A stretch of 64,000 nt of DNA from positions 187,413-251,412 of the forward strand of contig NZ_FQTT01000012.1 in the NCBI RefSeq assembly GCF_900098745.1. The letters run 5' to 3'. Below the pieces are notes generated by a model. It was not told where the DNA came from and searched no databases. It was given only the letters and a program-made list of their open reading frames with translations. This document shows, one piece after another, positions 1-64,000 of this stretch; position 1 is the stretch's first letter, and each line of letters opens with the position of its first letter. Both the position numbers and the translations under genes were made by a program. This DNA comes from Actinomyces glycerinitolerans (GTDB lineage: Bacteria; Actinomycetota; Actinomycetes; Actinomycetales; Actinomycetaceae).

Positions 1-600
1 GTGGGTGGTGGCGATGCCGGACTGGTCGCCCAGCTGCTCCTCGATCTTGAGGGAGTGGTGGTAGTGCTTCTCGGCCTGCTGGTAGTCGCCACGGGCCTGG
101 GCGAGCATGCCGAGCTGGTGGTGGGTGGTGGCGATGCCGGCCTGGTTGCCCAGCTGCTCGAAGACCACGAGGGAGTGGTGGTAGTGCTTCTCGGCCTGGT
201 GGTAGTCGCCACGGGCCTGGGCGAGCATGCCGAGCTGGTTGTGGGTGGTGGCGATGCCGGACTGGTCGCCCAGCTGCTCCTCGATCTTGAGGGAGTGGTG
301 GTAGTGCTTCTCGGCCTGCTGGTAGTCGCCACGGGCCTGGGCGAGCATGCCGAGCTGGTGGTGGGTGGTGGCGATGCCGGCCTGGTTGCCCAGCTGCTCG
401 AAGACCACGAGGGAGTGGTGGTAGTGCTTCTCGGCCTGCTGGTAGTCGCCACGGAGATAGCTGAGGCTGCCGAGCTGGTGGTGGGTGGTGGCGATGCCGG
501 ACTGGTCGCCCAGCTGCTCCTCGATCTTGAGGGAGTGGTGGTAGTGCTTCTCGGCCTGCTGGTAGTCGCCACGGGCCTGGGCGAGGATACCGAGATGGTG
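1..600 (-). repeat. 120-bp TPR-coding tandem repeats with 240-bp higher-order period
   Basis: Five consecutive 120-bp units each encode one 40-residue TPR. Two unit types alternate: one with the helix-B segment KIEEQLGDQSG (1-120, 241-360, 481-600) and one with VVFEQLGNQAG (121-240, 361-480). Bases 1-180 and 241-420 are identical, so the pair of units was duplicated recently. The array continues past the left edge. Confidence 0.95.
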
Positions 601-3600
601 TATCCAGGCGGCACGGCGGATGTCGGACAGGTTACTGCCGCTAAGCTGCTGATGTGCGAGAGAGAAATCCTCATCCCACCAACCGACGGTGTGAAGAATA
701 ACCGCAGCGTACCGTGCAACGTCATCGGCTGCCTCCGCGTCGCCAGAGCGGGAGTGATGGTGCCGCGCCTCGAGCAAGTCGTGCGCATCAATGGGACCAG
801 AACTCGCACCCTGCGGGCGCATCCGATAGCTCCAACGCCAATACTCGGCGGCGCGCCGATGCTGTTCGGCGGCAAGCTGCTCAACCTCGTCTTTCGGGCG
901 AGCGCTCGCCACAACGCGTTCCAGCGCCTCTGCCAGCCACCGGTGGACGAAGAACATGGTGTCCTCGCCATCGGCGGGCGGGATGACCGTGAGCAGCGTG
1001 GATCCAACTAGCTCATGGAGCAGATCGCTCAGCGGCAGATCCGTACTCGGCAGACCGAGCGAGGAATTATCATCGGCAGAGTTCTTGGCGGGTGGAACGT
1101 CGTCACCAACGGCGAAGAATACTGCGGCCGCATTGACCGGTTCCCGGAACACGGACATGCCCAGCAGGAGGCGCTGGGCGTCGCTGCTAAGAGTCGCCAG
1201 CAACTGCGGCAGGAGCACATCGTCGGCCGCGACCGTGACGGAGTCAGCAATGGCGGCATCAAGCGTGCGGCTGCGTGCCAGCCAGTTCTCTGGACGGACG
1301 CCTTCGGGAAGGCTGCTGCGCAGCCGCCCCCGCAGCTCCCGGGTGATTCGTGGTAGGCGCCCCCTTCCGCGGTTGAGCAGCGCATCTACCGTCTCCAGGG
1401 TTCTGGGATGCCCACCCACACCTGCCCACAGGGTCTGCAGATCGGCGGCCTCCAGGGCGTCCAGCTGCGGCAGGGACCAGGCCAGGTGAGTGGTCTCGGC
1501 AAAGCTCAAGGGCTCCAGGGCAATCCACTCCAGCGCCGCCGTAGCGTCCTCGGGCAGGCTGAAACGGTAACGGCAGGTCACCAGCAGCCTGCCACGGCCG
1601 GTAACAGTCAGATACTGCACTAAGAACTCGGCAAGCAGGGGATCGGTCAGGCGATAGGCGCCGTCGGTGAAGGTGAGATTGTCTTCGAAATTATCCAGCA
1701 CCAGGATGAGGGGAATCTGCTGCAGCAGGGTGCCTTGCAGCAGGTCCAGGCGCTCGGACCAAGCGATCTCGGTGTTGGCCAGCAGCCCCAGCAGCTGGTT
1801 CACCTGGGGGTCGGTGAGCTGATCACTGAAGCTGACGCGCAGGCGGGACACGATTCGCTGGAAGAGCTCCTCAACTCGTACTATGCCACGCATATCAACC
1901 ACAAGCACCGGCTGCAGCTCAGCGGTACGGCGAAGCACCTCAGCTGTCAGTGTTGACTTTCCGATGCCGCCAATCCCGTGAAACACCACGCCGGCATGGG
2001 TATCGGAGAGCAGAAATTGGGGCACGCGCAGCTGCTCCCGGCGCCGTCCGACGAACAATCCGGTGCCCAACGAGGGCAGCGAGTTCATTGCGCGCACGGA
2101 AGCCAACGGCGCCGACGCCTGCGCATCCTTCTCCGGTGGCGCAGCAATCTGCTGCCCGCAGCTGGAGGCCTGGACCGTTACTACGCTCCAGCCCGCCAGT
2201 ACCTGCTCGGTTTGTTGGCGTGGATTGGAGCTTTCAGCACATATCCGTCGGACCTCGCGGCGCGCCTGGGCCAGGGCGTAAACGGGATCCGGGTACGGTG
2301 CCGCAGCAAGCTCGGCGTATACCTTGGAGAACACCAGGGTGGCATAGTGGTCAGAGACCGCGTCCTCCGTGCCAATGACAATCGGCGCCCCCGCAGCCAC
2401 AAGCTCATCGGCGAAGGAAGCAGCCTCGGCACCAGCAGCCGCATTGGACTCACAGGCAGCCAGGCAAATCAGCGGCGGCATACCACCAGACGGAATTGCC
2501 TCCTCAATCAGCTCCTGCGCGCTGATACGCCGGGCGGCACCGTCCTTGTCCTCAAGCACGAGCAGGCCAGCGGCACCATGCCCTGAGATGTGCAGAACGT
2601 GCGGTTTCTCCTGTTCCAGAGCCCGCCGGATCTCCCTGGTGGTGGCGAACTGGACTATCCGGACCCGCGCATTGGCGCTACGCGCCTCGCGGACGGCGGT
2701 GGTGATAGCACGCAACTCCGCCTGGTAGTCCAATGCGCCGGCCCCGCCCTCAATCGGAGAGGCTATCGCCACCACGATCCGCAGTGGCCCGGGCACGCGC
2801 CGTGGTGCGGGGGAGGCCACCGCCTTGCGGAAGAAGGTAACCAGGTGATGCAGGGCCAATGGCTGCCCGGTTCCCGGCACATGCATGGCCTCCCAGGGTA
2901 GGTCACGCAGGTCATGACGCGCGGACACGTCAAGCGCCAGCTCCACGGGCACCGTCTGAGCCTCAGCCTTAGCAATGATTTGGGAGAGCGCTGCTCCGGC
3001 CTCGCCCGGCAGGAAGACTCGCGTGAGCACTGCGCCCATCTCATCCAGCGCATCCAACAGTGGGGTGCGGTCCCGATCCTGGGCTGGCGAGTGGTTCTTC
3101 AGTAGCGGGCGGCCCGCCCGAGCCAGCCGTAGGCACTGCGTAGGAGAGAACAGCTCGGCCTTAGAGCCGACCGTTACGCTCACTTCAACGTTCAGCGCAG
3201 GACAGGACACGGTCACCGAGTCACCCGGGCCCAGGCGCATCGTCACCTGCAAGGCCTCGGTGGGACGCGGCTCGCCCTCAAGCTCAACCTCCAGCCAGCC
3301 GCCGCATGACCTGACCAGCGACTCCACTCCGACGGCGAACACCAGGTCGCGGCTCCAGCCGTCGGCGGAGTTGTAGCGCCCCGTCACCATCCCGATGACG
3401 GCCCCGCCCTCGGCCAGCACAACCGGCGCTCCCGACATTCCCGGCTGTGCGCCGGAGGCATTCACAGTCAGTAGCTCAAAAGTACGGTCGTCGTAGTAAT
3501 CCCAGCCATCCCACCGTCCGCTGGTGCTGGATGCAGTGACGACGCGCTCGGCAGCGGTATCGGGGCGTCTGGAGACACCGGTAATGCGTACCGCAGCACC

Positions 3601-3966
3601 GGCTTGTTTCCCGGCAGTGGTTGCGAGCCGCGCCGGCTCAGACGACCAAGACGCGGCGTCCACCTCCAGCAGGGCCAGGTCCAGATCCAGGTCGAGGTGC
3701 AGGATGCGAGCGCCAAGCGGGGCCGCAGCAGAGCTCAACCCTGGCCGCAGCCGGATCCGCGGAGCGGGGGAGTTCCCCTCAGCGGCGGGTGCTGCGGCGT
3801 CGGGTCCCGCCAAGGCGGCGCGCGCCTGCACCAGGCTCACGCCGACGGCTTCCATAACATGCGCCGCAGTGACCACCTTCCCGGGACTCACCAGCCAGCA
3901 GGTGCCAACGGCCTGATCGGAATCGTCCAGAACCATCCCGAGGTAGCCGGGCACTCCGGAGGTCAC
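1..3966 (-). CDS. Trypsin-like / CHAT protease / NB-ARC NTPase / TPR protein, 3' end beyond window
   Basis: Open frame of 1,322 codons from GTG at 3966 to the left edge with no stop, so the C-terminus is missing. I translated it by hand. Residues 1-220 form a trypsin-like serine protease: TAAH (His36), DLALLEV (Asp96), GMSGAPV (Ser178). Residues about 285-600 form a CHAT caspase-like protease: HISGHG (His463) and LAACES (Cys505). Residues about 640-960 form an NB-ARC/STAND NTPase: P-loop GIGGIGKST (664-672) and Walker B ending LVLD (Asp758). From 1123 there are at least five 40-residue TPRs. The start overlaps the stop of the upstream Trypco1-like gene (GTGA), so the two are probably translationally coupled. 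Related architectures are known as NTP-dependent conflict systems; here activation by an invader signal is inference. A TTA leucine codon (782) and more A/T third positions than neighbours hint at transfer. Confidence 0.9.
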   Translation of the reverse strand, partial: MTSGVPGYLGMVLDDSDQAVGTCWLVSPGKVVTAAHVMEAVGVSLVQARAALAGPDAAAPAAEGNSPAPRIRLRPGLSSAAAPLGARILHLDLDLDLALLEVDAASWSSEPARLATTAGKQAGAAVRITGVSRRPDTAAERVVTASSTSGRWDGWDYYDDRTFELLTVNASGAQPGMSGAPVVLAEGGAVIGMVTGRYNSADGWSRDLVFAVGVESLVRSCGGWLEVELEGEPRPTEALQVTMRLGPGDSVTVSCPALNVEVSVTVGSKAELFSPTQCLRLARAGRPLLKNHSPAQDRDRTPLLDALDEMGAVLTRVFLPGEAGAALSQIIAKAEAQTVPVELALDVSARHDLRDLPWEAMHVPGTGQPLALHHLVTFFRKAVASPAPRRVPGPLRIVVAIASPIEGGAGALDYQAELRAITTAVREARSANARVRIVQFATTREIRRALEQEKPHVLHISGHGAAGLLVLEDKDGAARRISAQELIEEAIPSGGMPPLICLAACESNAAAGAEAASFADELVAAGAPIVIGTEDAVSDHYATLVFSKVYAELAAAPYPDPVYALAQARREVRRICAESSNPRQQTEQVLAGWSVVTVQASSCGQQIAAPPEKDAQASAPLASVRAMNSLPSLGTGLFVGRRREQLRVPQFLLSDTHAGVVFHGIGGIGKSTLTAEVLRRTAELQPVLVVDMRGIVRVEELFQRIVSRLRVSFSDQLTDPQVNQLLGLLANTEIAWSERLDLLQGTLLQQIPLILVLDNFEDNLTFTDGAYRLTDPLLAEFLVQYLTVTGRGRLLVTCRYRFSLPEDATAALEWIALEPLSFAETTHLAWSLPQLDALEAADLQTLWAGVGGHPRTLETVDALLNRGRGRLPRITRELRGRLRSSLPEGVRPENWLARSRTLDAAIADSVTVAADDVLLPQLLATLSSDAQRLLLGMSVFREPVNAAAVFFAVGDDVPPAKNSADDNSSLGLPSTDLPLSDLLHELVGSTLLTVIPPADGEDTMFFVHRWLAEALERVVASARPKDEVEQLAAEQHRRAAEYWRWSYRMRPQGASSGPIDAHDLLEARHHHSRSGDAEAADDVARYAAVILHTVGWWDEDFSLAHQQLSGSNLSDIRRAAWIHHLGILAQARGDYQQAEKHYHHSLKIEEQLGDQSGIATTHHQLGSLSYLRGDYQQAEKHYHHSLVVFEQLGNQAGIATTHHQLGMLAQARGDYQQAEKHYHHSLKIEEQLGDQSGIATTHNQLGMLAQARGDYHQAEKHYHHSLVVFEQLGNQAGIATTHHQLGMLAQARGDYQQAEKHYHHSLKIEEQLGDQSGIATTH

Positions 3967-4298
3967 GCCTCGCCCCGATCACCGGCGGCGGTAGTGAACT
4001 TCATGGACACCGCCAGCGAAGCCGTAGTGGTGGAGGAGGCGACGACGATCGCGCCAGTGGTGGACAGGCTCAGTCCCATCTGGATCGTGATCTCATCCGG
4101 AGGCTCCGCCTGGTCGCACACCCGACGGACCATGCCCGCGGCCTGTTTAGCCGCGGCATCAACCACATCCCCTGCCCGCTCGAACAGGTCCGCGGCCCGC
4201 TCCCGAACACCTGACAGCTCCTGGCTTCCGGGGGCTCGAACAACCTCAATCAGGACCTCTTGATCACCGATACGACCTTTGATCAGCTGCGTGTCCAT
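3963..4298 (-). CDS. Trypco1-like (trypsin-co-occurring) small protein
   Basis: 111 residues with no signal peptide or membrane segment. An N-terminal strand region (QEVLIEVV) is followed by a helical stretch rich in Ala and charged residues (about 30-65) and a C-terminal strand region with PPDEITIQMGLSLS then ASLAVSMKF. That pattern matches the Trypco1 (CU044_2847-like) family, whose members sit beside trypsin-like, CHAT and NTPase conflict proteins. The start ATG has TGGAG about 5 bases upstream. Its stop overlaps the GTG of the giant protease/NTPase gene, so it is the first gene of that unit. It probably acts as a partner, adaptor or regulator of the protease; the exact role is unknown. 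It lies 81 bases downstream of the ABC transporter operon on the same strand, so some read-through is possible. Confidence 0.75.
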   Translation of the reverse strand: MDTQLIKGRIGDQEVLIEVVRAPGSQELSGVRERAADLFERAGDVVDAAAKQAAGMVRRVCDQAEPPDEITIQMGLSLSTTGAIVVASSTTTASLAVSMKFTTAAGDRGEA

Positions 4299-4378
4299 GA
4301 GGCTCCAGGGAAGTAAGAGGAATGAGCGTGTCTTACATCACTTTAGTGGCCGTAGGAGCGGGGGTACACGCAACCTGA

Positions 4379-5197
4379 TCACAATACGGACGCGAGGAAG
4401 GCCTTGGTGCGCTCCTGACTGGGGTGGTCCAGTACCTCAACCGGGTCCCCGGACTCGCACACTACTCCGCCGTCCATGAACACCAGCTGATCGCCGACCT
4501 CCCGGGCGAAGCCCATCTCGTGGGTGACCACCACCATGGTCATGCCGTCGGCGGCCAGGTCCTTCATCACCTGGAGCACTTCTCCGACCAGCTCCGGGTC
4601 CAGGGCGGAGGTGGGCTCGTCGAAGAGCATCAGCTCCGGGTCCATGGCGAGCGCCCGGGCGATTGCCACGCGCTGCTGCTGCCCGCCGGACAACTGTGAG
4701 GGGTAGTGGTCAAGCCGGTCGCCCAGCCCCACCCGATCCAGTAGCTGGATGCCGCGTGCGCGGGCCTGGTCCTTGGGTACGTGACGCACGTGGACGGGCG
4801 CCTCAATGACATTCTCCAGCGCGGTCATATGCGGGAACAGGTTGAAGCGCTGGAAGACCATGCCGATCTTGGAGCGCTGGGCGGCGCGCTGCTTGTCCGT
4901 CAGGGCGTGCAGCCGTACGGAGCCGTCGGGGCGCTGCTCCTCCCGCATGCCGATCAGCTCGCCGTCGACCCACACGCGGCCGGCGTCGATGGTCTCCAGT
5001 TCGTTGATGCACCGCAGCAGCGTGGACTTCCCGGATCCGGACGGGCCCACCAGCACGGTCACGGAGCCGGGCTCGACCGTCAGGTCGATGCCCTTGAGTA
5101 CGTGCAGCTCCCCGAAGAACTTGTGCAGTCCGGCGATGCGGACCTTTGGCGTACCCGGCGGGACGGGCTGGGCGGTGGTCGAGTTCGTGCTGCTCAC
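4379..5197 (-). CDS. Polar amino acid ABC transporter ATP-binding protein
   Basis: 272-residue ATPase of the GlnQ/HisP type that powers amino acid uptake from the cytoplasmic face. Walker [10 protein letters not shown] is at 51-59, the Q-loop MVFQ at 113-116, signature LSGGQ at 169-173 and Walker B LMLFDEP at 189-195, with a later H-loop (VVTHEM). About 20 extra residues (84-104, REEQRPDGS...) sit between Walker A and the Q-loop. It is the third gene of a permease-coupled operon and overlaps the permease gene by 4 bases. The substrate cannot be read from the ATPase; the neighbouring glutamine synthetase suggests glutamine or glutamate (inference). Confidence 0.93.
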
Positions 5198-6207
5198 GGG
5201 GTGACCTCCAGGAAGGGGGAGTCCTTGGTGGTGTGGGAGTCGAGGATGGCCTGCTGACGGGCTGACAGGCCGCGGCCTGTGCGGTTCCCGGCGGTGGCGG
5301 CGGACCCGTCGAAGCCGCGGCCGTAGTAGCGCTCAATGAAGTGCTGGCCGACCATCAGGATGGACGTGATGATGATGTACCACAGGGCCGCCACGATAAG
5401 CAGCGGGATCGTCTGGTAGGTGTAGGAGGCGTAGGAGTTGGTGACGAAGGTCAGATCCAGCGTGAAGGGGACGGCCAGTACCAGCGAGGTGGTCTTGAGC
5501 ATGGAGATGGTCTCGTTGCCGGTGGGCGGCACGATCACGCGCATGGCCTGCGGCAGGACGATGCGGCGCAGGATCTGCCCCCGGCTCATGCCCAGTGCGC
5601 CGGCCGCCTCGGTCTGGCCGGGATCCACGCTGGCCAGGCCGGAGCGCACGATCTCCGACAGGTAGGCGCCCTCGTTGATGCCCAGCCCCAGCACGGCGGC
5701 GACGAACGGCGTGAACACCGCCGTGGTGCGGAAGGTGATCAGCTCCGGCCCGAAGGGAACCCCCAAGCTCAGGTACTGGTACAGGGCGGACAGCGCCCCC
5801 CAGAACACCAGCTGCGTGTAGATCGGGGTGCCGCGGAAGAACCACAGGTACGCCAGTGACACGCCGCGCAGCACCGGGTTCGACGACTGGCGCATGACCG
5901 CCGTCGTCACCGCCAGCACGATGCCGATCAGCATCGCCAGAAACGTCAGCAGCAGCGTCCAGCCGACCGCCCGCACCACGTGCACCTCACGGAAGAAGAA
6001 CCAGACCGTGCCCCAGTGGAACTTCTCATTGGTCACCAGGGCGTGGATGAGCATCGCACCGAGGATCGCGACGATGGTGGCGCTGATCCACGTGCCGGGC
6101 CGGGGAACCGGCTTCAGACGGTTCAGCTGGACCGATTGGTCGGCGCCGGAGGCGGCCGCAGCAGAAGCGGGTTGGGTGGGCTGGGGAGGTCTCATGGTGG
6201 TGATCAC
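5194..6207 (-). CDS. Amino acid ABC transporter permease (His/Glu/Gln/Arg/opine family)
   Basis: 337-residue inner-membrane permease. A roughly 40-residue Ala/Pro-rich cytoplasmic N-terminus precedes a first transmembrane helix ([19 protein letters not shown]) and the canonical five-helix permease core. The ATPase-contact EAA loop is visible as [20 protein letters not shown]. The C-terminus is a hydrophilic tail. It overlaps the binding-protein gene upstream and the ATPase gene downstream by 4 bases each, a tightly coupled three-gene importer. Only one permease gene is present, so the membrane unit is probably a homodimer. Confidence 0.93.
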
Positions 6208-7151
6208 TGCTCCACGTTCGGGTTCAGCTCGGCGGTGGTGAGCGCGGCATCCTCAATGCCCCAGGCGTCCAGGATCTCCTCCCAAGTGCCGGAGTCCATG
6301 AGGTACTGGACGGCCGCCTGGATGGCGGCGTTGAACTGCGGATCGTCCTTGGCCAGGACGATGGCCTGGGGGAGTGCGTCCTCGATCTCGCCGACGGTCT
6401 CCACCCCGCCGTCGGTCAGTTCGATGGCGTAGCCGGCCACGGTCGAATCGGAATAGACGGCGTCGATCACGTGCCCCATCAGACCGGTGGTCGCCTCCGA
6501 CTGGGTCGAGTAGGAACGCACGGCGATGGCCGGCAAGCCCGCCTCGGTGCAGGCGGCGGAATCGGCGTTCATGGCCTCCTCCTGGGCCGTCCCCGTCTGC
6601 ACCCCGATGGTCAGGCCGCACAGGTTCAGGTGGTCGGAGGGGTCCACGCCCTCCGGATTGCCGGCCACCACGTTGAAGCGGGAGCCGACGTTGATGTAGG
6701 CGATCATGTCCATGGCCGACTCGCGCTCGGCGGTCACGGTGAAGGAGGAGATGCCGGCGTCGTACTTGGAGCCGACGGCGGCGATGATGGAGTCGAACTC
6801 CGCCGTGTGGGTGGTCGAGTCGACGCCCAGCACGGCGGCGATGGCCTTGGCCAGATCGACGTCGTAGCCGATGGCGGTGCCGTCGGTGTCCAGGAACTCG
6901 GCGGGCGCATAGTCGGTGGAGGCGGCCACGTCGAGCACGCCGTCGGCCAGGGCGCCTTCGGGGAGCATGTCGATGATGTCCTGCTGAGCCTGGATGCCGG
7001 AGGTGTCATAGCCCGTGAAGGCGGCGGCGTCGCCGGTCTGGGTGGCCTTCCAATCGGCGGCGTCGGTACAGGCGGTCAGCGGCACCGTCGCCGTCAGCGC
7101 CAGGCACAGCCCGGCGGCGACGCGCGCGCTCAAGGTGCGTGCGGATCTCAT
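6204..7151 (-). CDS. Extracellular solute-binding lipoprotein of amino acid ABC transporter
   Basis: 315 residues. A lipoprotein signal peptide with hydrophobic core LCLALTATVPL ends in lipobox LTAC (Cys28), so the protein is predicted to be lipid-anchored outside the membrane. The rest matches solute-binding family 3 (DYAPAEFLDTDGTAIGYDVDLAKAI in two parts, then GVQTGTAQE). It captures a polar amino acid and delivers it to the permease. GAAGGAG lies just before the ATG. It is the first gene of the importer operon and lies downstream of glnA on the same strand, separated by about 100 bases that contain a plausible promoter. Confidence 0.92.
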   Translation of the reverse strand: MRSARTLSARVAAGLCLALTATVPLTACTDAADWKATQTGDAAAFTGYDTSGIQAQQDIIDMLPEGALADGVLDVAASTDYAPAEFLDTDGTAIGYDVDLAKAIAAVLGVDSTTHTAEFDSIIAAVGSKYDAGISSFTVTAERESAMDMIAYINVGSRFNVVAGNPEGVDPSDHLNLCGLTIGVQTGTAQEEAMNADSAACTEAGLPAIAVRSYSTQSEATTGLMGHVIDAVYSDSTVAGYAIELTDGGVETVGEIEDALPQAIVLAKDDPQFNAAIQAAVQYLMDSGTWEEILDAWGIEDAALTTAELNPNVEQ

Positions 7152-7188
7152 GCGGCTCCTTCGAATCGAGGACTACGGCCACCGCCAG

Positions 7189-7217
7189 GATATCCACATC
7201 AGAGCATAGATATGCAA
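7189..7217 (-). promoter_or_regulatory. Candidate promoter of the amino acid importer operon
   Basis: On the minus strand TTGCAT (7212-7217) is followed after 17 bases by GATATC (7189-7194), a fair sigma-70-type pair 37 bases before the start codon. The surrounding bases are unusually AT-rich for this window. Based on spacing only. Confidence 0.4.
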
Positions 7218-7248
7218 ATGGTTGGGGCGGGCCGGCACGAGAGGCCGC

Positions 7249-8673
7249 TCACAGGTCGTAGTACAGCTCGAACTCGTAGGGGTGGGGGCGCTGGCGCATC
7301 GGGGCGATCTCGTTGGTGCGCTTGTAGTCCACCCAGGTCTCGATCAGGTCGGGGGTGAAGACGTCGCCCTCGCCCAGGTAGTCGTGGTCGGCCTCCAGCG
7401 CGTCAAGCGCCTCGTCCAGCGTGCCCGGCAGCTTGTCGATGTCGTGGTAGTCCTCGGGGGCCAGCTCGTACAGGTCCTTGTCCACGGGCTCGCGCGGCTC
7501 GATGCGGTTGCGGATGCCATCGATGCCGGCCATGAGCGTGGCGGCGAAGGCCAGGTAGGGGTTCGCCGACGGGTCGGGCACGCGGTACTCGATCCGCTTG
7601 GCCTTGGGGGAGGAGCCGGTCACCGGGATGCGGATGCAGGCGGAGCGGTTGCGCGCCGAGTACACCAGGTTCACCGGCGCCTCGAAGCCCGGCACCAGCC
7701 GGTGGAAGGAGTTGACCGACGGGTTGGTGAAGGCCAGCAGGCTGGGGGCGTGACGCAGGATGCCGCCGATGTACCAGCGGGCCAGGTCGGAGAGCTGCCC
7801 GTAGCCGCGCTCGTCGAAGAACAGCGGCTTGCCGTCCTTCCACAGGGAGTGGTGCGTGTGCATGCCCGAACCGTTGTCGCCGAAGATCGGCTTGGGCATG
7901 AAGGTGGCGGTCTTGCCGTTGCGCCAGGCCTCGTTCTTGACGATGTACTTGAACTTCATCATGTCGTCGCCGGCGGCGAGTAGGGAGGCGAAGCGGTAGT
8001 TGATCTCCTGCTGCCCGGCGGTGCCGACCTCGTGGTGGGCGCGTTCGATGTCGAGGCCGGACTGAATGCAGGTGCGCACGATGCGATCGCGAATGTCGGC
8101 CATCTGGTCGTTGGGGGACACGGGGAAGTAGCCGCCCTTGAAGGCGGTCTTGTAGCCCTTGTTGCCGCCGGGCTCGTCACGGCCGGTGTTCCAGGCCGCC
8201 TCGGCGGAGTCGATCAGGTAGCGGGTGGAGGCGGGCGTGGTCTCGTACTGAATGGAGTCGAACAGGTAGAACTCGGCCTCCGCGCCGATGTAGCAGGTGT
8301 CGGCGATGCCCGTGGAACGCAGGTAGTCCTCCGCCTTGGCGGCGATCGAACGGGGATCGCGGGCGTAGACCTCGTCGGTGAAGGGATCCACGATCGAGAA
8401 GTTGATTACCAGTGTGCGCTGCTCACGGAAGGGGTCCAGGAAGGCGGTGGTGACGTCCGGGATGAGCTTCATGTCCGACTCGTGGATGGCGGTGAAGCCG
8501 CGGATGGAGGAACCGTCGAACATGAGCCCCTCGGTGAGCGCCTCATCCTTGAAGGCGGCAACCGGAATGGTGAAGTGCTGCATCACGCCGGGCAGGTCGC
8601 AGAAGCGCACATCAACCAGCTGCACATCCTCCTTCTCGATGTAGGCCAGCGCTTCCGCAGCGTCACTGAACAT
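7249..8673 (-). CDS. glnA: Glutamine synthetase type I
   Basis: 474 residues, the usual length of GSI. It makes glutamine from glutamate, ammonia and ATP in the cytoplasm as a dodecamer. The N-terminal beta-grasp domain contains [15 protein letters not shown], and the catalytic domain has the ATP-site region NDNGSGMH and [18 protein letters not shown] near the C-terminus carries Tyr402, matching the tyrosine that is adenylylated in regulated GSI-beta enzymes, so control by a GlnE-type adenylyltransferase is likely (family knowledge). A strong GGAGG lies 6 bases before the ATG. It is upstream of the amino acid importer on the same strand, grouping nitrogen assimilation genes. Confidence 0.97.
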
Positions 8674-8852
8674 GTGGTCCCTCCGTCAGGGTGTGCGTGT
8701 TGTTTGCCCGAAAGATCCCGGGCGTGGGTATGCAGGCTAGGTGGGCGCGGTGTCGTGGCGGTGCCGCGAATATGTCCGCCGTGTTTCGGCTGCATGGCCG
8801 AGCCGGTCCGCAGACTTGCAGAGCGCCAGCCTCGGGCCGGGGCGGCGGCGGT

Positions 8853-9575
8853 TCAGTGGCCGCGGATGGCGCGGCGGTCCGGACGAATGTTGTTCGGGTC
8901 CATGTACTTCGGGATGGGCAGGCCCTTGGAGGACAGGGACGACAGCCGCTTGGCGACCCGGTCGATCTCGGTGTTGGTCAGCTTGGTGGGCTTAGTGGGC
9001 AGGCGCCGCAACTCGCGCTCGAGGTGGATCAGGCGTGTCTGTCCCTCCGCGGTGCCCACGCTGATCACGTGCACCGGAACCGTGGACAGGATGCGCCGCA
9101 GCACCTTCTTCTCATCCTCAACCAGGCGCTGGGTACGACCCGGCGCACCCTCGGCCACCAGCACGATGCCCGGGCGTCCCACCAGGCGCCATACGAAGTC
9201 CTGGCCCTTGGGGCTGAAGGCGACCGGATCCGACTCCACGTACCAGCCGCGGCCCGCCTGATCGAGCACGGCCTTGACCGCACCGGGGTGGCCTTCGATC
9301 TGCATGTATGAGGCACGGCGGGTGGCCAGTGAGAGAACCACCATGTCCGCCATGAGCGCCAGCAGCACGCCCATCAGCAGCCAGTACCACAGCGCCTGGC
9401 TGGTGACGGCGGACAGCGCAACGGCCAGTGCCACCAGGGCCACCAGGATGCCGAGCAGGGCCCAGCCGATCCACGGATAGCTGCGCCGTGAGATCGTGTA
9501 GGAGTCTTTGACGTTCTGGGCGACCTGTGCGAGGCGCCGCTTCTTCTTCGGCTGGGCGCTCTGGGCTGTGCTCAC
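8853..9575 (-). CDS. DUF4191 family membrane protein
   Basis: 240 residues. A basic N-terminus (KKKRRLAQ) is followed by two transmembrane helices (about 36-60 and 63-83, GWALLGILVALVALAVAL and WYWLLMGVLLALMADMVVL), then a soluble domain with GRGWYVESDPVAFSPKGQ and VGRPGIVLVAEG. This is the DUF4191 pattern found next to lipA in many actinobacteria. Function is unknown. It lies 36 bases downstream of lipA on the same strand and is probably cotranscribed with it, then 179 bases separate it from glnA. Confidence 0.85.
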   Translation of the reverse strand: MSTAQSAQPKKKRRLAQVAQNVKDSYTISRRSYPWIGWALLGILVALVALAVALSAVTSQALWYWLLMGVLLALMADMVVLSLATRRASYMQIEGHPGAVKAVLDQAGRGWYVESDPVAFSPKGQDFVWRLVGRPGIVLVAEGAPGRTQRLVEDEKKVLRRILSTVPVHVISVGTAEGQTRLIHLERELRRLPTKPTKLTNTEIDRVAKRLSSLSSKGLPIPKYMDPNNIRPDRRAIRGH

Positions 9576-9611
9576 GATCCCACCTTAGCCGACGACGGCG
9601 CACGCCGTCCC

Positions 9612-10682
9612 TCAGGAGGCGGCCCGGCCCACCGGGCTCGGCGTCGCCCGGTCGGCCGCGGAGCCTGCGGCGGTCCCGGCGGCGAGCAGGGCGGCGGCCT
9701 CCTGGCGGGCCGTACTCGGCTCGGCTAGGTCGCGCATGTTGGCGGGAATCTCCCGGCCCGTGGCACGCATCGCCCGCGCCCACAGCATCCCCGAGCGGTA
9801 GGAGGAGCGCACCATGGGTCCGCTCATGACCGCATCGATGCCCCGGTCCTCCGCGAGCGCCGCCAGCTCGAGGAACTCCTGCGGCTTGACCCACCGGTCG
9901 ACCGGATGGTGCAGCTTGGACGGGCGCAGGTACTGGGTCAGGGTCAGGATGTTGACACCGACCGAGACGAGGTCCGCGATTGCCTGCTCGATCTCCTCGC
10001 GGGTCTCGCCCATCCCCAGGATCAGATTCGATTTGGTCAGCAGTCCGGCCTGCGACGCGCGCGCGAGGACGTCCAGGCTGCCGGCGTAGGAGAAGGCGGG
10101 GCGGATCTGCTTGAAGATGCGCGGCACGGTCTCCAGGTTGTGGGCGAACACCTCCGGGCGGGAGGAGAAGACCTCCTGCAGCGACTCCTCCCGGCCCCTG
10201 AAATCGGGCACCAGCAGCTCAATGCCGCAGCCGGGCACTTGTTCGTGCACCTGGCGGGCGGTCTCCGCGTACAGCCAAGCGCCGCCGTCGGGCAGGTCGT
10301 CGCGGCTCACCCCGGTGACGGTGGCGTAGCGCAGGCGCATCTCCCTGATCGAAGCGGCCACCCGGGCCGGCTCGTCCGGATCGTACTCGGTGGGACGGCC
10401 GGTGGCGATGTCGCAGAAGTCGCAGCGGCGGGTGCAAATGCTTCCGCCCACGAGGAAGGACGCCTCGCGGTCGTTCCAGCACTCGTAGACGTTGGGGCAG
10501 TTGGCTTCGGCACAGACCGTGTGCAGGCCGTGGCTGCGCACCAGGCCGCGCACATCCTGGTAGGTGTCGGTCACCACGGCGCGGGTGCGCAGCCAGCCGG
10601 GCTTGCGTTCGATCGGCGTCTGGGCGTTGCGGGCCTCCACACGCAGCAGGCGGCGGCCCTCAGGGGCGACGGCGTCGGGCAC
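9612..10682 (-). CDS. lipA: Lipoyl synthase
   Basis: 356-residue radical SAM enzyme that inserts two sulfur atoms into protein-bound octanoyl groups to form lipoyl cofactor. Both iron-sulfur cluster motifs are visible: auxiliary cluster cysteines 57, 62 and 68 ([12 protein letters not shown]) and the radical SAM cluster CTRRCDFC (83, 87, 90). The C-terminus has an Ala/Ser-rich extension of about 35 residues. It is divergent from lipB, with 144 bases between them. Its products are needed by the E2 subunit encoded near 15.2-16.5 kb. Confidence 0.97.
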
Positions 10683-10814
10683 TGGAACTCCTCCCGTAGG
10701 ACCATTGGCGTAGGACCATCGGCCCGTAGTCTATGCGGTCCGCCCCGGTCGTCACTCATCCGCCACCCCGCGTCGCTACCGGCACGAGCAACGCACCCCC
10801 GCACGGGTCTCATC

Positions 10815-10820
10815 TAGGCT
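10815..10820 (+). promoter_or_regulatory. Probable -10 element for leaderless lipB
   Basis: TAGGCT sits 6 bases before the GTG at 10827, the spacing expected when transcription starts at the first base of the start codon. No clear -35 is seen. It supports the GTG start, which has no Shine-Dalgarno sequence. Confidence 0.4.
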
Positions 10821-10826
10821 GGTGAG

Positions 10827-11522
10827 GTGCATGGATTGGAACGCGTCGACGTCGGTTTGGGGACCCGCCTGGTGCCCTTTGACGAGGGCTTGGCGCTTCA
10901 GCGCGCCGTGCACGCCGACGTCGCCGCAGGCCGCCGTCCCGCGACGGTGCTGCTGCTCGAGCACGAGAGCGTCTACACGGTGGGGCGGCGCACGCACTCA
11001 TGGGAGCGTCCGGCCGGCCCGCTGGCTGGGCCCGAGCGCGTGCCGGTGGTGGACGTAGACCGCGGCGGAAAGGTGACTTGGCACGGTCCCGGGCAATTGA
11101 CCGTCTACCCGATCATTCGCCTGGCCGAGCCGATCGACGTGATCAAGTATGTGCGCGCCCTGGAGGCGGCGGTGATGGACGTATGCGCCGACCTCGGCGT
11201 GACTACTATGCGTGTGCCGGAGCGCTCGGGGGTGTGGGTGCCGCCGGGCCGACAACCGGGCCGCGGCGAGGCGCGCGAGTGCAAGGTCTGCGCCCTGGGG
11301 GTGCGGGTGGCGCGCGGCACCACCATGCACGGTATCGGCCTGAACGTGGACCCCGACCTGGCCGCATTCGACCTGGACCGGATCATCCCCTGCGGCATTA
11401 CCGACGCCGGGGTCACCTCGTTGACAGCCGTGACCGGCATCCACTACGCGACGGCCGAACTGGCCGATCCGGTGATGGCGGCGCTGGAGACCCACTTGAC
11501 TCCACTCATGACCGACGCCTAG
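10827..11522 (+). CDS. lipB: Octanoyl-[acyl carrier protein]:protein octanoyltransferase
   Basis: 231 residues. It transfers octanoate from acyl carrier protein to lipoyl domains, the first step of lipoate assembly. Family motifs: RGGKVTWHGPGQLTVYP (79-95), the catalytic lysine in ECKVCALGVR (Lys153) and the catalytic cysteine in IIPCGITD (Cys189). Residue 155 in that lysine motif is Cys, where many homologues have Ala. The chosen GTG start has a -10-like TAGGCT 6 bases upstream and looks leaderless. It is divergent from lipA. Confidence 0.95.
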   Translation: MHGLERVDVGLGTRLVPFDEGLALQRAVHADVAAGRRPATVLLLEHESVYTVGRRTHSWERPAGPLAGPERVPVVDVDRGGKVTWHGPGQLTVYPIIRLAEPIDVIKYVRALEAAVMDVCADLGVTTMRVPERSGVWVPPGRQPGRGEARECKVCALGVRVARGTTMHGIGLNVDPDLAAFDLDRIIPCGITDAGVTSLTAVTGIHYATAELADPVMAALETHLTPLMTDA

Positions 11523-11694
11523 CCCGGAGCCGTGGCGATGGATGCTGCGTGGTCGCCCGCCGGGCCGGCCTCAGCGACTTCGACCGGTCCGGGCGCGTAA
11601 CCGGTGCCGGTCTCAACGGCGGGCGGTGACAGGTGTGACGGGTTTTCCACAGGCGACGCATTGACCCTGGCACCTTGGTGCCGCTCCGGCGAAC

Positions 11695-13200
11695 ATGGAG
11701 GTCATGGGCACCAACCAGCACCGCAGCCGCCGGCGGGACGAGCAGGCGGAGGATCCCGACGCGCTCGCGCCGCAACTGCAGGACGCACTCATAGAGGCGG
11801 GCCTCGCCGTCGGCTCGCCCCTGGGCGGCGACGCACCGGGCCGGCTAGCGCCCCGCCGCGGCCTGGATGGCGCCGGCCGCGACGTCGTGATCCATCTACT
11901 CGAACTGCCCGACGACGCCGCGGGGGCCCGCACGCTGCGCCGCCTGAACGAGCTGCGCGGGCTGACCCACCCCGCGATCGCCCCCGTGCGAGACGTCATC
12001 TTCCTGCCCGACGGGTACGCGGCGGTCGTCGTCGACCTGATCGCGGGCGCCGACCTGGCGGTGGTGCTCGGGGCGCGTGGTGGCTTGACCCGCGCCGAGG
12101 CAGCGCGGGTGCTCGACGACGTCGGCGGCGCGCTGGCACACCTGCATGCCCACGGTCTGGCACACGGGGACGTCTCACCCGCCAACGTCATGGTCACCAC
12201 CGATGGCGGGCTGGTGCTCATTGACCTGTTCGGCGGCATCCTCGAGTCCGGGACCGACCGCTGCGCCGCCCCCGAGCGCCACGGTGGCGGCCCCGCGACC
12301 CCGGCATCGGACGTGTACGCGCTGGCGGCCCTGCTGCGCGAATGCGCCTCCGGGTCGGCGCTGCTGTGGGCCCGCCTTGAACGCATCCTGCCCGACGCGC
12401 TCGACGCCGATCCGACCCGTCGTCCCACCGCCCGTGCCCTGGCCGCCCGGGCGCATGAACTGGCTCAGCCCGGCCGCCTGGTCCTGCCCGAGGGCGCCCG
12501 CCTGGCCGCGGGCGCCCTGCGTGCCGCGGCGGCCCGACCCACCCGCGTGGTCCCCACCCGCCGCGCGCTGCGCCGTCGTCGGGGGCCGGCAGCGCGGTCC
12601 GAAGCGGGACGCGGGCGCCGGCGCGGCCGATCTCGCACGGGGCGACGGCGGCTGGCTGCCGCACTAGTCGGCCTGGTGGCGCTGGTGAGCGTGTTGGGTT
12701 TGGGCGTCGGGTTACTCGGCGTCGGCCAGGCGGCACGGGCCACGGCGCCCGGCACCGGCGCAACCGCCGGCGCCCCGGCCACGGTCCCTGCTCCGACGCA
12801 AGTCGCGGAGGAGAGCCTGTTGGAGGTGGTGGTGGACCTGACCGGGCGGCGCGACGCCGCCTTGAATGACGGTGACGGCGTCGCCCTGGCCGACACCACG
12901 GTGCCGCACTCGCCGGCGGCGAACGCCGATGCGGCCGTGTTGGAGGCGCTGGCCGCGGCGGGGGAGAGCGTCGACGGGCTGGACACCGATGTGCTCGGCG
13001 TGACCGAGGTGGACGTGCCGGAGGACTGTGAGCAGACCTGGGTGGGCGCCCGGGCCGTGCGCATCCGTCAGTCCCAGCCGGCCTCCACTCGCACGGGCGC
13101 GGACGGTGCCGTGCGCACCGTGCCGGCGCTGGCGGCACGCGAGGTGATACTGATCCTCGTCCCCGACCCGTGGCGCGTGGCCGAGGTGCGCGCTGCGTAG
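11695..13200 (+). CDS. Membrane-anchored Ser/Thr kinase-like protein, probably degenerate
   Basis: 501 residues. The N-terminal two-fifths is a protein kinase fold: the catalytic-loop equivalent reads HGDVSPANVM (His157, Asp159, Asn164) and the DFG equivalent LIDLFG. The VAIK lysine is absent (DVVIHLLE), and the loop lysine is replaced by Ser161, so catalysis is doubtful. A basic Arg-rich linker (about 290-320) leads to one transmembrane helix (LAAALVGLVALVSVLGLGVGLL) and an extracellular C-terminal domain of about 160 residues with no recognised family. This is the topology of actinobacterial receptor kinases. ATG at 11704, three codons in, is an alternative start. No partner gene is adjacent. 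Confidence 0.7.
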   Translation: MEVMGTNQHRSRRRDEQAEDPDALAPQLQDALIEAGLAVGSPLGGDAPGRLAPRRGLDGAGRDVVIHLLELPDDAAGARTLRRLNELRGLTHPAIAPVRDVIFLPDGYAAVVVDLIAGADLAVVLGARGGLTRAEAARVLDDVGGALAHLHAHGLAHGDVSPANVMVTTDGGLVLIDLFGGILESGTDRCAAPERHGGGPATPASDVYALAALLRECASGSALLWARLERILPDALDADPTRRPTARALAARAHELAQPGRLVLPEGARLAAGALRAAAARPTRVVPTRRALRRRRGPAARSEAGRGRRRGRSRTGRRRLAAALVGLVALVSVLGLGVGLLGVGQAARATAPGTGATAGAPATVPAPTQVAEESLLEVVVDLTGRRDAALNDGDGVALADTTVPHSPAANADAAVLEALAAAGESVDGLDTDVLGVTEVDVPEDCEQTWVGARAVRIRQSQPASTRTGADGAVRTVPALAAREVILILVPDPWRVAEVRAA

Positions 13201-13326
13201 AGCGCCAATGTCGATTTCCTCGTGAGGCTCTGATGCTCGCGGGGCTCAGGCCGTCATCCAGCGACGACAGTTGCCCACTTCTGGAATCGATCATCTAGGG
13301 CGCTCAGGTGCAACGCCGGCCGGGTC

Positions 13327-14304
13327 TCATAGAGAGGCGGCGACCGTCCTGGCGATGGCGCCGAAGGCGTTGACCATGCCTATGCGTGTCAGCCGCCGGG
13401 TCACCGGGTGTAGTAGACGCCCGGACAGGCGCCAGACACGGTATGCGCGCGTGAAGGTCAGCTCGCACCCGCCGGGTGCCGGTCGCAGAACGAAGCTGTC
13501 ATAGGAGTGCGTTTGGCCGTCATACGGCCCGGTGAGGATGGTCTTCACCCAGCACACCACGTCGGTCCCAAGCTCGAGGTGTCTCCAGCGCAAATCCAGG
13601 TGGCGGCTTCCGTTGCGCGAGCGGTGCATACTGACTATCCCATCCAGACGCTGCTCGCGCACCTCTGTTGGCAATACGGCCCATCCGGTGAGCATCCCCG
13701 GATCGGCCAGCACCGCGTGCACCAGCACCGGTGGTGCAGAGATGAATCGTCTCAGGCACAGGGCTCCGGATGGCGTCTCCGGCAACAGGCCGCGGTCGAC
13801 TTTAGTAACGCCTGGGGAGCGGAGGTGGCCCCCGTCGTGTGTGGCCAGATCGGCGTGCAGTCGTTCTGTATCCACGTCGAGGTGGGCGAGTATGCGCATC
13901 GGCGTCCCGCCCTCCGTCTCCAGCAGGCTTTTCAGAGCTGATAGGGAAGTACTGAAATCATTACGACGATCGCCGGCGAACTGCTGAGCTTGGCCGGACA
14001 AGGGGATATCGCCGAGGTTGGCCAGCCTCTGCGCCTCCTGGCCGGGCGACTGCAGCGAAGCCGGTATGGCGGTTGCGTCTATGCCGAGGGTCGCCAGGTC
14101 CGCGGCGGATACTTCGTACATGGCGCGTCGGGCGTTCGCCAGGGTGACTCCGTGCGTGCCGAGCAGCGCCGCCGCCTCACCGCCCTGGGCGAGCAGCCCC
14201 AGCAGCAGGTGGTCGATGTCGATCTCAGGGTGCTGCAAACGCCCGGCCTCATGTCGCGCATAACTAATCCAGGACCACAGATGGGTACGGCTCGATATTG
14301 TCAT
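13327..14304 (-). CDS. Clp N-terminal domain plus SRPBCC domain protein
   Basis: 325 residues. The N-terminal part (1-140) has two Clp-N-like repeats; the first contains the hallmark HPEIDIDHLLLGLL. The AAA ATPase modules of ClpA/B/C are missing. The C-terminal half (about 175-325) looks like an SRPBCC (START/polyketide cyclase) ligand-binding fold, including LRWRHLELGTDVVCW and GCELTFTRAYRVW. The start overlaps the stop of the HTH gene upstream (ATGA), so both are expressed together. Clp-N repeats bind substrates or adaptors and SRPBCC domains bind hydrophobic ligands; a ligand-sensing partner of the HTH protein is an inference. Confidence 0.75.
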   Translation of the reverse strand: MTISSRTHLWSWISYARHEAGRLQHPEIDIDHLLLGLLAQGGEAAALLGTHGVTLANARRAMYEVSAADLATLGIDATAIPASLQSPGQEAQRLANLGDIPLSGQAQQFAGDRRNDFSTSLSALKSLLETEGGTPMRILAHLDVDTERLHADLATHDGGHLRSPGVTKVDRGLLPETPSGALCLRRFISAPPVLVHAVLADPGMLTGWAVLPTEVREQRLDGIVSMHRSRNGSRHLDLRWRHLELGTDVVCWVKTILTGPYDGQTHSYDSFVLRPAPGGCELTFTRAYRVWRLSGRLLHPVTRRLTRIGMVNAFGAIARTVAASL

Positions 14305-14567
14305 CGGTTCCTCCTCCTGGTGGGTGCCAGTCCGGGTGCGACTCGTTTCGCGTACTTCTTGTGGACGGCTTGGCGGGTGACGCCGAGGTTGTTCGCGATT
14401 TCCGTCCAGCCCATGCCAGCGCGCAGAGCAGCCTCAACCTGTGCAAGCTCCAGAGTCTCGGTGAGTCTGCGCAAGGCGGCCACGGCGCGCAAACCGGTTA
14501 TCGGCTCTGTCGTATCGGCTGCCGCAGCGGCCACTTGGTCGGGTGTAGGTGTCGTTTTCAAAGCCAC
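14301..14567 (-). CDS. Small helix-turn-helix transcriptional regulator
   Basis: 88 residues. The C-terminal half carries a clear HTH: GMGWTEIANNLGVTRQAVHKKYAKR. The N-terminal half is helical (ALRRLTETLELAQVEAALRA). The basic C-terminus ends RRRNR. The GTG start has no Shine-Dalgarno sequence but a consensus -35 TTGACA and -10 TAAGTT 6 bases before it, so the mRNA looks leaderless. Two palindromes cover these promoter elements, which suggests autoregulation. It is the first gene of a two-gene unit with the Clp-N/SRPBCC protein. Confidence 0.8.
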   Translation of the reverse strand: MALKTTPTPDQVAAAAADTTEPITGLRAVAALRRLTETLELAQVEAALRAGMGWTEIANNLGVTRQAVHKKYAKRVAPGLAPTRRRNR

Positions 14568-14604
14568 GTAAGCAACTTACGTTGACAGGTGGTGGCTTGT
14601 CAAC
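14567..14604 (-). promoter_or_regulatory. Leaderless promoter with two palindromic operators
   Basis: On the minus strand TTGACA (14598-14603), an 18-base spacer, TAAGTT, then 6 bases to the GTG. Inverted repeat GTTGACA/TGTCAAC (14581-14604, 10-base spacer) overlaps the -35. CGTAAG-CAA-CTTACG (14567-14581) overlaps the -10 and the start point. Placement fits repression by the HTH protein encoded immediately downstream. Confidence 0.65.
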
Positions 14605-14891
14605 CAAAGTTGCGCAGATATGCGACCGTGGGTTCTGGACGTACATGCATCTGCAGGATCAAGGCTTTCGATGCGACGCCAGGGGAAGCCGGTGTTGATC
14701 GGGTAGTGCGTGACTCGGCGCGCTTCCCGCAGACGGTTCGCGATGCGTCGTGTGGGTCCGGGATGACTAGCAATGCTCCGGCCCGGGCCGGACAACTGCG
14801 CCGGAGATGCGGGGTCTCGGCCACCCGATGGCGCGGCACACCCCAGGCCCGGCTCGGAGGGGTTCGCGACCGGGCGGTTCACGACTTCGCC
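14605..14891. other. Gene-free stretch upstream of the HTH gene
   Basis: No convincing gene, RNA or strong hairpin is seen here. Open frames are short and lack ribosome binding sites. It leads into the repeat at 14892. Confidence 0.5.
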
Positions 14892-15016
14892 AGTCTGGAC
14901 CCCTTACGTCTGTTTGGACCGCCCCAGTTGCACAAACTACGGCGGTCCAAACGGAGAGAAGCGGTCCGAACACCAAACAGAGGACTGCGGTCCAAACGGG
15001 GAGGGCGGTGACCCAA
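14892..15016. repeat. Diverged copy of the GGTCCAA(A)CGG repeat family
   Basis: Contains TTTGGACCGCCC (14913-14924), GGTCCAAACGG (14943-14953), a mutated GGTCCGAAC (14962-14970) and GGTCCAAACGGGGAGGGCGG (14989-15008) followed by TGACCCA. The last stretch resembles the core of the elements at 52.2 and 63.8 kb. It has no terminal inverted repeats like those of the 52 kb copy. Non-coding, function unknown. Confidence 0.6.
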
Positions 15017-15109
15017 TAGGGCCTGCGGCGCGCGAACCCGAAACAACGGTGGGCCCGCGTACCGACCTGACGGGGCCTGGCTGTCTAGGGCGACAGGCCC
15101 GCAACCACG

Positions 15110-15142
15110 GCGGGGCCCGCACGCAACGCGTGCGGGCCCCGC
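15110..15142 (-). terminator. Strong hairpin downstream of the E2 gene
   Basis: Perfect 15-bp stem GCGGGGCCCGCACGC with loop AAC, 26 bases beyond the E2 stop codon. No U-tract follows, as is common for GC-rich terminators. Confidence 0.7.
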
Positions 15143-15168
15143 GGCTGCCTTTAAGGGTGTCGGCTGTG

Positions 15169-16539
15169 CTACAGCCCCAGCTCGCCGGCGAAGTCGCCGT
15201 CCTCCAGGCGCTTCTTCACGGTCATCAGGTACCGGGAGGCATCGGCGCCATCGATCAGCCGGTGGTCGTAGGACAGCGACAGGTAGCACACCGAGCGCAC
15301 CGCGATCACCTCGTTGCCATCGGCGTCCTTGACCACGCGCGGCTGCCGGGTGATGGCACCCAGTCCGAGGATGGCGACCTCGGGCTGGTTGATGATCGGG
15401 GTATCGAACAGGGCGCCGCCGGAGCCGGTGTTGGTGATCGTGAAGGTGGCACCGGACAGCTCGCCGGGTTCGACCTTGTTGTCCCGGGTGCGTGCGGCCA
15501 GGTCGTTGATGCGCTTGGCCAGGCCCGGGATGTTCAGCTCACCGGCGTTCTTAACCACGGGCACGTACAGGCCGCGCGGCGTGTCGACCGCGATGCCGAT
15601 GTGTTCGACGTCGTGGTAGGTCACCTGGCCGTCGCCGATGGTGGCATTCAGCTTCGGGTGGGCCTTGAGCGCCTCCGTGGCGGCCGCGACGAAGAACGGC
15701 AGGTAGGTGAGTTTGGTGCCATTGCGTGCCCGGAACTCGTCCTTGGCACGAGCACGCAGCGCCGCTACGCGGGTGACGTCGACCTCCACAACAGTGGTCA
15801 GTTGCGCGGAGGTCTGCAACGACGTCAGCATGCGCTCGCTGATCAGACGACGCAGACGACTCATCTTCTCAGTGCGGCCACGCAGCTCGGACTCGCCGGC
15901 CGACGGCGCGGGGCGGGTCGGGCTCGCCGCGGTGGGAGCGGCCGAAGACGCCGCCGGCTGCGGTGCGGAGACGGGTGCAGCAGGCTCGGCCTGCGGTGCC
16001 GGCGTGGCCTCGGCCTGCGGTGCAGGCGCGGCGGCCTCCGCCCGCGCCGCCGCCGCGGCCTCCACGTCCTGCTTGCGGATGCGTCCGCCGACGCCGGTGC
16101 CGGTGACGGTGGCCAGGTCGACGCCCCGCTCACGGGCGAGCTTGCGCACGATCGGAGTGACATAGCCGACCGACGGCGATGCGTCCGGGGCGGCGGGTGC
16201 CGTTGAAGCCGGTGCCGCGGCGGGCTCGGGTGTCGGCGCGGCGGGCTCCTGCGGCGTCGAAGCGGCAGGCGCGGGCTCGGCGGGCGCGCCGCCGGCCTCG
16301 GCCGGATCGCCCACGATGGCCAGGACGGTGCCGACCTCGGCGTTCTCGTCCTCGGCGACGCGGATCTCCAGCAGGGTTCCGGAAACCGGGGAGGGGACCT
16401 CGGTGTCGACCTTGTCGGTGGCCACCTCCAGCAGGGGTTCACCGACCTCGACGGTGTCTCCCACGGACTTCAGCCAGGAGGAGACGGTTCCCTCGGTTAC
16501 CGACTCGCCCAGGGCGGGCATCTTCACGGACTCAGCCAT
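15169..16539 (-). CDS. sucB: 2-oxoacid dehydrogenase E2 (dihydrolipoamide acyltransferase, succinyltransferase type)
   Basis: 456-residue acyltransferase core of a 2-oxoacid dehydrogenase complex. One lipoyl domain (1-77) carries the lipoylated lysine in ATDKVD (Lys43). An Ala/Pro-rich linker follows, then a peripheral subunit-binding domain ([18 protein letters not shown]), a second linker, and the catalytic domain ending with DHRLIDG (His426, Asp430). The overall form fits the 2-oxoglutarate E2 of actinobacteria, but pyruvate or branched-chain substrates are not excluded. It is 64 bases downstream of lpd. No E1 gene is nearby. Lipoylation depends on lipA and lipB found earlier in the window. 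Confidence 0.9.
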
Positions 16540-16603
16540 TAGAGCTTGCCTTCCTCGTTGGTTTGCTGATTGCTAGTTCAATTCGGGTGGCGCGAGTATG
16601 CGG

Positions 16604-18019
16604 TCAGCCGTGGTTGTGCAGCGGCTTGCCGGCCAGGGCCATGGCGGCCTCGCCGATGGTCTCGTTCTGGGTGGGGTGGGCGTGCACCAGGGCGGCGACG
16701 TCGTTGGCGTCGGCCTCCCACGACACGATCAACTGGCCCTCGCCGACCTGCTCACCCATGCGGGCGCCGATGGCGTGGAAGCCGAGGATGGGACCGTCCT
16801 TCAGGGACACCAGCTTCACGAAGCCCTGCGTGCCCAGGATCTGGGACTTGGCATTGCCGGCCACGTTGAACTGGCTGGTGACGATGTTCTCCGCGCCGTG
16901 CAACTCGGCGGCGCGCGCCTCGGACAGCCCCACGGAGGCGATCTGCGGCTCGCAGAAGGTCACCTTGGGCACCTTGACGTCGTCGACCGGCTCGGGATCC
17001 AGGCCCGCGATCCGCTCGGCGACGGCGATTCCCTGCGCGAAGCCGCGGTGAGCCAGCTGCACGCCGGGCACGATATCGCCCACGGCCCACACCCCGGGAA
17101 CGTTCGTGCGCCCGTGCGGGTCGGTGAGCACAAAGCCGCGGTCCATGGCCACGCCCACCTCCTCAAAGCCCAGGTTGGCGGTGGCCGGGCCGCGGCCCAC
17201 CGCGATCAGCAGCACCTCGGCCTCGGTGACGGCACCGTCGGCGGTGCGCACCTGCACGCCGCTATGCGTGCGTTCAACGGACTCGAAGCGGGTGCCGATA
17301 CGGAAGTTGATGCGCCGCTTGCGGAAGGCGCGCTCGAGCTGCTTGGAGATCGCCTCGTCCTCGTTGGGAACCAGGTGCGGCAAGGCCTCGATGATGGTGA
17401 CCTGGCTGCCCAGGGAGGCCCAGGCGGAGGCGAACTCCACCCCGATCACCCCGCCTCCCAGGATCACCGCGGACGCAGGCACGTGATCGAGTTCGAGGGC
17501 CTGCTCGCTGGTGATCACCGGCCCGGAGATCTCCTGCCCCATGGTCTTGGAGTAGGAGCCGGAGGCGAGAACCACGTTGCGGCCCCGGTAGTGCCGGCCC
17601 GCCACCTCGACCGCGTCCGGCGCGACCAGGCGGCCCCAGCCTCCCACCAGGTCGATGCCGCGGGAGGAGACCAGCCCCTGCAGCCCCTTGTACATGCGGG
17701 CGACGATGCTGTTCTTGTACTCCTGGACGGCGGGCATGTCGATGCCCTCCAGGGCCGCCCGGATGCCGACTGCGGAGGCCTCCCGAACCGCGTCCGCGGT
17801 CTCCGCCGCGTGCAGGATGGCCTTGGTGGGCACGCAGCCGCGGTGCAGGCAGGTGCCACCCACCTTGTCCGCCTCAACCAGTGCCACGCGCAGCCCGAGC
17901 TGGGCGCCGCGCAGCGCCGCCGCGTACCCGCCCGAGCCGCCCCCGAGCACCACCATGTCGTAAACGGCGTCTTGACCGGTTCCGGCCCCGTCGATCGCAC
18001 CTGCTTGTGTCACGTGCAT
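16604..18019 (-). CDS. lpdA: Dihydrolipoyl dehydrogenase (E3)
   Basis: 471-residue FAD flavoprotein that reoxidises the dihydrolipoyl group of E2 with NAD. FAD-binding GGGSGG (26-31), redox disulfide GGTCLHRGC (Cys57, Cys62), NAD-binding GGGVIGVEFAS, and near the C-terminus HAHPTQNE with the active-site His-Glu pair. I chose ATG 18019, which has AAAGGAAG just upstream. An in-frame start at 18133 would add 38 residues with no homology pattern. It lies upstream of the E2 gene and downstream of pepA on the same strand. Confidence 0.95.
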   Translation of the reverse strand: MHVTQAGAIDGAGTGQDAVYDMVVLGGGSGGYAAALRGAQLGLRVALVEADKVGGTCLHRGCVPTKAILHAAETADAVREASAVGIRAALEGIDMPAVQEYKNSIVARMYKGLQGLVSSRGIDLVGGWGRLVAPDAVEVAGRHYRGRNVVLASGSYSKTMGQEISGPVITSEQALELDHVPASAVILGGGVIGVEFASAWASLGSQVTIIEALPHLVPNEDEAISKQLERAFRKRRINFRIGTRFESVERTHSGVQVRTADGAVTEAEVLLIAVGRGPATANLGFEEVGVAMDRGFVLTDPHGRTNVPGVWAVGDIVPGVQLAHRGFAQGIAVAERIAGLDPEPVDDVKVPKVTFCEPQIASVGLSEARAAELHGAENIVTSQFNVAGNAKSQILGTQGFVKLVSLKDGPILGFHAIGARMGEQVGEGQLIVSWEADANDVAALVHAHPTQNETIGEAAMALAGKPLHNHG

Positions 18020-18142
18020 GCTTCCTTTCAAAGTCGGCCGTGAGCGGCGGTGTTGTTCGGCGGCCAGCGATGGCCGCGGTCCCGCGAATGGGGACGAGAG
18101 TCCCGGGTAGCCTACGGCATGGATCACCTGCACGGCGAGTGT

Positions 18143-19720
18143 TTACTCAGCTCGGTCGGTGCCCTGCCGCGCGCCCGTGATCCGGTCCTCCAGGAAGGCC
18201 AACAGCGTGGCGACGCCGAAGCCGGTCCCACCGGTGGGGGTCAGCCCCCAGGCGGACTTTTCGTTGTAGGCAGGCCCCGCAATATCCAGGTGCGCCCACG
18301 GGGTCCGGCCCACGAACTCGCGCAGGAACAGCCCCGCCACGAGCATGCCGCCGGCCCGGTTGCCGACGGCGGCATTGCGCAGATCCGCGAAGGGGGACTC
18401 CAGGTTGGCGCGCAGATACGCCGGCAACGGCATGGGCCAGAAGTCCTCCCCGGCGCGCTCGGCCGCGGCGATGACGCCGTCGCGCACCGATTCGCTACCC
18501 ATCACCGCGGCGACGCGCTCGCCCAACGCCACGATCTGTGCGCCGGTCAGGGTCGCGACGTCCACCACGACGTCGGGCTCCTCGGCGACGGCGGCGGCCA
18601 GGGCATCGGCGAGCACCAGCCTGCCCTCGGCATCGGTGTTGGTCACCTCAACGGTAGTGCCGTCGAATATGGTGACCACGTCGCCCGGGCGCTGGGCGGC
18701 CCCACCGGGAAGGTTCTCCGCCAGGGCGAGCCAGGCGGTCGTCTTGACCGGCAGCCCCAGCCGGGCCGCTGCCAGCGTCGCGGACAGCACGGTGGCCGCC
18801 CCGGCCATGTCCGACTTCATGGTGGGCATGGAGGTTGGCGGCTTCAGTGACAGGCCGCCGGAGTCGAAGGTGATGCCCTTGCCCACCAGGGCGACGTGCT
18901 CGGCGTCCTTGACCCGCGGCGTCCAGGCCACGCGGACCAGGCGGGGCGGATGCACCGCCCCCTGGCCGACTCCCGCAATCCCGCCGAAGCCGTCGGCTGC
19001 CAGGCGCTTGTCGTCATACACCTCAACCTCCAAGCGGCCGTCCTTGCGGCCGGGCCCGGCCGCGGCGGCGGCTCGGCGGGCGTACTCGACGAAGGCGGTG
19101 GGGGTGAGCGAGGCGGGCGGGTCATTGACCAGGTCCCGGGTGGCGGCCACCGCCTCGGCCAGGACGCGGGCGCGCTGCAGCACCGGCGCCGCCCCATCCG
19201 CTGGGCTGCGGCGCAGCAGCGTGCGCGGCAGTGGGCCCAGCGGGGTCAGCACCGTGATCCGGGCCAGGGGTGCTGTCGGCTCCGGGATCCGCCGTGACCA
19301 GACGTAGGCGCCCTCCAACGCGCCCTCGGCTACTGCGGCCAGGCGCTCGGTGGTGTCCGCGGGTAGGGCGAAGACCGCATGCTCGGTTCCGGCCAGGTCG
19401 CGGGCGGCGCGTCCGGCCGCCCGGCGCAGTGCGGCGACGTCGTCGCCGTCACCGGTGCCGACCACCAGCAGGGTGGGGGCCAGCGAATCCCGGCGCGAGT
19501 GCTCCAGCGCCGCCGTGGGCACCCGCACCACGGCGTCGAGGGCCGCGGTGAAGCCGAGAGTGGACAGCAGTGCCGGCAGCGCGCTCAGATCCGGCAGGAT
19601 GCCCAGTCCGGACTCCTCACCGAGCAGAACCGGTGCGTCGGCTTCCGCGCGGGCCGCCAATACCAGGACATCGCCGCCCACCTCTGCGGCCGACAGACTG
19701 GAGGTCGTAATCTCACTCAT
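18143..19720 (-). CDS. pepA: Leucyl aminopeptidase, M17 family
   Basis: 525 residues, normal for the family. A cytosolic dinuclear-metal enzyme that removes N-terminal residues from peptides. The C-terminal catalytic domain shows GKGITFDSGGLSLK (metal and active-site lysine region), SDMAGAA and the signature NTDAEGRLVLADAL. The N-terminal domain is Ala/Asp-rich and variable. It is 123 bases upstream of lpd on the same strand and divergent from the small membrane protein at 19823. Confidence 0.95.
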   Translation of the reverse strand: MSEITTSSLSAAEVGGDVLVLAARAEADAPVLLGEESGLGILPDLSALPALLSTLGFTAALDAVVRVPTAALEHSRRDSLAPTLLVVGTGDGDDVAALRRAAGRAARDLAGTEHAVFALPADTTERLAAVAEGALEGAYVWSRRIPEPTAPLARITVLTPLGPLPRTLLRRSPADGAAPVLQRARVLAEAVAATRDLVNDPPASLTPTAFVEYARRAAAAAGPGRKDGRLEVEVYDDKRLAADGFGGIAGVGQGAVHPPRLVRVAWTPRVKDAEHVALVGKGITFDSGGLSLKPPTSMPTMKSDMAGAATVLSATLAAARLGLPVKTTAWLALAENLPGGAAQRPGDVVTIFDGTTVEVTNTDAEGRLVLADALAAAVAEEPDVVVDVATLTGAQIVALGERVAAVMGSESVRDGVIAAAERAGEDFWPMPLPAYLRANLESPFADLRNAAVGNRAGGMLVAGLFLREFVGRTPWAHLDIAGPAYNEKSAWGLTPTGGTGFGVATLLAFLEDRITGARQGTDRAE

Positions 19721-19822
19721 GCGGGAATGGTAACGTCACAGCGCCGGCCACTGCCGGGCCCGCCGGGCGCCATCCGGGAACGGCCCGGCTCCGAATCAGT
19801 GCACCACGAGGTCAGTAACCGT

Positions 19823-20302
19823 ATGGATGAGTCTTCCCAGGCGCGGTCCCTCAACGACACGCGCCGTCCCGCGCACGGCTGGGGGCGCGCACTCGTGGGG
19901 GTCTTCGCGCTTTTCGGCCTGGCGGTGGCGCTGCCCGCCTTCGTCGACCTGGCCCGGTCGGGTGCGGGCATGCGCCTGCCGGCCGGGCTCAGTGGCCTAT
20001 GCGGGGTGGGCTACGTGGTGCTGTCGGTTGCCGTGGCTCACAACGGCCGGCGCATGCGGCGTGTCGGATGGGCTTGCCTAGTAGTTGAGTTGGTGGGGCT
20101 CGTCGCCGTCAATGTGGTGGGCCTGACGGGCTCCGCCTGGTCGGTGTGGGGGAGTGCCTGGTGGTACCTGCCGGTGCTCCTGCCGCTGGTCGGCGGCGCG
20201 CAATTGTGGCTGGCCGATCCGCGTCGCATCGTCACCAATGCCGAGCGCATCACCGACATCTCCGACACGATCCAGGGAACCGTTCACCGCGACCGCAAGT
20301 AA
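19823..20302 (+). CDS. Small four-helix membrane protein, unknown function
   Basis: 159 residues. Four predicted transmembrane helices: ALVGVFALFGLAVALPAFV, LSGLCGVGYVVLSVAVA, WACLVVELVGLVAVNVVGL and WYLPVLLPLVGGAQLWLA. The cytoplasmic tail is hydrophilic (NAERITDISDTIQGTVHRDRK in two parts). I took ATG 19823 because the hydrophobic core starts soon after. The frame extends far upstream but would overlap pepA. It converges on the ClC gene with a 19-base gap. Confidence 0.75.
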   Translation: MDESSQARSLNDTRRPAHGWGRALVGVFALFGLAVALPAFVDLARSGAGMRLPAGLSGLCGVGYVVLSVAVAHNGRRMRRVGWACLVVELVGLVAVNVVGLTGSAWSVWGSAWWYLPVLLPLVGGAQLWLADPRRIVTNAERITDISDTIQGTVHRDRK

Positions 20303-20321
20303 CCGCCCTCAAGGGGCGCGC

Positions 20322-22226
20322 TCAACGTGTGCGGCGACGGCGCAGCCACGCCTGCGTGCGCGACCCCAGGGAGGTGCGCTGCTCGGCGGCCTCGACGGCA
20401 CGCCGCTGCTGCCGGTACAGGCGCCGCACCATGTCCTCCTGACTCACCCAGCCGATCAGCTCCAGTCCACCGTCCGGCAGCGCCTGCGTGACCGGCAGCG
20501 CCTCCAGGTGGGATTCGATCAGCGCCCCCAGCACACGGTGCGCGTCCGCGCCGCCGTCCACGTGCTCCCGGTCCAGGGGCAGCCCGCCCACGCATCGCGG
20601 AGAACCGGACGCCTCGCCGGCGTCGGGGTGGGAGCGCGCCTCCGCGACGGCGACGGCGGAGACACACCCCAGCCAGACCGGCTTAGGGGCCCCGGCGCCG
20701 GACTCCGGCTTCCCAGCGGCGGTGTCCCCCACCACCGGCAGGCGCACCGCGCCGGCCGCACGCAGCGCCTCGGCGGCCTCGGCCAGCGAGGCGGTGGCCT
20801 CCAGCACCGCCGGGGGCGCGTGCATCAGGCCGCGGGCGTCCACCCGGCCCACCAGCGTGGCACGCACCGGGTCGTCAATGTCATCGCCGCGGCGGCGCAG
20901 CTCTTCGGTGTAGATCGTGGTGCGGGTCAGGAACCGGCTCATGGTGGTGGACAGCGCCACCGCCAGCATCAGCGGCAGCAGCAGGTGGTACTGGCCGGTC
21001 ATCTCGATGATCAGCACGGTGCCGGTGATGGGTGCGCGCGCCGAGCCCGCGAAGACCGCGCCCATGCCGATCACTCCGAACACGGCCGCAGCCTCGGGCC
21101 GATTCGGCGCCAGCGCGGTGCCCCAGGCCGCCCCCAGGGTGGCCCCGATGCACAGCGACGGCGCGAACACGCCACCGGTCATACCGACCCCCAGGGTCAC
21201 CGAGGTCGCCAGGATCTTCGCGGCCGTGAGTCCCAGCAGTGCTGCCGCCGTGTACTGGCCGCCCAGGGCACGATCCAGCACCGCGGCCGACTCGCCGTAC
21301 ACCTCCGGCACCGCCAGCAGCAGCGCCCCCACCAGCAGCCCGCCCACTGCGGGCCGGACCCAGGCGGGCAGGTGCAGCCGGTCGCCGACAGCCCCCAACA
21401 GGTCCGCCGCCAGGTAGCGACAGCGGGAGAAGAGCACCCCGACAACGCCGCCGACCAGGCCCAGCAGCGCCACCCACAGCAGCTGGGCGTCGCCGTGCAG
21501 GTCAAGCGCCGGCAGCGACACCGACAGGGTGGTCCCCAGCAGGTGGTGCGCCAGCACCGTGGCGGCCACGCAGGCCAGCACCACGAAGGCGAAGGCGTCC
21601 ACGGTGAAGTCCATGAGCACCACCTCCAGGGCGAAGAATGCCCCGGCCAGTGGGGCGTTGAAGGCGGCGGCGATCCCGGCGGCCGTGCCCGCGGCCGCCA
21701 GTAGGCGCACGGAGCGCCGCGGCAGCCCCAGGCGCCGCCCGAAGACGCTGGCCGTACTTGCGCCCAGCTCGGCGATCGGTCCCTCCGGCCCCACCGATCC
21801 GCCGCCACCAATGGTCAATGTGGCGGCGAGCACGCTCGCGCCGGCGGGTAGGGGAGCCATGGTGCCGTCGGACCGACGGGCCGACCAGATCACCCCCGCC
21901 ACGCCGTGGCCGGTGGCGGTTGCACCCAGCCGGCTCATCAGCACCCCGACCAACAGACCGGACAGCACCGGCGCCGCCAGCACGAACCCACGGCCCAGGC
22001 CCGCCAGCACCCCGGTGGACGGCCCCAGAATCAGGGTGTAGTCGTCGGTACCGGTCAGGACTCGGGTCCACAGGTCGATGCCGGCCCGGAAGACGACGGC
22101 ACCGGCCCCGGCCGTCAAACCGGTGAGTACCGCCAGAATGAACAGTCCGGTGCGGTGGTAGCGCAGCAGATTCAGGGCGTGTTCCCGCAGCCGGCCGCCT
22201 GCATTTCTGGGCACGAGTGCAGTCAC
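20322..22226 (-). CDS. ClC-type chloride channel/transporter with C-terminal CBS region
   Basis: About 634 residues. A ten-helix-class ClC membrane domain shows the ion-pathway motifs TGHGVAG (GSGIP position), GPEGP (gating glutamate retained) and GGVFAPSL. After about residue 410 a cytoplasmic part with two CBS-like segments begins (RATLVGRVDARGLMH and later WVSQEDMVRRLY). The GSGIP position lacks its usual serine. The start is uncertain: GTG 22226 falls just after the upstream peptidase stop but has no clear ribosome binding site; an earlier in-frame GTG/ATG would overlap that gene. The protein could exchange chloride for protons or conduct fluoride/chloride. Confidence 0.88.
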   Translation of the reverse strand: MTALVPRNAGGRLREHALNLLRYHRTGLFILAVLTGLTAGAGAVVFRAGIDLWTRVLTGTDDYTLILGPSTGVLAGLGRGFVLAAPVLSGLLVGVLMSRLGATATGHGVAGVIWSARRSDGTMAPLPAGASVLAATLTIGGGGSVGPEGPIAELGASTASVFGRRLGLPRRSVRLLAAAGTAAGIAAAFNAPLAGAFFALEVVLMDFTVDAFAFVVLACVAATVLAHHLLGTTLSVSLPALDLHGDAQLLWVALLGLVGGVVGVLFSRCRYLAADLLGAVGDRLHLPAWVRPAVGGLLVGALLLAVPEVYGESAAVLDRALGGQYTAAALLGLTAAKILATSVTLGVGMTGGVFAPSLCIGATLGAAWGTALAPNRPEAAAVFGVIGMGAVFAGSARAPITGTVLIIEMTGQYHLLLPLMLAVALSTTMSRFLTRTTIYTEELRRRGDDIDDPVRATLVGRVDARGLMHAPPAVLEATASLAEAAEALRAAGAVRLPVVGDTAAGKPESGAGAPKPVWLGCVSAVAVAEARSHPDAGEASGSPRCVGGLPLDREHVDGGADAHRVLGALIESHLEALPVTQALPDGGLELIGWVSQEDMVRRLYRQQRRAVEAAEQRTSLGSRTQAWLRRRRTR

Positions 22227-22240
22227 GGCCGGCGCGGTTG

Positions 22241-24247
22241 TCAGCGGTCCAGGTTGTCCACGTGCAGGGCGACCCGCTCCAGCACCGGGGAGGCCAGGCC
22301 CCACACCTGCGCGTAGAAGCTCAGCTCGTCCTGGTAGGCGCGGTGCACGTTGGCGGCGAGGCTGAAGCCGTGCCCCTCGCCCTGGAAGACCTCAAGGGCG
22401 ACCGGCAGCCCCTTGGCCTTGACCGCCTCGTACATGCCGGTGGCCTGAGCGGGCGGAATGATCGGGTCGGCGCTGCCCTGCAACAGCAACAGCGGGGCGT
22501 GAATGTCGTCGATGCGGTTGATCGGGGAGCGCTCGGCGTAGACCGGGTCATCCAGGTCGTCCGCGCCCACCAGCCTTTGAATGTAACGGGACTCGAACTT
22601 GTGAGTGGTGCGGGCCAACTGGGCCAGGTCGGCCACCCCGTACAGGGAGGTGCCGGCGCTGAACACGTCGGAGCGGGCCAGCGCCGCCAGGGCGGTGAAT
22701 CCGCCGGCGGAGGCACCACGCACCGCGATGCGGGCCGGGTCCACCTTGCCGGAGTCGGCCAGGAACTGGGCCCCTGAGACGACGTCGTCAACGTCGTACA
22801 CGCCCCACTTGCCGTTCAGCAGGCGCCGGTAGTCCGAGCCGTAGCCGGTCGAACCACGGTAGTTAACGGCCAGATAGGCGAAACCGCGGCTGGTCCAGAA
22901 CTGGATGCGCAGGTCATACCCGGTGCGGTCCATGGCGGTGGGGCCGCCGTGCACGCCCACGATCAGCGGCGGCAGCTCGTCGTCGGGACCGACATAGGCG
23001 GAGGAGGCCGGGGCGTAGAAGAAGCCGTGCGCGGTGGCGCCGTCGGTGGTGGGCCAGGAGACGGGCTCGGCGAAGGAGATGCCGGCGTCGTGAGCGGAGA
23101 AGTCACCCGAGCCGCGCAGAATCTCCACCTGCCGTCCACGCACCTCCACGATGCTGGGCAGCTCGGTCTCGCTGCCGGCCAGCATGACGACGCGTCCCCC
23201 GGAGGAGGCGACGTTGCCCATCGGCTGCCAGCCGACGTTCCACTCCTCCAGCTCCCCATTGGCCAGCTTGACCGTGCCCAGGTGCCACACGCCGTCGCGC
23301 GCCCAGGAGGCGATCAAATGCTCGCCGTCGAGCACGTCGAAGTGGTGCGGCCCCAGCACCCAGGCGGGGGAGGTGAAGGTCGCGTCGATCGGGTGCAGCG
23401 GGCGGGTGCGCAGAGACTCGGTCCAGCCCTCGCGGTTGGTGCCGCGGCGCGGGAATCCCTCGGTGCGGTACAGGTTCCAGAAGCCGGAGGCGTTGGACAC
23501 GTGCACGAGTTCGCACTCCTCGGTCCAGCGCGGCTCGGACACGGAATAGCCGGCGCCCCCGTCGACGACGGTCTGGGAGCCGATGGTGCCGTCCGGGAGC
23601 AGGTCACCCACGTGCAGGGTGGCGTTGTCCCAGGGCATGTCCGGGTGGTTCCAGGTGATCCAGGCCAGGTGCTCCCCGTCGGGTGACAGCGTGGGGGAGA
23701 CCACGAAGTCGGTGCCGGACACGATCGTGGTGCAGACGGCGTCGTCGCGGGCGGCCGAGCCGTCCAGCGGAATGGCCACCAGCGTGTTGACCGGCTCGCC
23801 GTCGCCGCGATGGTCCTCGCGCACCGCGTAGACCAGGCCGCGGGCGGTGTCGATCTCCAGGTCGCCGTGGCGCACGTCCCCGTAGATGGTCAGCGGCACC
23901 AGGCCGCGCAGCCGGTGGGCGACGTCGTAGCGGTACAGACGCCCATCGCCGGCGTGGGAGACGACGATGATGCCGGAGTCGACGGCGTAGGCGCGCCCGC
24001 CGTACTCATGCACACGGGTGCGGGCGTCCACCAGCTCGTCGGCCGGCGTCAGCGGCAGTACCTCACCGATCTGTCCGTCGCCGTCCCGGCGCAGCAGGAC
24101 CTGGCGGCCGGCCTGGGAGGCGCGCTGCTCCACCCAGTAGGTGTCCCCGCCATCCACGCGCACCTGTGACAGGGACAGGGTGCGGGTGGTGATGGTGCCG
24201 GGGGTGATCGGCGAGGGCCAGGTCCCGTACGGCGCTTTGGTACTCAT
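22241..24247 (-). CDS. S9 family prolyl oligopeptidase / dipeptidyl peptidase IV-like
   Basis: 668 residues. An N-terminal beta-propeller (about 40-400, repeated motifs such as VVSPTLSPDGEHLAW) is followed by an alpha/beta hydrolase domain with nucleophile GASAGG (Ser513), QGSADPIIP (Asp594) and EGHGFS (His626). It cleaves peptides, probably intracellularly, since no signal peptide is visible. I selected ATG 24247 because AGGAGGA lies 3 bases upstream; an in-frame ATG at 24301 lacks such a site. The ClC gene follows on the same strand. Confidence 0.92.
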   Translation of the reverse strand: MSTKAPYGTWPSPITPGTITTRTLSLSQVRVDGGDTYWVEQRASQAGRQVLLRRDGDGQIGEVLPLTPADELVDARTRVHEYGGRAYAVDSGIIVVSHAGDGRLYRYDVAHRLRGLVPLTIYGDVRHGDLEIDTARGLVYAVREDHRGDGEPVNTLVAIPLDGSAARDDAVCTTIVSGTDFVVSPTLSPDGEHLAWITWNHPDMPWDNATLHVGDLLPDGTIGSQTVVDGGAGYSVSEPRWTEECELVHVSNASGFWNLYRTEGFPRRGTNREGWTESLRTRPLHPIDATFTSPAWVLGPHHFDVLDGEHLIASWARDGVWHLGTVKLANGELEEWNVGWQPMGNVASSGGRVVMLAGSETELPSIVEVRGRQVEILRGSGDFSAHDAGISFAEPVSWPTTDGATAHGFFYAPASSAYVGPDDELPPLIVGVHGGPTAMDRTGYDLRIQFWTSRGFAYLAVNYRGSTGYGSDYRRLLNGKWGVYDVDDVVSGAQFLADSGKVDPARIAVRGASAGGFTALAALARSDVFSAGTSLYGVADLAQLARTTHKFESRYIQRLVGADDLDDPVYAERSPINRIDDIHAPLLLLQGSADPIIPPAQATGMYEAVKAKGLPVALEVFQGEGHGFSLAANVHRAYQDELSFYAQVWGLASPVLERVALHVDNLDR

Positions 24248-24475
24248 CGTTCCTCCTGAAGGCGGTGGGTCGGCGCGGGGCGCCCGTCGGGCGGTGCGCA
24301 CGGTCCGGGGCCAACCCTACGTGTTCCCGGCTGCACGGTGTCCGCTTGTGGCGCCTAGTGGGCCGCGGGTCGTGGCGGCCCGCCCGGCGCGGATGTGCAT
24401 ATGCTGGGACGCCGTGGTGGCAGCGGTTCCCCGCGTGCCGCCGCAACCCGACCGGCAATAGGAGGAGACGCGCCG

Positions 24476-26497
24476 ATGAGTGAGACCCCTGCCACCCTCG
24501 GCGCGGCCGGTGCTGACCGCACAGGTGGTGTTCCCGACGCCGTCGGCACCCCCTCATCCCTGCCCGCTACGCCACTGCTCAGCCGCATCCACCGCCCAGC
24601 CGACCTGCGCGGCCTGACCAGTGACGAAATCGAGGCGCTCGCGGCCGAGATCCGCCGCTACCTGGTGGCCACGGTGGCGCGCACCGGCGGGCACCTCGGC
24701 CCCAACCTCGGGGTCGTCGAGCTGACCCTGGCCCTGCACCGCACCTTCCGCTCTCCGCGCGACACCATCGTCTTCGACACCGGCCACCAGGCCTACGTGC
24801 ACAAGCTGCTCACCGGTCGGCAGGACTTCAGTCGGCTGCGCGAACGCGGCGGCGTATCCGGCTACCCCTCCCGGCAGGAGTCCATTCACGACGTCGTCGA
24901 GAACTCCCACGCCTCTACCGCCCTGTCCTGGGCGGACGGCATCGCCCGCGCCAACCACCTTCAGGGACGCGACCGGCACATCGTCGCCGTGATCGGTGAC
25001 GGGGCGCTGACCGGCGGCATGGCGTGGGAGGCGCTGAACAATATTGCCGACTCTGCCGATAAGCACCTGGTGATCGTGGTCAACGACAACGGTCGCTCCT
25101 ACGCGCCCACCATCGGTGGACTGGCGCACCACTTGGACGCGCTGCGCACCAATCCCGGCTACGAGCGCATGCTGTCCAGTGTGAAGCACACGCTGCTGTC
25201 GCAAGGTGCTCCGGGGCGCGCCGCCTTCGATGCGCTGCACGGCCTGAAGCGCGGTCTCAAGGACATCCTGGTGCCCTCGGCCTTCTTCGAGGACTTGGGC
25301 ATCAAGTACACCGGGCCGGTCGACGGGCATGACGAGACCGCGGTGGAGTTCGCCCTGGCCCGGGCGCGGGATTACACCGAACCGGTGATCGTCCACGTCA
25401 TCACCGAGAAGGGGCGCGGCTACACCCCGGCCGAGGAGGACGCCGCCGACCGCTTCCACGCCGTCGGCCGCATCCACCCGGAGACCGGGTTGCCGGTGGT
25501 GCCCTCCCGCTTCGGGTGGACCGCCGTCGTCGCCGAGGAGCTGCTGGCGCTGGCTCGTGCCGACAAGCGGGTTGTGGGCATAACCGCCGCCATGCAACAG
25601 CCGGTCGGTCTGCAGCCACTGGCCGACGCGCTGCCCGATCGGGTGATCGACGTCGGCATCGCCGAGCAGCACGCGCTCACCAGTGCGGCCGGCATGGCCT
25701 TCGCCGGCCTGCATCCGGTGGTCGCGCTGTACGCGACCTTCCTCAATCGGGCCTTCGACCAGGTGCTCATGGACGTGGGCCTGCACCGGGCCGGCGTCAC
25801 CGTGTTGCTGGATCGGGCCGGTGTCACCGGCACCGACGGCGCCAGCCACAATGGCATGTGGGACATGGCGCTGTTGGCGCACGTGCCCGGCCTGCATCTG
25901 GCCGCGCCCCGCGACGAGGCCACGTTGCGCCAGGCCGTGCGGGATGCGGTCGACGTGGACGATGCGCCCACGGTGGTGCGCTATCCGAAGGGCTCCCTGC
26001 CCGCCCCGCTGCCGGCCGTGCGCACCGTGGGGGAGGACGACGGGCCCTTCGGCGCCGTGGACGTTCTGCTAGACACGGCGGGGGAGCGGCCGGTGCTGCT
26101 GGTTGGAGTGGGTGCCATGGCCGAGAACGCGCTCGACGCCGGGCGGAGCCTGACTGCGGAGGGGGTTGCCGTGCGGGTGGTGTGTCCGCGCTGGCCCGTG
26201 CCGGTGCCGGACGCGCTGGTCGAGCTCGCCCGCGCCGCGAGCGGCACGGTGGTGGTGGAGGACGGGCTCGTGGAGGGCGGCGTGGGCTCGCAGCTGCGCG
26301 ACGCCGTCGAGGACGCCTCCCTTGCGGACGGAGTCGCGGAGGTCCCCCGCGTAGCCCGGCTGGGTGTGCCGCGCCGCTTCCTGCCGACGGCCACGCGCGA
26401 GCAGCTGCTGGCCGACTTCGGCATGGACCGCGCGGGGATCTGCGCAGCGGTGCGTCGCCTCGTGAATCCGGACACGGCCCCGGACGGCAGGGGCTGA
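24476..26497 (+). CDS. dxs: 1-deoxy-D-xylulose-5-phosphate synthase
   Basis: 673 residues. Condenses pyruvate and glyceraldehyde 3-phosphate in the first step of the MEP isoprenoid pathway, using thiamine diphosphate. The TPP-binding GDGALTGGMAWEALN motif, the transketolase pyrimidine domain (GIAEQHALTSAAGMA) and the C-terminal transketolase domain are all present. ATG 24476 follows AGGAGGAG at good distance and starts a variable 45-residue leader before the conserved HRPADLRGL. An upstream in-frame ATG (24395) would add 27 residues. Confidence 0.97.
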   Translation: MSETPATLGAAGADRTGGVPDAVGTPSSLPATPLLSRIHRPADLRGLTSDEIEALAAEIRRYLVATVARTGGHLGPNLGVVELTLALHRTFRSPRDTIVFDTGHQAYVHKLLTGRQDFSRLRERGGVSGYPSRQESIHDVVENSHASTALSWADGIARANHLQGRDRHIVAVIGDGALTGGMAWEALNNIADSADKHLVIVVNDNGRSYAPTIGGLAHHLDALRTNPGYERMLSSVKHTLLSQGAPGRAAFDALHGLKRGLKDILVPSAFFEDLGIKYTGPVDGHDETAVEFALARARDYTEPVIVHVITEKGRGYTPAEEDAADRFHAVGRIHPETGLPVVPSRFGWTAVVAEELLALARADKRVVGITAAMQQPVGLQPLADALPDRVIDVGIAEQHALTSAAGMAFAGLHPVVALYATFLNRAFDQVLMDVGLHRAGVTVLLDRAGVTGTDGASHNGMWDMALLAHVPGLHLAAPRDEATLRQAVRDAVDVDDAPTVVRYPKGSLPAPLPAVRTVGEDDGPFGAVDVLLDTAGERPVLLVGVGAMAENALDAGRSLTAEGVAVRVVCPRWPVPVPDALVELARAASGTVVVEDGLVEGGVGSQLRDAVEDASLADGVAEVPRVARLGVPRRFLPTATREQLLADFGMDRAGICAAVRRLVNPDTAPDGRG

Positions 26498-26746
26498 TCT
26501 CGGCCCCGACCGGCGCACCCACGCAGATGTAGGACACCAGTCCCAGGCTGGGGGTGGAGCGTGGCTCGGGGCGATGCGTCGGCGTCGTCCGGTTGAACGA
26601 GCGGCACGCGACCGGAGTCGGCGCGCGCGACGGACTGGCATGAGGGTATCTAGAGCAGATTGCCGGGGCGGGCGCGGATCGCCGTGATTGTGCGGTTCTT
26701 GGGTGTTCACGGGGAGTGGTGACCGGAGGAACAGGTTGCGCCGACA

Positions 26747-26766
26747 CCTAGGACTAACGTCCTAGG
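26747..26766. promoter_or_regulatory. 20-bp palindrome, candidate operator
   Basis: CCTAGGAC-TAAC-GTCCTAGG, perfect 8-base arms around 4 bases, followed by TTAGGTTGGG. It lies about 75 bases before the probable -35 and is not followed by a T-tract, so an operator is more likely than a terminator. The binding protein is unknown. Confidence 0.45.
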
Positions 26767-26822
26767 TTAGGTTGGGCTGGGTAGTGGCTGTGAGTCATCC
26801 CACCGGGTGGTTTTGAATCGGC

Positions 26823-26853
26823 ATGACACAAAGCGGGACGTCTGGCCTAGTCT
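26823..26853 (+). promoter_or_regulatory. Candidate pflB promoter
   Basis: TGACAC (26824-26829) and TAGTCT (26848-26853) with an 18-base spacer. The -35 overlaps an imperfect inverted repeat TTGAA-TCGGCATGA-CACAA, loosely like an FNR or Rex redox-regulator site; that resemblance is weak. Confidence 0.4.
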
Positions 26854-26943
26854 TAACTCGACGGCGCAACGATGTACCGCCACGCCTCACAAGGGCGCAC
26901 ACCATCGGGTGGCGTGAGCCACCCACCCTATAGGAGGGCACGG

Positions 26944-29061
26944 ATGACAACCGAGGTCACAGCATCCGCCACTGCGGACGAGACCACCAGCCGCGACGCG
27001 TGGGAGGGCTTCACCAAGGGCCCGTGGACCGAGGATATTGACGTCCGGGACTTCATCCAGCGTAACTACACCCCGTACGCGGGCGACGCGTCGTTCCTTG
27101 CCGGCGCCACCGACAAGACCCTGCGCCTGTGGGACACCCTGGAGAAGAACTACCTGTCTGAGGAGCGCAAGGTGCGCATCCTCGACGTCGACACGCACAC
27201 CCCGTCCGACATCGACGCATTCCCTGCCGGCTACATCAGCGAGGACGACGACGTCATCGTCGGCCTGCAGACAGACTCCCCGCTCAAGCGCGCCATGATG
27301 CCCAACGGTGGCTGGCGCATGGTGGAGCAGGCGATCAAGGAGGCCGGCAAGGAGGTCGACCCCGAGGTCAAGAAGATCTTCACCCGCTACCGCAAGACCC
27401 ACAATGACGCGGTCTTCGACATCTACACCCCGCGCATCCGTGCCGCCCGCAGCTCCCACATCATCACCGGCCTGCCCGACGCCTACGGCCGCGGCCGCAT
27501 CATCGGCGACTACCGCCGCGTCGCCCTGTACGGCGTCGACCGCCTCATCGAGCTCAAGCAGAAGGCCAAGGACGCCGTTGCCGACAAGCCCTTCTCCGAG
27601 CACTGGGCCCGGTACCGCGAGGAGCACGCCGAGCAGATCAAGGCGCTGAAGAAGCTCAAGAACATGGCCGCCTCCTACGGCTTCGACATCTCCGGCCCCG
27701 CCAAGGACGCCCACGAGGCCGTGCAGTGGACCTACTTCGCCTACCTGGCCTCCGTGAAGTCCCAGGACGGCGCCGCCATGAGCATCGGTCGCCTGTCCGC
27801 CTTCCTCGACATCTACTTCGAGCGCGACCTGAAGAACGGCGTCATCGACGAGTCCCGCGCCCAGGAGCTCATCGACAACATCGTCATGAAGCTGCGCATC
27901 ACCCGCTTCCTGCGCACCACCGACTACGACCAGATCTTCTCCGGCGACCCCTATTGGGCCACCTGGTCCGACGCCGGCTTCGGCGAGGACGGCCGCCCGC
28001 TGGTCACCAAGACCTCCTTCCGGCTGCTGCAGACCCTGCGCAACCTGGGTCCGGCCCCGGAGCCGAACATCACCATCTTCTGGAACGAGGACCTGCCCAA
28101 GGGCTACAAGGACTTCTGCGCCCTGATCTCCATCACCACCTCCGCCATCCAGTACGAGGCGGACGAGCAGATCCGCGAGCACTGGGGCGACGACGCCGCC
28201 ATCGCCTGCTGCGTTTCCCCGATGCGGGTCGGCAAGCAGATGCAGTTCTTCGGTGCCCGCGTGAACGCCGCCAAGGCGCTGCTGTACGCCATCAACGGCG
28301 GCCGCGACGAGATGACCGGCAAGCAGGTCGTCACCGGCCTGCCCGGCATCGAGGGCGACGCCCCGCTCGACTTCGACGAGGTCTGGGACAAGTACGAGAA
28401 GATGCTCGACTGGGTGGTCGGCACCTACGTCGAGGCGCTGAACATCATTCACTACTGCCACGACCGCTACGCCTACGAGGCCATCGAGATGGCGCTGCAC
28501 GACTCCGACATCGTGCGCACCATGGGCTGCGGCATCGCGGGCCTGTCGATCGTCGCCGACTCGCTGAGTGCCATCAAGTACGCCAAGGTCACGCCGGTGC
28601 GCGACGAGACCGGCCTCGTGGTCGACTACGTCACCGAGGGCGACTTCCCGATCTACGGCAACGACGACGACCGCGCCGACGAGATCGCCGCGACGGTGGT
28701 CCACACCATCATGTCCAAGATCAAGGAGCAGCCCCTGTACCGGGACGCCATCCCGACCCAGTCCGTGCTGACGATCACCTCCAACGTCGTCTACGGCAAG
28801 GCCACCGGCTCCTTCCCGTCCGGCCACCAGAAGGGCACCCCCTTCTCCCCGGGCGCCAACCCGGAGAACGGCATGGACACGCACGGCATGGTCGCCTCCA
28901 TGCTGAGCGTCGGCAAGCTTGACTACAACGACGCCCTCGACGGCATCTCCCTGACCAACACCATCACGCCCCAGGGCCTGGGCCGCACGCTCGACGAGCG
29001 CGTGTCCAACCTCGTGGGCATCCTCGACGCCGGGTTCGTCCCCGAGAACGTCGAGGCCTGA
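26944..29061 (+). CDS. pflB: Pyruvate formate-lyase catalytic subunit lacking its glycyl-radical domain
   Basis: 705 residues. Converts pyruvate and CoA to acetyl-CoA and formate under anaerobic conditions. The active-site pair is present in IACCVSPM (Cys422, Cys423). The sequence matches PflB to the point where the glycyl-radical domain should begin ([10 protein letters not shown]) and then stops after VPENVEA. The missing C-terminal RVSGYAV segment is encoded by the next gene. Standard PflB is about 760 residues in one chain. ATG 26944 follows AGGAGG; an in-frame ATG at 26872 is unlikely. Followed by the radical-domain gene and pflA. Confidence 0.95.
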
Positions 29062-29132
29062 TCGCGTCGCCCCGGCGGTTGCCACCAGACCATCTGAATC
29101 AACTCATTCTCACCATTAGAAAGGGGCCGCAC

Positions 29133-29378
29133 ATGCCCACATACGAAGAGCGCCTGGAGTCCATGAAGGCTCAGCGCGACGACAACGGCGGAGTCAAGGG
29201 CCTGTACCACGCCAACATCAACGTGCTGGACCGCAGCACGCTGGAGGACGCCATGGAGCACCCGGAGAACTACCCGAACCTGACGGTGCGTGTCTCCGGC
29301 TACGCCGTCAACTTCGTGAAGCTGACCCGCGAGCAGCAGCTCGACGTGCTCAACCGCACCTTCCACGCCGGCGCCTGA
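29133..29378 (+). CDS. Stand-alone glycyl-radical domain of pyruvate formate-lyase (GrcA-like)
   Basis: 81 residues. From residue 25 it aligns with the last 55 residues of ordinary Pfl[19 protein letters not shown], then RVSGYAV with the radical glycine at Gly56, then [14 protein letters not shown]. The first 24 residues ([17 protein letters not shown]...) are extra and polar. It has its own ribosome binding site (AAAGGGG) 71 bases after the pflB stop, so it is a designed separate gene, not a frameshift. E. coli GrcA (YfiD) is a similar spare domain, but there PflB keeps its own. Here it should be an essential second subunit (inference), activated by the adjacent PflA. Confidence 0.93.
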
Positions 29379-29401
29379 ACCGACACGGGTGAGGGACTCA
29401 G

Positions 29402-30280
29402 ATGACTGAGACCATCACCCCGGAGCAGACCGGCGGCCGGGACCAGGACTTTCTGGCCCCGGCCGCCCGTCTGCGCGGGGCCGGAATCGGCGGGCTCGAG
29501 GAGCTGACCGACCTTCAGAGATCCGAGCGCCTCGCCCGCATGCGTGAGGGCACCTTGGGGTCCATCCACTCCTGGGAGCTGGTTACCGCCGTCGACGGGC
29601 CGGGTACCCGGATGACGATCTTCCTCAACGGTTGCCCGCTGCGCTGCCTTTACTGCCACAACCCGGACACCTTCCTCATGCGGGACGGCGAGCCGGTTGA
29701 AGCCGACGAGCTCCTACGCCGGATCGGGCGCTACCGGAACGTCTTCAAGGCCACCGGCGGCGGCATCACCCTGTCCGGTGGGGAGGTGCTCATGCAGCCG
29801 GCCTTCGCCGCACGCATCCTCGCCGGCGCGAAGGCCATGGGGATCCACACCTGCATCGACACCTCGGGCTACCTCGGCCAGCACGCCTCGGATGAGATGC
29901 TCGACAACATCGACCTGGTGCTGCTGGACGTCAAGAGCGGCGACGAGGAGACCTATAAGAAGGTCACCGGCCGCGAACTCGCCCCGACGATCGACTTCGG
30001 CGACCGTCTGGCCGCCAAGGGCATCGAGACCTGGGTGCGCTTCGTGCTGGTACCGGGGCTGACGGATGACCCGCAGAACGTGGAGAACGTTGCCCGCATC
30101 GTGGAGCGCTGGCGGCCGGTGGTCTCCCGCGTTGAGGTGCTGCCATTCCACCAGATGGGCACCGACAAATGGGATGCGCTGAAGCTGGAGTACAAGCTCC
30201 GCGACACCCGTCCGCCCGAGCCTGAACTGGTGGAGTCCACCCGCCAGATCTTCCGCGCGCACGGGTTCACAGTGCACTGA
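29402..30280 (+). CDS. pflA: Pyruvate formate-lyase activating enzyme
   Basis: 292-residue radical SAM protein that generates the glycyl radical on PFL using S-adenosylmethionine and a 4Fe-4S cluster. The cluster motif is CPLRCLYC (Cys78, Cys82, Cys85), and GGGITLSGGEVL follows. A 50-residue N-terminal extension precedes the conserved GTLGSIHSWE. Starts 23 bases after the radical-domain gene. A strong hairpin follows at 30301, ending the operon. Confidence 0.95.
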   Translation: MTETITPEQTGGRDQDFLAPAARLRGAGIGGLEELTDLQRSERLARMREGTLGSIHSWELVTAVDGPGTRMTIFLNGCPLRCLYCHNPDTFLMRDGEPVEADELLRRIGRYRNVFKATGGGITLSGGEVLMQPAFAARILAGAKAMGIHTCIDTSGYLGQHASDEMLDNIDLVLLDVKSGDEETYKKVTGRELAPTIDFGDRLAAKGIETWVRFVLVPGLTDDPQNVENVARIVERWRPVVSRVEVLPFHQMGTDKWDALKLEYKLRDTRPPEPELVESTRQIFRAHGFTVH

Positions 30281-30300
30281 TCTTCTGCGCCCGCTGCGCG

Positions 30301-30337
30301 AACCGCCCCCGGCACGTAACGCGTGCCGGGGGCGGTT
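30301..30337. terminator. Hairpin terminator between pflA and RNase D genes
   Basis: Perfect 16-bp stem AACCGCCCCCGGCACG with loop TAACG. It lies 20 bases after the pflA stop and 57 bases past the RNase D stop on the other strand, so it can serve both converging operons. Confidence 0.8.
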
Positions 30338-30394
30338 CGGCTTTGCGCTGCTACTTCGACCGGCCTCGGCGAGGGGACGGAGGTCTGGTGCGGA

Positions 30395-31681
30395 TCAGTG
30401 CAGGGCGGTGGCAAGCGACCGGGCCACCTGCTCGATCTGCCAGGGACGCGCATCGAAGGAGGCCAACAGGGCGGACACACCCGCCACGGACACGTCGACG
30501 CGCCGACCAGCGGCCTCGGCCTCGCCGACCTCCCACGCCAGACGCCGCTGTGCGTCCGTGCCCAGCAGTACCTCGTGGGGGATCCGCAACTGCTCGGCGC
30601 GTTCCCGCACGCCGCCGCGTACCCGCTCCAGTGCCGCCGCCGATTCGGGATGATGCCGCGGCCACGAGCGCGGCTGTGGCAGCTCTCCCGGGGCGAGTGG
30701 CGCATGCACGGGCGGCAGCTGATCCTCCGGCAGCTCCAGGGCGCGCTCCACGGCCCGCCACCACAGCTCCTGGTGTTGGCGCGCCGTGCGCGAGGAGAAC
30801 TCCCGCAGGCCGGCCAGCCGGCGCGGCGACGTCGGGCGTATCACCGCCGCCGCCACCAGGGCCCGGTGGGGCAGCACCTTCGACGGGGTCACGTCCAACT
30901 GCCGGGCGAGCTCCTCGCGCGCGATCCAGAGCTCACGCAGCACCGCCGCCGAGCGGGGCGAACGCAGCGCCGGGCCGGAGCGGGGCGTGCGCCGCCAGGG
31001 ATCGGGACGGGGCGCCCGGGCAGGATGGGCCAGTTCGTAGGCGAACTCCTCGGCCGCCCACTCGGCGCGCCCGGCCGCATGCAGTTCTTCAGCGAGTGCG
31101 TCGCGCAGGGGCAACAGCAGTTCGACGTCGAGCGCCGCGTAAACCAGCCACGACTCCGGCAGCGGCCGCGTCGACCAGTCGGCGGCCGCATGGTCCTTGG
31201 CCAGACGCAGTCCCAGCGTCTCCTCGATGACGGCGCCCAGCCCCACGTGTTCGCGCCCCAGCAGGCGGGCCGCCAACTCGGTGTCGAACAGGCGCTCGGT
31301 GGACAGCCCCAACGCCGTCAGACAGGGCAAATCCTGGTCGGCGGCGTGCAGCACCCACTCCGGGCCGTCCAGGGCGGCGGCCAGGGCTGACAGCTCGCCC
31401 GCGCCCTGCGGGTCCACCAGCACCGTCCCGGCGCCCGCGCGGCGCAGCTGCACCAGGTAGGCGTCCTGACCGTAGCGGAAACCGGAGGCCCGCTCGGCGT
31501 CGACGGCAACCGGCCCGGTGCCGGCCGCCAGGGCGGCGGCCTGGCGGGCGAGTGCGGCAGGCGTGTCGGTCACGGCGGGCAGCCCCTCGGCGGGCTGCTG
31601 ATAGGCGACGACGGCGTCGGCGGGGACCGGGCGGTCGGTTGTGCCCGGGACGGCGGCCGGGCTGGGTGCGGGGGCGGTCAT
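30395..31681 (-). CDS. rnd: Ribonuclease D-like 3'-5' exonuclease with HRDC domain
   Basis: 428 residues. The N-terminal DEDD exonuclease domain shows VAVDAERASGFRYGQDAYLVQL, then HAADQDLPCLTALGL, and YAALDVELLLPL with the final acidic and Tyr residues. A C-terminal HRDC-like helical domain follows. It trims the 3' ends of tRNA precursors and other structured RNA in the family. It overlaps the DUF3000 gene by 4 bases, an arrangement common in actinobacteria. It converges on pflA across a hairpin. Confidence 0.9.
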   Translation of the reverse strand: MTAPAPSPAAVPGTTDRPVPADAVVAYQQPAEGLPAVTDTPAALARQAAALAAGTGPVAVDAERASGFRYGQDAYLVQLRRAGAGTVLVDPQGAGELSALAAALDGPEWVLHAADQDLPCLTALGLSTERLFDTELAARLLGREHVGLGAVIEETLGLRLAKDHAAADWSTRPLPESWLVYAALDVELLLPLRDALAEELHAAGRAEWAAEEFAYELAHPARAPRPDPWRRTPRSGPALRSPRSAAVLRELWIAREELARQLDVTPSKVLPHRALVAAAVIRPTSPRRLAGLREFSSRTARQHQELWWRAVERALELPEDQLPPVHAPLAPGELPQPRSWPRHHPESAAALERVRGGVRERAEQLRIPHEVLLGTDAQRRLAWEVGEAEAAGRRVDVSVAGVSALLASFDARPWQIEQVARSLATALH

Positions 31682-32280
31682 CGCGTCGCTCCCGCCAGGC
31701 CCAACGGGACGGCGCTTTCCGGCTCGTGCCCCGCCGCCAAGTGAATCAGTTCGTACCAGGCCTGCAAATGCGGGCCGAGGTCGGGCGTGGCCGGAGTCCA
31801 GGAGGAGCGGATCTCCACCTGGGCACTGGCGTCGGTCAGTTCCAGGCCTCCGAAGGTGTCGGACAGGACCCGGGTGACGGTGCCGACCAGGGCGTGTCGG
31901 CCGGCGCCGGCATGCTCAAGCGCGTCGGTCAGCCAGGACCAGGCGGCGGCGCTGAGCAGCGGGTCCGCGCCGATGGCCTCATCGACCCGTGCACGCACCA
32001 TCACCACCAGCCGAAAGTCGCCGTCCCAAGCGCGCTGCGTCGCCGGGTCGTGCAGCACCACGAAGCGTCCAGAGGCCAGCGGCGTGCCCGCCTCCGTTTG
32101 AACCGTCTCCGCCGTGAGGGCGGCGGCGTAGGGGGCGAGCCGAGACGGCGCGGGCACCTCCTCCAGAATCAGGCCGCGCGGTCGGGCGACTTCGCGCAGT
32201 GACAGCAGAGCGGTGCGGAAACGTTCCGGCATCGAGGATGCGGCCGACTCTGGGGCCGACGCGCGGGGGATATCAGCCAC
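31678..32280 (-). CDS. DUF3000 family protein
   Basis: 200 residues, no signal or membrane segment. Contains PERFRTALLSLREV, APSRLAPYAAALTAE and SGRFVVLHDPATQRAWDG, the conserved pattern of the actinobacterial DUF3000 family. The function is unknown. The start overlaps no upstream gene; its 3' end overlaps the RNase D gene (ATGA), and the pairing is conserved in other actinobacteria, suggesting an RNA-related role (inference only). Confidence 0.88.
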   Translation of the reverse strand: MADIPRASAPESAASSMPERFRTALLSLREVARPRGLILEEVPAPSRLAPYAAALTAETVQTEAGTPLASGRFVVLHDPATQRAWDGDFRLVVMVRARVDEAIGADPLLSAAAWSWLTDALEHAGAGRHALVGTVTRVLSDTFGGLELTDASAQVEIRSSWTPATPDLGPHLQAWYELIHLAAGHEPESAVPLGLAGATR

Positions 32281-32465
32281 CGCCCCAGGCTACCGGCGCG
32301 CGTGCGCCCACCGCGTCGCCACGCCGTGTCAAGGGCCGCCGTCGGACACGTCTCAGGCGCAAGCGCACCGCAGGCCCGTCTCCTGGTCTATCGTGAGACC
32401 GGCCAGGCGGGCGCAGCTCGCGGCGGCGACACCATCAGCCCCAAGACAGGACAGGAACCCCATCC

Positions 32466-33596
32466 ATGACCTTGCCCGAGAACGCCACCCCCCGCGCATC
32501 CGGCGGCACCATGCGGCGCATCGACTGGGAGACCTTCCGGCACATCGCCGCCGACGCCGACACCACGCTGCCCATCGAGCAGAGCGCCGCGTGGGACGCC
32601 TTCGACGCGGCCGTGGACGGACGCGAGCCCTGGGGACGACTGGTCTACTCCGCCTCCGACGGCACCCCCCGCGCCCTGATCTCGCTAACCCGCATGTCCG
32701 TGCGCGGCTTCCCCTACCTGTGGGCCCGGCACGCCCCGGTGTGGCTGGGCGCAGAGCCGACCGCCGAGGAGGAGGCCGAGCTGCGGGAACTGCTGGTTCA
32801 GGGCGTGCGCTTCCACGACCCGGCCATTGTCTTTGTGCGCCTGCACTGCACCCACTCCGCCCCGGAGTTGCACGAACTGCTGCAGACCATGCCCCACGAC
32901 CGCACCATCATTTTGAACTTGGACCGGGAGGACGACGAGGCCTTCCTGGCATCCTTCAAGTCACGCGGGCGCCGGGACGTGCGCAAGGCGCTGCGTAACA
33001 CCGAGCTGACCTTCCACGATGAGACGGACCGGGCCGAGCAGGTATTCGGGGAGCTGTACCAGATCCTCCTGGAGACCGGCGACCGTGACGGCTTCCACGC
33101 CGCCCCGGAGGACACCTACCGGACCATGCTGCGCACGCTCGGCACCGACCACTGCCGACTGTACGTGGTGCGCCGGAACGGCGGGGAGGCGCTGGCCTGG
33201 AGCATCGACACCCTGTGGGGCGACGGTGCGGCGCACTACTATGCCGCTTCCACCGCCGAGGGGCGGCGCAGCCTGGCCGCCGACGCGCTCGTGTACAAGG
33301 CGGGCTGTTGGTTGCGCGAGCGCGGCGCGCGCACCTGGGACCTGATGGGGGTGGGGTCCGAGCGAACCCCCGAACTGAACGGCGTCGGCAGTTTCAAGGC
33401 CAAGTTCACCGCCGACGGTCCAGTATCCGTGCCCGGACCGTGGGATCTGCTGGTGCGGTCGCGCGTGTACGCCGGGCTGGTGAAGGCGCTGGAGCTCAAG
33501 CACCGTGCGGAGGCGGGCGTGGCCGCTGCGCGCAGCCGGATCGGTGCGCTGCGCGGCGGCGTTGGCGACGATTCGGACGCCGCGGCGCAGCAGTAG
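32466..33596 (+). CDS. FemAB/FemX-like peptidoglycan bridge aminoacyltransferase, copy 1
   Basis: 376 residues with two GNAT-like subdomains. The second half contains RDGFHAAPEDTYRTML, LYVVRRNGGEALAWS, AHYYAASTAEGRRSLAADAL and DLMGVGSERTPELNGVGSFK, all typical of lipid II:amino acid transferases that add cross-bridge residues from aminoacyl-tRNA. The Arg-rich segment SRGRRDVRKAL after residue 150 is family-typical. It is a clear paralogue of the gene at 40347. It lies alone between the DUF3000 promoter region and treY (converging). The donor amino acid cannot be told. Confidence 0.88.
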   Translation: MTLPENATPRASGGTMRRIDWETFRHIAADADTTLPIEQSAAWDAFDAAVDGREPWGRLVYSASDGTPRALISLTRMSVRGFPYLWARHAPVWLGAEPTAEEEAELRELLVQGVRFHDPAIVFVRLHCTHSAPELHELLQTMPHDRTIILNLDREDDEAFLASFKSRGRRDVRKALRNTELTFHDETDRAEQVFGELYQILLETGDRDGFHAAPEDTYRTMLRTLGTDHCRLYVVRRNGGEALAWSIDTLWGDGAAHYYAASTAEGRRSLAADALVYKAGCWLRERGARTWDLMGVGSERTPELNGVGSFKAKFTADGPVSVPGPWDLLVRSRVYAGLVKALELKHRAEAGVAAARSRIGALRGGVGDDSDAAAQQ

Positions 33597-33621
33597 CCGG
33601 GCCGCGCGGCGCGGGCGAGCC

Positions 33622-36156
33622 TCAGGGCTGCTCGCGGTGCGGGCGGGCCAGGACCACCACCGACTCCCCGCCGACGACGTCGGCCAGGAGCCGGGTGCCG
33701 CCGGACACCGGTGCGCCGGTGAGAACATCGGTCCACTCGCCCTGCGGCAGCACAATGGTGTGGCCGCCCCAGCCGCCGAGTCGTTCGAGACGACGCCCCA
33801 GGCGTCGCACCACCACGACGACATCGGCCTGATCGTCCAACAGACGGGCGTAGGCGAAGGCGCAGGCGGTAGTCGTCGGCAGCGGCATGTAGCCGGAACG
33901 CTCGCCGACGAAGGTCTCGGGCCTTTCGGCGCGCAGCCGACACAGTCGGCTGGTCAGGCGCAGCTTGGCCTCATCCAGCGTCAGTTCGGCATGCGGCTCG
34001 GCCTGCTCCACCCGGTCGAGGGCGGCACGCAGACCACCGTCGGAGTCATAGTCGACCGGGCGGCGGTTGTCCGGGTCCACCAGTGAGGTGCGGGTGACCT
34101 CGCTGCCCTGGTAGACGTCTGCGACTCCGAGCCAGGTGAGCGTCATCGCCTTGTTCGCCAGGATGGTGTCCCGCACGGCGCGGGACGTCAGTGCGGCGAA
34201 GTCGTTCAGCTCCTCGGCCACGTCCGCGCGCGCCAGCAGGGCGGTTGCGTAGTAGGCCAGTTGGCCCTCGCGCTCGGTGTCCGGTGCCGTCCACGTCGTC
34301 CACGACTTCTGCTCGCGGGCCGCCTTGATCAGGTAGGCCCCCAGCCGCTCGCCGGTGATGGGGTCTCCGGAGTCGGGAGCCCAGGTGCCCCACAGCGTCT
34401 GCCACAACAGATTCTCGGTGGCCCCATCCAGATCGGCGGGGCGTATACCCGCGGTCAGATCACGCAGCCGATGAACTACCTCGGCCCATTCGGCGGCGTA
34501 GGAGGCGAGCACGTCGATGCGTGCGCGCACGTCCTCGCTGCGTTTGGTGTCATGGGTGGTGGACGTGACCATGGTGGCGGGCCAGCTGCGCTGGACGCGC
34601 CCGGCCCAGGCGTGCGCCTCATCGGCGGGTAGGGCGAAACCGGCGGGGTCGCCGCCCACCTCGGTCAGGCTGGTCAGGTGCGTCCACCGGTAGAAGGTGG
34701 TGTCCTCCACGCCCTTGGCGGTGACCGCGCCACACACCTGCTGGAAGCGGGTGATGATCTCCGCCCGCTCCGGTGAGTCCGAGGGCTCACCGGAGCCAAC
34801 CTGCTCGCCCAGCAGGAGCGCCACCACCAGGTCGAGTGTGGGGAACTGGTCGGGAGTCAGGTGGGCGCGCGCTCGTGCGGCGGTGTCCCGCAACACGGCG
34901 GCCTGCTCCGCGTCGGCCTGCCGTCCCGGAAGCACATAGGCCCGGTAGCGGTCAGCGGCCACCAGAAGTTCGACCACGCAGGCGCGCAGGTCCCGGAAGG
35001 TGTGGTCGGACAGATACAGGTCCCGGGAGGTGATGGCGTGCAGCAGGTCCACCAGCCGGTTCACTTCTGAGGCCAGGGAGCCGGCGATGATCTCCCGCTT
35101 GGCGTCTCCGGAAACGCGAGCGTAGTCGATCGGCACGTTACCGGTGAGTTCTCGCATCAGGGCGCCAAGCGTGCGGGCTCCTGCGGGATCGACCTGTAGC
35201 TGGTCGATGCGCCAGGCGGCGTCGTATCCGGTGGTGCCGGCGGCGCGCCAGGAGTACGGCAGCAGTTCGTCGGGGGCGAGGATCTTCTCCGCCGCGACCC
35301 AGGCGCCGCCCGTGGCCTGGGCGAGCCGATCCAGGTAGCCCTCCGGGTCGGCCAGGCCGTCGGGGTGATCCACCCGCAGGGCGTCGATCGCCCCGGCGTC
35401 GACCAGCTCCAGGATGAGTGCGTGCGAGCCTGCGAAGACCTCCGGGTCCTCCACGCGCACGGCCGCCAGCGTGGCAATGTCGAAGAAGCGCCGGTAATTC
35501 AGTTCCTCGTCACCCACCCGCCAGTAGGCGAGCCGATAGTGCTGGCGGCCCAGCAGCTCCGGCAAGGGCAGGGCGTGGGTGCCCGCGGCGAGCGGAAAGA
35601 CGTGGTCGTAGTAGCGCAGCACCCACTGCTCGCCCCGCTCCGGCTCGGTGGGTATGACCATGCGCTCCACGGTGAACTCGCCGTCGGTCAGGGCCTGCCC
35701 GATCCGCTGACCGAGCACCGGCATTAGCAGCTTCTCGCCGCGGGGGGCATCGAACCAGGCGGCATACGGTGAGTCCGCTCCGTCCCGCAGCACGGACCAC
35801 AGGGGCGGGTTGTGCCATACCGGGGTCGGCACCGACATGTGGTTGGGGACGATGTCCACCACGACGCCCATGCCGGCGGCGTGGGCCTCGCGGGCAAGCT
35901 TCTCCAGGCCCTCCCGACCGCCCATCACGGCGCTGATGTGGGTGTGGTCGACGACGTCGTAGCCGTGGGTCGAGCCCGGGCTGGCCGCCAGGACGGGGGA
36001 GAGGTACAGGTCGGTCACGCCCAGTCTGCGCAGGTAGGGCAGCTGGGCGCGCACGTCGTCGAAGGTCAGCGACTCTCCCAACTGCAGTCGGTAGGTGGTA
36101 ACCGGGGTGCGCTTGGACGGATCGGGCAGGTGACGGGCGGCGTCGTCGTCATTCAT
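33622..36156 (-). CDS. treY: Malto-oligosyltrehalose synthase
   Basis: 844 residues. A GH13 intramolecular transglucosidase that turns the reducing end of a maltodextrin into a trehalosyl unit. Conserved blocks: VTTYRLQLGESLTFDD, LSPVLAASPGSTHGYDVVD, VDIVPNHM, ALRVDHPDGLADP and SVTSTTHDTKRSEDVR-like TSTTHDTKRSED. Start ATG 36156 overlaps the glgX stop by 4 bases; the frame extends further upstream only inside glgX. It pairs with the debranching enzyme in a trehalose-from-glycogen route. No treZ gene, which would release trehalose, is present in the window. Confidence 0.95.
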   Translation of the reverse strand: MNDDDAARHLPDPSKRTPVTTYRLQLGESLTFDDVRAQLPYLRRLGVTDLYLSPVLAASPGSTHGYDVVDHTHISAVMGGREGLEKLAREAHAAGMGVVVDIVPNHMSVPTPVWHNPPLWSVLRDGADSPYAAWFDAPRGEKLLMPVLGQRIGQALTDGEFTVERMVIPTEPERGEQWVLRYYDHVFPLAAGTHALPLPELLGRQHYRLAYWRVGDEELNYRRFFDIATLAAVRVEDPEVFAGSHALILELVDAGAIDALRVDHPDGLADPEGYLDRLAQATGGAWVAAEKILAPDELLPYSWRAAGTTGYDAAWRIDQLQVDPAGARTLGALMRELTGNVPIDYARVSGDAKREIIAGSLASEVNRLVDLLHAITSRDLYLSDHTFRDLRACVVELLVAADRYRAYVLPGRQADAEQAAVLRDTAARARAHLTPDQFPTLDLVVALLLGEQVGSGEPSDSPERAEIITRFQQVCGAVTAKGVEDTTFYRWTHLTSLTEVGGDPAGFALPADEAHAWAGRVQRSWPATMVTSTTHDTKRSEDVRARIDVLASYAAEWAEVVHRLRDLTAGIRPADLDGATENLLWQTLWGTWAPDSGDPITGERLGAYLIKAAREQKSWTTWTAPDTEREGQLAYYATALLARADVAEELNDFAALTSRAVRDTILANKAMTLTWLGVADVYQGSEVTRTSLVDPDNRRPVDYDSDGGLRAALDRVEQAEPHAELTLDEAKLRLTSRLCRLRAERPETFVGERSGYMPLPTTTACAFAYARLLDDQADVVVVVRRLGRRLERLGGWGGHTIVLPQGEWTDVLTGAPVSGGTRLLADVVGGESVVVLARPHREQP

Positions 36157-38570
36157 GCGAGCTCTCCTGCCTGCTCGGTGACCACGGTTGTCGCCGGTTC
36201 GGACGGTGCGGCGGGCGCTGTCACCGCCGCAGCGGTATCGGCGAGTGCCTCCACCGCGACCTGGGGTGCGGCGGGCGCTTCCTCCTCGGCCACGGGTTGG
36301 GGGGTAGCCGGTTCGGGCGCGGGGATGGACATGAGGAACAGCATGGAGTGGGCTTCCACCGTCACCTGCTGGCCGGCCTCCCACTCCTCCCCGGAACCGG
36401 TCGCCACCTGCTGGGGTCGAGGAGCCGTGCTCGGGGCGGTGTCCAGCACGGTGCGCCAGCGGGGGCTGTGGTCGGGGCCGGGCAGGGTGAAGACGATGTC
36501 CTCGCCGGAGGCGTTGAACAGCGCCAGGAAGGAGTCGTCGCTGATGCGCTGGCCGCGCTCGTCGGGCTCATGGATGGCGTCGCCGTTGAGGAAGACCGCC
36601 ATGGCCCGGGCGTACCAGGTGTCCCAGTCCTCGTCGGTCATGCGCGCACCCGACGGGCTCAGCCACTCGATTTCGCCGAGCTCGGACTCGCCGCCGTGCG
36701 CGGCCTCGCCGGTGAAGAAGCGGCGGCGCCGCAGCACCGGGTGCTCCCGGCGCATGCGGATCATATTGCGGGTGAATTGCAGCAGGTCCTCCTGCTCCTC
36801 GGTCAGGTCCCAGTTGACCCAGGTGGTCTCATTATCCTGGCAGTAGCCGTTGTTGTTGCCTCCCTGGGTGCGGCCCATCTCATCGCCGTGGCAGAGCATG
36901 GGCACGCCCTGACTGAACATCAGGGTGGCGATGAAGTTGCGCACCTGCCGCCCGCGCAGAGCCAGCACGTCGGGGTCATCCGTGGACCCCTCCGCACCGC
37001 AGTTCCAGGAGCGGTTGTCGGAGGCGCCGTCGGCGTTGTTCTCTCCGTTGGCCTCGTTGTGCTTTTCGTTGTAGGAGACCAGGTCGTGCAGGGTGAAGCC
37101 GTCGTGGGCGGTGACGAAGTTGATGGAGGACACTGGCGTGCGTCCCGAGCGCTGGTACAGGTCCGAGGAGCCAGTGATCCGGGCGGCGAACTCGCCCAGG
37201 GTGGAGGGCTCGCCCCGCCAGAAGTCGCGCACGGTGTCCCGGTACTTACCGTTCCACTCGCTCCACAGGGCGGGGAACTCGCCCACGTTGTAACCGCCCT
37301 CACCCACGTCCCAGGGCTCGGCGATCAGCTTGACCTGGGAGAGGATCGGGTCCTGGTGGATGATGTCGAAGAAGGCGGAGAGCTTGTCGACCTCGTGGAA
37401 CTGCCGTGCCAGGGTGGAGGCCAGGTCGAAGCGGAAGCCATCCACGTGCATCTCGGTGGCCCAGTAGCGCAGTGAGTCCATGATCAGTTGCAATACCGCC
37501 GGGGAGCGCATGAGCAGTGAGTTGCCGGTGCCGGTGGTGTCGAAGTAGTGGGCCTGGTCGCCGTCGACCAACCGGTAGTAGGCGGCGTTGTCGATGCCTC
37601 TGAACGACAGTGTGGGCCCCATGTGGTTGCCCTCGGCCGTGTGGTTGTACACCACATCCAGGAGCACTTCGATATCGGCCTCGTGCAGGGCCTTGACCAT
37701 GGCCTTGAATTCCTGCACCTGCTGACCGTCGGTGCCGTGGGCGGCGTAGGCGTTGTGCGGGGCGAAGTAGCCGATGGTGTTGTAGCCCCAGTAGTTGGAC
37801 AGTCCCTTGTCCTGCAGGAAGGCGTCGTTGACGAACTGATGCACTGGCATCAGCTCGATCGCGGTGATGCCGAGATCCTTCAGATGGTCTATGACCGCGG
37901 GCTCGGCCAGGCCCGCGTAGGTGCCGCGCAGGTGCTCGGGAATGTGCTGGTTGAGTCTGGTCAGTCCCTTGACGTGTGCCTCGTAAATGATGGTGTTGTG
38001 GTATTCGTGGCTGGGCGGCCGGTCCCGGCCCCAGTCGAAGTACGGGGAGACCACCACCGAGCGCATGGTGTCGGGCGCGGAGTCCTCCTGGTTGCGGGTC
38101 GAGGGGTCGGAGAAGTCGTAGGAGTACAGCGCCTGCGATCCGACCACCTGGCCGGACATCGCCTTCGCGTAGGGGTCCAGCAGCAGTTTGGAGGGGTCAC
38201 AGCGGTGCCCGTTGGCGGGGTCGTAGGGGCCGTGCACCCGGTAGCCGTAGTGCTGGCCGGGTTGAACGGAAGGCAGATAGGCGTGCCACACGTCCGCGTC
38301 CTCCTCCGTCAACGGGATGCGGGTCTCCCGACCGGCGTCGTCGAACAGGCACAGTTCCACGGCCTCGGCTGCTGAGGAGTAAAGGGCGAAGTTCGTGCCG
38401 GAGCCGTCGTAGTTGGCACCCAGCGGGTAGGGGCGGCCCGGCCATGTCGACAGTTTGGGCGACTCCGGGCGTTCCTCCTCCGACGCCGACTGAGCCCGGG
38501 CAGGCCGGGGTGCGGAGGGTACTGCGGACGGCGAAGAGACGTCGGCAGAAGCGTTTCTGGAACTGTGCAT
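36153..38570 (-). CDS. glgX: Glycogen debranching enzyme (isoamylase type)
   Basis: 805 residues. A CBM48 domain (PLGANYDGSGTNFALYSSAA) precedes a GH13 catalytic domain with VYNHTAEG, DGFRFDLAST (nucleophile Asp), KLIAEPWD (acid Glu) and VTAHDGFTL. It hydrolyses alpha-1,6 branches of glycogen and limit dextrins. A 45-residue Ser/Ala/Pro N-terminus and a roughly 50-residue Ala/Pro/Glu/Val C-terminal tail are additions. ATG 38570 is preferred; a GTG lies two codons upstream, and neither has a clear ribosome binding site. It feeds linear dextrins to TreY. Confidence 0.94.
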   Translation of the reverse strand: MHSSRNASADVSSPSAVPSAPRPARAQSASEEERPESPKLSTWPGRPYPLGANYDGSGTNFALYSSAAEAVELCLFDDAGRETRIPLTEEDADVWHAYLPSVQPGQHYGYRVHGPYDPANGHRCDPSKLLLDPYAKAMSGQVVGSQALYSYDFSDPSTRNQEDSAPDTMRSVVVSPYFDWGRDRPPSHEYHNTIIYEAHVKGLTRLNQHIPEHLRGTYAGLAEPAVIDHLKDLGITAIELMPVHQFVNDAFLQDKGLSNYWGYNTIGYFAPHNAYAAHGTDGQQVQEFKAMVKALHEADIEVLLDVVYNHTAEGNHMGPTLSFRGIDNAAYYRLVDGDQAHYFDTTGTGNSLLMRSPAVLQLIMDSLRYWATEMHVDGFRFDLASTLARQFHEVDKLSAFFDIIHQDPILSQVKLIAEPWDVGEGGYNVGEFPALWSEWNGKYRDTVRDFWRGEPSTLGEFAARITGSSDLYQRSGRTPVSSINFVTAHDGFTLHDLVSYNEKHNEANGENNADGASDNRSWNCGAEGSTDDPDVLALRGRQVRNFIATLMFSQGVPMLCHGDEMGRTQGGNNNGYCQDNETTWVNWDLTEEQEDLLQFTRNMIRMRREHPVLRRRRFFTGEAAHGGESELGEIEWLSPSGARMTDEDWDTWYARAMAVFLNGDAIHEPDERGQRISDDSFLALFNASGEDIVFTLPGPDHSPRWRTVLDTAPSTAPRPQQVATGSGEEWEAGQQVTVEAHSMLFLMSIPAPEPATPQPVAEEEAPAAPQVAVEALADTAAAVTAPAAPSEPATTVVTEQAGELA

Positions 38571-38728
38571 GGGCACAACTGTGCCACGGATTGATGCTCC
38601 AGCGGCGGAAACCGAGCACGGCGTGCGAGCGTGAGCGAGGTCATCACGTGCCGGGACCGGTAGGATTTGTCAGCTTCCGGACTGCTCTGCTAACTTTTCC
38701 TGTGCGCCTCCCGCGGGAGGCCAGGCAT

Positions 38729-38801
38729 GCGGATGTGGCTCAGTTGGTAGAGCATCACCTTGCCAAGGTGAGGGTCGCGGGTTCGAGTCCCGTCATCCGC
38801 T
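38729..38801 (+). tRNA. tRNA-Gly (anticodon GCC)
   Basis: Cloverleaf: acceptor GCGGATG/CATCCGC, D-arm GCTCAGTTGGTAGAGC, anticodon stem TCACC/GGTGA with loop TTGCCAA, T-arm CGGGTTCGAGTCCCG, discriminator T. CCA is not encoded. A TAGGAT (-10-like) lies at 38661. Confidence 0.97.
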
Positions 38802-38802
38802 C

Positions 38803-38874
38803 GGGCGATTGGCGCAGCGGGAGCGCGCTTCCCTGACACGGAAGAGGTCACTGGTTCGATCCCAGTATCGCCCA
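38803..38874 (+). tRNA. tRNA-Val (anticodon GAC)
   Basis: Cloverleaf: acceptor GGGCGAT/ATCGCCC, D-arm GGCGCAGCGGGAGCGC, anticodon stem CTTCC/GGAAG with loop CTGACAC, T-arm CTGGTTCGATCCCAG, discriminator A. One base after the glycine tRNA, so both are one transcript. CCA is not encoded. Confidence 0.97.
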
Positions 38875-38881
38875 CGCGTAT

Positions 38882-38911
38882 GGCCCCGGACCGGGTGGTT
38901 CGGGGCCTTCT
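38882..38911 (+). terminator. Terminator of the tRNA pair
   Basis: Stem GGCCCCG (38882-38888) / CGGGGCC (38901-38907) followed by TTCTT. It lies between the valine tRNA and the ATP-grasp gene. Confidence 0.65.
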
Positions 38912-38954
38912 TCGTGGACGCACCCCGACACGGGTACACCAGCAGGAGGTTGTT

Positions 38955-40247
38955 TTGACCGGCGCGCAGCTTGACCAGTCCAACCGGCCGGGACTGCTGC
39001 CAGTCGTCATCGGCGGAGACATCGGCGCATACGCTCTGGCTCGTCAGCTTCATGAGGCCACCGGCCAGCGGGTGACCCTCATCGCGTCCCGGCCGATTCA
39101 AGCCATCGTGTTGTCTTCGTACATCGACGTCGTCTTTCAGGAGGCCGAGGGCGAGGCCCTGATTGCCCTGTTGCAGCGACTGGCCGCCAACCGTGCCGCG
39201 CACAGCGCGGTGGTAATGGCGAACCATGATTCGGTCGCCCACACGCTCGCCTCCCACCGGGGGCGGCTCGAACCGGTTTACGTCGTGCCCTTCCCCTCCC
39301 TGCGGGCCATGGAGCAGCTGAGCAACAAGGTCGGCTTCAGCGCCGCCTGCGAGAGTCTGGGACTGCGCACGCCGCGACAGGCGGTGATCACCGGTGCCGA
39401 CCTGGCCGCGGGTGATCCGAAGATCGACATCCCCTTTCCGTTGGTGGGCAAGGCGGCCATCGGCTCCGACTGGGATGAGCTGACCTTCGCGGGGAAGCGC
39501 AAGATTTACTTCCTGGACAGCCCCGAGCAGCTACACGGCCTGTGGGAGGACCTGCGGCGGGCCGAATTCGCCTCCACCTTCCTGATACAGGAGTACATAC
39601 CGGGTGACGACGACGCCATGCGCTCGGTGACCGCATATGTCGCCTCCACCGGTGAGACCACCATGATCGGCTCTGCGCGGGTCCTGCTCGAAGACCACGC
39701 GCCATCGCTCATCGGCAACCCGGTGGCAATGATCACCGAGCCCCATCCGATGCTGTGGGAGGCCTCCGAAAGGCTCCTGTCCCTAGTCGATTACCGGGGC
39801 TTCGCCAACCTCGACATCAAGATCGACCCCCGCGACGGGCAGCCCGTGTTCTTCGAGGTGAACCCCCGTATCGGCCGGAATTCCTTCTATATGAGTGCCG
39901 CCGGCGTCAACCCGATGGTCCCCATGATCTCCGACCTCGTCGACGGCCGCCCCGGCCCTCGTCGGGAGGCTCGCCGCGAAGTGCTCTACAGCCTGCTGCC
40001 ACATCACCTTCTGTTGCATCAGCTCGACGACCCGGCGCTGCGCCGAAGGGTGGTGCGGCTGGCACCGCGGGCCGTCGACCCGCTTCTGGATCCTGCCGAG
40101 CGCTCACTGCGTCGCCGCGTGCTGGTAGCCATCCAGAAACTCAACCACGATCGTAAGTTCCACCGCTTTCACCCGAAGCCGCTGCTGCGTCGGCGCGGCG
40201 ACGCGTCACGGTCCTGCGCCCGGAGGAGGACGGGGAACTCTCCCTGA
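38955..40247 (+). CDS. ATP-grasp carboxylate-amine ligase, copy 1 (D-aspartate-ligase-like)
   Basis: 430 residues. N-terminal pre-ATP-grasp Rossmann-like part begins VVIGGDIGAYALARQ. The ATP-grasp core shows PFPLVGKAAIGSDW (ATP lysine), FLIQEYIPGDD and FEVNPRIGRNS (metal-binding Glu/Asn). The closest known type is the ligase that attaches D-Asp or another amino acid to peptidoglycan precursors; the true substrate is unknown. TTG 38955 is chosen because AGGAGG lies 5 bases upstream; the frame is open back to 38880 over the tRNA terminator. It shares the opening motif and full layout with the gene at 42755. Confidence 0.85.
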   Translation: MTGAQLDQSNRPGLLPVVIGGDIGAYALARQLHEATGQRVTLIASRPIQAIVLSSYIDVVFQEAEGEALIALLQRLAANRAAHSAVVMANHDSVAHTLASHRGRLEPVYVVPFPSLRAMEQLSNKVGFSAACESLGLRTPRQAVITGADLAAGDPKIDIPFPLVGKAAIGSDWDELTFAGKRKIYFLDSPEQLHGLWEDLRRAEFASTFLIQEYIPGDDDAMRSVTAYVASTGETTMIGSARVLLEDHAPSLIGNPVAMITEPHPMLWEASERLLSLVDYRGFANLDIKIDPRDGQPVFFEVNPRIGRNSFYMSAAGVNPMVPMISDLVDGRPGPRREARREVLYSLLPHHLLLHQLDDPALRRRVVRLAPRAVDPLLDPAERSLRRRVLVAIQKLNHDRKFHRFHPKPLLRRRGDASRSCARRRTGNSP

Positions 40248-40346
40248 GGAGGAGCCGGGGTGGCCGATCATCCCCGCGAAGGATGTCAGACGATCAGAGC
40301 GGCCAATAACATGTGAAAAACACAGATTTCTCTCAGGAGTGTGCTT

Positions 40347-41387
40347 ATGGCCGTTACGCCATCACCCGCCCGTGGCCGTCTCATCGCCCTCGACGCACGC
40401 CAAATGCGTATCGCGATCGGAGGCAGTCCCGCGCCCCTGGAGCAGTTGGAGCCCTGGGAGGACTTCGAACGCAGCCAAGGCAGACCCCTGTTCGGTCGCT
40501 ACGCCTACGAAGTTGATTCCAAAACGGTAGCGGTGATCGCCCTGTACCGCTACTCGATGGCGAGATGGCCGTTCTTATGGGCAAAGCACGGGCCGGTATG
40601 GCTCGGCGAACAGTCCCCCACCCGCGAGGCCGAGCTGCGTAAGCTGCTCGTGCGCGAAGTGCGGCGGCGCGACAAGCGTGTCGTCTTCATCCGTATGCAC
40701 GCCCGCTTCTGCGCGCGAGACACCCTGCCGCTCATGAGTTCCATAACCTACGACCGCACCTATGTTATTGACTTGCGCCCCGGCACCCCTGAGGCCATTC
40801 GCGCGGCCATGCCCAAGGACGGGCGTCGCGGCGTGCGCCGGGCCGAGCGCGTGGCCCGCGAGGCGGGCTGCACTATTGCCGAGGAGACCGGTCTGAGTCG
40901 AGAGGAGTTCGAGAGCGTATACCAAGTGCTTATAGCCACCGCAGAGCGCGACGGATTCCGGCCCCATCCCTCCCAGGTCTACTGGGATATGCTCACCACC
41001 CTGGGGCCGCAGCATGCTCGGCTGTTCGTACTGCGGCGTGATGGCGTTCCGCACTGCTGGGACCTGGTAACCGTTGCAGGCAAGGACGCGGCGACCTACT
41101 ACGGCGCTTCCTCCAACGCCTCACGCAGCTTCCGCGGCGCCGAGGCGTTGGACTGGGCGGTGGCGTGCACCCTCGCCAAGGAGGGCATACGCAGCCTGGA
41201 CCTGATGGGGGCCGAGTCCACCCGGGTCCCGGAACTGTACGGCGTGGGCCGCTACAAGCGCCGTTTCGCCCAGCATCCCACCGAGGTCGATGGCGCCTGG
41301 GACGTACCGACCCGGCCCGTGGTGTACCAGGCCCTGGGGCGGGCGCGGCGTACGCGTCACTTGGTGCGCAAGTGGCTGGGTCGCTGA
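40347..41387 (+). CDS. FemAB/FemX-like peptidoglycan bridge aminoacyltransferase, copy 2
   Basis: 346 residues, paralogous to the gene at 32466: RDGFRPHPSQVYWDML, LFVLRRDGVPHCWDL, TYYGASSNASRSFRG and DLMGAESTRVPELYGVG. It has the basic segment DGRRGVRRAERVAREAG after residue 145. Predicted to transfer an amino acid to the peptidoglycan stem or bridge. ATG 40347 is chosen, with CAGGAG 7 bases upstream; GTG at 40341 is possible. The initiation region is almost identical to that of the ATP-grasp gene at 42755. It converges on the aminotransferase gene. Confidence 0.87.
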   Translation: MAVTPSPARGRLIALDARQMRIAIGGSPAPLEQLEPWEDFERSQGRPLFGRYAYEVDSKTVAVIALYRYSMARWPFLWAKHGPVWLGEQSPTREAELRKLLVREVRRRDKRVVFIRMHARFCARDTLPLMSSITYDRTYVIDLRPGTPEAIRAAMPKDGRRGVRRAERVAREAGCTIAEETGLSREEFESVYQVLIATAERDGFRPHPSQVYWDMLTTLGPQHARLFVLRRDGVPHCWDLVTVAGKDAATYYGASSNASRSFRGAEALDWAVACTLAKEGIRSLDLMGAESTRVPELYGVGRYKRRFAQHPTEVDGAWDVPTRPVVYQALGRARRTRHLVRKWLGR

Positions 41388-41400
41388 CGTCGGCGCGGCA

Positions 41401-42630
41401 TCAGGCGCGATGGCGCGACCACTCCTGGACCAGGCGGACCGCGTCGGCGGCGTGGGCGTCGTCGAGCTCGGTCGGCAGTACCACCACGCGCGCCGAGACG
41501 TCCCGCGTCACCGGCAGACTGCCGGGGGCCGCGGGCACGCAGAAAGCGGCCTCATCATCTACTCCCGGATACAGCAGCGGGCGGCCCCACCTTTCCGCGA
41601 AAACCCCGATGGCCCGCATGCCGGCGATGAGCCGCTCGGCCTCGTCGGTGTTGGGAAGCAGCAAGGGGACGCGCAGCAGGGGGGCCGGGTCGCCGCGCAG
41701 TACCCCGCCGGGAACGGTGACACCCGCGAGTCCGGGCAGGGCTTCGCGGTAGCGGTCGACTACCCGGATACGGGCGGCGTCGGCCTCGGGTAGGCGGCGC
41801 AGGGCGGCGGTGGCGGTGCGGGCAACCCAGCCGGAGGGAACCATCGGTGCGTAGGGCAGTCGACCGGCCTCCTCGGCCGTGGCGATCGGCGGTTCCAACA
41901 GGCCGGTGCGGGAGGCGGCGGCGCGGGCGGGCGCCGAGACGGCGCGTGGCAGGTGAGCCAGGACCCGGGCCTGATTGCGGTACATACGGGCGGCGGCGCC
42001 CAGGCGGTGGTTCAGGTCCGGCAAGGAGGCCAGCGCAACTCGCAGTGCGGAGTCCAGGGCGGCATCGCGGCGTGCCAGTTGAGGGTTGACCCAGACCGCC
42101 CCACCGAAGTGTGTCGGCAGGATCTTCTGCACGCCGAAGGAGTGGAAGGACACGTCGGCGAGCGGCTGCCCGTCGTCTCCACGCGCGAGTCGGGTGACGC
42201 AGTGGGCTGCATCCTCCATGACGGCGGCGCCCAGGTCGCGTGCCTGCTGCGCCAGCCGGCCGGCCTCCTCGCCCCCCTGAATGCCGAAGGTGTGCTGGAT
42301 GACCAGGCCGCGCAGCGGGACGACCGGGCCGCCCCCGCTGTCGGGGGCGGTGGCCGCGTCTACGGCGCCGGGGGCCAGCGCCAGGGTGTCGGCGTCGATG
42401 TCGGCGTAGCGCGGGGTGAGCCCCGCCGCCATGATTGGTACCACTGCGGTGCAGCAGGTGAACAACTGGGTGAGTACCGCCCCGTCACCGTGCACGGCAC
42501 GAATCTGCTCGAAGGCCACCTGCATGCCGTAGCGCGCCTTGAAAACCGGATACCAATCCTGCGCACTGGTCCCGCTCAGGCGGGCCAGTTCGGCGCGCAG
42601 CTCCGGGAAACGGCTGTCGGGTTTAGTCAT
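41401..42630 (-). CDS. DegT/DnrJ/EryC1-type PLP-dependent aminotransferase
   Basis: 409 residues. Fold type I PLP enzyme: FTCCTAVVPIMAAGLTPRYADID (substrate/cofactor region, in two parts), QHTFGI, VMEDAAHCV (PLP-binding Asp) and SFHSFGVQKILPTHFGG with the Schiff-base lysine at Lys169. The family makes amino sugars or unusual amino-acid precursors. Starts at ATG 42630 with GGAGGTCACC directly upstream; an in-frame start at 42792 would overlap the next gene. It lies between the FemAB and ATP-grasp genes on the opposite strand and is divergent from the second ATP-grasp gene. Its product may supply a modified amine for the cell wall (inference). Confidence 0.85.
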   Translation of the reverse strand: MTKPDSRFPELRAELARLSGTSAQDWYPVFKARYGMQVAFEQIRAVHGDGAVLTQLFTCCTAVVPIMAAGLTPRYADIDADTLALAPGAVDAATAPDSGGGPVVPLRGLVIQHTFGIQGGEEAGRLAQQARDLGAAVMEDAAHCVTRLARGDDGQPLADVSFHSFGVQKILPTHFGGAVWVNPQLARRDAALDSALRVALASLPDLNHRLGAAARMYRNQARVLAHLPRAVSAPARAAASRTGLLEPPIATAEEAGRLPYAPMVPSGWVARTATAALRRLPEADAARIRVVDRYREALPGLAGVTVPGGVLRGDPAPLLRVPLLLPNTDEAERLIAGMRAIGVFAERWGRPLLYPGVDDEAAFCVPAAPGSLPVTRDVSARVVVLPTELDDAHAADAVRLVQEWSRHRA

Positions 42631-42754
42631 GGTGACCTCCTCCACGCGACCCGCGGTTGGTAACGGCGGGTGTAGGCGAGTGTAACGGGTCGGCAGCCGG
42701 TACCATCCGCTAGCAGGCCCACGAGGGCCGCCCCTCAGTCTCAGGAGCATGCTT

Positions 42755-44008
42755 ATGAAGAAGTTCCAGCCGGTCATCGTCGGTGGTGACATTGGCGCTT
42801 ATGCGCTGGCACGTCAGTTCAACGACGCCTACGGGGTGGTGTCCGTGCTGGTCACCAAGTACGACCCGCTGGCGATCCGGGACTCCGCGATCGTCACCCG
42901 GCACCAGTGCGACCGCGCCGACGACGCCGAGGGACTGGTTGTGGAACTGGAGGCCCTGGGCGCACGCCTGAGCGAGGAGAACCCCGGCGTGCCGCTGCTG
43001 CTGATAGCCAACACCGACTGGCGGATCCGCGTCCTGGCCGAGCACCGGGAACGCTTGGAGCGGTTCTACCTGGTGCCGATCCCGTCGCTGGAGACCATCG
43101 ACCTGGTAAGCGACAAGGAGGGATTCGCCCGCGTCGCCGCGGAGCAGGATCTGCCGGTGCCCCGCTCCTTCTACCAGGACCTATCCGGCGCCGACGCACC
43201 CGACTGGAGGCCGGCGCCGCTGCCGGATGACCTCACTTTCCCCCTGGTGGCCAAGCCGGCGGATTCCTCCACCTACGAGACCCTGGAGTTCGAGGGCCGC
43301 AAGAAGGTTTACTTCATCCAGGATGCGGCCGCACTGGAGGAATTGTGGCGCACCCTGGCGGACGCCGGTTTCCGCAGCCGCTTCGTGGTGCAGCAACTGG
43401 TTCCCGGGGATGACACGGCGATGTACTCCGTGACGGCGTACGTCGACTCCCGCGGCCAGGTATCAATGAGCGCCGCGGCCCGCGTGCTGCTGGAGGAGCA
43501 CGCCCCGGCGACACTCGGCAACCCCTGCGCCATGATCACCTTCGACGCGCCGGAGTTGTTCGCCGCCGCCGAGCGCTTCCTCACGGCCACCGGTTACCGG
43601 GGCTTCGCGAACTTCGACATCAAGCAGGACCCGCGCACCGGCGAGTTCTTCTTCCTGGAGGTCAACCCGCGCATCGGGCGCAACAGCTTCTATTGCGTGG
43701 GTGCGGGCGTGAACCCGATGGAGGTACTGGTCGCGGACGTGGTGGACGGGGAGCCGACGGCGCCGGCCCGCTTCACGGCCGGATGCCTGTACACCTTGGT
43801 GCCCGGGCGTCTCCTGGACCGCTACGTGCGCGATAAGGCCCTGAGCCGCCGCGTGTGGGAACTGCGCCGCTCGGGGCGCGTCATCAACCCGCTGAACAAC
43901 CCCAAGGATGCCTCTGCGCGACGCCGTGCCTACCGGCTGGCGGGAGAGCTGAACCAGTGGCGCAAGTTCCGGCGTTTCTACCCCGAGCCCACCGACACCG
44001 GCTTCTGA
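42755..44008 (+). CDS. ATP-grasp carboxylate-amine ligase, copy 2 (D-aspartate-ligase-like)
   Basis: 417 residues. Same layout as the gene at 38955: opening VIVGGDIGAYALARQ, then FPLVAKPADSSTY, FVVQQLVPGDD, GYRGFANFDIKQDP and FLEVNPRIGRNSFY. Both end in a basic KFRRFYPEP-like or KFHRFHPKP tail, so the pair arose by duplication. ATG 42755 has CAGGAG 7 bases upstream, with another ATG two codons earlier. The substrate is unknown; peptidoglycan bridge formation is suggested by neighbours. It is followed 92 bases later by thrS, which has its own -10-like element. Confidence 0.86.
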   Translation: MKKFQPVIVGGDIGAYALARQFNDAYGVVSVLVTKYDPLAIRDSAIVTRHQCDRADDAEGLVVELEALGARLSEENPGVPLLLIANTDWRIRVLAEHRERLERFYLVPIPSLETIDLVSDKEGFARVAAEQDLPVPRSFYQDLSGADAPDWRPAPLPDDLTFPLVAKPADSSTYETLEFEGRKKVYFIQDAAALEELWRTLADAGFRSRFVVQQLVPGDDTAMYSVTAYVDSRGQVSMSAAARVLLEEHAPATLGNPCAMITFDAPELFAAAERFLTATGYRGFANFDIKQDPRTGEFFFLEVNPRIGRNSFYCVGAGVNPMEVLVADVVDGEPTAPARFTAGCLYTLVPGRLLDRYVRDKALSRRVWELRRSGRVINPLNNPKDASARRRAYRLAGELNQWRKFRRFYPEPTDTGF

Positions 44009-44100
44009 TCCGGGCCCGGTTGCGTCACTCGGTATGATCCGGTGCGTGCGGGCACCAGTACAGCCCGCCTGAGCTGATCGATTGATCAAAAGGAGTCCCC

Positions 44101-46143
44101 GTGTCCAACCAGCCCACCTTCGACATTGTCCTCGACGGCGCCACCCGCAGCATCGAGGCGGGCACCACGGGCACCACCCTGTTCGTGGACGCCCGTGAGG
44201 TGGTCGCCATGAAGGTGAACGGCGAGCCCTGGGACCTGGACCGCGCCCTCCCGGCGGGGGCCGTCGTCGAGCCCATCACGTTGGACAGTGAGGATGGGCT
44301 GAACATCCTGCGGCACTCCGCCACGCACGTCATGGCGCAGGCCGTCCAGGAGCTCTTCCCCGACGTCAACCTCGGCATCGGCCCCTTCATCACCGACGGC
44401 TTCTACTACGACTTCGGCGGGATCGACGCCGTCACCCCCGAGCTGCTGCGCGAAATCGAGAAGCGCATGAAGCGCATCGTCAAGGAGAATCAGACCTTCC
44501 GGCGGCGCGACATCACCGAGGCCGAGGGGCGGGCCGAACTGGCCGACCAGCCCTACAAGCTGGAACTGATCACCACCAAGGGGGCGGGTGCCGAGTCCGC
44601 CTCCGTGGAGGTCGGGGCGGGCGGCCTGACCATGTATGACAATGTGCGCCGCGACGGCACCGTGGCCTGGAAGGACCTGTGCCGTGGTCCCCACCTGCCC
44701 TCCACCAAGCTCATCGGCAACGGCTTCGCCCTGACCCGCTCCTCGGCCGCCTACTGGAAGGGCGACCAGAACGGCGACTCTCTGCAGCGCATCTACGGCA
44801 CGGCCTGGGCCACCAAGGACGACCTGAAGGCCTACCAGACCCGTATGGCCGAAGCCGCCCGCCGTGACCACCGCCGGCTCGGCGCCGAACTAGACCTGTT
44901 CTCCTTCCCCGAGGAGATCGGCCCCGGGCTGGTCGTGTTTCACCCCAAGGGCGGCATCCTGCGCCACGAGATCGAGCAGTACGTCATCGACCGGCACATC
45001 CAGGCCGGCTACGACCTGGTCCACACCCCGGAGATCTCCAAGGGCGGCCTGTTCCACACCTCCGGGCACCTGCCCTACTACGCGGACACCATGTTCCCGC
45101 CCATGCTCGCCGACGAGGAGCGCGACGCCGAGGGCAACATCACCAAGGCCGGCCAGGAGTACTACCTCAAGGCCATGAACTGCCCCATGCACAACCTGAT
45201 CTTCCGCTCCCGCGGACGCTCCTACCGTGAGTTGCCGCTGCGGTTCTTCGAGATGGGGCGTGACTACCGCTACGAGAAGAGCGGCGTGGTGCACGGGCTC
45301 ACCCGCATGCGCGGCTTCACCCAGGATGACTCTCACACCTACTGCACCCCCGAGCAGGCCGGGGAGGAGATCCGCAGGCAGATCGAGTTCTTCCTGTCGA
45401 TCCTGAAGGCCTTCGGCCTGGACGACTTCTACCTGGAGCTGTCCACCCGCGACGAGGACGGCGCCAAGAAGGACAAGTTCATCGGGTCGGACGCCGACTG
45501 GGAGGCCGCCACCCGCACCCTTGAGAAGGTGTGCACCTCCACCGGGCTGGAGTTGGTGCCCGACCCGGGCGGAGCCGCCTTCTACGGCCCCAAGGTATCC
45601 GTGCAGGTCAAGGACGCCATCGGCCGCACCTGGCAGATGTCCACCATCCAGTACGACTTCAACCAGCCCGAGCGCTTCGACCTGGAGTACACGGCCGCCG
45701 ACGGCACGCGCCGGCGCCCCATCATGATTCACGCCGCCAAGCTCGGCAGCGTGGAGCGCTTCATCGGCGTGCTCACCGAGCACTACGCCGGCGCCTTCCC
45801 CGCCTGGCTCGCTCCCGTGCAGGTGCGGCTGGTGCCCGTGGCGGAGGCCTTCGACGCATACGTCGACGACGTGGCCGCTAGGCTGCGGGCCCGGGGCGTG
45901 CGCGTGGAGGTGGATCACTCCGACGACCGCTTCGGCAAGAAGATCCGCAACGCCTCCAAGGAGAAGGTCCCCTTCACGCTGATCGCCGGCGGGGATGACG
46001 CCGACGCCGGTGCCGTCTCCTTCCGCTTCCGCGACGGCGCCCAGACCAACGGCGTGCCCGTGGACGAGGCCATCGAGCACATCACCCGCGTCATTGCCGA
46101 GCGCATCAACGAGCCGGCGGGGGAGAAGCTCACCCGTGACTGA
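44101..46143 (+). CDS. thrS: Threonyl-tRNA synthetase
   Basis: 680 residues. Charges tRNA-Thr. TGS domain (1-65), editing domain with [10 protein letters not shown], class II catalytic core with Zn-ligand cysteine in AMNCPMH, motif 2 [20 protein letters not shown] (in two parts), and a C-terminal anticodon-binding domain. GTG start with AAAGGAG just upstream. It leads an operon whose order (thrS, HIT, pgsA, patA, pimA, then NUDIX) matches that of mycobacteria. A -10-like TATGAT is at 44033. The 92-base leader is too short for a T-box. Confidence 0.97.
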
Positions 46144-46840
46144 CATGACCGGCCAGACAGCCGCGCAGGAGTACCTCCCGGAGGCGGCCGACCCGGGCAC
46201 CGACGCGTCCGGGCAGGCGCCCGCGCTGACGCGCCTGGAGGGCACCGTCGTCGACGGCGTGCGTATCGAGGCGCCCTTCCAGCCCGCCGACACCCCCGAC
46301 CCCTTCGGAAGGCTGTGGACCCCACACCGCATGGTCTACATCGGCGGGCAGGACAAGCCCTCCGACGACTCCGCCGACCAGTGTCCCTTCTGCGCCGCCC
46401 CCGGGCGGTCGGACACGGACGCCCTCATCGTCCACCGGGGCGAGACCGCCTACGTGCTGATGAACCTGTACCCCTACAACACCGGCCACCTGCTGATCTG
46501 TCCCTACCGGCACATCTCCGACTGGACCGAGGCCACCGCCGCCGAGCGCACCGAGATCGGCGTGCTCACGGCCCGCGCCATGGAGGTGGTGCGCGCCGTC
46601 TCCCACCCGCATGGCTTCAACCTGGGCATGAACCAGGGTCAGGTCGCGGGCGCGGGCATCGCCGCCCACCTGCATCAGCACGTGGTGCCCCGCTGGACCG
46701 GTGACGCCAACTTCATGCCGATCATCGGCAAGACCAAACCCGTGCCCCAGCTGCTGGGAGACCAGCGTGACCAGCTCGCCGCGGCCTGGGACAGCGCGCC
46801 CACCGCACTGGACACGGGCCGTCCCGACCCGGAACGCTGA
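46136..46840 (+). CDS. HIT family hydrolase/phosphorylase (Ap4A phosphorylase-like)
   Basis: 234 residues (GTG 46136) or 231 (ATG 46145). Zn-knuckle cysteines CPFC (83-86) and the histidine triad HLHQHVV (178-184) are visible, as is [10 protein letters not shown]. The orthologous gene in mycobacteria (position Rv2613c) encodes a diadenosine tetraphosphate phosphorylase, so nucleotide-polyphosphate breakdown is the likely job. It overlaps the thrS end by 8 bases, is followed by pgsA after 8 bases, and has a 60-residue variable N-terminus. Confidence 0.9.
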
Positions 46841-46848
46841 GGAGCCGC

Positions 46849-47487
46849 ATGCTCGGACAACACGGAAGAGGCATCACCCGCGCCCTGTTCACCGCCCCCG
46901 CCCGGGGGCTGGCCCGGATCGGCGTCACCCCGAATATGCTCACCGTCGCCGGCACGGTAGCCACGGTCACGGTGGCGGTGCTGACCCTGCCGCAGGGGCG
47001 CTTCATCCTCGGTCCCGTCCTGCTGGCGGCCGTGCTGATCGGTGACTCCTTCGACGGCATCCTCGCCCGCCTGACCGGCACCAGCTCGCCCTTCGGCGCG
47101 TTCCTGGACTCCACCATGGACCGCCTGGCCGACGGCGCCGTCTTCGGCTCCCTGGCCGTATGGGCCGCCGTGCACCTTCAGGCCGGGCCGCTGCGCACCT
47201 GGACGGTCGCCGTCGCCGTGACCACCGTGGTGCTAGCGGCCGCCGTCCCCTACGCCCGCGCCCGCGCCGAGTCCGTGGGCGCCACCGCGGCAGTAGGCAT
47301 CGCCGAGCGCACCGACCGGCTGATCATCACCGCCGTCGGCGTCCTCGCCGTCGGCCTGGGCACGCCCGCATGGGTGCTCACCGCCGCCCTGGCGCTCGTG
47401 GCCGTCGGCTCCCTGATCACCGTCATTCAGCGGGTGACCACCGTCCACCGGCAGCTGACCCGACCGGCGGCGGAGGCGCGTCCATGA
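46849..47487 (+). CDS. pgsA: CDP-alcohol phosphatidyltransferase, phosphatidylinositol phosphate synthase
   Basis: 212 residues. An integral membrane enzyme making the phosphatidylinositol-phosphate backbone from CDP-diacylglycerol and inositol phosphate. The signature D-x2-DG-x2-AR-x8-G-x3-D-x3-D is intact (Asp66, Asp69, Gly70, Ala73-Arg74, Gly83, Asp87, Asp91). Six helices are predicted. The gene sits in the PI-mannoside operon, directly before the acyltransferase (ATGA overlap), which supports PI rather than phosphatidylglycerol synthesis. Confidence 0.93.
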   Translation: MLGQHGRGITRALFTAPARGLARIGVTPNMLTVAGTVATVTVAVLTLPQGRFILGPVLLAAVLIGDSFDGILARLTGTSSPFGAFLDSTMDRLADGAVFGSLAVWAAVHLQAGPLRTWTVAVAVTTVVLAAAVPYARARAESVGATAAVGIAERTDRLIITAVGVLAVGLGTPAWVLTAALALVAVGSLITVIQRVTTVHRQLTRPAAEARP

Positions 47488-48488
47488 GCATCGGAATCGA
47501 GGACCTGTACCGGCTGGCGTGGCGGCATGTGCGCAAGGTGCCCGCGCCAATCGGGTACGCCCTGGCCGCCGCCGGGGCCGACGCCGCCTGGGCCTGGCAC
47601 CGGCTGCGCGGCGGCGAGAAGGGCGTCGGCCAACTCGAGAAGAACTTGGCGCGGATAATGCCGGGCGCCTCCGCCCGCCAGGTGCGCCGTACCTCCCGCG
47701 CCGGCATGCGCTCCTACATGCGCTACTTCTACGAGGCCTTCGCCCTGCCCGGTATGAGCCTGGAGCAGATCGGCGCCCGCGTGCGCCCCGACATCGACCC
47801 GCGCGCATATGCCGACCTCAAACACGGCTCCATCGTGATCGCCCTGCCCCACATGGGCAACTGGGACCTGGCCGGCGCCTGGGCCAGTCAGGAGCTCGCC
47901 CAGGTACTCACCGTCGCAGAGAAGCTCGAGCCGGCGGACCTGTTCGAACAGTTCGTGGACTTCCGCGAGGGCCTGGGCATGAAGGTCATCGGCCAGGGCC
48001 GGGGAGAGAAGGTCTTCGACCGACTGGTCGAGACCGCCGGCCAGGGGCACTACGTGGTCGCCCTACTGGCCGACCGCGACCTGTCCAGCTCCGGCATCCT
48101 GACCGACCTGGCCGGGCACCCGGCGCGCGTGGCCGCTGGGCCGGCGGCCCTGGCCGGCAGGCTCGGCGTGCCCCTGTACGACGCCTCCCTGCACTACGAG
48201 CGCCTGGACGGCGAGCGCCGCCGCCGGGCCGGATCCCGCTGGGGCATCGTGCTGACCATCCGCCCGGTGGACGCGCCCGCCGGCCTGGTGGGGCGTGAGC
48301 GGGTCACCGCTCTCACCCACGCCTGGGTGGCCGACGTCGCCCCCCGCCTGATGGAACACGCCGTCGACTGGCACATGCTGCAGGCGGTTTTCGACGCCGA
48401 CCTCGATCCCGAGCGGCTCGCGCGCAGGCATGCCGCCGAGTCCGCGAGGCAGCCGGCGGGCGAGGCCGAGCCGGAGGCCGGCGCATGA
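47484..48488 (+). CDS. patA: Phosphatidylinositol mannoside acyltransferase (LpxL/HtrB-like family)
   Basis: 334 residues. The acyltransferase signature HMGNWDL (His and Asp of the H-x4-D motif) and LLADRDLSSSGI identify the LPLAT family; in actinobacteria this place in the operon is PatA, which acylates PI-mannoside. No clear transmembrane segment: it is probably a peripheral inner-face membrane enzyme. ATG 47484 overlaps pgsA by 4 bases; the reading frame upstream of it lies inside pgsA. It overlaps pimA downstream by 4 bases. The last 40 residues are Ala/Glu-rich. Confidence 0.92.
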   Translation: MSIGIEDLYRLAWRHVRKVPAPIGYALAAAGADAAWAWHRLRGGEKGVGQLEKNLARIMPGASARQVRRTSRAGMRSYMRYFYEAFALPGMSLEQIGARVRPDIDPRAYADLKHGSIVIALPHMGNWDLAGAWASQELAQVLTVAEKLEPADLFEQFVDFREGLGMKVIGQGRGEKVFDRLVETAGQGHYVVALLADRDLSSSGILTDLAGHPARVAAGPAALAGRLGVPLYDASLHYERLDGERRRRAGSRWGIVLTIRPVDAPAGLVGRERVTALTHAWVADVAPRLMEHAVDWHMLQAVFDADLDPERLARRHAAESARQPAGEAEPEAGA

Positions 48489-49666
48489 GAATCGGGATCG
48501 TATGCCCCTACTCGCTGGACGCGCACGGCGGCGTGCAGGTGCATGTCATGGATTTGGCTCGTGAGCTGATGCGCCGCGGACACGAGGTGCAGGTGCTGGC
48601 GCCCGCCTCGTCGGACCTGGAGCTGCCGGACTGGGTCACCAGTGCCGGCGACTCCATCGCCATCCCCTACAACGGTTCGATCGCCCGCCTCAATTTCGGG
48701 ACCGCGGTGGCTCGCCGCGCCCACCGTTGGCTGGCCGCCGGCGATTTCGACCTGCTGCACATCCACGAGCCCATCACCCCCAGCGTCGGCATGCTCGCCC
48801 TGCAGGCGTCCGACGGGCCGGTGGTCGGCACCTTCCACGCCGCCATGGACCGCTCCCTGGCCCGTGAACTGCTGTCCCCGGTGGCGGTGCCGCTGGTGGA
48901 GAAGCTCACCGCCCGCATCGCCGTCTCCGAGGAGGCGCGCCGCACCCTGATCCAGTACCACGGCGGCGACGCGGTGGTCATCCCCAACGGCGTGTACGTC
49001 GCCCCCTTCGCGGACGCCCCCAAGCATGATCCGCGCTTCGTGGGCACCACGCAGGCCCCCACCATCTCCTTCCTGGGCCGTTTGGATGAGCCCCGCAAGG
49101 GCCTGCAGGTACTTGCCCGCGCCATTCCCACGGTGCTGGCCGCCATCCCGGACGCCCGCTTCCTCATCGCCGGCCGTGGTGACGCCGCGGAGGAGCGCGC
49201 CGCCCTGGAGCGCTTCGGCGACCAGGTGGTGTTCCTCGGCGGCGTCTCCGACGCCGACAAGGCCGCGATGCTCGCCTCCTGCTCTTGCTACGTGGCCCCA
49301 CAGACCGGCGGGGAGTCCTTCGGCATTGTGTTGGTGGAGGCGATGGCGGCCGGCACCCATGTGGTCGCCTCCGACCTGACCGCGTTCTCCGACGTCCTCG
49401 GCGAGGGCACCTATGGCGCCCTGTTCCACAACGGTGACAGTGACGACCTGGCCCGCGCCATCATCGACACTCTCACCGACACCGCCGCCGCCGACACTCG
49501 CCGCACCGCCGCGTCCGCGGTGGTGGGCCGCTACGACTGGTCCGCGGTCACCGACGCCGTGCTGGATGTGTACGACATGGCCCTGTCCACGGCCCACACG
49601 CGCGTAACCATTGCCCCCGGCTCGCGCACCATGGTGGGCAGACTGCGCGACGCCCTTGAGGACTGA
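48485..49666 (+). CDS. pimA: Phosphatidylinositol alpha-mannosyltransferase, GT4 family
   Basis: 393 residues. Transfers the first mannose from GDP-mannose to phosphatidylinositol at the cytosolic face. GT-B fold: N-terminal CPYSLDAHGGVQVHV, HIHEPITP, and C-terminal GGESFGIVLVEAMAAG with the GT4 E-x7-E pair. The operon order (pgsA, patA, pimA with ATGA overlaps) is the basis for naming it pimA rather than another GT4. Confidence 0.94.
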   Translation: MRIGIVCPYSLDAHGGVQVHVMDLARELMRRGHEVQVLAPASSDLELPDWVTSAGDSIAIPYNGSIARLNFGTAVARRAHRWLAAGDFDLLHIHEPITPSVGMLALQASDGPVVGTFHAAMDRSLARELLSPVAVPLVEKLTARIAVSEEARRTLIQYHGGDAVVIPNGVYVAPFADAPKHDPRFVGTTQAPTISFLGRLDEPRKGLQVLARAIPTVLAAIPDARFLIAGRGDAAEERAALERFGDQVVFLGGVSDADKAAMLASCSCYVAPQTGGESFGIVLVEAMAAGTHVVASDLTAFSDVLGEGTYGALFHNGDSDDLARAIIDTLTDTAAADTRRTAASAVVGRYDWSAVTDAVLDVYDMALSTAHTRVTIAPGSRTMVGRLRDALED

Positions 49667-49682
49667 CCGGAGGAGTAAAGCC

Positions 49683-50378
49683 ATGCTCAACCCGATCATT
49701 GCTGCAGGGTCGCAGCTGCCGGCCCCGCCTGCGGACCCGCCGGGTGGGCCGCCCACCTGGCTGGGACCCGCCGTCGTCGTGCTCGCCGCGGCACTGGTGT
49801 TTCTGGCGATCGCCTGGTCGGCGTATGCCAAGGCACTGCGCGTGGACCGACTGCACCGGCAGGTGCTGGGATCGCGAGCCACTCTGGAGGCACAGTTGGT
49901 CCACCGGGCACAGGCCGCCGCCGACCTGGCGGCCTCCGGTCTGCTCGACCCCGCCTCCGCGCTGCTGCTGTCGCAGGCCGCACACGACGCGCTCGACGCC
50001 GAGGGCCCGATCGTCGACGACGGCCTGGACACGGACACCCCGGCCCAGCCGACCGGCGAGGGCACCCGCAGCCGTGCCCGTATCGAGTCCGACCTGTCCC
50101 GGGTGATCCGCACCGTCGTCGACGCGCCCACGCGCGCCGCGCTCGCCGCCGACCCGCGGGGCCAGGACGCCCTGGACCGGCTGGACAAGGCCGCCTACCG
50201 AATGGTGCTGGCCCGCCGTTTCCACAACACGCACGTGGCCGAGGCCCGGCGCCTGCGTGCGGCGTTGGACGTACGGGCGCTGCACCTGGCAGGCCACGCC
50301 CCCCTGCCACGTACCTTCGACATTGACGACGCCACCGATGCGCCGAGCCCATCCGGAAACACGCAGGTGACATCATGA
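49683..50378 (+). CDS. Membrane protein with LemA-like topology, unknown function
   Basis: 231 residues. One transmembrane helix near the N-terminus (WLGPAVVVLAAALVFLAIAW) followed by a long helical, charged cytoplasmic or extracytoplasmic region including DRLHRQVLGSRATLEAQL and ARRFHNTHVAEARRLRAA. This is like the LemA layout (helix then a coiled helical bundle) but I see no decisive LemA motif. The ATG has GGAGGAG upstream. It overlaps the next gene by 4 bases and belongs to the pimA operon. A role in the membrane or envelope is only inferred. Confidence 0.7.
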   Translation: MLNPIIAAGSQLPAPPADPPGGPPTWLGPAVVVLAAALVFLAIAWSAYAKALRVDRLHRQVLGSRATLEAQLVHRAQAAADLAASGLLDPASALLLSQAAHDALDAEGPIVDDGLDTDTPAQPTGEGTRSRARIESDLSRVIRTVVDAPTRAALAADPRGQDALDRLDKAAYRMVLARRFHNTHVAEARRLRAALDVRALHLAGHAPLPRTFDIDDATDAPSPSGNTQVTS

Positions 50379-51577
50379 GCACCCCGTCCTCCTACCCCGG
50401 CCCCGGCAACGCCTGGGCACCCCGCCCCGGGTATCGACGCAACGGCTACCCGGCGGTCAGCCCCGTACAGCCTTCCTCCGCCCCGACATGGACACCGCAG
50501 GCGATGGTGCACCGCCGCCGCGGCACCATTGTCAGTTGGATCATGGCCTGCCTGGGAGCGGTAGGGCTGGCGGTGATGCTGTGGATCATTTTCTCCTCCA
50601 CCACCGGAGCCGCCTCCGAGCTGATGGAGCCCATCCTGCTGGCATTGGTACCGCTGGGCATCGTCCTGGTAACGGTCCGCTGGATCGACCGCTGGGAGCC
50701 CGAACCGCCCGGCGTACTGGTGGCCGCCTTCCTATGGGGTGCCGGCGTGGCCACCGTCGTCTCCATGGTGATCAACACCTCTGCCTCCCTACTGGTGTCA
50801 TCCACCACCGGCACGGTGTCCGGCGGCGAGCTCGTCTCCGCGGTCGTTACCGCACCGATCGCGGAGGAATCCACCAAGGGTCTGGGCGTGCTCATCATCT
50901 TCCTGCTGTGGCGGCGCACCTTCAACGGCGCCGTCGACGGGATCGTCTACGCATCGGTGGTAGCCGCCGGTTTCGCCTTCGCCGAGAACATCCTGTACTT
51001 CGTGCGGTATTCCGACGAGCTGCTGTTCGTCTTCCTCCAGCGCGGGATCGCCTCGCCCTTCGCCCACGTCACCTTCACCGCCTGCACCGGGCTGGCGATC
51101 GGGGCGAGCGTGCGCATGCGGTCAAACTTGGCGTGGATGTGGACCACACCGCTGGGGCTGGCCTGCGCGATCGTGATGCACTCCTTCTGGAACGGCGTGC
51201 TGGCCAGTGAACCGTCCCTGTACTTCTATGTCGCAGTCCCCTTCTTCATCGCCGCGATCGGCCTGGTGCTGTGGCTGCGCTGGAGCGAACGCATGACCAT
51301 GCGGCAGCGGCTGGCGGACTATCAGCGCGCGGGCTGGCTCTCGCCCGCCGAGGTCACCATGATTACCACCGGCGCCGGGCGGGCGGCCGCCCGCCGCTGG
51401 GCCATGAGTCGCGGTCCGGCAGCCGCCAGGGCCATGCAGGCGTTCCTGAAGGCGGCCGCCTCCCTGGCGCAGCTGCGTCAGCAGGCGATCGACGGGCACG
51501 CCGACGCCGATTTTGCGGTACAGGAGTCCGCCCTGCTGGCGGCTATAGTCGAGCAACGCTATGTCTTCACCCGCTGA
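50375..51577 (+). CDS. PrsW family intramembrane metalloprotease
   Basis: 400 residues. About nine transmembrane segments. Key PrsW motifs: APIAEESTKG (Glu164-Glu165, Lys168), a following GFAFAENILYF and MHSFWN metal-site His. The N-terminus is 50 residues of Pro-rich, cytoplasmic sequence; a hydrophilic C-terminal tail of about 100 residues follows the last helix. PrsW in Bacillus cleaves an anti-sigma factor; the target here is unknown. The overlap with the upstream protein gene and with the NUDIX gene shows cotranscription with pimA. Confidence 0.9.
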   Translation: MSTPSSYPGPGNAWAPRPGYRRNGYPAVSPVQPSSAPTWTPQAMVHRRRGTIVSWIMACLGAVGLAVMLWIIFSSTTGAASELMEPILLALVPLGIVLVTVRWIDRWEPEPPGVLVAAFLWGAGVATVVSMVINTSASLLVSSTTGTVSGGELVSAVVTAPIAEESTKGLGVLIIFLLWRRTFNGAVDGIVYASVVAAGFAFAENILYFVRYSDELLFVFLQRGIASPFAHVTFTACTGLAIGASVRMRSNLAWMWTTPLGLACAIVMHSFWNGVLASEPSLYFYVAVPFFIAAIGLVLWLRWSERMTMRQRLADYQRAGWLSPAEVTMITTGAGRAAARRWAMSRGPAAARAMQAFLKAAASLAQLRQQAIDGHADADFAVQESALLAAIVEQRYVFTR

Positions 51578-52196
51578 CGCCAGCGACCTGCCCTGGCCCG
51601 CCCCCACCCTCGCCGCCGACGGGCGTGACCCGCTGCGCGTACCGCCCAACTGGACCCAGCTGCTCGACGCCTCCGAGTGGCACCTGAACGCCGCCGGCCT
51701 GCCGTTCCGCCAGGCGGCGCGCGTGATCGCCCTGCGGCGTGTGCCCCGGCCCGCCATCCTGCTGGTCGTCGGCCATGACTTCGGCGACACCACCCATGCG
51801 TGGGGATTCACGCCGGGCGGTGGCCTGCTGTCGGGGGAGACGCCCATCGGTGGGGCGCGTCGCGAGCTCGCGGAGGAGACCGGCATCACCTTGGCCGAGG
51901 CGGCCCTGACCGGACCGGTGGTGGAACGCAGGGCGCTGTTCACTTTCAACCAGGTCACCTGCCGCCAGGACGAGCTGTTCTACCTGACGCACCTCGAGGC
52001 TAGCGTCGGCGTGGACCGCTCCGGCTGGACCGACACCGAGCGGCAGGTGCTGGACTCGCTGCGCTGGTGGGAATTGGACGAGCTGGACGCCGCCGTAGCT
52101 GCCGGCATGACCGTCTACCCGCATATCCTTCCGGCACTCGCCCGTGAACTCCTGGACGGCTGGGACGGCCGGGTGCGCCACGTCGTCGAGCACTAG
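51561..52196 (+). CDS. NUDIX hydrolase
   Basis: 211 residues. Complete Nudix box G-x5-E-x7-REU-x-EE-x-GU at 87-109 (Glu93, Arg101-Glu102, Glu105-Glu106, Gly108-Ile109). It hydrolyses a nucleoside-diphosphate-linked substrate; the exact substrate is unclear. The last gene of the operon, as the mycobacterial locus also ends in a NUDIX gene (Rv2609c). It overlaps the PrsW gene by 17 bases. Its TAG stop is part of the CTAGGTC terminus of the repeat element that follows, so the element may have supplied or altered the C-terminus. Confidence 0.9.
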   Translation: MSSPADASDLPWPAPTLAADGRDPLRVPPNWTQLLDASEWHLNAAGLPFRQAARVIALRRVPRPAILLVVGHDFGDTTHAWGFTPGGGLLSGETPIGGARRELAEETGITLAEAALTGPVVERRALFTFNQVTCRQDELFYLTHLEASVGVDRSGWTDTERQVLDSLRWWELDELDAAVAAGMTVYPHILPALARELLDGWDGRVRHVVEH

Positions 52197-52400
52197 GTCC
52201 GGTTGTGTAAGTGCTTGGGTGGCGGTGTGTGGTTGTTGAGCCTGTCGGTTGGACCGCTGTTCCCCCGTTGGACCCCTGTTCCCCCGTTGGACCGCCGTAG
52301 CCGCCGGTTACAGCGGTCCAACGGGGCGTGGGCGGTCCAACGGGGCGGTGCAAGACCCACTCGCCCCACCACCACAAACGACTTACACAACGCGACCTAG
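52192..52400. repeat. MITE-like element with terminal inverted repeats and internal GGTCCAACGGGG motifs
   Basis: About 209 bp bounded by imperfect inverted ends: CTAGGTCCGGTTGTGTAAGT on the left and the complement of CTAGGTCGCGTTGTGTAAGT on the right. Inside are several inverted copies of GTTGGACC and GGTCCAACGGGG and two 19-bp tandem units. The same sequence, inverted, occurs at 63516-64000. It carries no gene. It fits a non-autonomous transposable or repeat element (inference). Confidence 0.75.
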
Positions 52401-52412
52401 GGCCGGCGCGTT

Positions 52413-52442
52413 TTGACCGACCCCTTAGACTTGACGTAGGTA
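52413..52442 (+). promoter_or_regulatory. Candidate promoter of yebC
   Basis: TTGACC (52413-52418), 18-base spacer, TAGGTA (52437-52442). It lies just outside the repeat element, giving a leader of about 55 bases to the ATG at 52505. Confidence 0.5.
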
Positions 52443-52504
52443 TGTTCGCATACGGCCTCCCGACCCTCGCCGCCGGGAGGAACGGAAGACTGCAAGGAGA
52501 ACAG

Positions 52505-53269
52505 ATGTCGGGTCACTCCAAGTGGGCCACCACGAAGCACAAGAAGGCCGCCATCGACGCCAAGCGCGGCAAGCTTTTCGCCCGCCTGATCAAGAACATT
52601 GAAGTCGCCGCCCGCACCGGCGGCGGCGACCCCAACGGCAACCCGACCCTGTACGACGCCATCCAGAAGGCCAAGAAGAACTCGGTCCCGGCGGACAACA
52701 TCACCCGCGCCGTCAAGCGCGGAAGCGGCGAGGAGGCCGGCGGCGCCGACTGGCAGACCATCATGTACGAGGGCTACGGCCCCGAGGGCGTCGCCTTCCT
52801 GGTCGAGTGCCTGACCGACAACCGCAACCGCGCCGCCTCGGACGTGCGCGTCGCCTTCACCCGCACCGGCGGCTCCCTGGCGGACCCCGGCTCGGTGGCC
52901 TACAACTTCACCCGCAAGGGCGTGGTCGAGGTCGCCAAGGGTGATGGCGTGGACGAGGACACGATCCTCATGGCCGTGCTCGACGCCGGTGCCGAGGAGG
53001 TTGTGGAGGGTGCCGAATCCTTCGAGATCATCTCCGAGCCCGGCGATCTGGTGGCGGTGCGCAAGGCCGTCACCGACGCCGGCATGGACTACGAGTCCGC
53101 CGAGTCCCAGTTCGTCGCCGGCACCACCGTGGCGGTGGACCTCGACGGCGCCCGCAAGGTGATGCGGCTGATCGACGCCCTGGAGGACCTCGACGACGTG
53201 CAGAACGTCTACACCTCCGTCGACATCACCCCCGAGGTTGCCGCCCAGCTCGACGCGGACGACGATTAG
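52505..53269 (+). CDS. yebC: YebC/TACO1 family protein
   Basis: 254 residues. Begins [20 protein letters not shown], the family hallmark, followed by [13 protein letters not shown] and [15 protein letters not shown]. Long described as a transcription regulator; recent work on the family links it to translation of proline-rich stretches (family knowledge). An AAGGAGAAC site lies before the ATG. It starts the RuvCAB cluster, an order common in actinobacteria. Confidence 0.96.
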
Positions 53270-53293
53270 ACCTCGCCACCGCCAGGCGCAGCC

Positions 53294-53989
53294 ATGAGCG
53301 AACCGTCCCCGCTGGCCACCGAGCGGGCCCCTGGACGGGGCGGCCGCCGTCGCGGCGCCGTCGCCGAGCAGCGCGTGCTGGGCATCGACCCCGGCATGAC
53401 CCGCTGTGGACTGGGCTGCATCGACGTCGATGCGCGGCGCCGCGCCCGCCTGGTGGAGGTCGGGGTGGTGCGTACCCCGGCCTCTGCCAGTCCCGAACTG
53501 CGGCTGCTGACCATCGCCGACGCCCTGGACGACTGGATCGCCCGGCTGGCGCCCACCGCCATCTCCGTCGAACGCGTCTTCGCCCAGGACAATCTGCGCT
53601 CGGTGGTTCCCGTGGCCGAGGTGATCGGGGTGGCGATGGTGGCCGGGGCCCGCGCCGGACTGGAGGTCGCCCAGCACACCCCCAGCGAGGCCAAGGCGGC
53701 GGTGACCGGCTCCGGCACCGCCGGCAAGGCCCAGGTGCAGGCAATGGTCCGGCGCATCCTCGGCCTGGACGCCCCGCCCCGCCCCGCCGACGCGGCGGAC
53801 GCCCTGGCCCAGGCCATCTGCCACGCCTGGCGCGGTGGCGGCACCGGCGTCGACGGCAGCACGGACATGGTCTCCGCGGGCGGTTCGATCCGGGCCTCCG
53901 CCCGCACTCCCGCCCAGCAGGCGTGGGCGGCCGCACAGGCGAGGGCGCGCCGCACCGGCGCCGTCGACCCGCGCCGCCGAACCCGCTAG
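53294..53989 (+). CDS. ruvC: Holliday junction resolvase RuvC
   Basis: 231 residues, longer than the usual 170-190 because of a 25-residue basic N-terminal leader and a C-terminal Ala/Arg-rich tail of about 55 residues. Catalytic acids: Asp32 (GIDPGMTRCG), Glu93 (VERVF), Asp166 and Asp169 (ADAADAL). Cuts Holliday junctions after RuvAB branch migration. The ATG is 24 bases after the yebC stop. Confidence 0.96.
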   Translation: MSEPSPLATERAPGRGGRRRGAVAEQRVLGIDPGMTRCGLGCIDVDARRRARLVEVGVVRTPASASPELRLLTIADALDDWIARLAPTAISVERVFAQDNLRSVVPVAEVIGVAMVAGARAGLEVAQHTPSEAKAAVTGSGTAGKAQVQAMVRRILGLDAPPRPADAADALAQAICHAWRGGGTGVDGSTDMVSAGGSIRASARTPAQQAWAAAQARARRTGAVDPRRRTR

Positions 53990-54046
53990 AGTCGACCCCA
54001 TGCTGAACAGGTGTTCGACGCCCACATTCCAAGGAGCCCACGCCGC

Positions 54047-54670
54047 ATGATCTCGTCACTGCGCGGAACCGTCCTCGAGGTCTCCCTCGCCGCCGCGACC
54101 ATCGAGGTCGGCGGCGTCGGCATGTCCTTCCAGGCCACGCCCGCCACCCTGGCGGGGCTACGCGTCGGCGAGGAGGGCTTCGTCCACACCGAACTGATCG
54201 TGCGGGAGGACGCCCTGACCCTGTACGGCTTCGCCGACGCCGACGAACGCCGCTGCTTCCAGGTACTGCTCGGGGCCAAGGGTGTAGGGGCCAAACTCGC
54301 ACTGGCGATCCTGGCGGTGCACACGCCCGACGCGCTGCGCCGCGCCGTCGCCGGCGAGGACGTGGCTGCCCTCAAGCGCGTACCGGGCCTGGGCCCCAAA
54401 GGCGCCCAGCGGATCATCATCGACGTCGCCGACAAGCTCGGCCCGCCCACCGGCACGGCACCGGAGCCCGCGCCGACGGCACCCGCCGGCGAACCCAACC
54501 CCGACGTCGTCGCCGCCCTGATCCAACTGGGCTGGAACGAGACCGTCGCCACCCGCGCCGTCGCCGCCGTCGAGGCCGCTCACGCGGAAACCGAGCCGGA
54601 CGCGCCGCTGCCGGTGCCGGAACTGCTGCGCGCCGCCCTGCGGCAACTGGGAGGAGGAGCCCGTGGCTGA
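54047..54670 (+). CDS. ruvA: Holliday junction branch migration subunit RuvA
   Basis: 207 residues. OB-fold domain ([13 protein letters not shown]), two helix-hairpin-helix motifs ([19 protein letters not shown] and [17 protein letters not shown]) and a C-terminal domain III. It binds the junction and loads RuvB. ATG 54047 has AAGGAG at 54031 (10 bases spacing); an in-frame start at 54011 is less likely. It overlaps ruvB by 8 bases. Confidence 0.96.
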
Positions 54671-55718
54671 CTACCCCGCTGCCAGTGCCGTCCCGGAAGG
54701 GGGCGGCCGCATGGTCGGTGGCGGCGCCGACGACGCCGAACGCGCCGCCGAGGCCGCCCTGCGCCCCAAGCGCCTGGAGGACTTCGTCGGCCAGCAGGTG
54801 GTGCGCGGCCAGCTCTCCGTGGTGCTGCGCGCCGCCCTGGCCCGCGGCGCCGTACCCGACCACGTGCTGCTGTCCGGCCCGCCCGGCCTGGGCAAGACCA
54901 CCCTGGCGATGATCATCGCCAACGAGGTGGATGGCGCCCTGCGCATCACCTCCGGCCCCGCCATCCAACATGCCGGAGACCTCGCCGCCATCCTGTCCTC
55001 CCTGGAGGAGGGGGATGTGCTGTTCATCGACGAGATCCACCGGCTCGCCCGCACCGCCGAGGAGATGCTCTATCTGGCGATGGAGGACTACCGGGTCGAC
55101 GTGGTGGTCGGCAAGGGGCCGGGAGCGACCTCCATCCCACTGACCCTGCCGCCGTTTACCGTTGTCGGTGCCACCACCCGCGCCGGCCTGCTGCCCGCCC
55201 CGCTGCGCGACCGCTTCGGTTTCACCGGCCACCTCGACTACTACGGGCCGGGCGACCTGACCCGCATCGTCACCCGCTCCGCCGGCCTGTTGGGAGTGAG
55301 CATTGACGCCGATGCCGCCGGTGAGCTCGCCCGCCGCTCCCGCGGCACCCCCCGCATCGCCAACCGGCTACTGCGCCGCGTGCAGGACTGGGCGCAGGTG
55401 CACGGCACGCCCGGACAGCTGGACTTGGACGCCACCCGCGGGGCGCTAGAGGTGTTCGAGGTCGACGAGCTGGGCCTGGACCGGCTGGACCGCTCGGTGC
55501 TGGAGACCCTGTGTACTCGCTTCGCGGGCGTGCCCGTGGGGCTGGCCACGCTGGCCGTGAGCGTGGGGGAGGAGCCGGAGACGATCGAGACGGTTGCCGA
55601 GCCCTACCTGTTCCGCGAGGGGCTGCTCGTGCGCACTCCGCGCGGCCGCATGGCCACGCCCGCCGCCTACACGCACCTGGGCCTGCGCCCGCCCGAAGAC
55701 GGCGCCCTATTCACCTAA
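54663..55718 (+). CDS. ruvB: Holliday junction branch migration ATPase RuvB
   Basis: 351 residues, normal length. AAA+ motor: Walker [11 protein letters not shown] (71-80), Walker [10 protein letters not shown], sensor 1 VGATTRAG, and a winged-helix C-terminus ([18 protein letters not shown]). GTG start at 54663 lies within the ruvA end, with a GGAGGAG nearby. About 20 extra residues precede the conserved LRPKRLEDF. Confidence 0.97.
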
Positions 55719-55885
55719 ACACCACTTGAATGGGCACCTAAAGGCCCCGCGTAGGCACGGATAAGGGGCGCGTGTCACACCGGCGCACCCCTAACGTCCG
55801 GGCAGGCACCGCCCCCGGTGGCCTAGACTCGCACACGCCCGACGCCGAGGCGACGACGGGATTCCTCACGAACGGAGTCATCACG

Positions 55886-56299
55886 ATGGACCCCATGCTG
55901 CTAATGCTGATCATCATGCTGCTGGCCTTCTGGCTCATGTCCAGATTCGCCCGCAAGCAGCAGCAGCGAATGGTGGACGAGCAGAACCGGCGCACCGAGG
56001 AAGCACTCGTTCCCGGAACCTGGGTGCGGACCCGCGCCGGTTTCTACGGCACCGTTGTCGAGATCGATGGCGACGTTGTCACTCTGGCCACCCCACTGGG
56101 GGACGAGTCACTGTGGAACAAGAGCGCGATCGTCGGTGCCGAGGAGCCGCCCTTCGCGTCCGCGGAGGATGAGGATGCGGTTGCCGAGGAGGCATCTGAC
56201 ACCGTTGTCCCCGCGAACCCGGATGCTGCGCACGGCGAAGACGCAGGCGCCGCGGACGAGTCCCCCGAGGAGCCGGCCGAGACACAGCCCCAGGCCTGA
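55886..56299 (+). CDS. yajC: Sec translocase accessory protein YajC
   Basis: 137 residues. One N-terminal transmembrane helix (MLLMLIIMLLAFWLMSRF), then RKQQQRMVDEQNRRTEEALVPG (shorter pieces) and a small beta domain (GFYGTVVEIDGDVVTL). The C-terminal 50 residues are acidic and Ala/Glu/Pro-rich. It works with SecDF, encoded directly downstream. A -10-like TAGACT is at 55824, upstream of the ATG at 55886. Confidence 0.93.
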   Translation: MDPMLLMLIIMLLAFWLMSRFARKQQQRMVDEQNRRTEEALVPGTWVRTRAGFYGTVVEIDGDVVTLATPLGDESLWNKSAIVGAEEPPFASAEDEDAVAEEASDTVVPANPDAAHGEDAGAADESPEEPAETQPQA

Positions 56300-56366
56300 G
56301 ACCAACACGCGCCAACGCCCCACGACGGCGGAGGCACCGACCGCCCTTCCCGAGGAGAGGACCCAA

Positions 56367-58301
56367 GTGTCCACCAAAAAACTCAAGCATCCGGGCCGGC
56401 GCCTGCTGGTGGCGCTCCTGGTTATTGTGCTGGGCTACGTGGCCCTGGCGGTCGGTACGGCCACCGGGCGCACCCAGATGACTCCGGGGCTGGCCCTGGA
56501 CCTGGAGGGCGGCACCCAGATCATCCTCACACCCACCACCTCCGACGGCTCGGAGATCACCGACGAGGACATCGAACAGGCCATTGAGATCATCCGCCAG
56601 CGCGTGGACGCCACCGGCGTCTCCGAGGCACAGATTTCCCGCCAGGGCGGCAACAACATCATGGTCTCCCTGCCCGGCACGCCCAGCGAGGACACGCTGG
56701 ACCTGGTACGCACCTCCGCGGTGCTGTACTTCCGCCCGGTGATCCGAATCCTGCAGATGAACGCAGCGGCTTATGCAGACATGCAGAACGAGTACGCCGA
56801 CTCCGTTGCCTCCGCGGCCGCGACCGACGGCGCCACGGAAACGGGCGTGGAATCGGGTACAGGTACAGACGGCACAGAAGAGGGTACAGAGACTGACGGG
56901 GATGCAGCTTCCGCTGACGCCACGCTTGCCCCGGTAACCGCCGAGGAGATGGCCACCAGCCTGGCGGACGTCAACGGCGACGGCACCATCTCCTCCGATC
57001 CGCTGGAGTCCACCAGCGACGACAACTCCTCGGACGCCTGGATCTCCGAACAGCTGATCTACGACGCCTACATGACCGACTGCACCTCCGAGGACGCCCT
57101 GTCCGGCGAGGCCCAGGACCCTGACGCCGCGGTCATCTCCTGCGCCCGGAACGGCAGCGGCACCATCTACATCCTTGGCCCGGCGGAGATCGCCGGCACC
57201 AACATCGCAGCGGCCTCCTCCGGTCTGGAGACCACGAGCCAGGGCACCACCACCAACAACTGGGTGGTCAACCTGGAATTCGACTCCGAGGGCAGCGACC
57301 TGTTCGCCGAGGTTTCAAGGCGACTAATCGCCTACCGCGATGCGGCCGCCGCCGCCTCCGACGCCACCTCCACCGATTCCCAGAAGGCCGAGTTCGCCAT
57401 CGTGCTCGACGGGCTGACGATCATGGCCTCCGGCTTCAACGACACCGTCACCACCGCAATCACCGACGGTCGCGTGCAGATCTCCGGCGACTTCACCCAG
57501 TCCGAGGCGAACACCCTGGCCAACCAGTTGTCCTTCGGCTCCTTGCCGCTGTCCTTCACCGTGCAGTCCGAGCAGCACATCTCCGCCACCCTGGGAACCG
57601 AGCAGCTGCGCAACGGACTGATCGCGGGGCTGATCGGCTTCGCCCTGATCGTGGTGTACCTGGCCTGGCAGTACCGGGGCCTGGGGGTGGTGGCAGTCGC
57701 CTCACTGCTGATGGCCGCCGCCGGCACCTACCTGGTGATCGCCCTGCTGAGCTGGCTGATGGGCTACCGCCTGTCACTGGCGGGCGTGGCCGGACTGATC
57801 ATCGCCATCGGCATCACCATGGACTCCTTCATCGTCTACTTCGAACGCGTGCGCGACGAGGTGCGCAATGGGCGCACGCTGGTGGTGGCCGTGGACGAGG
57901 GCTGGCGACACGCCCGCCGCACGATCATCGTGTCCGACTCGGTGAACCTGCTGGCCGCCGTGGTGCTGTACTTCCTGGCGGTCGGCGGCGTGCAGGGATT
58001 CGCCTTCACCCTCGGGGTGACCACCGTCGTCGACCTGGCGGTCATCATTCTGTTCACCCACCCCATGCTGGTGTGGATCCTGCGGTTCCGCTTCTTCGGG
58101 GAGGGGCACCGCTGGTCCGGACTGGACCCTGAGCACCTGGGCGCCCGCTCTGGCGCCGTCTACCGGGGTGGGGCGGCAGCGAGTGCGGTCGGCGCGGGCG
58201 GCTCCCTGGCCCGCCGTCGGGCTGAGGCGCGCCGTGCCAGAGAGCAGGCCGACGCCGTCGAAGCCGAAGACGCGAGCGGAAAGGATGATGAGCAGGCATG
58301 A
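56367..58301 (+). CDS. secD: Protein translocase subunit SecD
   Basis: 644 residues. One N-terminal helix, a periplasm-side domain (GLALDLEGGTQIIL, IRQRVDATGVSEAQI), and five C-terminal helices with the export domain motif (GVAGLIIAIGITMDSFIVY). It drives late steps of protein export with the proton gradient. The external region contains an acidic Thr/Gly/Asp insert of low complexity at about 148-190. GTG 56367 follows GAGGAGAGG. It overlaps secF (ATGA). Confidence 0.95.
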   Translation: MSTKKLKHPGRRLLVALLVIVLGYVALAVGTATGRTQMTPGLALDLEGGTQIILTPTTSDGSEITDEDIEQAIEIIRQRVDATGVSEAQISRQGGNNIMVSLPGTPSEDTLDLVRTSAVLYFRPVIRILQMNAAAYADMQNEYADSVASAAATDGATETGVESGTGTDGTEEGTETDGDAASADATLAPVTAEEMATSLADVNGDGTISSDPLESTSDDNSSDAWISEQLIYDAYMTDCTSEDALSGEAQDPDAAVISCARNGSGTIYILGPAEIAGTNIAAASSGLETTSQGTTTNNWVVNLEFDSEGSDLFAEVSRRLIAYRDAAAAASDATSTDSQKAEFAIVLDGLTIMASGFNDTVTTAITDGRVQISGDFTQSEANTLANQLSFGSLPLSFTVQSEQHISATLGTEQLRNGLIAGLIGFALIVVYLAWQYRGLGVVAVASLLMAAAGTYLVIALLSWLMGYRLSLAGVAGLIIAIGITMDSFIVYFERVRDEVRNGRTLVVAVDEGWRHARRTIIVSDSVNLLAAVVLYFLAVGGVQGFAFTLGVTTVVDLAVIILFTHPMLVWILRFRFFGEGHRWSGLDPEHLGARSGAVYRGGAAASAVGAGGSLARRRAEARRAREQADAVEAEDASGKDDEQA

Positions 58302-59401
58302 AGTCCCTCGCCCAGCTCGGTAACGAGCTCTATTCCGGCACCACCTCCTTCCCCTTCATCGGCAGGCGCCGCCTGTGGTATGCGATCGCCGGCGTCGTGG
58401 TGGCGGCGTCCATCGTGCTGCTGGCCACCGTCGGGCTGACCCCCGGCATCGACTTCCGCGGCGGCTCGGAAGTCACCATCACCGCGCTGGCCGAGCCCGA
58501 CGTGGGCCCAGCCAATGATGTGCTGGCCGAGCAGGGGCTGTCCTCCGGTGCGTCGGTGACCACCGTGGGCTCCTCGTCCGTGCGGGTGCAGACCAACGAA
58601 CTGAGCAACACCGAGCTGACCGGACTGTCCACCGCCCTCGCGGAGGCGTATGACGTCACCGACGCCGACGTGTCCGCCACCACCATCGGCCCCACCTGGT
58701 CGGCGGACGTGACCAATAAGGGCATCCGCGGACTGGTCATCTTCTTCGCGCTGGTAGGAGCCCTCATCTGGGCATACTTCCGTACCTGGAAGATGGCGGT
58801 GGCCGCGCTACTGGCCCTGTGCCACGACATCCTGATCACCGTGGGCGTGTATGCCGCCAGTGGCTTCGAGGTCACTCCGGCAACGATCATCGGTGTGCTG
58901 ACCATCCTCGGCTACTCCCTGTATGACACGGTGGTCGTCTTCGACAAGGTCCGGGAGAACACCGACGGCTTCGAGACCCAGACCCGCTCCACCTATGGTG
59001 AATTGGCCAACCTGGCGGTCAACCAGTCGTTGATCCGCTCCATCAACACCTCCGTGGTCGGCGTGCTGCCGGTGGCCTCCCTGCTGGTGGTGGGCGCGTT
59101 CATCCTGGGCGCCGGCACCCTGCGCGACATCGCCCTGACCCTGTTCATCGGCATGATCGCCGGCACCATCTCCTCGCTGTTCCTGGCCACGCCGCTGCTG
59201 GTGGACCTGCGCAGCCGCGAGCCGGCCGTCAAGGAGCAGGCGGCCCGGGTCGCCCGCGCCCGCGGGGAGCGCCTGGCCGCCGCCGGAGACGACCCGGAGG
59301 CACTGGCCGCCATTGCCGCCACGCCCGCAGCCTCCCCCGTCATCCCCGGACACCATCTCGGAATCTCCGCCCAGCCCAAGAGGAAGAAGAAGCGGTCATG
59401 A
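58298..59401 (+). CDS. secF: Protein translocase subunit SecF
   Basis: 367 residues. Six transmembrane helices; the conserved TPGIDFRGGSEVTI, WKMAVAALLALCHDILITVG and GYSLYDTVVVFDKVREN are visible. It pairs with SecD. It overlaps secD upstream and apt downstream by 4 bases each. The basic C-terminus ends PKRKKKRS. Confidence 0.96.
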   Translation: MKSLAQLGNELYSGTTSFPFIGRRRLWYAIAGVVVAASIVLLATVGLTPGIDFRGGSEVTITALAEPDVGPANDVLAEQGLSSGASVTTVGSSSVRVQTNELSNTELTGLSTALAEAYDVTDADVSATTIGPTWSADVTNKGIRGLVIFFALVGALIWAYFRTWKMAVAALLALCHDILITVGVYAASGFEVTPATIIGVLTILGYSLYDTVVVFDKVRENTDGFETQTRSTYGELANLAVNQSLIRSINTSVVGVLPVASLLVVGAFILGAGTLRDIALTLFIGMIAGTISSLFLATPLLVDLRSREPAVKEQAARVARARGERLAAAGDDPEALAAIAATPAASPVIPGHHLGISAQPKRKKKRS

Positions 59402-59952
59402 CCATCTCACCCGCCCTCCCGAAGGAACTCACGCAGCTTGTCCTGGATAACCTCCGGGAGATCCCGGACTTCCCCGAGCCCGGCGTGCTGTTCCGCGACA
59501 TCACTCCGCTACTGTCCAACGGGGAGGCCTTCGCCAACCTGATCGATGGCCTGGCGGCTCATTACCGGGGCCATATCGACGCCGTCGCCGGACTGGAGTC
59601 GCGCGGCTTCATCCTGGCCGCTCCACTGGCCGTGCACCTGGGCATCGGCATGGTGATCGTGCGCAAGGCCGGCAAGCTGCCCGGCCCGGTGCTGGGTGTG
59701 GACTACGAGCTCGAGTACGGCACCGCCCGCATGGAGCTGCGGCCCGAGACCGTGGAGGAGGGCTCACGCGTCCTCGTGATCGACGACGTGCTGGCAACCG
59801 GGGGTACCGCGGCCGCATCGATCGACCTGCTCGAGCAGGCCGGTGCGAAGGTCGAGTCGATCTGCATGCTGCTGGAGCTGGCCGGGCTGGGTGGACGCGA
59901 GAAGCTCGCCGGCCGGGACATCGACTCCGTCGTCGTCTTCGAATCCGCCTGA
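59398..59952 (+). CDS. apt: Adenine phosphoribosyltransferase
   Basis: 184 residues. Salvages adenine to AMP with PRPP. Conserved FPEPGVLFRDITPLL, GLESRGFILAAPLA and the PRPP loop VLVIDDVLATGGT. It overlaps secF by 4 bases and is followed after 49 bases by the rel gene, a pairing usual in actinobacteria. Confidence 0.96.
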   Translation: MTISPALPKELTQLVLDNLREIPDFPEPGVLFRDITPLLSNGEAFANLIDGLAAHYRGHIDAVAGLESRGFILAAPLAVHLGIGMVIVRKAGKLPGPVLGVDYELEYGTARMELRPETVEEGSRVLVIDDVLATGGTAAASIDLLEQAGAKVESICMLLELAGLGGREKLAGRDIDSVVVFESA

Positions 59953-59989
59953 CCTGGCGCCGGGCGGCATAAAACACCGCTGACCCGGC

Positions 59990-59995
59990 TATGAT
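59990..59995 (+). promoter_or_regulatory. -10 element for leaderless rel
   Basis: TATGAT sits 6 bases before the ATG of rel (60002) and no Shine-Dalgarno sequence is present, so transcription probably begins at the start codon. No clear -35. Confidence 0.5.
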
Positions 59996-60001
59996 CCGGG
60001 T

Positions 60002-62365
60002 ATGACGACGGACACGCGCAATGGGACCGGCACCGCCGATGAGACGGTGGTGCCGGGGTCGCGTGTGCGCAGTCGCCTGGCCTGGTTCGGGGCGCGCGGC
60101 CACTCCACCCCACCGGCCATTGAGCCACTCATGCGGGCGCTGCGCGCCAACCACCCGAAGGCGGACACCAGCCTGATCGTGCGCGCCTACCGGGTTGCGG
60201 AGAAGGCGCACGCCGGGCAGGTGCGCAAGTCCGGGGAGCCGTACATCACCCACCCGGTGGCCGTGGCCACCATCCTGGCCGAACTGGGCATGACCCCGCA
60301 GACTCTCGCCGCGGCACTGCTGCATGACACGGTGGAGGACACGGACTACACCCTGGAGCGGCTGCGCGCCGACTTCGGTGACGAGATCGCGCTGCTCGTG
60401 GACGGCGTCACCAAACTGGACAAGGTCCAGTACGGGGACGCCGCTCAGGCGGAGACCGTGCGCAAAATGATCGTGGCCATGTCCAAGGACATCCGGGTGC
60501 TGGTGATCAAGCTGGGCGACCGGCTGCACAACGCCCGCACCTGGAAGTACGTGCCGGAGGAGACCGCCGCCCGCAAGGCCAAGGAGACCCTGGAGATTTA
60601 TGCGCCCCTGGCCCACCGGTTGGGGATGAACACCATTAAGTGGGAGCTGGAGGACCGCTCGTTCAAGGCCCTGTACCCCGGCGTGTATGACGAGATCGAG
60701 CGGCTGGTGGCCGAGCGTGCTCCCGCCCGCGAGGAGTACCTGCGGCAGGTGCGCCTGCAGATCGAGGAGGACCTGCGGGTCAACAAGATCAAGGGCATCG
60801 TCACCGGCCGGCCCAAGCACTATTACTCGATCTACCAGAAGATGATCGTGCGCGGGAAGGACTTCGACGACATCTACGACCTGGTGGCGGTGCGCGTAAT
60901 CGTCGATACCGTCCAGGACTGCTATGCGGTGCTCGGCGCGCTGCACTCGCGTTGGACCCCCATGTCCGGCCGGTTCAAGGACTATATCGCCGTCCCCAAG
61001 TTCAATCTCTACCAGTCGCTGCACACCACTGTGATCGGTCCGGGCCGCAAGCCGGTAGAGATTCAGATCCGCACCCACGAGATGCACCGCATGGCCGAGT
61101 ACGGGGTGGCGGCGCACTGGAAGTACAAGGAGGATCCCAACGCCACCGGCCCCAGTCCCCTGGGGGGTGCCCCCGGTGATTCCGACGCCGGTGAACTCGG
61201 CTGGCTGCGGCAACTGGTCGACTGGCAGAAGGAGACTCAGGACCCCGCCGAGTTCCTGGACTCCCTGCGTTATGAAATGTCCGGCGGGCAGGTGTACGTG
61301 TTCACCCCCAAGGGGGACGTGCTGGCACTGCCGAGTGAGTCGACGCCCGTTGACTTCGCCTATGCCGTGCACACCGAGGTGGGGCACCGCACCGTCGGCG
61401 CCCGCGTCAACGGTCGACTGGTGCCGCTGGACACCAAGCTGGAGAACGGCGACACGGTGGAGGTCTTCACCTCCAAGGCGCAGGGCGCCGGCCCCAGCCG
61501 CGACTGGCTGAACTTCGTGGGCTCCACCCGCGCCCGCAACAAGATCAAGTCTTGGTTCTCCAAGGAGCGGCGCGAAGAGGCGATCGAGGACGGCAAGAAC
61601 GCCATCGCCCGCGCCATGCGCAAGAAGGATCTGCCCATCCAGCGGCTCATGAGCCACGACTCGCTGATGAACGTCGCCGAGACGCTCAACAAGCAGGACA
61701 TCGACGGCCTGTATGCGGCGGTGGGCGAGGGGCATATCTCCGCCCAGCACGTCGTCGACACGTTGGTCGCGTCTGTCGGTGGGGAGGCCGGCGCGGAGGA
61801 GACCCTGGCGGAGGGGGTGCTGCCCACCCGGGCGGCACCCACCGGGAAGCGGGCCCTCTCCGCCGGTGACCCCGGCGTCGTCGTCGAGGGCATGAACGAG
61901 GGCGACATGCTCGTCAAACTGGCGCGGTGCTGCACCCCCATGCCCGGGGATGAGATCGTTGGTTTCGTCACCCGCGGCTCCGGTCTGTCGGTACACCGCG
62001 CCGACTGCCAGAACGTTGAGCAGCTGCGGCAGCAGCCCGAGCGCCTGCTCAAGGTCCACTGGGCCGAGCACGCCCAGAGCGCCTACCTGGTGCAGCTGGA
62101 GGTGGAGTCCCTGGACCGTGGCGGCCTGCTGGCGGACATCACCCGCGTCCTGGCCGACAATCACGTCAACATGATCAGTGCCAACGTGAGCACTTCCCGG
62201 GACCGGGTGGTGGTGGGCCGGTTCGTGGTCGAGCTGGCGGAGGCCAGCCACCTCGACCACACCTTGGCCTCCCTGCGGCGCATCGACGGCGTGTTCGAGG
62301 CGCGGCGGCTGACTTCCTCCACCAATCGGCACCAGCACGAGCGCCCGGCTCAGGCCGACGCCTGA
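60002..62365 (+). CDS. rel: Bifunctional (p)ppGpp synthetase/hydrolase
   Basis: 787 residues, full length. HD hydrolase domain (LLHDTVEDTDY, His108-Asp109, and GEPYITHPVAVA), synthetase domain (DYIAVPKFNLYQSLHTTV), TGS domain (VYVFTPKGDVLALP) and C-terminal zinc-finger/ACT region (RCCTPMPGDEIVGFVTRG). Makes and degrades the stringent-response alarmones. It appears leaderless with an adjacent -10. It converges on the AbiEi-like gene with a 2-base gap. Confidence 0.96.
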   Translation: MTTDTRNGTGTADETVVPGSRVRSRLAWFGARGHSTPPAIEPLMRALRANHPKADTSLIVRAYRVAEKAHAGQVRKSGEPYITHPVAVATILAELGMTPQTLAAALLHDTVEDTDYTLERLRADFGDEIALLVDGVTKLDKVQYGDAAQAETVRKMIVAMSKDIRVLVIKLGDRLHNARTWKYVPEETAARKAKETLEIYAPLAHRLGMNTIKWELEDRSFKALYPGVYDEIERLVAERAPAREEYLRQVRLQIEEDLRVNKIKGIVTGRPKHYYSIYQKMIVRGKDFDDIYDLVAVRVIVDTVQDCYAVLGALHSRWTPMSGRFKDYIAVPKFNLYQSLHTTVIGPGRKPVEIQIRTHEMHRMAEYGVAAHWKYKEDPNATGPSPLGGAPGDSDAGELGWLRQLVDWQKETQDPAEFLDSLRYEMSGGQVYVFTPKGDVLALPSESTPVDFAYAVHTEVGHRTVGARVNGRLVPLDTKLENGDTVEVFTSKAQGAGPSRDWLNFVGSTRARNKIKSWFSKERREEAIEDGKNAIARAMRKKDLPIQRLMSHDSLMNVAETLNKQDIDGLYAAVGEGHISAQHVVDTLVASVGGEAGAEETLAEGVLPTRAAPTGKRALSAGDPGVVVEGMNEGDMLVKLARCCTPMPGDEIVGFVTRGSGLSVHRADCQNVEQLRQQPERLLKVHWAEHAQSAYLVQLEVESLDRGGLLADITRVLADNHVNMISANVSTSRDRVVVGRFVVELAEASHLDHTLASLRRIDGVFEARRLTSSTNRHQHERPAQADA

Positions 62366-62367
62366 AC

Positions 62368-62991
62368 TCAGTCCGGCACAATCGGCGCGTACAGTTCGTC
62401 GATCAGTCGGCGGGCTCGCCGCAGGCCCCGCATGCCGCCGCCGCGGCGGGCCAGCAGCGCCGGCTCCAGGTCGCGGCGGGTCAGCCCGGCGCGGCGGGCA
62501 CGCAGCACCGCATCGACGGCCACCGCGGGTGGCGCAGTGCGCGCCAGGTCGACGACCGTCCGGGGGAGCCGTAGACAGATCACCCCTTCCAGGGTGACGA
62601 CGTCGGCTGGGGGCGCGTTGCGCACAAGTTCTGGTCCTGCGGGTACCTGCCCGCCGGTGTGCACCCACAGGGCGGTGCGCCCGGCCACCACCCGGTTGGC
62701 CGGTAGCCGCGGCGCGAGTGCGGCGGCGCGGGCGGCCGGGTTGCCGAGCAGGTCCGCCGGCACCGCTTGCCCGTACACGTCCACCAACACCCGCTCATCC
62801 AGACCGTGGCAGCGCAGCAGCGCCAACTCCTGCATGGGCAGGACATCCATAATCGGCTCGACGGGGCCGTGCAGCAGGCGCGCCAGCACCGCCCGGGCGG
62901 GAACCGTGCGGGTCCGGGCCCCCGGGGCGAAGTCGACCAGCGGCTCCGGCGACGACGACGGAGCCGGGGGAGTGGAAGGGGCCGTGGGCAT
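62368..62991 (-). CDS. AbiEi-like antitoxin-fold orphan protein
   Basis: 207 residues. The C-terminal half (LPRTVVDLARTAPPAVAVDAVLRARRAG, in pieces, and RRDLEPALLARRGG...RRARRLIDEL) resembles the C-terminal domain of type IV AbiEi antitoxin-like actinobacterial proteins. Their usual DUF559-type end is missing and no AbiEii toxin gene is adjacent. ATG 62991 is chosen, with AAGGA upstream; an in-frame start at 63102 adds 37 residues. Function unknown, antitoxin role doubtful. Confidence 0.6.
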   Translation of the reverse strand: MPTAPSTPPAPSSSPEPLVDFAPGARTRTVPARAVLARLLHGPVEPIMDVLPMQELALLRCHGLDERVLVDVYGQAVPADLLGNPAARAAALAPRLPANRVVAGRTALWVHTGGQVPAGPELVRNAPPADVVTLEGVICLRLPRTVVDLARTAPPAVAVDAVLRARRAGLTRRDLEPALLARRGGGMRGLRRARRLIDELYAPIVPD

Positions 62992-63272
62992 GGCCTCATC
63001 CTTCCTGGGCGCGGGCGCCGGCACCAGTGCCCGACGGCTGCCTGTGGAAAACCTCGCTACAGCCAGGGTCGCCGGCACGGTCGCTCGCGACAGCACGAGC
63101 ATTGTCCCAGCCGGCGCGGGAACAGATCGGTCTACGGACGCTTTGCCGAGTTATGGCGGTGTGGAAACTTTTTGGAGTCGGTCATGTTCCGTACAGCGCA
63201 CTGGTGGCGTGTGGAGTGTGGCTGTGTTTGGTTACCCGGGTCCTGCCCGGGGGAAGGGGCCCTGAGCTAGTC

Positions 63273-63629
63273 ATGTCATACAACTCCTACGCAGACGCAA
63301 GCGCTGACGGCGATGACGACGACGGTTCGTCAGATCTGGCGGAGAACCTGAAGAAGCAGGCGATTGAGGAGGTCATGGGCCGGGCGGGGACCGTGCGGGA
63401 GGGTCTTGCGAATGATCCGCAGGTTCTGGCTTCGGCGTTGGTTGTGGGCGCCGTCGTGGCCGCGGGTGGCATACCGTCTTCTTCCTATGGCGCCGCGGGC
63501 GGTTTGAGCGCGTTTAGGTCGTGTTGTGTAAGTCGTTTGTGGTGGTGGGGCGGTGCTGGCGATGTGGGTGGTGGTCTGGTGGCGGATGGTGAGTTGGTCG
63601 TGTCTGGTGGCTGTGGGGCCCGAGTTTGA
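63273..63629 (+). pseudogene. Small hypothetical gene, apparently interrupted by a repeat
   Basis: The frame codes MSYNSYADASADGDDDD, an acidic leader, then SDLAENLKKQAIEEVMGRAG and a hydrophobic stretch ALVVGAVVAAGG. Reading up to about 63515 looks like real coding sequence. At 63516 it enters the repeat element and the rest (Trp/Gly-rich) is not coding-like. So it was probably truncated when the element arrived. No known family is recognised; only one weak start signal is seen. Confidence 0.4.
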
Positions 63630-64000
63630 GTGGGCTGCGTGTGCCCGTGGGGGACGCGGAGTCGCCTTCGTGAGCACGCTCGCGCTGTTGGGAGCGTCGT
63701 CCCGGAGCCGGGTTGTCGACGTGGGTGCCTGTGGGCGGGCCGGTTGTGTGCTTAGCGAGGATTGGTGTGCGCAGTCAGGCGCGTAGGGCGTTCCCGCGGT
63801 GTCGGGGGCCTGGTTGCCGACAGTCGAAGGGGGCGAGTGGGTCTTGTACCGCCCCGGTTGGACCGCCCACGCCCCGTTGGACCACTGTAACCGGCGGCTA
63901 CGGCGGTCCAACGGGGGAACAGGGGTCCAACGGGGGAACAGGGGTCCAACGGGGGAACAGGGGTCCAACGGGGGAACAGGGGTCCAACTGACAGGTTCGA
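63516..64000. repeat. Second copy of the 52-kb repeat, inverted, with an extra 283-bp segment and expanded 19-bp tandem
   Basis: 63516-63552 (AGGTCGTGTTGTGTAAGTCG...) equals the complement of the right end of the 52-kb element, and 63836 onward matches its interior. Between them lie 283 extra bases (63553-63835) flanked by GGGGCG. At 63906-63988 the unit GGGTCCAACGGGGGAACAG repeats with 19-base period (5 GTCCAAC starts: 63906, 63925, 63944, 63963, 63982). The element continues beyond the right edge. Confidence 0.8.

Follow-up and report, generated by a model that had tools for sequence, protein, structure and literature searches.

Trypco1, named in 2020 for the company it keeps (main text of Kaur et al. 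2020, PMC7159879), partners trypsin in the VMAP-MoxR-vWA ternary systems described there, in which Trypco1 and Trypco2 are mutually exclusive, and it is termed an adapter domain in the relevant passage of PMC10907252. Avs/AVAST systems, in the portions of PMC12799240 that treat their architecture, carry an N-terminal protease on a STAND sensor, with an upstream partner gene for an MBL-fold nuclease and with exchangeable modules. Fungal het-d/het-e and TPR/ANK HIC NLRs join a STAND domain to near-identical C-terminal repeats that vary in number and hold hypervariable positions within conserved units (sections of PMC4986451 and PMC12222747). High internal conservation (HIC), as PMC4986451 defines it, requires repeats to share more than 85% identity across a minimum of 100 aa. 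Near-identical WD40 repeats in bacterial proteins have already been reported (Hu 2017, as cited in a passage of PMC12222747).

The window, a stretch of 64,000 nucleotides from the Actinomyces glycerinitolerans genome, contains a two-gene unit (Table 1) sharing features with several of these systems. As in the VMAP ternary systems of the PMC7159879 main text, a Trypco1 gene adjoined a trypsin-like domain fused to a bigger sensor/switch protein, and the exclusion of the two Trypco domains was mirrored, Trypco1 being found in the window and most relatives and Trypco2 in its place in one relative (L067). Unlike in those systems, the partner of Trypco1 was a CHAT-STAND-TPR protein and not VMAP. No MoxR gene was seen by eye beside the pair, and identity with the VMAP ternary was set aside because of this. 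The five matches of the genome to MoxR-type PF07726 (four above cut-off) all lay on other contigs, reading the nearest genes by eye showed no vWA protein, and a VMAP-C (PF20028) search of the genome gave no match, as did the control genomes, so that this search had no positive control. The earlier note had described Trypco, CHAT and NB-ARC combinations as reported conflict systems; the association of Trypco1 with trypsin is indeed reported, but in VMAP-MoxR-vWA systems, and the main text of PMC7159879 contains neither 'CHAT' nor 'NB-ARC'.

The likeness to Avs/AVAST extended to the N-terminal protease on a STAND sensor, the upstream partner gene and the exchangeable modules, while the partner here was Trypco1, a CHAT domain stood between effector and NTPase, and the sensor was a near-identical TPR array (compared with the architecture sections of PMC12799240). 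PADLOC matches of the pair covered single domains only, with no Avs model among those of the window protein or of four relatives in a search run without a positive control. Near-identical C-terminal repeats on a STAND protein, variable in number and at particular positions, were shared with the fungal HIC NLRs as treated in parts of PMC4986451 and PMC12222747, from which the pair differed in being bacterial, in its 40-residue TPR units and protease effectors, and in a weaker formal sign of positive selection. Craspase TPR-CHAT (Csx29) and SAVED-CHAT had the CHAT fold and the His-Cys dyad in common with the window protein, but the pair came without a SAVED domain or Cas7-11 and its CHAT was fused to a trypsin and a STAND domain. 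A search of open-licence literature, which does not extend to subscription journals or supplements, gave no description of this exact architecture, and on NLR/STAND proteins with near-identical or diversifying repeats it gave papers on fungi only, none on bacteria.

Table 1. Features of the gene pair and its left flank (window coordinates)
Feature	Position	Strand	Basis or remark
Trypsin-CHAT-STAND-TPR gene, first 1322 codons	1..3966	-	no stop in frame; open at window edge
TPR array, residues 1127-1322, units of exactly 40 residues (120 bp)	1..588	-	continues past gap
STAND NTPase, residues ~638-860, P-loop GIGGIGK at K670, Walker B D758	1387..2055	-	motifs, Foldseek
CHAT domain, residues 327-578, dyad H463 C505	2233..2988	-	Pfam CHAT, sequence, model
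Trypsin domain, residues 21-193, triad H36 D96 S178, HtrA/Deg-like fold	3388..3906	-	Pfam Trypsin_2, model
GTGA stop-start overlap, 4 bases, both genes	3963..3966	-	sequence
Trypco1 gene, 111 aa, first gene of the pair	3963..4298	-	PF19493 and NF041216
Left boundary of insertion, between Trypco1 and ABC-transporter ATPase gene	4299..4378	.	comparison with empty sites
ABC-transporter ATPase gene	4379-5197	-	neighbour of Trypco1

The domains that the earlier note had read from the letters were all recovered, trypsin, CHAT, TPR and Trypco1 by Pfam and the NTPase by motifs and Foldseek. In the translated frame both proteases were supported (Trypsin_2, E 1.1e-14; CHAT PF12770, E 1.6e-21, 77.4 bits against a cut-off of 24), as was TPR_12 with an E of 9.5e-45, and the NTPase region gave weak matches to ATPase_2 and, below the Pfam cut-offs, to NB-ARC (E 6.5e-4, 19.5 bits, cut-off 23.5) and AAA_16 (20 bits, cut-off 32.6). 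A STAND NTPase was accepted despite these scores because P-loop/Walker A and Walker B were intact in 18/18 aligned trypsin-bearing proteins, as the note's reading of both motifs had it, and because the best PDB match of the structure model in Foldseek was 6mfv (E 1.4e-14), a TPR-bearing STAND protein; lower-ranked matches included CED-4 and the plant NLR NRC2. The trypsin model resembled AlgW (Z 22.2), MucD (Z 22.0) and HtrA1 (Z 21.8), and the CHAT model resembled Craspase TPR-CHAT (Z 24.3 over 294 residues), separase (Z 22.5) and 8tl0, a SAVED-CHAT by title (Z 20.9; sequence match E 1.7e-9). Its profile score and His-Cys dyad make the domain a member of the CHAT protease family. The order of N-terminal effector, central NTPase and C-terminal superstructure-forming repeats is that of STAND/NLR-like receptors, and the general class proposed earlier, a STAND-type conflict system with peptidases, was right.

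Catalytic residues of both proteases lay where they had been placed before and were invariant in all six Actinomyces orthologues, window included. Across the 18 aligned trypsin-bearing proteins the triad was intact throughout and the CHAT dyad in 17, the exception being a Nocardia protein (L051) that had lost both CHAT catalytic residues and retained the trypsin triad. The dyad was also kept in 16 of 17 further alignments, mostly without trypsin (L067 is counted in both sets).

The position in front of CHAT was exchangeable. Pfam placed trypsin before CHAT-STAND in the window protein and in L043, L047, L053 and L067, TIR in nine loci (L057, L058, L060, L061, L068, L069, L072, L073, L074), SIR2 in L040, and found no N-terminal domain in L052, L054, L055 and L056; the trypsin of L043 scored above cut-off when scanned alone (Trypsin_2, E 4.7e-7) and was unlisted in the scan of a longer stretch. 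On the chassis tree (33 rows, L071 dropped), the 18 trypsin forms fell on one side of a branch (100/100), and the five slot labels (trypsin, TIR, SIR2, no domain, and unknown for a single row) needed 4 changes against a shuffled mean of 13.6. All sampled trypsin forms came from Actinomycetota. The first 622 residues alone found no match when genome contigs were searched, and the six-species alignment found 24 loci. CHAT-STAND-TPR is a shared chassis with an interchangeable N-terminal domain, new here, and since the slot holds trypsin, TIR, SIR2 or nothing, trypsin stands in the effector position.

This arrangement bears on how the two proteases may be ordered. In an obligatory cascade, a stronger version of the one suggested in the earlier note, the STAND oligomer would switch on CHAT first, CHAT would cut the 236-300 region and the freed trypsin would act as executioner, which is suggested by the constancy of CHAT while the domain before it is swapped, by the conservation of the dyad in the mostly trypsin-less variants and by a low-confidence stretch of the model (residues 287-300) separating the two protease domains. 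A precedent exists in type III-B CRISPR SAVED-CHAT, where a CHAT protease activates a second protease. The cascade is nevertheless doubtful, as the Nocardia protein keeps its trypsin beside a dead CHAT, and two Trypco1-linked loci encode trypsin followed by an NTPase-like domain without CHAT in the scanned stretch (L117, match below the Pfam cut-off; L122, nSTAND1 above cut-off). The CHAT-to-trypsin order put forward earlier therefore stands as possible and not as obligatory.

Trypco1 matched PF19493 (E 5.7e-13, 49.7 bits against a curated cut-off of 24.6) and NF041216 (E 2.6e-11), the only Trypco1 match in the genome. Its AF2 model, a beta-beta-alpha-beta-beta arrangement of low confidence (mean pLDDT 67.8), gave a best PDB match of E 1.2, and together these allow no fold conclusion; the 13 matches of its sequence profile to the PDB (best E 0.17) were taken as chance, and invariant residues were few (L16, E18, G24, P67, G75). 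The gene lay immediately upstream of the trypsin domain in 6/6 Actinomyces carriers. The stop-start coupling noted earlier was confirmed in the window, and ATGA or GTGA overlaps occurred in 7/9 fetched loci with Trypco1 directly upstream; a promoter and terminator scan gave nothing above chance. Trypco1 was present in 11/12 trypsin-CHAT-STAND loci versus 1/8 CHAT-STAND loci without trypsin, and trypsin adjoined it in 21/27 Trypco1 loci of a phylum-wide sample that included the window (18 by our own profile, of which L126 was marginal at E 0.001, and 3 more by Pfam). A rule that Trypco1 occurs only with trypsin was rejected, given Trypco1 near a CHAT-STAND gene without trypsin (L056), directly before CHAT genes without trypsin match (L104, L106), and with no protease recognised within ~1.5 kb in neighbouring frames that were partly Pfam-scanned (L113, L116, L119, L124).

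Translation of Trypco1 ahead of its partner, the frequent overlap and the bias toward trypsin-bearing loci would fit an antitoxin-like inhibitor or chaperone that silences trypsin until the trigger arrives. We consider this role unlikely, since the triad of L043 is intact and its 15 kb yielded no Trypco1, though that genome's second copy (L045) is accompanied by one, since Trypco1 lies 2.2-2.5 kb downstream in L046 and L051, and since L104 and L106 have Trypco1 without trypsin. Trypco1 could also be a substrate or pro-effector, cut by trypsin into a damaging fragment, like the gated nuclease upstream of trypsin-fused Avs and Hachiman genes; the gene order agrees with the partner upstream of a protease-fused sensor in the corresponding part of PMC12799240, trypsin adjoins Trypco1 in most sampled loci, and the five carriers whose flanks could be read on both sides showed no recognised third gene. 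Such a role seems improbable in view of the CHAT-adjacent loci without trypsin, the four loci beside no recognised protease, and a protein with no placed fold and few invariant residues.

In Actinomyces the pair occupied one site, between two convergent genes, and this site was nearly closed in 29/37 genomes. In the five carriers with both sides seen, the pair filled almost all of the 5.1-6.3 kb between the convergent genes; G014 held ~0.65 kb extra with a 165-aa frame without Pfam match. Compared with the empty sites of G005 and G012, the sequence ceased to be homologous at the ATPase stop codon or just ahead of it, and two other genomes carried inserts at this site, of 1.1 kb in G030 and 0.8 kb in G036, with a frame that looked methyltransferase-like by eye. 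The neighbours, likewise named by eye, were an ABC transporter and a histidine phosphatase, in a glutamine-synthetase gene neighbourhood, and in four carriers the pair lay on chromosome-sized contigs. Of the neighbours read, none was recognised by eye as another defence gene, and the first 622 residues matched nothing in the plasmid and phage collections, so that mobile DNA lends no guilt by association.

This setting, together with the match of the C-terminal part to the AfsR model NF053617 (E 9.3e-10, residues 1039-1315), would suit an AfsR-like or developmental STAND regulator in ordinary cell physiology, with proteases directed at a cellular regulator rather than serving defence. That explanation appears quite improbable: no DNA-binding domain was among the 25 Pfam families shown, the pair was missing at the same site in most species of the genus, TIR and SIR2 occurred in the same slot, and repeat variation fell at ligand positions.

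The sequence beyond the left edge, which the earlier note had proposed to recover, yielded the C-terminus (...IQGGSNPE) across an assembly gap. A 10-N run lay inside the TPR array, followed by more TPR units in another register, and the length and repeat number of the window copy are therefore provisional. Slot exchange, the varied array, the gap and the single site were absent from that note, not being visible in the window. Regular units per gene ranged from 1 to 13, with just one remaining in G064 (one contig); at least 6 of the 27 genes counted run off their locus and may be undercounted, the G000 and G021 arrays break inside, so that their counts are lower bounds, and short-read collapse can also affect counts in other genomes (compare the discussion of this in PMC12222747). 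The analysis covered 8 of 10 units in G000 (two cut by the gap being omitted) and 1 of the 2 complete units that precede the contig end in G021, and omitted the degenerate last unit of G014, G029, G031 and G064. Mean within-array DNA identity of the units was 0.915 in G000, 0.861 in G029, 0.869 in G014 and 0.850 in G031. Mean pairwise amino-acid identity in G000 (0.852, 8 units) was barely above the HIC line of 85%, and that of G029 (0.763), G014 (0.766) and G031 (0.747) was below it.

Variation within the units was concentrated on canonical concave positions. The five most variable columns (mean of four arrays) were canonical positions 9, 12, 2, 13 and 5 (permutation p 1e-5, post hoc because the set was chosen after seeing the variable columns), which are concave-face positions according to PMC1261162. 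Adding positions 33 and 34 gave p 9.5e-4 or 2e-5, again post hoc, according to the alignment of the longer loop. Nonsynonymous to synonymous differences were 24:2 among G000 units versus 155:211 in the gene body between G000 and G029 (Fisher 4e-7), and the nonsynonymous excess over neutrality was nominal in G014 (p 0.021) and G000 (p 0.051) and absent in G029 (p 0.38) and G031 (p 0.87), the p values being uncorrected for four tests. These comparisons of repeat turnover and variation were made between species, not strains.

By its architecture the pair is a two-gene NLR-like receptor, and it probably recognises invaders or non-self molecules and responds by switching on proteolysis. On balance we lean toward an intracellular non-self receptor that would kill or arrest its own cell via proteolysis. 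The concave face of the C-terminal TPR array would bind a phage, mobile-element or rival-strain protein; binding would free the STAND NTPase for nucleotide exchange and oligomerisation, and the oligomer would gather CHAT and the HtrA-like trypsin, turning both on, with CHAT working alongside trypsin or processing it. Trypsin, in the slot held by TIR or SIR2 in relatives, would then cut cell proteins, possibly Trypco1 first, and Trypco1, co-translated with the receptor, may serve as a regulatory or adaptor subunit at the protease end. In favour of this reading are the exchangeable effector slot, the conserved active sites and NTPase motifs, the repeat variation at concave positions, the self-contained locus and the structural matches to STAND-TPR, Craspase CHAT and HtrA proteins. 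Points counted against it were the lack of recognised defence neighbours and of plasmid or phage matches in the searches above, the CHAT loss in L051, the single-unit sensor of G064, the sub-cut-off NB-ARC/AAA_16 scores, the uneven nonsynonymous excess and the single-domain PADLOC matches.

The pair unites an NLR switch and a variable-face repeat sensor with two proteases of unrelated type in one clonable two-gene unit. It also offers a clean genetic setting for Trypco1: the two genes overlap stop to start, sister species have the site empty, and nature supplies variants in which CHAT is dead, no Trypco1 was found or Trypco2 takes its place. The TPR arrays make a testable case of repeat-based NLR-like sensor diversification outside eukaryotes. 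It is possible, and proposed here tentatively, that the pair is the bacterial equivalent of het-type NLRs in fungi, a single chromosomal receptor in Actinomyces whose specificity would shift by gain, loss and shuffling of near-identical TPR units differing mainly on the ligand-binding face, with readout by an exchangeable protease effector and a dedicated Trypco partner. If so, its targets would be polymorphic, for example phage proteins or proteins of rival strains in the biofilm.

The earlier note had proposed, from the sequence, a two-protease, NTPase and TPR receptor with a Trypco1-like partner, and both frames, their overlap and the domain set were confirmed by Pfam search and by the sequence. 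Trypsin_2 (E 1.1e-14), CHAT (E 1.6e-21) and TPR_12 (E 9.5e-45) were found in the receptor and Trypco1 (E 5.7e-13) in the second gene. NB-ARC scored 19.5 bits, below the Pfam cut-off of 23.5; despite this score, the NTPase was clear from its motifs and predicted fold, the top PDB match of the receptor model being 6mfv, a STAND protein with TPRs (Foldseek, E 1.4e-14). In this model of residues 1-1200 (mean pLDDT 79.6, pTM 0.64), VIA-align matched residues 237-604 to the Craspase TPR-CHAT (Z 24.3, rmsd 3.5, 294 aligned) and gave HtrA/Deg proteases, e.g., AlgW (Z 22.2, rmsd 2.6, 180 aligned), as matches of the N-terminal domain. The window corresponds to G000:C6:187413-251412. The sequence to its left, whose recovery the earlier note had called for, contained 10 N, then further TPR units in another register and a C-terminus; the gene was cut off at the window edge because the window begins at this assembly gap. 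The gap sits within near-identical repeats, and the contig of another carrier, G021, likewise stops inside its array. The receptor pair is real and conserved and, apart from what the gap conceals, intact.

Coordinates of the receptor pair and of related features in the window, genus genomes (G) and fetched loci (L; L004 lies beyond the left edge of the window)
Feature	Location	Strand
Trypco1 gene	window 3963-4298	-
Receptor gene, open at left edge	window 1-3966	-
Run of 10 N inside TPR array, left of window position 1	L004:15404-15413	
Amino-acid ABC transporter and glutamine synthetase	window 4379-8673	
glnE-like gene and another glutamine synthetase	L004 8764-14405	
L067 Trypco2 gene	436-759	
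L067 trypsin-CHAT-STAND receptor gene	763-5217	
CHAT-dead receptor gene	L051 5824-10404	
CHAT-STAND gene, small hydrophobic protein gene, Trypco1	L056 5878-10915	
CHAT-domain and caspase-like frames	L041 3698-8795	
Extra DNA between receptor and phosphatase genes	L017:15054-15725 (G014)	
Other DNA in ATPase-phosphatase gap	G030:C1:2326140-2327234	
Other DNA in ATPase-phosphatase gap	G036:C39:39295-40099	
Histidine-phosphatase gene in two pieces	G031:C1:2486662-2487390	

A six-species alignment used as query yielded 24 loci, including the A. dentalis copy of G021 (NZ_AUBL01000024.1) again as L042. By profiles built for this analysis, 12 encoded trypsin, CHAT and STAND, 8 CHAT and STAND without trypsin, and 4 STAND only. 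Trypco1 accompanied 11 of the 12 trypsin-bearing loci, directly upstream in 9 and 2.2-2.5 kb downstream in L046 and L051, and was not found at the L043 trypsin+CHAT+STAND locus; it accompanied 1 of the 8 CHAT+STAND loci without trypsin (L056, Amycolatopsis acidicola, where a small hydrophobic protein gene, named by eye, lies between the CHAT-STAND gene and Trypco1). The position N-terminal to CHAT (the slot) held TIR in L057, L058, L060, L061, L068, L069, L072, L073 and L074 and SIR2 in L040, while Pfam found nothing there in L052, L054, L055 and L056. In L067 the slot held trypsin, with Trypco2 (PF19631, E 7e-24) rather than Trypco1 directly upstream. In L041, from another actinobacterium of the order, a CHAT-domain frame lay directly upstream of a caspase-like frame (Peptidase C14-type by eye).

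The CHAT-STAND part was also used to build a tree with 33 rows (without L071, whose CHAT is broken; midpoint root, so that the direction of change is not readable), in which the 18 trypsin forms, all from Actinomycetota, made up one side of a branch (100/100). The five slot labels, of which one stands for just L070 with its unknown slot, needed 4 changes against a shuffled mean of 13.6. TIR and SIR2 are NAD-consuming effectors in other bacterial immune proteins; since they fill the same slot, the trypsin domain may be read as the effector of the receptor.

Among the aligned trypsin-bearing proteins (6 from Actinomyces and 12 others), the trypsin triad and Walker A and B were intact in 18/18 and the CHAT dyad in 17/18. 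In L051 (Nocardia tenerifensis), CHAT His and Cys are replaced by Tyr and Arg with the trypsin triad intact, a natural CHAT-dead variant whose sister L046 retains the dyad. The dyad was also found in 16 of 17 further aligned proteins sharing the CHAT-STAND-TPR chassis (L067 being in both sets), the exception, L071, lacking the CHAT segment. These counts and L051 indicate that CHAT chemistry belongs to the chassis, yet can disappear while trypsin persists.

Sampling 396 genomes across the phylum gave matches in 17 and, with the window's own, 27 Trypco1 loci. A trypsin domain adjoined Trypco1 in 21 of them, recognised by profile in 18 (of which L126 was marginal at E 0.001) and by Pfam in 3 (L114, L117, L122); a CHAT gene without trypsin match adjoined it in 2 (L104 and L106, two different actinobacterial families, with Trypco1 directly upstream), and no recognised protease was present within about 1.5 kb in 4 (L113, L116, L119, L124). 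The Trypco1 stop and the receptor start overlap (ATGA or GTGA) in the window, as they do in 7 of the 9 fetched loci where Trypco1 is immediately upstream; these loci include L042, which is Actinomyces again. Trypco1 is thus tightly co-produced with trypsin receptors, but since it also occurs apart from trypsin, a regulatory or adaptor role fits better than that of an inhibitor of trypsin only. Structure model and fold search gave no placement of the Trypco1 fold; Trypco1 and Trypco2 are named adapter domains in PMC10907252.

Within the genus, Trypco1 occurred in 6 of 49 genomes (G000, the window's own, G014, G021, G029, G031 and G064), always with a large receptor gene directly behind it. The pair sits between convergent ABC-transporter ATPase and histidine-phosphatase genes. 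Across 37 genomes, own counted, the distance between matched stretches of these genes was 23-223 bp without the pair in 29 and 5.1-6.3 kb with the pair in 4; the flanks lay on different contigs in 2 (G002 and the carrier G021), and about 1 kb of other DNA separated them in 2 (G030, where a frame looked methyltransferase-like by eye, and G036), so that different inserts are found at this intergenic site. The flanks of G064, outside this set of 37, matched at both sides. About 0.65 kb of extra DNA in G014 carried a 165-aa frame with no Pfam match, and the phosphatase gene adjoining the pair in G031 looks broken, one of its two matching pieces having an internal stop. By gene names assigned by eye from translations, the surroundings are a nitrogen-assimilation neighbourhood.

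The window's ATPase gene was matched at 92% by G005 and G012 and at 91% by G029, the only one of the three with the pair. Between G000 and G014 the receptors were 47% identical and the neighbours 86% and 77%, and the pair would therefore be either fast-evolving or separately acquired at one site. The receptor's first 622 residues had no match in 72,556 plasmid and 50,697 phage records.

The TPR units are exactly 40 residues long. Complete arrays each end in a degenerate unit; with this unit set aside, regular units numbered 10 in G029, 13 in G014, 6 in G031 and 1 in G064, and the broken arrays had at least 8 in G000 (plus 2 cut by the gap) and at least 2 in G021 up to the contig end. DNA identity within arrays was 0.915 (G000), 0.861 (G029), 0.869 (G014) and 0.850 (G031). 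G000 units matched those of G014 at 0.680 and G031 at 0.595; with units of G029 and G064, both closely related to G000, the values were 0.876 and 0.884, and within-array homogenisation is therefore evident solely against distant species. When 27 chassis genes were compared with themselves at shifts of 90-147 nt, 13 showed a stretch with 85% identity or more, several of the others running into the end of their locus; because trypsin, TIR and SIR2 forms were all among the 13, near-identical repeats are a trait of the chassis, not of the trypsin form alone.

The five most variable unit columns (1, 4, 34, 5 and 37, four-array average) correspond to canonical TPR positions 9, 12, 2, 13 and 5; the model places them in the helix that opens each repeat (1115-1131 and 1155-1171). 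For a position set chosen post hoc, enrichment at canonical positions gave permutation p 1e-5 over four arrays, and 0.006 (G000), 0.0005 (G029), 0.0005 (G014) and 0.00005 (G031) individually. As positions 2, 5, 9, 12, 13, 33 and 34 are described as variable and concave-face in TPRs at large (PMC1261162), unit variation has the pattern of a ligand-binding surface; it is notable that this variation arises among similar copies inside one gene. Nonsynonymous to synonymous differences among units were 24:2 (G000), 35:8 (G029), 37:5 (G014) and 29:14 (G031), against 155:211 in the gene body (G000 vs G029); the Fisher values (4e-7, 1e-6, 1e-8 and 0.002, respectively) set paralogous units against orthologous bodies and mix two processes. 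Against neutrality, the nonsynonymous excess gave p 0.051, 0.38, 0.021 and 0.87 in the same order, a hint of positive selection in G000 and G014.

What is shown here comprises the set of domains and how well it is conserved, the exchange of domains in the slot and the pattern of repeat variation; the working of the receptor, including all dynamics, is probably that of STAND receptors, in which case a ligand would bind the TPR face, the STAND module would switch and oligomerize, proximity would activate the proteases, and cleavage of cell proteins would lead to arrest or death. A STAND-fused trypsin domain of Avs cleaves an upstream-encoded partner once phage is sensed (PMC12799240), a fungal CHAT protease with TPRs activates a gasdermin (PMC12881547), and the HIC repeats of fungal NLRs parallel the near-identical units (PMC4986451; PMC12222747). 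No description of the trypsin+CHAT+STAND+TPR combination was found in the open-licence literature searched, and the pair is a new variant within STAND-protease conflict systems.
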